This document shows, in pieces, positions 1 to 20,275 of a DNA stretch of 20,275 nt. Made by a program: the position numbers and the translations under genes. Position 1 is the first letter of the stretch; each line of letters starts with the position of its first letter. Location of the stretch: positions 1 to 20,275 of IMG/VR virus record IMGVR_UViG_3300045995_000947; one strand, 5' to 3'. Source of the stretch: a virus. A model generated the notes under the pieces. That model was not told the DNA's origin and did no database searches. It saw nothing but the letters and a program-made list of their open reading frames with translations.

Positions 1-93
1 GCTGAAGTAGAGATAACTGTTATATCTTATGGCGATGTGGGGATCATACAGCCCGAAGCATTTGCTGCAATGAAAGATGCAAAATCATCTTAG
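1..93 (+). CDS. C-terminal end of probable HK97-fold major capsid protein (partial)
   Basis: The window opens inside a gene; its last 30 codons are visible, ending in TAG. The visible residues include SYGDVGIIQPEAFAAMK, which resembles the end of HK97-type major capsid proteins, where a beta strand is followed by a 'QP-x-AF' segment. Position supports this: a strong terminator follows at once, and then a head-tail connector series, the usual place for the capsid gene in siphophages. Capsid subunits assemble the icosahedral shell. Only the tail of the protein is seen, so the fold cannot be shown directly; it could instead be another head protein such as a decoration protein. Confidence 0.55.
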   Translation, partial: AEVEITVISYGDVGIIQPEAFAAMKDAKSS

Positions 94-117
94 TTTTTTC
101 ATAGGTTAGTTTAGAGT

Positions 118-148
118 AAAAGCGGCCGTTTAAGGGCGGCCGCTTTTT
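118..148 (+). terminator. Intrinsic terminator after the capsid gene
   Basis: Perfect 11-bp inverted repeat: AAAAGCGGCCG at 118-128 pairs with CGGCCGCTTTT at 137-147 around an 8-base loop, followed by another T. The GC-rich core and T-run make a good rho-independent hairpin. It lies 25 bases after the capsid stop and before the connector genes, so it probably limits readthrough. The capsid would then be made in excess over the connector and tail proteins. Confidence 0.85.
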
Positions 149-160
149 AAAACAAAAATC

Positions 161-469
161 ATGGGAAATAAATTCATAAAAGTACTCTGGCTGAAACCGC
201 ACTATAAATATGCATACAACAAGGGAGATAATGGAGTAGTTGATGCGGATCTTGCTCCCGGCCTGATGGCAGAAGGTTTTATACTGCCTGTGCCCGATAC
301 AGAAGTGGAGAAAGATAATCCGCTCCCTCACGATCTTCCTGCCCGTACAATCCTTTTTAATTCCGGATTTGAAACCCTTGCAGCAATAAAGGAAGCAGGC
401 GATTCACTCCTCGATGCAGGCATAAGTAAAGGAACACTGACAAAGGTAAAAGCGTATCTGGCTAAGTAG
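161..469 (+). CDS. Small head/connector-region protein with C-terminal helix-hairpin-helix-like segment
   Basis: A 102-residue protein of unknown function between capsid and connector genes. The N-terminal half (about residues 1-55) is mixed, with no recognised motif. Residues about 60-100 read as a helix-hairpin-helix-like unit (FNSGFETLAAIKEAGDSLL, then DAGISKGTLTKVKAYL), similar in pattern to the RNA polymerase alpha C-terminal domain type of HhH. Such units bind DNA or act in protein packing. The start is the first ATG after the terminator and follows an A-rich stretch without a Shine-Dalgarno box. The stop lies 2 bases before the next start, so the two genes are probably translated together. 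A role at the head vertex or in genome retention is inference. Confidence 0.7.
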   Translation: MGNKFIKVLWLKPHYKYAYNKGDNGVVDADLAPGLMAEGFILPVPDTEVEKDNPLPHDLPARTILFNSGFETLAAIKEAGDSLLDAGISKGTLTKVKAYLAK

Positions 470-471
470 TC

Positions 472-1056
472 ATGGATATAAAGTACAAAGTTAAAACGGC
501 TCCGACCATTCACCCGGTCACCCTGGCACAGCTCAAGGCAAACCTCCATATCATTGATACGGATACGAACCGCGATGCATATCTCCAGGAGCTTCTTTAT
601 GCTGCCGAAGATTGGGCTCAGGCCCGGATCGGAAGGCAGATATGCCGTGCAACTTATACTGCATACCTCAGTGACTGGCCTTCAGACGATGACCTGGTAA
701 TACACTTCGGACCGGTTGAATCTATCACCTCAGTGAAGTATTACGCATCGGGTGCAGTGGTATTATCAACGCTCAGTTCAACACTGTACCAGCTCGATAA
801 TGTTGAGTTTAGTGCAATACTCAGGTTCATTGAAAAGCCTTCAATAAATACCGACAGGCTTAACCCGATAGAGATTGAACTGCTTAACGGCTGGGCAACT
901 GCCGATGCTGTACCTCGTAAGATAAGAGATGCAATAATTCTTTATGCTTCCGAGCGGTATCTCAATCCCGAAAACAGGCAGCTGAACGTTGGAACGGTAA
1001 TCCGTACAACACAGGCTGAGAACCTGCTTACTGAGTTTTGTCCTCAAAGGTTCTGA
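472..1056 (+). CDS. Phage head-tail connector protein, gp6/gp15-like
   Basis: A 194-residue protein matching the gp6-like / phiE125 gp8-type head-tail connector family in length and plan. It has an N-terminal 'HPVTLAQLKANLHI' helix, then an AEDWAQARIGRQI helix, a beta-rich centre (FGPVESITSVKYY), and a C-terminal helix with IRDAIILYASERYLNPEN. In this family about a dozen subunits form a ring under the portal and start the connector to the tail. It is followed by the head-closure and gp10-like genes, the standard connector order. The start is ATG 2 bases after the preceding stop. I see no odd features. Family assignment is from pattern memory of the motifs and order, not a profile search. Confidence 0.85.
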   Translation: MDIKYKVKTAPTIHPVTLAQLKANLHIIDTDTNRDAYLQELLYAAEDWAQARIGRQICRATYTAYLSDWPSDDDLVIHFGPVESITSVKYYASGAVVLSTLSSTLYQLDNVEFSAILRFIEKPSINTDRLNPIEIELLNGWATADAVPRKIRDAIILYASERYLNPENRQLNVGTVIRTTQAENLLTEFCPQRF

Positions 1057-1058
1057 TC

Positions 1059-1442
1059 ATGGGAGAGATAGGATTATTCAACCGGCGCATTGTGGTACTT
1101 ACCTCTACCGGAGCCAAATCACGCATGGGAGCAAAAACCACTAACCTGGTACGCTCATATGAGATGATGGCAAAGAGAGAGATGATAGTCGATGCACCGG
1201 AGGGATTCTCCAATAGCAGGCTGAATGCTCCATATCGTTACAAATATAAGATGCACCGCTGCGATATCTCTGAAGCGGATTACATCGGTGACGATGCGGT
1301 AGTATATGAGATCCTGGGAGTTAATCCGGTTGATATGCTCTTCCTCGAGGCAATAGTACAAAAGTTAATGGATCTCGTAATTCCCGAGGCAGTGCCGGAA
1401 GGTAACCAGGGAAGTCAGGGATCACAAGGATCACAGTCATGA
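1059..1442 (+). CDS. Head-tail adaptor / head-closure protein
   Basis: A 127-residue protein with the profile of phage head-tail joining (head-closure, SPP1 gp16-like) proteins. It begins NRRIVVLTSTGAKS, has a central beta-barrel-like stretch, and ends its fold with DDAVVYEILGVNPVD. The family plugs and adapts the connector between head and tail. The ATG at 1059 is chosen, 2 bases after the upstream stop, over a TTG at 1038 that would run into the previous gene. The C-terminus is a run of Gly-Ser-Gln repeats (GNQGSQGSQGSQS), probably a disordered tail. Its stop overlaps the next gene's ATG (ATGA). The fold assignment is moderate; genome position is the strongest argument. Confidence 0.72.
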   Translation: MGEIGLFNRRIVVLTSTGAKSRMGAKTTNLVRSYEMMAKREMIVDAPEGFSNSRLNAPYRYKYKMHRCDISEADYIGDDAVVYEILGVNPVDMLFLEAIVQKLMDLVIPEAVPEGNQGSQGSQGSQS

Positions 1443-1948
1443 GCGCGAACTTCACGCTGAAAGGCACCGATAATCTTATAAAGATATTCCGTGAATATCC
1501 TGAGAGGGGGTATCGTAAGCCGGTCATGGCAGGTTTCAGAAAGGCAGCAGAGCCTGTAAGGAAGGCAATGATTTCAGCTGTACCATCTGTGATAGATCCT
1601 ACGAAGAAGGCAATAAAGATAAAAGCAGCAAAGGGGGGTGCTCTGTTTCTTGCAGTTGGTGCATTTAGTAAACAGGGATTATATAGAAATAGGAGGGGGC
1701 AGATGTGGGACCCTTACCAGCTTCTCTACTGGTTCAATTATGGCACTCTCTCGAATCGTTTCTCCGGGCACAATTTTGTAAAAGCAAGGAAAACCGGTTC
1801 AGCTAAATGGAGAGGAGGGATCATGCCGGGTTTATTCATGGAGAATGCCTGGGAGCAGACCCAGGGAGAAGCACAAAAGATATTTGAAGATACAGCAGAC
1901 AGGGAAGCCATAAAGTTTATGGAATCCGAAGCAGCTAAATTATTATGA
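1439..1948 (+). CDS. HK97 gp10-like tail/neck completion protein
   Basis: A 169-residue basic protein resembling the HK97 gp10 family. It has an N-terminal helix pair (LIKIFREYPE, then AAEPVRKAMISAV), then YWFNYGTLSNR, the usual 'hydrophobic-GT' signature, then a Pro-Gly-hydrophobic segment (MPGLFMENAWEQ) and a C-terminal helix. gp10-like proteins sit at the neck and join the completed head to the tail. The gene starts by ATGA overlap with the head-closure gene and ends by ATGA overlap with the tail terminator gene, suggesting translational coupling through this block. Confidence 0.8.
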   Translation: MSANFTLKGTDNLIKIFREYPERGYRKPVMAGFRKAAEPVRKAMISAVPSVIDPTKKAIKIKAAKGGALFLAVGAFSKQGLYRNRRGQMWDPYQLLYWFNYGTLSNRFSGHNFVKARKTGSAKWRGGIMPGLFMENAWEQTQGEAQKIFEDTADREAIKFMESEAAKLL

Positions 1949-2340
1949 CAGGCGAAGCAATACAGGCAGCCATTGAGGTAATAATACCGAATACCTACTC
2001 TGTTGAGATGAATGAGGAGGGTAAAGTTCCTTATTGTCTGCATACCGAAAAGGAAACTCCTCAGAGGCTTAAAGAGGGATTGGTCGGATACAGTTATATC
2101 TGTGAGGTATTCATAGTTGATGCCACTCCCGACTCTGTTAAGGCCCTTTCTGCCTCAGTTGTCTCAGCTCTTGAAGCACTCGAAGATACAACCTATCCAG
2201 CCGATGAAGATCTCGAAGAAAACGAAACAGCAACCATAATTGACCAGGTGACTTATGAAGGCGATGAGCCGGGCTTTAATCCCGAGACAAGGAATTATGG
2301 CAACCTTTTAACATTTACGATTGAAACATTAAACCGTTAA
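1945..2340 (+). CDS. Probable tail terminator / tail completion protein
   Basis: A 131-residue acidic protein in the slot between the gp10-like protein and the tail tube, where siphophages encode the tail terminator (lambda gpU / DUF3168-type). It starts with a helix (EAIQAAIEVIIP). Beta strands with GYSYICEVFIVDATPDSVKALSASVVSALEAL-like alternation follow (about residues 48-75), and it ends LLTFTIETLNR, a strand typical of the end of such folds. Terminator proteins cap the tail tube when it reaches the tape-measure length. The gene starts by ATGA overlap and is separated from the tail tube gene by 4 bases. Assignment rests mainly on position and secondary-structure pattern. Confidence 0.7.
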   Translation: MTGEAIQAAIEVIIPNTYSVEMNEEGKVPYCLHTEKETPQRLKEGLVGYSYICEVFIVDATPDSVKALSASVVSALEALEDTTYPADEDLEENETATIIDQVTYEGDEPGFNPETRNYGNLLTFTIETLNR

Positions 2341-2344
2341 TATA

Positions 2345-2770
2345 ATGTCAACAACCAGGATCAAAGGATACATGCTCACCCTGAAAATAGGGGGCAAGTA
2401 TATCAAGGGTCTCGAAACAACAGGGCTGAAGGTGAAGCCCAACTTCGAGGAAACCCTGCTGAAGGAGAACGCCGGGAACCCTGTAAAGGAGTTCACTGAT
2501 TATGATGGCGATCTGACCTTCGGAGGAAAGACTTACATACGCGATGGATCTGAAAGCGGAACAAATGAGGATTTTCAGACTCTTCGCCAGGCATCATCGC
2601 TCGGAGCTCAGGTAGCTTTCATTTACGGGAGATTTTCTACCAGTGCGAAGAGAGTGGCAGGTTACGGAAAGATCACTGATTTCGGAGAGGATTCAAACTC
2701 GAAGGATACAGGGAGCTTCTCCGGTACCGTAAAGGTTAAAAAAGGTTCAGTAACATTCCCAACTTCATAA
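2345..2770 (+). CDS. Major tail tube protein, copy A
   Basis: A 141-residue protein of the short tail-tube type (TP901-1 family plan). It has N-terminal beta strands (RIKGYMLTLKIGGKYIKGLE), a TFGGKTYIRDGSES centre and a C-terminal DFGEDSNSKDTGSFSGTVKV beta hairpin. Tube subunits stack as hexamer rings to form the tail shaft through which DNA passes. It is directly followed by a clear paralogue. By hand alignment about 79 of 138 positions are identical, and the blocks KPNFEET, TFGGKTY, ITDFGED and NSKDTGSFSGT are the same in both. The position before the chaperone and tape measure genes supports the call. Which copy is the main tube subunit cannot be told from sequence. Confidence 0.8.
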   Translation: MSTTRIKGYMLTLKIGGKYIKGLETTGLKVKPNFEETLLKENAGNPVKEFTDYDGDLTFGGKTYIRDGSESGTNEDFQTLRQASSLGAQVAFIYGRFSTSAKRVAGYGKITDFGEDSNSKDTGSFSGTVKVKKGSVTFPTS

Positions 2771-2773
2771 GCT

Positions 2774-3208
2774 ATGTTAGGAGAAAGAATAAAAGGTTAT
2801 CGCCTGAATATTCAGGTAGGTGACAATATGATAAGAGGTCTCGAGACAGCTGGTCTGAAGATCAAACCCAACTTTGAAGAGACTATTCTGAAAGAGATGA
2901 ACGGATCTGCAGAAGAGGAGCTTGTCGATTTCGATACTCAGATGACTTTCGGAGGAAAAACCTATCAGAAGGATGGCTCCGAATCCTGGGAGGATTTTGA
3001 AACGCTCCGGGAGCTCGCATTCGCTGGGACGAATATAGCCTTCACTTATGGCATCCTCGAGGAAGGTGAAGATGTTGTAACCGGCACCGGAGTGATAACC
3101 GATTTTGGTGAGGATGCCAACTCGAAAGATACCGGTTCTTTCTCTGGAACTATTGATGCAGATAAAGGATCTGTAGAGTTTGGTGCCTACACTCCACCAG
3201 TAGCATGA
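2774..3208 (+). CDS. Tail tube protein paralogue, copy B
   Basis: A 144-residue tandem paralogue of the preceding tail tube protein, only 3 bases downstream and in the same orientation. It shares the whole fold, with one two-residue gap near the centre (after DGSES). It differs by a more acidic surface (EEGEDVV, NGSAEEELVD), against the more basic copy A (STSAKRV, VKVKKGSV). It extends a few residues further at the C-terminus (FGAYTPPVA). Two intact, diverged tube-type subunits may form a mixed tube, or one may specialise, for example at the tail tip or neck. Its stop overlaps the next gene's ATG (ATGA). An origin by gene duplication is inference from the tandem arrangement. Confidence 0.8.
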   Translation: MLGERIKGYRLNIQVGDNMIRGLETAGLKIKPNFEETILKEMNGSAEEELVDFDTQMTFGGKTYQKDGSESWEDFETLRELAFAGTNIAFTYGILEEGEDVVTGTGVITDFGEDANSKDTGSFSGTIDADKGSVEFGAYTPPVA

Positions 3209-3555
3209 AAGCCGATTACCTTACACTAACCAACGGGAGAAAGGTCCGCATTGAGTGGAACTGGAATGCTGTAAAAAGCTGGACCAGATCTACAGGAAAA
3301 GTTCTGGCTGATCTCGCATCTCTTAAAGCTGGTCCTGATGATATGCTTTCTATAGCTTACCATTCAGCTATCGAGGGAGAGGAAGCAGATGGAAGAGAGC
3401 TCGGACTTACTGAGAAAGAGTTTGGCAGGCTGATAAATATGCAGGGCATAATTGAGTTCTCTAAAATACTTACAGAGCAGGCAACTACCGAGGAGCAAAA
3501 AAAAAGCAAAGCTCCACCGAAATCACCGAGGATCTTCTTCAGGAACAAAACATAG
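3205..3555 (+). CDS. Tail assembly chaperone, gpG-like (upstream frame)
   Basis: A 116-residue protein in the slot of lambda gpG, between tail tube and tape measure. It opens MKADYLTLTNGRKVRIEWNW, continues with helices, and passes through a lysine stretch encoded by nine A residues at 3497-3505 before a short basic tail ending at TAG. About 100 of the residues precede the A-run. In lambda and relatives this protein coats the tape measure during tail assembly, and a small fraction of ribosomes shift -1 to make a longer form. The open frame in -1 downstream fits that model (see the slippery site and the downstream frame). The start is ATG overlapping the tail tube stop. Confidence 0.8.
   Translation: MKADYLTLTNGRKVRIEWNWNAVKSWTRSTGKVLADLASLKAGPDDMLSIAYHSAIEGEEADGRELGLTEKEFGRLINMQGIIEFSKILTEQATTEEQKKSKAPPKSPRIFFRNKT
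3498..3504 (+). other. Programmed -1 frameshift slippery site (A AAA AAA)
   Basis: The gpG-like frame reads CAA AAA AAA AGC here. The heptamer A AAA AAA lets both tRNAs re-pair after slipping one base back. The -1 frame then continues without a stop from this point to 3957-3959, while the 0 frame ends at 3553-3555. The frame before and after the run, and the position between tail tube and tape measure genes, are those of the conserved G/GT chaperone frameshift of siphophages. Frameshift efficiency cannot be judged from sequence. I did not identify a clear stimulatory stem-loop downstream. Confidence 0.85.
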
Positions 3556-3959
3556 ATCTCGCTGATTTATCAAAGTTCACCTATGCAGTAATGTATAGAA
3601 AGGCTCTCGGAGCAATGAATTATACGCCTGAGCGCTTCGGTCTGATGAGAGTGGGAGATTTCTTTGATGCCCTGGCAGGACATGATGAAGCTGAACTTGA
3701 AAGATTTAAATGCAGTGCAGAACTTATACGAACATCGACAACAATTCTCAGGAATGCCCATGTGATTAACGAGTCGGATCTGAAAACGGCAGAACAGTTA
3801 TGGCATTTTCCCTGGGATAAAAAAGAAGAAGAGCAGGAAGATTCTGAGATGCTTACAGAAAAGAGAGAAGAAACTGAAACCGATTTACTCAGGATACTAA
3901 AAAGACAAACCGAAAATGGGCACAGTAATAAGCCAGCTGAAGGCGAAATTCGGAGTTGA
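3504..3959 (+). CDS. Tail assembly chaperone, T-like extension read by -1 frameshift
   Basis: This frame codes the C-terminal extension of the gpGT-type fusion. After slipping, translation gives KQSSTEITEDLLQEQNIDL, then a helical domain with YAVMYRKALGAMNYTPERFG, and a charged C-terminal tail (KKEEEQEDSEMLTEKREETE). The fusion from 3205 would be about 251 residues, 100 before the site and 151 after it. In lambda the T domain contacts tail tube subunits while G binds the tape measure. The first ATG in this frame is at 3591, but coding character begins before it, which argues for entry by frameshift rather than a separate start. The end overlaps the tape measure start by 44 bases. Confidence 0.8.
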   Translation, partial: KQSSTEITEDLLQEQNIDLADLSKFTYAVMYRKALGAMNYTPERFGLMRVGDFFDALAGHDEAELERFKCSAELIRTSTTILRNAHVINESDLKTAEQLWHFPWDKKEEEQEDSEMLTEKREETETDLLRILKRQTENGHSNKPAEGEIRS

Positions 3960-5475
3960 TACGTCAGATTTTAAGAAAGGTCTGAAAGAGGGCGAACAGT
4001 CTCTCAATGCTTTCAAAGGAGCTGGCAGCGATATCCTCGATCAGTTCGCTTCGATGTTCGGAGTTAATATGGGAGCCGTTAATGATGCCATTGGCACAGC
4101 AAATAAATCACTCAATTTTTTAGGGACGTCATTCAAGGCAGCAGCAAAAGGTGGAGATATAATGGCTATCTCCATGAAGGTGCTGAAATTTGCTCTCATA
4201 TCTACAGGTATAGGAGCTATCGTTGTTGCCCTGGGATCTCTGATTGCCTACTTCAAAAAATCCGGTGAGGGATCTGATAAGTTTGCTAAGATAATGATGC
4301 AGCTCCGATCGGTTATTGACAATGTTATTGAGCGCCTGGCAATCTTTGGCAAAGGAATGTGGGAGATTGTGACAGGTAAGTTCAAACAAGGCTGGCAGGA
4401 TATGACATCCGCATTCAAGGGAATGGGTACAGAGATCAAAGAGGACTGGAAGGCAGCCGGTCAGCTTGCCGATGCTCTCGATGCTCTCGAAGATAAGGAG
4501 ATCGCAATGTTATCCGTTCAGGAGGAGAGAAAAACGAAAGCAGAGCAGTTGCGCACGCAAGCAAAGGAAGAGACAGAGGATATGAATAAAAAGCTGGCTC
4601 TGCTGAAGGAATCCAAAGCGCTTTATAAACTCTATTATGATGAAGCCATAGCTCTCGAAACTCAGAGACTTGCTCTCATGCAGCAGCAGCTTAACATGCA
4701 GACCAAAGATCCTACTGATGAACAGCGGAGATCTATCCAGGAGCAGATACTTAAAGTTCAGCAGTTAAAGACTGCACAACAGGAGCAGATGGGCAGCTAT
4801 GCCAAGATGATTAATTCCACGAATAAAGCTGTTGACGACGCATTTAAGAAATTTAACTCTTACAGCCAGCTAAAGATCCCGCAGCTTCTCAATCAAAAGG
4901 TATATGATAATATCAATCAAAGTCTGAAAGGGCTTCATCATACTGCTATCAGTTTAGGCGAGGAGATATCTTCTCTTTACCTGGTAATGGGTCAGGTGAG
5001 TATAGATGCTACAAAAGCTATAAATGAAGGTCTGACTTCAATGGCTGAAGGCTTCGGTGAGTTTATCGGAAATCTTGCATCAGGACAGGCAAGCATGGGA
5101 GATTTTGGTAAACTGATCGGGACTGTTTTTGCAGATATGGCTATTAACGTCGGTAAGGTCGCAATCGGAGCCGGCATGGCAGTGCTTGGTATTAAAGAGG
5201 CTCTCATGTCGCTTAATCCATATGTTGCTATTGCAGCTGGTATCGCTCTTGTTGCGCTTGGTTATGCCATCAAAGGATCTCTTAAAAGCGCAGCATCGGG
5301 AGGAGGAAGCGCTTCGGGTGCTTCATCGAGCCCTGGCAGCTTTACATATGACACAACCACAACCAAAAAGGCAGCACCCATTGAGGTGCATATTACAGGA
5401 AAATTAACAGGCAAAGGATCTGACCTGGCAGCAATAATTGATTATGAATCCAATCGCAAAAGAATATTAACTTAA
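3916..5475 (+). CDS. Tape measure protein
   Basis: A 519-residue protein that sets tail length. It starts GTVISQLKAKFGVDTSDFKKGLKEGE, the usual opening of tape measure proteins. It has a hydrophobic helix at about residues 91-117 (KVLKFALISTGIGAIVVALG), a long charged coiled-coil region about 195-330, and two more hydrophobic helices near 415-460. A Gly/Ser-rich linker and a small C-terminal beta segment (PIEVHITGKLTG) end it. At the rule-of-thumb 0.15 nm per residue the tail would be near 78 nm. The hydrophobic helices fit a role in channel formation during DNA entry. The gene overlaps the chaperone frame upstream, and its TAA shares bases with the next ATG (TAATG). I see no peptidase or lysozyme domain. 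Confidence 0.9.
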   Translation: MGTVISQLKAKFGVDTSDFKKGLKEGEQSLNAFKGAGSDILDQFASMFGVNMGAVNDAIGTANKSLNFLGTSFKAAAKGGDIMAISMKVLKFALISTGIGAIVVALGSLIAYFKKSGEGSDKFAKIMMQLRSVIDNVIERLAIFGKGMWEIVTGKFKQGWQDMTSAFKGMGTEIKEDWKAAGQLADALDALEDKEIAMLSVQEERKTKAEQLRTQAKEETEDMNKKLALLKESKALYKLYYDEAIALETQRLALMQQQLNMQTKDPTDEQRRSIQEQILKVQQLKTAQQEQMGSYAKMINSTNKAVDDAFKKFNSYSQLKIPQLLNQKVYDNINQSLKGLHHTAISLGEEISSLYLVMGQVSIDATKAINEGLTSMAEGFGEFIGNLASGQASMGDFGKLIGTVFADMAINVGKVAIGAGMAVLGIKEALMSLNPYVAIAAGIALVALGYAIKGSLKSAASGGGSASGASSSPGSFTYDTTTTKKAAPIEVHITGKLTGKGSDLAAIIDYESNRKRILT

Positions 5476-6047
5476 TGGCATACGGTCTGAAATATGAGCT
5501 TTTATGTACTTCAAAGATTGTGAAGAATGCCTACTCTTTGCAGCTTCTGTTTGACGGATATTCTGATGCAGCCATTGATAGAAATATGCCAGCTTCTTCT
5601 CCGATTGTTTTACGGAAGGATGCAGCTGCTGTTATTCGTGGAACTTCTCTCGAGTTTAGCATAAGGGAGGAAGTCGATTTTGAACTCGATGAGTTCTATA
5701 CCAATAACCCGAAGAAGATACAGGTAGTTTTAAATGATGCAAACTCCCAGCCCATTTGGTATGGCTTTGTGTTACCGCAGCAATACCAGGCTCCTTATAT
5801 TCCTTCTCCGAATACTGTAAGATTCACGGCGACAGACGGTCTGGGACTCCTTAAGAATGAAGCCTTCGCTCTTACAGGCAGGGTAACTCAGCTTGCAATT
5901 CTCCTTTATTGTGTTAACAAGGTTGGTCTCGACATATCATATTCAATAGCAATTAATCTTTTTGAGGCAAATCACGATACAGATCTCTCTCCGCTGGATC
6001 AGACTTATGAAGATGCACAGATCTATGCTTTAAAAGGGATGAACTGA
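5475..6047 (+). CDS. Tail tip/baseplate protein, N-terminal part, up to an in-frame TGA
   Basis: This 190-residue frame is the N-terminal domain of a tail-tip protein common in Bacteroidetes phages. It opens GLKYELLCTSK, has VIRGTSLEFSIREEVDFELDE, then WYGFVLPQQYQAPY, and FTATDGLGLLKNEAF. The frame meets TGA at 6045-6047 and goes on in the same frame, without any other stop, to 8627. The residues on both sides (LKGMN before, YDVVEAILGKY after) read as one continuous helix, so the natural gene probably spans 5475-8627, about 1050 codons. If TGA stops translation, the product is the domain alone without tip and receptor-binding parts. The start is ATG overlapping the tape measure stop. Confidence 0.8.
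   Translation: MAYGLKYELLCTSKIVKNAYSLQLLFDGYSDAAIDRNMPASSPIVLRKDAAAVIRGTSLEFSIREEVDFELDEFYTNNPKKIQVVLNDANSQPIWYGFVLPQQYQAPYIPSPNTVRFTATDGLGLLKNEAFALTGRVTQLAILLYCVNKVGLDISYSIAINLFEANHDTDLSPLDQTYEDAQIYALKGMN
6045..6047 (+). other. In-frame TGA codon within the tail-tip gene
   Basis: This is codon 191 of the reading frame that begins at 5475, and it is the only stop codon in the frame before 8625-8627. It is one substitution away from TGG (Trp) or from TGT/TGC (Cys). From memory of the family, a Cys or aromatic residue often precedes 'YDVLE'. TGA is a normal terminator elsewhere here, for example at the stops of the genes ending at 1056, 1442, 3208, 8627, 12828, 13449, 15187 and 18710. The codon could be a nonsense mutation, a sequence error or a readthrough site. 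Confidence 0.9.
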
Positions 6048-6056
6048 TATGATGTT

Positions 6057-8627
6057 GTGGAAGCTATACTTGGTAAATATGATGCAGAGATAACCCAGAC
6101 AAACGCTCAGTGGCATATTACAGCAAGCGACTGTAAGCAGAGCGAAAGAATGCTTTATACTTTTGAAGGTGTTTATGATGATACGCAGGCAGCTCCTGCT
6201 GTGCTTACTCTGGGTAAACGTGCAACTGGAGATGTGTATCCGGTTGGATCTCTATCGAGGACTCTCGAACCGGGAGCAAAAAAGGTAACTCTGTCACATG
6301 ATTATGGCAGAAAAGGAAGCCTGCTCGATAACTATGACTTCAGCCAGTTTGATGGCTCTAATTTCACATCATGGGAAAAGGTAGGATCAGGATTTACCCT
6401 CTCCCAGAGGATATATGAAGGCAAACCATGTTGCTTTATTGCGGGTTTTGCCTCAATACAACCTCTCAGGATTGCCCAGCAGATTCCTATTGAAAATGTT
6501 CCTGACGAAGCCTTTGTATTTGAGCTTGACTTTGCTCCTATAGGCAACTCGCAATCAGCAGGAGGGTTCTTTCCTGTAAGTATGGCAGTAAGATTCACAG
6601 TCATCCTTGATGTGGGCAATACTTCATGGTACCTGACAAAAACAGGATGGTCAACTACTTCCGCATATATCGAGGAGATTGTTACAGCGGGCATGGTTTC
6701 TCCTGTATGGAACCATATAAAGATTATTACCGATGAGCTTCCCGGATCAGGGTATCTTGACGTCAGTTTATACAGGTATTATTTAGGTACTCCTGCTCGT
6801 CCGGGTGATACTTTTTCGGGTATATGGTACTCGCAGCCACTTGTATATTTCATGAATAACGGTCAGCTCTACCCTTCGGGTGTTAAGATGACTGCAACAT
6901 TTGATAATAGCACAGAGCCCGGAGATCTCGGAGAGATTGATGTGATGATAGCAGATGCTCCGGATCTTCCGAATAAGTCTCTTCTCTATTTTAATATAAC
7001 CAGGTTAGACGATGGATCACCAACTCTCAACTGGATCAGGCTTGGAGAATCTGTTCAGTATTCTCTTATTGCACAGCTAGCGAGACTACTTGCAAGCCGG
7101 AGCAGGGTAGCCAGGCAAAAACTATCAGGAACCATAAGAGGATCTAGTATAAATCCAAACAGTATTATCACTCATCCATATAACGGCAACCGTAATTTTG
7201 AGATAGCTGAGATGAGCTGGGACCTGTATGAAGAGAAATTCGATGTTACTCTTATAGAACTTTTAGACTGGAGCAGTGAAGCAATAACTTTTACAGTTGA
7301 GAATACAAATGCAGGCGGAGGATCTTCCACCACAGGAGGCACGATAATAGGAACTATCGGAGGCAATGATGCAGGGCAGGGAGCTTCAAGCCTTGCTTTT
7401 CAAACACCGGCCTTTGCTAACCCTCTGGATCTCGATGCAACTCTCTATAAAAACTTTAAGCCCGGAATAGCAACAGGTAACAGTGTTATAAATGTTTTGA
7501 ACGCTTCAGATGGAGATGTGGGAATGATTGAGCTTATCATTGATGGCACAGGAGGCTATACTATCACTATGGGCAATATGTTCACAAAGCGCATAGGAAG
7601 TGCAGAGATTGATACCGCTGCCGGGGCTGATAACTTTATTGTTTGGCGAAAGATTCTCGATGATTATGTTTATGAAGTGTTAGGAGGTATAGATCTCTCA
7701 TCTGAGGCGGTGCTTGCTCTCGATAGTATATCCGCAGGTCCGATAACTGCTAATTCATCAGGAGAGTTCGGGGTCGATTATACAATAGTAAACTCGGGAG
7801 CCGGAGCAGGTACCGGAGTTGTTGACTGGCAGATTACCCTGGATGGCGATGTGGTATCGAGCGGATCGTTCAGATCTACTATGGTTGATCCGGTTACTCC
7901 TCTTGAGGGTACGCTTACTCTTATAGCTCCCTCAGTAGTTGATGATTATGTTATATGGATGAAGATGAGAACCGATGATACATTTACATTCAATATAGCG
8001 TTGACCGTTCAATCTTCTGTAGAAATTACCAGCATTGATACAATACCTGATGTGGCTAATGGGCAAATATTTAGAGTTTTATATTATCTGAATAATATAG
8101 CCGAAGCTAGTCTTATGCGAACGATTAACTGGCGGGTACTCGATGTTGTGGGAGGTATGTTGACAAGTGGATCTATATATCAATTAATTGAACCCGGAGA
8201 ACATTACACTGCTATAGATATTTTAATTCCATCAGTTGCACAAAGCGGGCTAATCCTCGAATTGAGTATCACGGGAGAATCCCTTGAGGCGGTCAGTTCT
8301 AATGAGTTTGCCGCTATTGCAGTAACGCTTAATCATATAGATACAATTGGTAATGTTTCGATTGGTGATTTTTTCACATATTATTATGAGGTGACTTCTG
8401 CTGCGGCCTGCCGTTTAGATTTTCAGGCTTTAGTAAGGACCAACACCCATGAGCAAATGCTGGTTGTGCAAGGGGGAATTATGTTATCTGCAGGAACAAA
8501 TACTCTTTCTCAAAATATTGACATTCCTAATGAGAGCAGCTATATCATGACTGATGCTGACGTTCTGATGCGTAAATGGGGTGGCGCTAATCAAATAATA
8601 TCGAATCATTTTAATATAACAGGATGA
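6057..8627 (+). CDS. Tail tip/baseplate protein, main part with three C-terminal Ig-like repeats
   Basis: This is the continuation, in the same frame, of the gene beginning at 5475; the GTG at 6057 is a nominal start without visible translation signals. From it, 856 residues are encoded. About residues 1-85 complete the N-terminal tail-tip domain (ILGKYDAEITQTNAQWHI). About 90-330 look like a beta-sandwich, carbohydrate-binding-type insertion (DNYDFSQFDG, FVFELDF). About 330-410 return to the tail domain (YSLIAQLARLLASRSRVARQ). A Gly/Ser-rich stretch and a small domain follow to about 540. The last 305 residues fall into three units of about 102 (CARDB/Ig-like). The protein probably sits at the tail end and contacts the host surface. 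The stop overlaps the glycosyltransferase start (ATGA). Confidence 0.78.
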   Translation: MEAILGKYDAEITQTNAQWHITASDCKQSERMLYTFEGVYDDTQAAPAVLTLGKRATGDVYPVGSLSRTLEPGAKKVTLSHDYGRKGSLLDNYDFSQFDGSNFTSWEKVGSGFTLSQRIYEGKPCCFIAGFASIQPLRIAQQIPIENVPDEAFVFELDFAPIGNSQSAGGFFPVSMAVRFTVILDVGNTSWYLTKTGWSTTSAYIEEIVTAGMVSPVWNHIKIITDELPGSGYLDVSLYRYYLGTPARPGDTFSGIWYSQPLVYFMNNGQLYPSGVKMTATFDNSTEPGDLGEIDVMIADAPDLPNKSLLYFNITRLDDGSPTLNWIRLGESVQYSLIAQLARLLASRSRVARQKLSGTIRGSSINPNSIITHPYNGNRNFEIAEMSWDLYEEKFDVTLIELLDWSSEAITFTVENTNAGGGSSTTGGTIIGTIGGNDAGQGASSLAFQTPAFANPLDLDATLYKNFKPGIATGNSVINVLNASDGDVGMIELIIDGTGGYTITMGNMFTKRIGSAEIDTAAGADNFIVWRKILDDYVYEVLGGIDLSSEAVLALDSISAGPITANSSGEFGVDYTIVNSGAGAGTGVVDWQITLDGDVVSSGSFRSTMVDPVTPLEGTLTLIAPSVVDDYVIWMKMRTDDTFTFNIALTVQSSVEITSIDTIPDVANGQIFRVLYYLNNIAEASLMRTINWRVLDVVGGMLTSGSIYQLIEPGEHYTAIDILIPSVAQSGLILELSITGESLEAVSSNEFAAIAVTLNHIDTIGNVSIGDFFTYYYEVTSAAACRLDFQALVRTNTHEQMLVVQGGIMLSAGTNTLSQNIDIPNESSYIMTDADVLMRKWGGANQIISNHFNITG
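7707..8624 (+). repeat. Three diverged Ig-like repeat units in the tail-tip protein
   Basis: Each unit is about 102 residues: 7707-8012, 8013-8318 and 8319-8624. They begin alike (LALDSISAGPITANSSGEF; VEITSIDTIPDVANGQIF; VTLNHIDTIGNVSIGDFF), with a strand, then an N/S-G-x-F turn and a second strand (VDYTIVN, VLYYLNN, YYYEVTS). Each later has an 'LxPG' or 'LSAGT'-type turn before I-D-I-x-I-P. Identity is low, so this is an old amplification at protein level, not a DNA repeat. Such domains on virions usually bind surface glycans. Confidence 0.65.
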
Positions 8628-9730
8628 AATTAAGCATCATAACTCCTACTCATGATATAACCTTCCTGAAAGAACTGGAAGCGAGTATCCTCGTCCAGAC
8701 TTACCAGGATTGGGAGTGGGTTATTTTGCTTAATCATGGAGCTGAATATTCAGCAACAGACGAGAGGATAAAGATTGAAGATTGTCCCTTTGAAAGTGAT
8801 TCAGTAGGACTTCTTAAAAGGATTGCATGTATGCAGACCACAGGAGATATCATCATCGAGGTTGATCATGATGATATGCTTACTCCTGACTGCCTGGAGA
8901 AAGTCGCAAATGCATTTGAAGATCCTTTGGTAGGTTTTGTTTATTCAATTAATGCTAAACTGAGCAAAGATTTCAGACCATACGGAGCTGAGTATGGATG
9001 GAGTTATGGCTTCTACAAATGGAAAGGGCAGAAGCTCTATGCAATGGATAATCAGCCACTTTATCCTGGCAGGCTCGGTTATATATGGTTCGCTCCTGAT
9101 CATATAAGGGCATGGAGAAAGTCAGTCTACGACGAGATCGGAGGGCATAATGATTCTCTTTCTGTCTGTGACGATTTGGATCTGATGCACAGGCTTTATC
9201 TGAAAACAAAGTTCAAAGAGATCCCGGAGGTACTTTATATCTACCGGATCACGAAGAACAATACTTTCTTATGCAAGAATGAACTGATACAGCAGACGAC
9301 ACAGAAGCTCTATAATAAGAACATTCTCGCCCTGGCTGAAAGGTATGCAGATCTAAACAGTCTGAAATGCGTAAAACAGGAAGAGATCCAGCCCGGTTTT
9401 CTTACGAAGTATTCTGACAATTCTATAGGGCTCATTGTTGCCACAGATCAGCTAAATATGATAGAGGATCAGAGAGCTCTTATGACAGAGATCCATCGTG
9501 TTTTAGCTCCCGGAGGAATGCTGATCAGTTCAACTCCTTCAACGGATGGTCCGGGAGCCTTCGCAGATCCGAGAGTTAAATCATATTGGAATGAGCATTC
9601 TTTCAAATACTGGACCCAGGAGAAGTATGCCAGGCAGATAAATAATAAAAGGCTCTTCAGGGTATGCAGACTCTGCACAAAACCTATTGATGAGATACCA
9701 CATGTAATTGCACATCTTGAAAAAATATAA
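8624..9730 (+). CDS. GT2-family glycosyltransferase fused to a C-terminal half of a SAM methyltransferase domain
   Basis: A 368-residue protein. Residues about 1-215 are a GT-A fold family 2 glycosyltransferase: SIITPTHDITFLKELEASIL and QTYQDWEWVIL at the start, the metal-binding DxD in IIEVDHDDMLTPD, and the late CDDLDLMHRL and IPEVLYIYR motifs. Residues about 240-345 match only the second half of a class I methyltransferase (SDNSIGLIVATD, EIHRVLAPGGMLISSTPSTD, FADPRVKSYWNEHSFKYWT). The Gly-rich motif I that binds SAM is missing. The transferase part looks complete. Likely substrates are tail or capsid proteins, or host surface sugars; a gene between tail tip and tail spike favours a virion target. 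The start overlaps the tail-tip stop. Confidence 0.88.
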   Translation: MKLSIITPTHDITFLKELEASILVQTYQDWEWVILLNHGAEYSATDERIKIEDCPFESDSVGLLKRIACMQTTGDIIIEVDHDDMLTPDCLEKVANAFEDPLVGFVYSINAKLSKDFRPYGAEYGWSYGFYKWKGQKLYAMDNQPLYPGRLGYIWFAPDHIRAWRKSVYDEIGGHNDSLSVCDDLDLMHRLYLKTKFKEIPEVLYIYRITKNNTFLCKNELIQQTTQKLYNKNILALAERYADLNSLKCVKQEEIQPGFLTKYSDNSIGLIVATDQLNMIEDQRALMTEIHRVLAPGGMLISSTPSTDGPGAFADPRVKSYWNEHSFKYWTQEKYARQINNKRLFRVCRLCTKPIDEIPHVIAHLEKI

Positions 9731-9749
9731 CCATTAAAACTTAAACAAA

Positions 9750-10052
9750 ATGGCAACAAGAAAAAGTCATTCAGACCTACTCGGAATATTAGCAGGAGAA
9801 GGTGGGGATTATTATATCGGCAACCAGGCAGCTGTAACCGATAAATTATTCACTCATATAATTTTTGGACCTGATGGTGGAACTTTGGTAGGTGTACAGA
9901 TAGGTAATCAATCTGTGAAGACAGAAAGAAACTATCCTGCAACAATACCAGGTGGATATATAATGTGTGCTGGTACAGGTAAAGCATTCAATTATATTTC
10001 ATTATCTGCTGGTAATGCATCGGGTTTGATTGATGATGAAACCATATTTTAA
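9750..10052 (+). CDS. Small virion-like protein of unknown function
   Basis: A 100-residue protein between the glycosyltransferase and the tail spike. It lacks signal peptide and membrane segments. It is rich in Gly, Thr and Ile, with beta-type alternation (THIIFGPDGGTLVGVQIG, PATIPGGYIMCAGTGKAF). The start follows an A-rich stretch (ACTTAAACAAA) typical for starts in this phylum. Small beta proteins in this position in other phages are often decoration, fibre or adaptor proteins. I do not recognise the family, and the structural role is inferred from place and composition only. Confidence 0.65.
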   Translation: MATRKSHSDLLGILAGEGGDYYIGNQAAVTDKLFTHIIFGPDGGTLVGVQIGNQSVKTERNYPATIPGGYIMCAGTGKAFNYISLSAGNASGLIDDETIF

Positions 10053-10107
10053 GGAGAATGATATTCATGTCTGACTAACCTTTCGTTAATTTTTAACTCG
10101 AAATACA

Positions 10108-12828
10108 ATGATGATATCACCTTTAAGTCGATTGAATGTATTAGGCAGGAGAGGCGGGAGTGCAGGGCCAAGTTACGTTAGTAACTCTGGTAATGATGTA
10201 ACTGGTAATGGTTTATTATTAACTCCCTATGCTACTCTTGCAAAAGCGAGTACTGAATTAAAGAATGGGCAGACTCTTTACCTTGCCAAAGGATCAACAT
10301 TCATAAACGATAAACTTGATCTTTCGGGAAAATCAAATATCACTATTGATTCTTATGGCAGTGGTGCTGCTCCGATTCTCACGGGATTGAAATCAGTTTC
10401 AGGATTCACAAATGAAGCTGGTAATATTTGGAGCAAGCAGGATAATAACTTTCCTGCTGAGATAACGAATGCTTTTACAGGAGCAACTAAATTAACGCTT
10501 GCGAGATCAGCAGAAAAAACAGCAACAGGGGGGAATACTACAACTCTTGTAGACAGCGCATTGACTGAGGCTGATAATTATTGGCTTGATGCTGAGATGT
10601 ATTGGAGTTACGGGCCGCATTTAAAAAGTATTGTAAGGGTAACGGCATATGCCAGTAAGTCATTTACGATACCCGAAACTGATGTTAGTATTCCCGGAGC
10701 ACCAGTTTCTTGTCCACCATTCCCAGTATCATCAGGCGTAAAGTATTACATTCAGAATCACAGGGGGGTGCTTACAACTCAAAATCAATATGCTTATAAA
10801 CAGTCCACTAAAACGCTTTATATATATTCAACGACCGAACCCGTTAACATTACTGTTGCATACGGCACTGATTGTATTTATGGGGATGGAGTGAATAATT
10901 GTACGATTCAGAATATAGCAATCAATAGTTCTTCTCGATTTGCAGTATACTTTACAAATAGTACGGCATTAAATTTAAATAATATTTCTACTCTTTATAG
11001 TGGGTATAGTTCGATAGCACTTCAATATTGTTCTGATATTTATATTGATGGATGCACTTTATCAGATCAGAACAGCAATGGTATTGTGGCCATATGGTGT
11101 ACTGATTTAAGTATTGGAACCTTACAACAAAACGTAATTAGTAAGTGTGGGTATTTAGCTGGTTGTGAAAGGTATATACCGAATTTAAGTGTTGCACAAT
11201 CTTCCTATGGGATAAGAACGTCATGTTGTGTTAATGATTTAATTCTCTATAACGACATTTATGATATTGGGAATATGGGTATTTGCCTTGTATTACCCAC
11301 TGATGCACTGGTTCAGTATAATTATGTTCATAATGTATTTATTCACTGGGGTGACGGTTCTGCTATCTATGCCTCCTATGCAATTAATACAAAATTTTTG
11401 AACAATATAGCAATAACTGCTGCCGTTTACGGTATTCTTAATAGTGGTTATCACCTTGATATCGATTGTGTTGGATGCGAAATTGCATATAACTTCGCTA
11501 AAGGTTTTTGGTCAAGTCTTGTAATTGAAAGGAATAATGATAATTACGTGCATGATAATATGTGCATCTCTACTACTTCGCTCGAAGGGTTTAGTTACTA
11601 TGTCCTTTACCCCGAAGATATAAACAATGTAATAAGTGATAATATATATGTAAATGAAAAGCCAGACACTATATGTGTTAATGTGAGGGATGGCGGGACT
11701 CCTGTCAATACAGTAACAGGCAATAAATATTATTATCCATTTGGCAAAGCAGGGACAGGAAGTAATAACTCAATGTTCATGATTAATGGGGTGTGGAAAA
11801 CTTTAATAGAATGGATAGCTGACGAATCAAGAGTTACATGGGGTAGGACTGCATTAAATGAATTGGAAATTTCACCTGCACTACATACGCTGCCAAATAC
11901 AGATAAAATAATTTATTTAACCAATCCATCAAAAGTAAATCGCACAGTACAGTCAGCAGAATTAACTTATTCTGATTATGTTAACCTTGACAGTTCAGTG
12001 CAGACCTATCCGTTTACCATTGCTCCTTATGGCAGCAAGGTATTGGTTCGCCCTGACCCGACAGCAAGTGCATTGATTGCGAGGATGACGGTAGCGGGAG
12101 AAACGCCAACAGTGGCAAGACAGGCCTTAATTAATAGTACAATAGGACTTGCAAGGCAGAAACCATTTTGGGCTAAATTAGATGCACTATGGGTAACAGC
12201 ATCACATGGATCGGGAGCAGATGGGAAATCAGCTAAGATGAATTGGATTGCGGATGCCTATAATTTAATTGATGTTGTTGCTCCAACATTCACCGAAGAT
12301 CGTGGATATAAAGGCAACGCTAGCACAATGGCATTAAATACTCAGTTGGTGCTTACCACAGCGGGATTAAAATACTCATTAAATTCAGCAACAGTCCTTG
12401 CATATTCAAGAACTGACCAGCAACTAGCGTGTGCATTAATGGGGGCGTATGGTGCAAATACATCAGACGTTTCACTCCAAGCACGATCAGCAACGGATAC
12501 AATAGGCCCAAGAGTTAATACAGGGACCAGTCCAACGACACAAACATTAACAAATTCTTCTGGATTACTTGTACAGACAAGAACCTCAAGTTCTAATGTA
12601 AATTATTACAGACCGGGGACCAAATTGACATTTTCAAGTAATAGTGTGGTTCTTCCCAATACATATCCGTTAAACGTTTTTAGGAGAAGTGGCGCTTCGC
12701 CTGTTGCTTATTCCTCACATGAAATATCAATACTTGGTGTCGGTTCATCATTCACCGATCAGGATGTGGCTGATTTCAATACTGTATTTGTAGATGGTTA
12801 TTTAGCAAGTATAGGAGCAAAAATATGA
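10108..12828 (+). CDS. Tail spike with right-handed beta-helix and C-terminal lectin-like domain
   Basis: A 906-residue protein. After a short N-terminal head it shows the opening common to pectate-lyase-like spikes: YVSNSGNDVTGNG, then PYATLAKASTELKNGQTLYLAKGSTF (about residues 24-66). A long stretch of short beta rungs follows to about 560, with N-rich turns such as NCTIQNIAINSSSRFAVYF, CEIAYNFAKGFW and NYVHDNMCIS. Residues about 686-906 form a separate C-terminal domain (FWAKLDALWVTASHG, MNWIADAYNL, FTEDRGYKGNAS) of a type often seen at the ends of phage tail proteins and probably concanavalin-like. Beta-helix spikes bind and often cut capsule or O-antigen polysaccharide. Catalytic residues cannot be named from sequence alone. 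The base composition turns AT-rich from this gene on. Confidence 0.85.
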   Translation: MMISPLSRLNVLGRRGGSAGPSYVSNSGNDVTGNGLLLTPYATLAKASTELKNGQTLYLAKGSTFINDKLDLSGKSNITIDSYGSGAAPILTGLKSVSGFTNEAGNIWSKQDNNFPAEITNAFTGATKLTLARSAEKTATGGNTTTLVDSALTEADNYWLDAEMYWSYGPHLKSIVRVTAYASKSFTIPETDVSIPGAPVSCPPFPVSSGVKYYIQNHRGVLTTQNQYAYKQSTKTLYIYSTTEPVNITVAYGTDCIYGDGVNNCTIQNIAINSSSRFAVYFTNSTALNLNNISTLYSGYSSIALQYCSDIYIDGCTLSDQNSNGIVAIWCTDLSIGTLQQNVISKCGYLAGCERYIPNLSVAQSSYGIRTSCCVNDLILYNDIYDIGNMGICLVLPTDALVQYNYVHNVFIHWGDGSAIYASYAINTKFLNNIAITAAVYGILNSGYHLDIDCVGCEIAYNFAKGFWSSLVIERNNDNYVHDNMCISTTSLEGFSYYVLYPEDINNVISDNIYVNEKPDTICVNVRDGGTPVNTVTGNKYYYPFGKAGTGSNNSMFMINGVWKTLIEWIADESRVTWGRTALNELEISPALHTLPNTDKIIYLTNPSKVNRTVQSAELTYSDYVNLDSSVQTYPFTIAPYGSKVLVRPDPTASALIARMTVAGETPTVARQALINSTIGLARQKPFWAKLDALWVTASHGSGADGKSAKMNWIADAYNLIDVVAPTFTEDRGYKGNASTMALNTQLVLTTAGLKYSLNSATVLAYSRTDQQLACALMGAYGANTSDVSLQARSATDTIGPRVNTGTSPTTQTLTNSSGLLVQTRTSSSNVNYYRPGTKLTFSSNSVVLPNTYPLNVFRRSGASPVAYSSHEISILGVGSSFTDQDVADFNTVFVDGYLASIGAKI

Positions 12829-12848
12829 TACTACTCGCAGCAATATGA
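12825..12848 (+). CDS. Seven-codon mini-ORF linking tail spike and next gene (MILLAAI)
   Basis: ATG at 12825 overlaps the tail spike stop (ATGA), runs seven codons, and its TGA at 12846-12848 overlaps the next gene's ATG at 12845. It could act as a translational relay that carries terminating ribosomes to the next start 17 bases away, or be a remnant of a larger gene. A chance origin is quite possible at this length. Confidence 0.25.
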   Translation: MILLAAI

Positions 12849-13021
12849 ATAACAGTTTTTCCATATGGTTTAAATTAATTCCTGAAGGATGGAAGTTCTT
12901 TGGTGCAATAGTAGGGTTTGGCACTATTATATGGGTTACAGCTATAACAGTTGACCATTGGCAGGATAAAGGTTCCCCTCAGATTTTACATACTGCAAGA
13001 GTTAATGTTTATTTAAGATGA
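12845..13021 (+). CDS. Small single-pass membrane protein (58 residues)
   Basis: A 58-residue ORF beginning MNNSFSIWFKLIPEGW. It carries one hydrophobic helix at about residues 18-36 (FFGAIVGFGTIIWVTAITV) and ends in a polar tail with Arg. Its TGA at 13019-13021 overlaps the next ATG at 13018, and it fills what would otherwise be a 189-base gap in a tightly packed cluster; both points support a real gene. The function is unknown. With the next three genes it makes a block of membrane and coiled-coil proteins just before the lysozyme, so a role in lysis timing or exclusion of other phages is possible but not shown. Confidence 0.65.
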   Translation: MNNSFSIWFKLIPEGWKFFGAIVGFGTIIWVTAITVDHWQDKGSPQILHTARVNVYLR

Positions 13022-13449
13022 TGGAAAAGCAAATATCAGCACTTGAAAAGTATCTCACAATAGCAGGAAAGGTTATTGCTGGTATTGCTGCACTTTACGG
13101 AGGGTATAAGTTCATTTACGGATTAGGTGCTGATAATGCAAATAAAGCGAATAATACCGCAAAGGTTGAAACAACGGTTAATGAACTTAAATTATCTGTT
13201 GATCTATTGAACGTCAATATGTTGGAATATGGTAAAATACAATTAGAATCTACTGTTAAACTGGATGCTTATTCATTAAAACAGGATCAATTGACAAACT
13301 CAGTGAAGTCATTGGCTTTGAAAGTTACTGATTCACCTTTGGAATTTTCAAGGATAATGGACGGTAAGACATTTGAAGTTGTGCAGGAACCAACAAAGTC
13401 AATGGAATTTCCTGAGGTTAAAATGAAGATAACACCGATAAAGAAATGA
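13018..13449 (+). CDS. Membrane-anchored protein with coiled-coil, holin-like topology
   Basis: A 143-residue protein. A hydrophobic helix lies at about residues 14-34 (LTIAGKVIAGIAALYGGYKF). An Asn/Lys/Ala-rich helical segment (DNANKANNTAKVETTVNELK) follows, then a region that could form a coiled coil to about 95, and a basic beta-like tail (PEVKMKITPIKK). It resembles the short phage proteins with one N-terminal membrane helix and a coiled coil that lie near lysis genes (hemolysin XhlA-like plan), but I do not recognise its family. The start at 13018 is ATGATG overlapping the previous stop, and its own stop overlaps the next ATG. Confidence 0.65.
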   Translation: MMEKQISALEKYLTIAGKVIAGIAALYGGYKFIYGLGADNANKANNTAKVETTVNELKLSVDLLNVNMLEYGKIQLESTVKLDAYSLKQDQLTNSVKSLALKVTDSPLEFSRIMDGKTFEVVQEPTKSMEFPEVKMKITPIKK

Positions 13450-13562
13450 GTTTAGCATTAGCAACATGGTTTAAATGGATATTTTGCATATTAATTGCTG
13501 GCGTAGTTATATATATAATTTGGGATTCATGGTTTAAAAAGAAAGTCAATGGCAAACGGTAA
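13446..13562 (+). CDS. 38-residue single-pass membrane peptide
   Basis: A 38-codon ORF starting by ATGA overlap with the previous stop and running 14 bases into the next gene. The peptide is mostly one membrane helix (residues about 8-30: WFKWIFCILIAGVVIYIIW) followed by a basic tail KKKVNGKR, which places the C-terminus in the cytoplasm by the positive-inside rule. Overlaps at both ends and the clear topology argue for a real gene despite its size. Its 'TWFKWI' opening echoes 'SIWFKLI' in the 58-residue gene upstream. Function unknown; a small holin modulator is one option. Confidence 0.55.
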   Translation: MSLALATWFKWIFCILIAGVVIYIIWDSWFKKKVNGKR

Positions 13563-14142
13563 AAAAGTTATTGAAGAAGAAAAGTTACCAGAACCTTCAT
13601 TTCTAATACAGGCAACTGCATTTGTTGATCAGAAATTCAAAGATGCTGAATCCATAAAGGATCCACAATATGGTCCAGGATTACGAGCATTTGACCATAA
13701 AGTATTTATTGGAGTTATGGATCTTCAAATGGATCATGTTCATAATACACTTGTAGAAGGATTTAGTAAGAAAGTTGCAGAACACTATGATCCTATTATG
13801 GATCTTCTTAAAAATTTAGATGAAGGACAGAAATTAATTGCAAATGATATAAAAAATATTAAAGAAAGACTAACTATTACAGAAGGAAAATTAAGTATTG
13901 AAGAACAACGTATTGAGAAAATTGAGCAAAGACTTACTGAAAAAAAAAGAAGAATTGAAAAAATGGAAATAGAATTATCAATGATTCAACCATCCAGTAT
14001 TAAAGAATATGTTGAAGAAATGCGTAAGATGCAACCTATCCTTGAATGGTTTAGAAAAGCATTTGTATGGTGGAAGATAATTTTATATGTTTTTGGAATA
14101 ACTTTATTATGGTTTCTTGTACATTATTATCTATTAATATAA
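13549..14142 (+). CDS. Coiled-coil protein with C-terminal membrane anchor
   Basis: A 197-residue protein. Residues about 1-60 are soluble and end in AFDHKVFIGVMDLQMDHVHN. About 70-140 form a strong heptad-rich coiled coil full of Glu, Lys, Ile and Leu (KLSIEEQRIEKIEQRLTEKK). A C-terminal hydrophobic helix sits at about 176-195 (WKIILYVFGITLLWFLVHYY). This tail-anchored layout with a long cytoplasmic coiled coil is unusual for lysis proteins; it could scaffold at the membrane or be a virion or exclusion protein. GC is very low here; for example only 16 of 60 bases are G or C in 13861-13920. The start overlaps the 38-residue gene. Family not recognised. Confidence 0.7.
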   Translation: MANGKKVIEEEKLPEPSFLIQATAFVDQKFKDAESIKDPQYGPGLRAFDHKVFIGVMDLQMDHVHNTLVEGFSKKVAEHYDPIMDLLKNLDEGQKLIANDIKNIKERLTITEGKLSIEEQRIEKIEQRLTEKKRRIEKMEIELSMIQPSSIKEYVEEMRKMQPILEWFRKAFVWWKIILYVFGITLLWFLVHYYLLI

Positions 14143-14267
14143 CGGCAAACTGCTTTGATTGCAAGCATAATCTCTCTTGCACAAAATCGTTTCTTGATGA
14201 AAAGGGGAAACCATTAAGACCTGATGAGTGCGAAGAAAAAAAGAAAAAAGACGAAGAGGAAAAATGA
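14109..14267 (+). CDS. Small Cys-rich protein (52 residues)
   Basis: The chosen start is ATG at 14109; an earlier in-frame ATG at 14067 would add 14 residues. The 52-residue peptide has Cys at 4, 15, 18, 24 and 41, including the compact CFDCKHNLSC, and ends in a highly charged tail KKKKDEEEK. The C-x2-C-x5-C plus later Cys could bind zinc. It overlaps the end of the preceding coiled-coil gene by 34 bases and its TGA overlaps the lysozyme ATG (ATGATTG). The overlap on both sides and the ordered Cys spacing support a real gene; function unknown. Confidence 0.5.
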   Translation: MVSCTLLSINITANCFDCKHNLSCTKSFLDEKGKPLRPDECEEKKKKDEEEK

Positions 14268-14683
14268 TTGATAAAAAAAAACTGACACTGCAATTAATCC
14301 AGGAAGAGGATATTAAACTACTTCCATATAATGATGTTTATGGTAATCTGACTATTGGTATTGGCCGCAATCTGACTGAGGTAGGAATAACTGAAGATGA
14401 AGCATATTATTTGTGCAATAATGATATTGATTCTCATTATAAAGACTTACAGAAACGGCTGCCATATTTTAATTCATTGCCTGAGAATGTTCAATATGTA
14501 TTAACTGATATGTGCTTTAACCTGGGAATTGGCAATCTGTTAACCTTTCATAAAACTCTGAACCTTATAAAGGCCGGGGAATATAAATTAGCAGCAGACG
14601 AAATGCTGAAATCACTTTGGAGCAAGCAAGTAGGCCAGCGAGCAATTAATTTGTCAAATATGTTGAAATCAACTAATATTTAA
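14264..14683 (+). CDS. Endolysin, T4-type lysozyme (GH24 muramidase)
   Basis: A 139-residue endolysin that cuts the peptidoglycan glycan strand between MurNAc and GlcNAc. It aligns with T4 lysozyme: the catalytic Glu is E15 in QEEDIKLLPYND, the Asp is D24, and the Thr is T30 in GNLTIGIG. These match E11, D20 and T26 of T4, so the active site is intact. The later helix DMCFNLGIGNLLTFHKTLNLI matches the family's second lobe. It lacks a signal peptide or anchor, so it needs a holin to reach the wall. ATG at 14264 overlaps the preceding stop; an upstream in-frame ATG at 14228 would run far into the Cys-rich gene and is not used here. Confidence 0.93.
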   Translation: MIDKKKLTLQLIQEEDIKLLPYNDVYGNLTIGIGRNLTEVGITEDEAYYLCNNDIDSHYKDLQKRLPYFNSLPENVQYVLTDMCFNLGIGNLLTFHKTLNLIKAGEYKLAADEMLKSLWSKQVGQRAINLSNMLKSTNI

Positions 14684-14687
14684 AATT

Positions 14688-14885
14688 ATGGACATCTCAA
14701 TCGGTTATGTAATTATTGTAGTGCTTTTATTTGCACTTATGTTTTGGTTGGTAAGAGCTAAAGTTACTAATCCAAATACAAAAGAAATTCTTCAGGTGGT
14801 AATAGTTATTATCGCAATTCTTTTAATCCTTAATGTTTTAGGGATTATTGGACATCCTTTAAGACTTCATATCAACAACCCATGA
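14688..14885 (+). CDS. Two-helix membrane protein, holin candidate
   Basis: A 65-residue protein with two hydrophobic helices, at about residues 4-23 (SIGYVIIVVLLFALMFWLV) and 34-54 (ILQVVIVIIAILLILNVLGII), joined by a short polar turn with RAKVTNPNTK. Size and topology fit a class II holin, which forms holes that let the lysozyme out. It lies directly after the lysozyme and its stop overlaps the next membrane gene. Either this or the next gene may be the holin and the other an antiholin; the sequence does not say which. Confidence 0.6.
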   Translation: MDISIGYVIIVVLLFALMFWLVRAKVTNPNTKEILQVVIVIIAILLILNVLGIIGHPLRLHINNP

Positions 14886-15187
14886 ATTTCTATGTAGCTC
14901 TTTTATTCGGAATTGCGGTATATATTTTACTCCAATTGAATGGAGTATTTACGCTACCGGAGTTTAAATGGGGATTCTTTTTCAAAACAAACATTATTCC
15001 CACTGCTTTGAACCTGGTCCTGGGTTGTGCTTTGATTTTCATGCGAGCGGACTTGACGGGATTTTACCCGATTACATTCTTTTCATCATTTATGTTAGGT
15101 GTTTCCGGACAGGCAATACTTAAAAAACTGACTACGATGTTCGACAAAAATGTGGATACTGCTTTTGGATTAAAAAAGGAACCATGA
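14882..15187 (+). CDS. Multi-pass membrane protein, holin/antiholin candidate
   Basis: A 101-residue protein with three likely membrane helices, at about residues 3-20 (FYVALLFGIAVYILLQL), 37-54 (NIIPTALNLVLGCALIFM) and 62-80 (YPITFFSSFMLGVSGQAI), and a charged cytoplasmic tail (KKLTTMFDKNVDTAFGLKKEP). Small three-helix proteins between lysozyme and spanin genes are typical holins or antiholins. It starts by ATGA overlap and ends by ATGA overlap with the lipoprotein gene, so the four lysis genes are probably expressed as one unit. Confidence 0.62.
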   Translation: MNFYVALLFGIAVYILLQLNGVFTLPEFKWGFFFKTNIIPTALNLVLGCALIFMRADLTGFYPITFFSSFMLGVSGQAILKKLTTMFDKNVDTAFGLKKEP

Positions 15188-15639
15188 GAAATATAGTCTT
15201 ATTTATCATTTTAATGCTGTTTGCAGGGTGCGCTACGCAAAAGCGGTGTTACCAACTGTATCCTCCTCAAATCATAAGTGATAGCATTTATATTGAGAAA
15301 CTAAAGGAAATGCCGGTATATCTCCCCGGCGACACTGTTAATTTAATTGTACCTATCAAATGTCCTGATCAGGATGTGGCAGTTATGGAAAACTCAAAAC
15401 TAAAACAGGTAATCCGGATTCTGAACGGCAAATTATCAAGCATAACAGAAATAAAAAGCGATACGGTCAAGGTATTCGTGAAGGATATTAATCAGAAGGT
15501 AAAAGAGGTTATCATACCGCCGCCAGTGAAATACATTCCCCGGATTTACTTAATTGCTTTTTGGATGGACATAGGCCTATTGCTTGCGGTCGCATTATTC
15601 ATTGCATGGAAGATATTTAAGCCAAAAATAGGTATATAG
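15184..15639 (+). CDS. Lipoprotein with C-terminal membrane helix, candidate unimolecular spanin
   Basis: A 151-residue protein with a lipoprotein signal: MRNIVLFIILMLFAGC, with Cys16 in the lipobox LFAGC, so the N-terminus would be acylated. After a periplasmic stretch with Pro-rich (IIPPPVKYIP) and helical parts (about 66-105), it ends with a hydrophobic helix at about 124-143 (FWMDIGLLLAVALFIAWKIF) and basic residues. A lipid-anchored N-terminus plus an inner-membrane C-terminus in one protein is the plan of u-spanins (phage T1 gp11), which fuse the two membranes in the last step of lysis. Position right after the holin candidates agrees. Homology to known spanins is not visible; the call rests on topology and context. 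Confidence 0.6.
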   Translation: MRNIVLFIILMLFAGCATQKRCYQLYPPQIISDSIYIEKLKEMPVYLPGDTVNLIVPIKCPDQDVAVMENSKLKQVIRILNGKLSSITEIKSDTVKVFVKDINQKVKEVIIPPPVKYIPRIYLIAFWMDIGLLLAVALFIAWKIFKPKIGI

Positions 15640-15707
15640 GCGGTAAGATAGCGAAATTCCGGTAGGGGAGAAGTTGTTTAGGCAAGTAAATAAGATGGTT
15701 TCTATTT

Positions 15708-16175
15708 TTATTCAGCTTTACTCAGCTCCTGAATGTTTATGAGTAGATTATAATTATTAAACTCTCTGCTTGGTTGGGTTATTTCTTCTACACTTGCTTC
15801 CCATTTTTTACCGTTCATTAGGTCAATAAAGATCCTGTCATTCCAATCTTGATTCGGCAGCCATCCGAGCATTTTTCCAGTTTTCATGCAGACTTTTGTG
15901 GCTGTCTTGTCATATTTATTCTCAGGATCTGGAACTAATAACACCTCTGTTCCACGTTTTAGTTTCTTTTCATTCATTAATATTGTTTCCTCACAACCAT
16001 TATGTCTGACTCCTGAAAGAGTGGTTTGGAAGGAATCATTGATCCGTATATTATAAGATGGATCAAAATTTTTATTCCATTTTCTGTAAAATTCCTTCCC
16101 TTTTTGTCTTGTAATTATTGACATGATGATATAAATAACGATCATGCCAGCTATAATGATAAGAAATGTTTTCAT
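15708..16175 (-). CDS. Membrane-anchored HIRAN-domain protein
   Basis: From the chosen ATG (complement of 16173-16175) the protein has 155 residues: an N-terminal membrane helix (about 3-21, TFLIIIAGMIVIYIIMSII), a basic linker, and a HIRAN-type domain at about 50-132. The domain shows LSGVRHNG, then GTEVLLVPDPENKYDKTATKV, then GKMLGWLP, which is the hallmark 'PxNxYDxxA...G' order. HIRAN domains in helicases such as HLTF bind DNA 3' ends, and they also occur alone in bacteria. An upstream in-frame ATG at 16199 would overlap the lipoprotein gene by 16 bases; the ATG used leaves a normal 8-base gap. It is the last of three reverse-strand genes, probably accessory. Membrane-tethering of this domain is unusual. 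Confidence 0.75.
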   Translation of the reverse strand: MKTFLIIIAGMIVIYIIMSIITRQKGKEFYRKWNKNFDPSYNIRINDSFQTTLSGVRHNGCEETILMNEKKLKRGTEVLLVPDPENKYDKTATKVCMKTGKMLGWLPNQDWNDRIFIDLMNGKKWEASVEEITQPSREFNNYNLLINIQELSKAE

Positions 16176-16183
16176 AATTTGAC

Positions 16184-16414
16184 TTATTGCATCGTACATG
16201 ATGCATTTTTAGTTGTATTTCCGCTTGTAGATCCTCGCTCAAAGGCTTTGATTTCAGATAGGCTTTTATCGCATATTGTTTCATGCCCTGATGTGGTAGA
16301 AGTAGCTCCGGGTGAATATGTTGTTCTGGATACATAGCAGTCCCAACAGAACTTTGCATCTTTTTCGCAGGAGAATAATGCAATTAGTATAAGGGCAAAT
16401 AATATTTTTTTCAT
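16184..16414 (-). CDS. Small lipoprotein, probable moron
   Basis: A 76-residue protein with a clean lipoprotein signal: MKKILFALILIALFSC, Cys16 in the lipobox, followed by the acidic EKD. An acidic stretch just after the Cys is typical of Bacteroidetes lipoproteins exported to the cell surface. The mature part is short, with Cys residues (FCWDC and later CDKS, SCTM) that could form disulfides, and is rich in Ser/Thr. Function unknown; a small surface lipoprotein encoded against the phage's late genes could alter the receptor surface during lysogeny. The start lies 7 bases from the upstream gene's stop, suggesting an operon of three. Confidence 0.7.
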   Translation of the reverse strand: MKKILFALILIALFSCEKDAKFCWDCYVSRTTYSPGATSTTSGHETICDKSLSEIKAFERGSTSGNTTKNASCTMQ

Positions 16415-16421
16415 GAGAAGA

Positions 16422-16838
16422 TTATTTCATTAAGTATTCTTTATTGCCAAATATCGAGTCGGCAATTTTTGACATTTCATTCCAGGCTTCTAGGATCGGA
16501 CTGCCTTTCATACCACTATATTGGATATCATACCATTCTGAGGGCGAATTAATTGCCGTACTATATTGACCTCTCATGGTTATTTTCCGATCAGCGATAA
16601 GGAAGGTAAATTTTACAGTTCCTCGCTTATAAGATTTCCCTGTAGTTGTTATGGTACCCATACCAGGATCTGAGCTTAATATTCCATAACCATTCTCAAA
16701 AAGAAGGGTATTTATTTGTTTTAAATATTCAGTTTGAGTAGCAGATCCGGCAATCAGGATCGTATTTGCTTTCTTCGGAATCTGCGCTCCAGCGAGCATT
16801 GATATCAGGATTAAAGAAGTAAGAAAAGCGGTTTTCAT
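16422..16838 (-). CDS. Secreted protein of unknown function, probable moron
   Basis: From ATG at the complement of 16836-16838 the protein has 138 residues. It starts with a signal peptide (MKTAFLTSLILISMLAGAQ) ending near AGA-Q, a typical signal peptidase I site. The mature domain of about 120 residues alternates helix and strands (TEYLKQINTLLFENGYGIL, then GTVKFTFLIADRKITMRGQY), a plan seen in many short Bacteroidetes secreted proteins of unknown role. An upstream ATG at 16862 would put eight residues before the signal and is less likely. It is first in the reverse-strand set, so its promoter should lie in 16839-17000, but I found no convincing one on this strand. Confidence 0.7.
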   Translation of the reverse strand: MKTAFLTSLILISMLAGAQIPKKANTILIAGSATQTEYLKQINTLLFENGYGILSSDPGMGTITTTGKSYKRGTVKFTFLIADRKITMRGQYSTAINSPSEWYDIQYSGMKGSPILEAWNEMSKIADSIFGNKEYLMK

Positions 16839-16956
16839 TGCAGTAATTTTAAATAATAACATAAAAATAAATTATTCCGGTGACATTAAAATGCTGAAAA
16901 CCATAAAATAATATTTAGAATGTGTATAAATTACGGATAAGGGATATTTTTTAAGA

Positions 16957-16996
16957 TTTTTGATGAAATTTATTCAAAAAGAAAGTTATAGATTTG
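16957..16996 (+). promoter_or_regulatory. Bacteroidetes-type promoter candidate
   Basis: TAGATTTG at 16989-16996 fits the -7 element TAnnTTTG of Bacteroidetes promoters. A TTTTTG at 16957-16962 is the nearest -33-like element, but the spacing of 26 bases is longer than the usual 19-21, which weakens the call. Transcription would start near 17003 and enter the inverted repeats described next. Confidence 0.35.
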
Positions 16997-17040
16997 CGAA
17001 GGCTTGTTTTCCTATAATTAATAGTTAGTAAAACATCAAG

Positions 17041-17064
17041 AGTCAATAAAACAAAATATTGACT
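17041..17064. repeat. 8-bp inverted repeat, operator or RNA hairpin candidate
   Basis: AGTCAATA at 17041-17048 is mirrored by TATTGACT at 17057-17064 around an 8-base A-rich centre. Each arm is flanked by CAAG or its complement (CAAG at 17037-17040, TTG after 17064), so an imperfect longer dyad exists. It could bind a phage regulator upstream of the early genes, or form the first of two tandem hairpins in a leader RNA. Confidence 0.4.
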
Positions 17065-17068
17065 TGGT

Positions 17069-17106
17069 AAGGAACAAGCCTAAAAGGGTATTTGTTCCTT
17101 TTTTAT
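17069..17106 (+). terminator. Intrinsic terminator or attenuator ahead of the early genes
   Basis: AAGGAACAA at 17069-17077 pairs perfectly with TTGTTCCTT at 17092-17100, with an inner CCT/AGG pair in the loop. Six T residues span 17099-17104. The hairpin works in the plus direction. No plus-strand gene ends nearby; the last one stops at 15639, so it must act on a transcript begun in the control region or on readthrough. This makes a short RNA or an attenuated leader likely. Confidence 0.65.
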
Positions 17107-17173
17107 TTAACAAAATTTAACACCGAGAAGTAGAATTTATTATAAATAATTGAATTGAAAAGGGGTAAATTTT

Positions 17174-17209
17174 ATGAAGTCAATGTCAGAAATCTACCAC
17201 AATGAATAA
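17174..17209 (+). CDS. 11-codon leader ORF overlapping the next gene's start (MKSMSEIYHNE)
   Basis: ATG at 17174 follows AGGGG (17161-17165) at Shine-Dalgarno distance. The frame ends in TAA at 17207-17209, overlapping the start of the next gene at 17202 in another frame. It could be a leader peptide coupling or limiting translation. At this size chance is also possible. Confidence 0.25.
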   Translation: MKSMSEIYHNE

Positions 17210-17657
17210 GATAGTCTTAAATAAGCCTATGTTGCTGAATAAGTGTTATATCGTTTATTTAGACAACGAGAACAAGTTTTCATTTACGAGTAAACGTGAA
17301 GCTAACTATTTCATAAATGAATTTTATAGATTATATTATTTGGCTGACAAGGATTTTGAGTTTAAATACAATATATCTAATTCGATAGATTTCATCAATA
17401 ACAGACTCATATGGGTCAGCTCACATGAGGGATCTCAAAATCACGACACAATTCTTTTCCATAGTATCATCAACTGTATTGATGAACTATTGACTGCATT
17501 CAGTCTGATGCAAAAGAAAGCTGTTTCACGAAATGATGCTATCACCCGGAGAAGGTGCTGTTTAAGATCTAATGTCATCGGCATCTACAAAGATAATATT
17601 TTAAGAATTGGTATTAAACCCAAAGAAGTTCAATTACAAATCAGAAAAGCGAGATAA
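17202..17657 (+). CDS. Hypothetical early protein (151 residues)
   Basis: I do not recognise this protein. It is soluble by appearance, with an N-terminal beta segment (CYIVYLDNENKFSFTSK), a helix rich in aromatics (EANYFINEFYRLYYLADKDF), a second long helix (ILFHSIINCIDELLTAFSLMQ) and a basic C-terminus with RNDAITRRRCCLRS. The basic end could touch nucleic acid. It is the first gene after the control region and so probably among the first expressed. It ends one base before the next gene's ATG. Confidence 0.6.
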   Translation: MNKIVLNKPMLLNKCYIVYLDNENKFSFTSKREANYFINEFYRLYYLADKDFEFKYNISNSIDFINNRLIWVSSHEGSQNHDTILFHSIINCIDELLTAFSLMQKKAVSRNDAITRRRCCLRSNVIGIYKDNILRIGIKPKEVQLQIRKAR

Positions 17658-17658
17658 G

Positions 17659-17916
17659 ATGAAAAAAGATAAAAAACCGGCAGGAATAGGCAAGCAGTGG
17701 AAAGATGGGGGCTTTGAAAAAGCATATCGTTCTCTACCATACAAGATGATAAAGGATGCCAGGAAGGAGATATGCCGGATCTGTTATTGGCGAGATAACA
17801 GGTTTATGCATATGCTCAGGGGTAGATTTCCTTTCCGTATTTATGAGATTGAACAGATTGAAAAATTCTTTGAATCACATAATTTTAATGCCTGGACAGG
17901 CGAAAATCTAAACTAA
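17659..17916 (+). CDS. Small putative helix-turn-helix protein (85 residues)
   Basis: The start is ATG at 17659, right after the previous stop; a longer frame from 17608 would run into the previous gene. The protein is basic. Residues about 36-75 (ICRICYWRDNRFMHMLRG, then RFPFRIYEIEQIEKFFESH) have the pattern of the short HTH regulators frequent in Bacteroidetes phages, where 'W-x-x-x-x-F-x-x-x-L-x-G' is followed by 'E-x-x-x-I-x-x-x-F'. A role in controlling early genes is inferred. Residues 1-35 are lysine- and glycine-rich without a clear motif. Confidence 0.55.
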   Translation: MKKDKKPAGIGKQWKDGGFEKAYRSLPYKMIKDARKEICRICYWRDNRFMHMLRGRFPFRIYEIEQIEKFFESHNFNAWTGENLN

Positions 17917-17922
17917 ACTATT

Positions 17923-18120
17923 ATGCCAAACCAAAGAGAACATTTAGAAATAGCCTTTAAAAATCTCTATTCTGAGATAACCAGGCTACGCCGTAACAAT
18001 CTACGGATGAGATTGTACATGGAAATACTTGCTTCAACTCCCAGATGTAAAACTGCTGAAAAGATCAGGGATACCTATGGGGAAGAAATTTTCAGTGAAT
18101 CACTTATACATCTAAACTAA
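17923..18120 (+). CDS. Small hypothetical helical protein (65 residues)
   Basis: A 65-residue protein that appears wholly helical, with heptad-like spacing over about residues 5-37 (HLEIAFKNLYSEITRLRRNN). It is rich in Arg and Leu and ends EIFSESLIHLN. There is no known motif. It lies 6 bases after the HTH-type gene and 5 bases before the next regulator-like gene, which supports expression as part of the early operon. It could be a dimerising partner or antirepressor, but nothing shows that directly. Confidence 0.55.
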   Translation: MPNQREHLEIAFKNLYSEITRLRRNNLRMRLYMEILASTPRCKTAEKIRDTYGEEIFSESLIHLN

Positions 18121-18125
18121 TTTGT

Positions 18126-18710
18126 ATGCCAACTATTGACAAAAAAGCTATTTCAGAAGCCCTCCGGGAGGCTATGAATAAAGAAGATCTGCACACCAGG
18201 CAGGCGGCATCATTCCTGAATCTTAATCCGTGCTATGTAAGCAGGGTGCTAAACCCAAAGCATTGGGATTCCATGAGTAAAACTGCCCGGGAAAGATTGC
18301 AGGAATGGTTTGAATCCAGAGAACCGATTAAAGACTTCAAGATTCCTGAAGGTGAAGAGATATGGAAGCCAAAGGAGAAGGCACCTTCAGCAGTAGAAAT
18401 TACTCTTAAAAAATCTGATTCAGGAATAGTATCAATAGCTGATGTTAAGAAATCGAAGAGGAAAGAGAAACCTATTTATGGAGGCATCGCAGCTAATTTA
18501 GATAAAATGATTACCGGCAACCAGAGAACAGAAAAAGCCTTAACTGTAAAAATTAATGCTTCTCCAGCTCCGAATATTGAATCAATGAAAAAGGAAGTCG
18601 AGTATGAGCTCAAAGAAACCGAACCTTACCACATTCCGATTATCCTCGACCTGAAGATCAATATCGAAGTTCAGCTTTTTGGCAAAACTCTTAATATTCC
18701 ACTTTCATGA
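18126..18710 (+). CDS. Putative DNA-binding protein with N-terminal HTH
   Basis: A 194-residue protein. Residues about 8-65 form a helix-turn-helix of the XRE-like kind (LHTRQAASFLNL as the positioning pair, NPCYVSRVLNPKHW as recognition helix, then ARERLQEWFES). About 68-135 are a charged, Lys/Pro-rich linker (KPKEKAPSAVEITLKKSD). The last 45 residues form beta strands (YHIPIILDLKINIEVQLFG). HTH proteins with a separate beta C-terminus in early operons act as regulators or replication accessories. Its stop overlaps the next ATG (ATGA). The exact family is not recognised. Confidence 0.65.
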   Translation: MPTIDKKAISEALREAMNKEDLHTRQAASFLNLNPCYVSRVLNPKHWDSMSKTARERLQEWFESREPIKDFKIPEGEEIWKPKEKAPSAVEITLKKSDSGIVSIADVKKSKRKEKPIYGGIAANLDKMITGNQRTEKALTVKINASPAPNIESMKKEVEYELKETEPYHIPIILDLKINIEVQLFGKTLNIPLS

Positions 18711-19009
18711 CAGCCAAACAGCTCGATATATTCTACAATACCACTCATATGACTCCAGAGGAGTTAAAGAGGCGCAAGGAGATAGCAGGGAAGCAGGGAA
18801 AGCAGATATTCAGTTTCTTCAGTGATAATCCTGAAGGCTATTTTACTCCTTTTGAGGTACAGATCTATGCCAACATGCAGGGAGCTCCCATAACATCTAT
18901 CAGAAGAGCCATGCATACTCTCACCAATGCAGGATACCTGGTTAAGACGGACCGGATGAAAGAGGGTGAGTTAGGAGCTTCAAATCACTCTTGGAAACTC
19001 CTGAGATGA
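18707..19009 (+). CDS. Winged-helix-like small protein (100 residues)
   Basis: A 100-residue protein whose C-terminal 65 residues look like a winged helix: GYFTPFEVQIYANMQ as the first helices, PITSIRRAMHTLTNAGYLVK as recognition helix, and a wing with GELGASNHSWKLL. This kind of 'mixed start, then wHTH' protein is common in Bacteroidetes phages just before the DUF4373-type replication gene. It may help load the initiator or regulate the replication operon. It starts by overlap with the previous stop and its TGA overlaps the next ATG. Confidence 0.65.
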   Translation: MTAKQLDIFYNTTHMTPEELKRRKEIAGKQGKQIFSFFSDNPEGYFTPFEVQIYANMQGAPITSIRRAMHTLTNAGYLVKTDRMKEGELGASNHSWKLLR

Positions 19010-19830
19010 TGGGAACAGGAAAATCAGTTGAGTACTTTCCACATGACTGCAATGCAAAGGATGATCCGAAGATCATGCTTATGATGGCGCAAATGGGACT
19101 TGAATCATATGGCATATACTGGGTGCTTATTGAATATCTCAGAGATCAGCCTGGCTATAAGTCTCCAATTTGTTTACTCGATCCACTCTCCAGGAGATAT
19201 GGATCATCAAAGGAAAAATTTGAGGCTGTTGTAACAAAGTTTGACCTTTTTGAAATTGATGATCAGTATTTCATCTCTCCAAGTCTTATAAGGCGCATGG
19301 AACCAATGGAGAAGAAGCGGGAGCAACAAAAATTAAATATTGCAAAAAGGTGGAATAAACATACCAATGAACTACCACGGTATAACGATGGTATTACCGA
19401 TGTAATACAAAGTAGAGTAAAGGAGAGTAAAGAAGAGAAGAGTAAAGTAAAGAAAAATAGAGTAAAGGAGAAAGAAGAAGTGAGCATTGACATGCTCATA
19501 ATTCCCTCCTCTGATTTTCTTCCTGTTTGGAATAAATGGATTGATTTTAAGAATAAGATCAAAAAGCCGTACAAAACTCAGGAAGGTATGCAGGAGCAGT
19601 TTAATCATCTTCTCCATTTGAGTAATAATACTCCTGAGATGGCTATGGCAATAGTCAATCAGAGTATAGGTAGGGAATGGGAAGGATTGTTTCCTCTTAA
19701 AAAATCTGAATCATTTAACCAAGTACCTGGTGAAGATCCCATTCAGAAAGATATCAGGCTTACCCGCGAAGCCAGAGCTGCACGACTTGCTGCCGAATCT
19801 GCATTAAAAAATCAAACTAATGGAAATTAG
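19006..19830 (+). CDS. Lin1244/DUF4373-type replication-initiator-like protein
   Basis: From ATG at 19006 (overlapping the previous stop) the protein has 274 residues; a TTG frame start at 18991 is less likely. The N-terminal domain, about 8-100, is the DUF4373 / Lin1244-type: EYFPHDCNAKDDPKIMLMM, GLESYGIYWVLIEYLRD, then PLSRRYGSS. A low-complexity basic linker follows at about 136-160 (KESKEEKSKVKKNRVKEKEE), encoded by short DNA repeats. The C-terminal part, about 165-250, is helical with a DnaD/DnaB-loader-like look (FLPVWNKWIDFKNKIKKPYKT). Such two-domain proteins usually initiate phage replication at an origin, often inside their own gene. Role is inferred from domain type and position. 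Confidence 0.72.
   Translation: MMGTGKSVEYFPHDCNAKDDPKIMLMMAQMGLESYGIYWVLIEYLRDQPGYKSPICLLDPLSRRYGSSKEKFEAVVTKFDLFEIDDQYFISPSLIRRMEPMEKKREQQKLNIAKRWNKHTNELPRYNDGITDVIQSRVKESKEEKSKVKKNRVKEKEEVSIDMLIIPSSDFLPVWNKWIDFKNKIKKPYKTQEGMQEQFNHLLHLSNNTPEMAMAIVNQSIGREWEGLFPLKKSESFNQVPGEDPIQKDIRLTREARAARLAAESALKNQTNGN
19414..19467 (+). repeat. Four AGAGTAAAG repeats inside the replication gene, iteron candidates
   Basis: The 9-mer AGAGTAAAG occurs at 19414, 19424, 19439 and 19459. Starts are 10, 15 and 20 bases apart, and the copies lie in two reading frames (encoding RVK or SK). The repeat is therefore held at DNA level and not only as a protein motif. It lies in the linker region of the initiator-type gene, where lambda-like phages keep their origin iterons. 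The purine-rich low complexity could also arise by slippage. Confidence 0.45.
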
Positions 19831-20275
19831 AAGTCAGTATTACTGTGAGTATATTAATACGAAAGTAGGAGAGATACCATCAACTCCTCTCACTGAGCTT
19901 ATTGACGAGCTTGCTTCTAACGCAAAGTTTTATATGAGTTCCGATGCTGACAGTATGACAACTGAAAAGATCAATTCTGCATCTGTAGATCTCTTAAAAA
20001 ATCGGTTCAGATTCATTCCTCTCTACCTTATAGCCGAAGCATACACACGCGGATCGCTCGGAGAACTTGGAGGAACTACCCGGTTTACTGTTAGAAATGT
20101 CTATACCTGGCTTAGTAATATCGAGGAGAAGAATCAGAGGCTTTACCAGGAGACACAATCAAAGATAGATGATCAGAAGAGGGCTGATAATGAAAGGCAC
20201 TTCAGGCAAGGTCAGAATAGAAGCTCTCTTTTTGCAGCTGCTTTTTATTGGAAGGTGAGCAATTGTCCTATGCCT
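19820..20275 (+). CDS. Hypothetical early protein, N-terminal part (runs off the window)
   Basis: ATG at 19820 overlaps the end of the initiator-type gene by 11 bases, and the frame stays open to the window edge (152 codons). Residues about 20-110 are helical, with TPLTELIDELASNAKFYMSS, RFIPLYLIAEAYTRGSLGE and TVRNVYTWLSNIEEKNQRL. The last resembles a short DNA-binding or adaptor helix ('GGTTRFTVRNVYTWL', HTH-like). A Gln- and Arg-rich stretch (QSKIDDQKRADNERHFRQGQ) and then FAAAFYWKVS follow. Proteins of this kind follow DUF4373-type genes in related phages, possibly as replication accessories. The C-terminus is unseen and the function unproven. Confidence 0.6.
   Translation, partial: MEIRSQYYCEYINTKVGEIPSTPLTELIDELASNAKFYMSSDADSMTTEKINSASVDLLKNRFRFIPLYLIAEAYTRGSLGELGGTTRFTVRNVYTWLSNIEEKNQRLYQETQSKIDDQKRADNERHFRQGQNRSSLFAAAFYWKVSNCPMP

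What the first reader, a model, noticed from the sequence alone, without database searches (positions are those of the whole stretch)
5475..8627. Tail-tip gene of about 1050 codons split by a single in-frame TGA
The two parts (5475-6047 and 6057-8627) are in the same frame, separated only by TGA and three sense codons. The residues on both sides form one helix of a known tail-tip domain. TGA is one base from a Trp or Cys codon and the rest of the frame is clean, so there is no sign of decay. It may be a recent nonsense mutation that kills the phage, a sequence error, opal suppression, or programmed readthrough making a short and a long tail protein. A phage switching host-range proteins by readthrough would be new.
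Basis: partly seen in the sequence, partly recalled or inferred. Interest (0 to 1): 0.7.

Follow-up and report, generated by a model that had tools for sequence, protein, structure and literature searches.

The report
Private stop codon in phage tail hub
One phage contig has a stop codon exactly where all 29 compared related loci have a cysteine in the tail-hub gene; it looks like an ordinary nonsense mutation or sequence error, not a new way of switching tail proteins.

Summary
In detail: 5475-8627 is one frame interrupted only by TGA at 6045-6047 (codon 191), and homology to intact relatives runs unbroken across it. Codon 191 is an invariant cysteine: all 29 close related loci (about 25 distinct phages) carry TGC or TGT there; none has a stop. 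The gene encodes a gp27/VgrG-like tail hub with an inserted carbohydrate-binding-like module. The stop cuts inside the hub fold, at the first residue of a helix, so the 190-residue piece is unlikely to be a functional short tail protein. I found no support for recoding: TGA is the ordinary stop of 12 of 29 window genes; there is no tRNA, no SECIS-like hairpin, no suppressor tRNA in 11 related virus records, and no SelB or tRNA-Sec in five MAGs carrying related prophages. A relative in the same collection (L077) has a private stop in the same gene family, within a 109-base cluster of transversions against a near-identical contig, which looks like base-call error. Best reading: a consensus error or a recent inactivating nonsense mutation; only reads can separate these. 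Weak opal readthrough supplying the few hub copies a virion needs is not excluded, but nothing points to it.

The parts
5475..6047 (+). 5' part of the tail-hub gene, 190 codons, ending at the internal TGA
   Evidence: 66% identical to the first 186 residues of the L018 homologue
6045..6047 (+). In-frame TGA at codon 191, followed by T (UGAU); invariant cysteine in relatives
6048..8627 (+). 3' part of the same frame, 859 codons; 6048-7313 conserved hub, 7314-8627 variable C-terminal extension
   Evidence: fold model of 5475-7313
6312..6869 (+). Inserted carbohydrate-binding-module-like (beta-sandwich) domain within the hub, about residues 280-465
   Evidence: VIA-align Z 13-14 to CBM4/CBM16 chains and tailspike modules

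Best explanation
The TGA is a private, single-base loss of a conserved cysteine codon in an otherwise intact gene for a gp27/VgrG-like tail hub with a variable C-terminal extension. It is either a wrong base in the metagenome consensus or a real, recent nonsense mutation that leaves this genome unable to make its hub. It is not a functional recoding site. Shown: the position, the frame, the invariant cysteine, and the absence of a shared TGA, suppressor tRNA or SECIS in what could be searched. Inferred: that the truncated product is useless and that the lesion is recent. I put error and true mutation at roughly equal odds.
For: All 29 close loci, about 25 distinct phages, have TGC or TGT at this codon and none has a stop; the column is invariant in 20 relatives. 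A scan of viral contigs for the motif with TGA gave 4 hits, none homologous to this gene. The Cys version, slightly narrower, gave 32, of which about 21 are homologues aligned across the site. TGA terminates 12 of 29 window ORFs, and 60 Cys codons are ordinary TGT/TGC. The hub fold spans about residues 14-610 and is cut at residue 191. The near-identical pair L076/L077 shows a private stop in the same gene family among six transversions confined to 109 bases, without reverse transcriptase or a second copy of the stretch.
Against: The lesion is alone: I saw no other broken gene in about 19 kb of coding sequence, so there is no sign of general decay or a poor assembly. Raw reads were not available. 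The window is a 20 kb fragment, so part of the phage genome and the whole host are unseen.
Confidence: 0.9

Rival explanations
1. Leaky UGA: a near-cognate tRNA reads the stop at a few percent, and because a virion needs only a few hub copies the phage still assembles; the stop may even set hub dose.
For: UGA is a leaky bacterial stop, with a 6% readthrough level cited for a catA86-TGA mutation in B. subtilis (PMC7918605). Phage Qbeta uses UGA readthrough for A1 (PMC8067240). The downstream frame is clean.
Against: No relative has it. The base after the stop is U; +4U is reported to reduce read-through, whereas +4C is the inefficient UGA context (PMC5289835). No unusual downstream structure (z +0.87). 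A short hub fragment would be made in large excess.
Confidence: 0.06
2. UGA is decoded as cysteine or selenocysteine at this site (Sec/Cys exchange, or a tRNA-Cys with UCA anticodon).
For: The position is an invariant Cys, the residue expected for Sec or UGA-Cys recoding. selC* tRNA-Cys with a UCA anticodon exists in some anaerobes (PMC7609411).
Against: No SECIS-like hairpin. No tRNA in the window. Related phage records carry only Pro and Met tRNAs. Five MAGs with related prophages lack SelB over cut-off, and the tRNA-Sec hits checked are tRNA-Ser. 12 genes end in TGA. The review lists selC* tRNA-Cys from other phyla, not Bacteroidota.
Confidence: 0.02
3. A functional two-piece hub: the N-terminal 190 residues and a reinitiated C-terminal piece from GTG 6057 assemble together.
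For: An in-frame GTG lies three codons after the TGA.
Against: No relative is split here. The cut falls in the hub fold at the start of a helix.
Confidence: 0.02

Closest known systems
gp27/VgrG-type tail hub proteins (T4 gp27, Mu gp44, VgrG1)
   Same: Predicted fold of about residues 14-610 aligns at Z 15-18 over about 300 residues
   Different: A beta-sandwich CBM-like insert at residues 280-465 and a long variable C-terminal extension; this copy carries an internal TGA
Phage Qbeta coat/A1 UGA readthrough (PMC8067240)
   Same: UGA inside a structural gene with an open frame after it
   Different: In Qbeta the short product is the complete major coat protein and readthrough is a normal step in expression; here the stop falls inside a fold and is seen in one genome only
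L077 private TAA in a distant tail-tip homologue
   Same: Single private in-frame stop in the same gene family and collection, frame otherwise intact
   Different: Sits among six transversions in 109 bases against a near-identical contig, so looks like base-call error; the window has no such comparator

Membership tests
gp27/VgrG-like tail hub | Hub fold | tested here: met
   AlphaFold pLDDT 90.8; VIA-align Z 17.9 (rmsd 4.1, 311 aligned) to VgrG1 and Z 17.9 to phage Milano hub, Z 16.1 to T4 gp27. The model was made with the TGA read as Cys.
gp27/VgrG-like tail hub | Gene follows the tape measure gene in a tail module | tested here: met
   TMP-like 3916-5475 (PHROG 3336, E 1e-5) directly upstream
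Programmed stop-codon readthrough | Stop conserved among relatives | tested here: not met
   0 of 29 close related loci
Programmed stop-codon readthrough | Leaky context or stimulatory structure | tested here: not met
   UGAU context; fold z +0.87
Programmed stop-codon readthrough | Short product is itself functional | tested here: inconclusive
   Stop lies at residue 191 of a hub fold spanning about 14-610; not assayed
Selenoprotein | SECIS hairpin just downstream of UGA | tested here: not met
   No hairpin of 4 or more pairs with a G at the start of the loop in the bacterial window; no Rfam match in the window
Selenoprotein | SelB and tRNA-Sec in the host | tested here: inconclusive
   Host unknown; in five MAGs bearing related prophages no SelB passes the cut-off and the best tRNA-Sec hits are tRNA-Ser
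UGA-recoded phage | TGA absent as a terminator, or in-frame in several genes | tested here: not met
   12 of 29 ORFs end in TGA; only one in-frame TGA
UGA-recoded phage | Phage suppressor tRNA | tested here: inconclusive
   None in the 20 kb fragment; relatives carry only tRNA-Pro or tRNA-Met; the rest of this genome is not held

The most novel reading that the evidence does not exclude
A weak UGA in a hub gene, whose product is needed in only a few copies per virion, sets hub dose by low-level readthrough in this one phage lineage.
Probability: 0.04. Interest if true: 0.5.

Novelty: already known. Interest (0 to 1): 0.1.

Why it matters
It matters mainly as a caution: a single in-frame stop in one metagenomic phage contig, where every relative has a sense codon, is the expected signature of a base-call error or a fresh nonsense mutation. 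If readthrough were shown in virions, it would be a rare case of a tailed phage setting hub copy number with a leaky stop.

Tried and rejected
DGR origin of the L077 stop: rejected, no reverse transcriptase and no second copy of the stretch in the related records. Genome-wide UGA recoding: rejected by stop usage. One pattern scan was wasted on a mistyped sequence and is no evidence. The 859-aa C-terminal part gave no relatives by the short-peptide method, probably because much of it is variable; relatives came from the N-terminal query and profile. PDB sequence search gave nothing useful; the hub fold was seen only by structure comparison. L039 and L047 also showed same-frame homology after their stops, but there the stop lies at the end of the conserved part with an ATG at or just after it, so these look like separate downstream genes, not premature stops.

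Full report
Observation. The window is a 20,275-base virus record, probably a fragment, since the longer relatives are 34-38 kb. The frame 5475-8627 is open except for TGA at 6045-6047. The other two frames of the stretch hold 72 and 99 stops per 1050 codons, so 859 open codons after the TGA is not chance. ORFs of relatives align straight through it: L018/L098 match 5475-7313 at 57% identity over 609 residues, with this as the only stop. Divergence from L018 is concentrated at third codon positions on both sides, though that reflects the long history before the lesion.

What the codon is in relatives. I collected relatives from viral contigs and genome contigs. In the 29 close loci, which are about 25 distinct phages after removing duplicates, the codon is TGC or TGT, nearly always followed by Tyr. 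In a 21-row alignment the cysteine column is invariant. More distant homologues carry Cys, Tyr, Lys, Phe or others, never a stop. A scan of the viral collection for the motif with TGA gave four hits, none homologous to this gene. Within what could be searched, the TGA is private to this contig.

What the protein is. The gene lies directly after a tape-measure-like gene in a head-tail and tail module. A model of residues 1-613, made with the TGA read as Cys and 20 relatives as alignment, has mean pLDDT 90.8. It matches tail hubs: VgrG1 and phage Milano at Z 17.9, Mu at Z 16.5 and T4 gp27 at Z 16.1, with rmsd about 4 over about 310 residues. Residues 280-465 form an inserted beta-sandwich like carbohydrate-binding modules (Z 13-14). 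After residue 613 the sequence is variable between relatives, as expected for host-range parts (inference). Codon 191 is the first residue of helix 191-200, inside the hub fold, so the 190-residue product would be an incomplete hub (inference from the model). This speaks against a short and a long functional tail protein.

Recoding tests. TGA ends 12 of 29 ORFs, and the window has 60 TGT/TGC cysteine codons and no other in-frame TGA. No tRNA is present, and the related virus records that have a tRNA carry only tRNA-Pro or tRNA-Met. No Rfam family matches. The 61 bases from the UGA onward fold no better than shuffles (z +0.87), and no hairpin with a G at the start of the loop lies in the SECIS window. 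Five Bacteroidota MAGs carrying related prophages have no SelB over the cut-off, and their best tRNA-Sec hits are tRNA-Ser; the real host of this phage is unknown. The stop is UGAU; +4U is reported to reduce read-through and +4C to weaken UGA termination (PMC5289835). UGA-decoding tRNA-Cys is described from other phyla (PMC7609411). Phage UGA readthrough of a structural gene is known from Qbeta (PMC8067240).

How such a stop can arise. Among the 82 relatives examined, L077 has a private TAA in the same gene family. It differs from L076 at six positions in 7,699, all transversions inside one 109-base stretch, and the frame continues intact after the stop. No reverse transcriptase or second copy of the stretch was found. 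The clustering and the mostly A-to-C and G-to-T types look like base-call errors in a thinly covered stretch (inference). The window's TGA may have the same kind of origin, or may be a true recent mutation. Published work also finds in-frame stops over-represented in the phage and transposon category of genes (PMC7918605).

Verdict. An ordinary private nonsense codon, by error or mutation, in a normal tail-hub gene. Reads decide between the two. Leaky readthrough remains possible at low probability, because a virion needs only a few hub subunits (established for gp27-type trimers; general knowledge).

Noticed in passing
window 3205-3959: Two ORFs joined by a run of nine A (3497-3505); the -1 frame is open from there into 3591-3959, the layout of the programmed frameshift in tail assembly chaperone genes.
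   Followed up: partly
L077 4839-4947 against L076: Two otherwise identical phage stretches differ by six transversions, all in 109 bases of the tail-tip gene, one creating a stop; likely base-call errors, no DGR parts found.
   Followed up: yes
window 8624-9730: A protein with an N-terminal glycosyltransferase-2 domain and a C-terminal methyltransferase domain lies right after the tail hub gene; several related phages have a homologue.
   Followed up: no
window 2345-2770 and 2774-3208: Two adjacent similar genes in the place of a tail-tube gene, apparently a tandem duplication; relatives' ORFs match both copies.
   Followed up: no
window 15708-16862, minus strand: A small reverse-strand block including a HIRAN-domain protein inside an otherwise forward-strand phage segment.
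   Followed up: no
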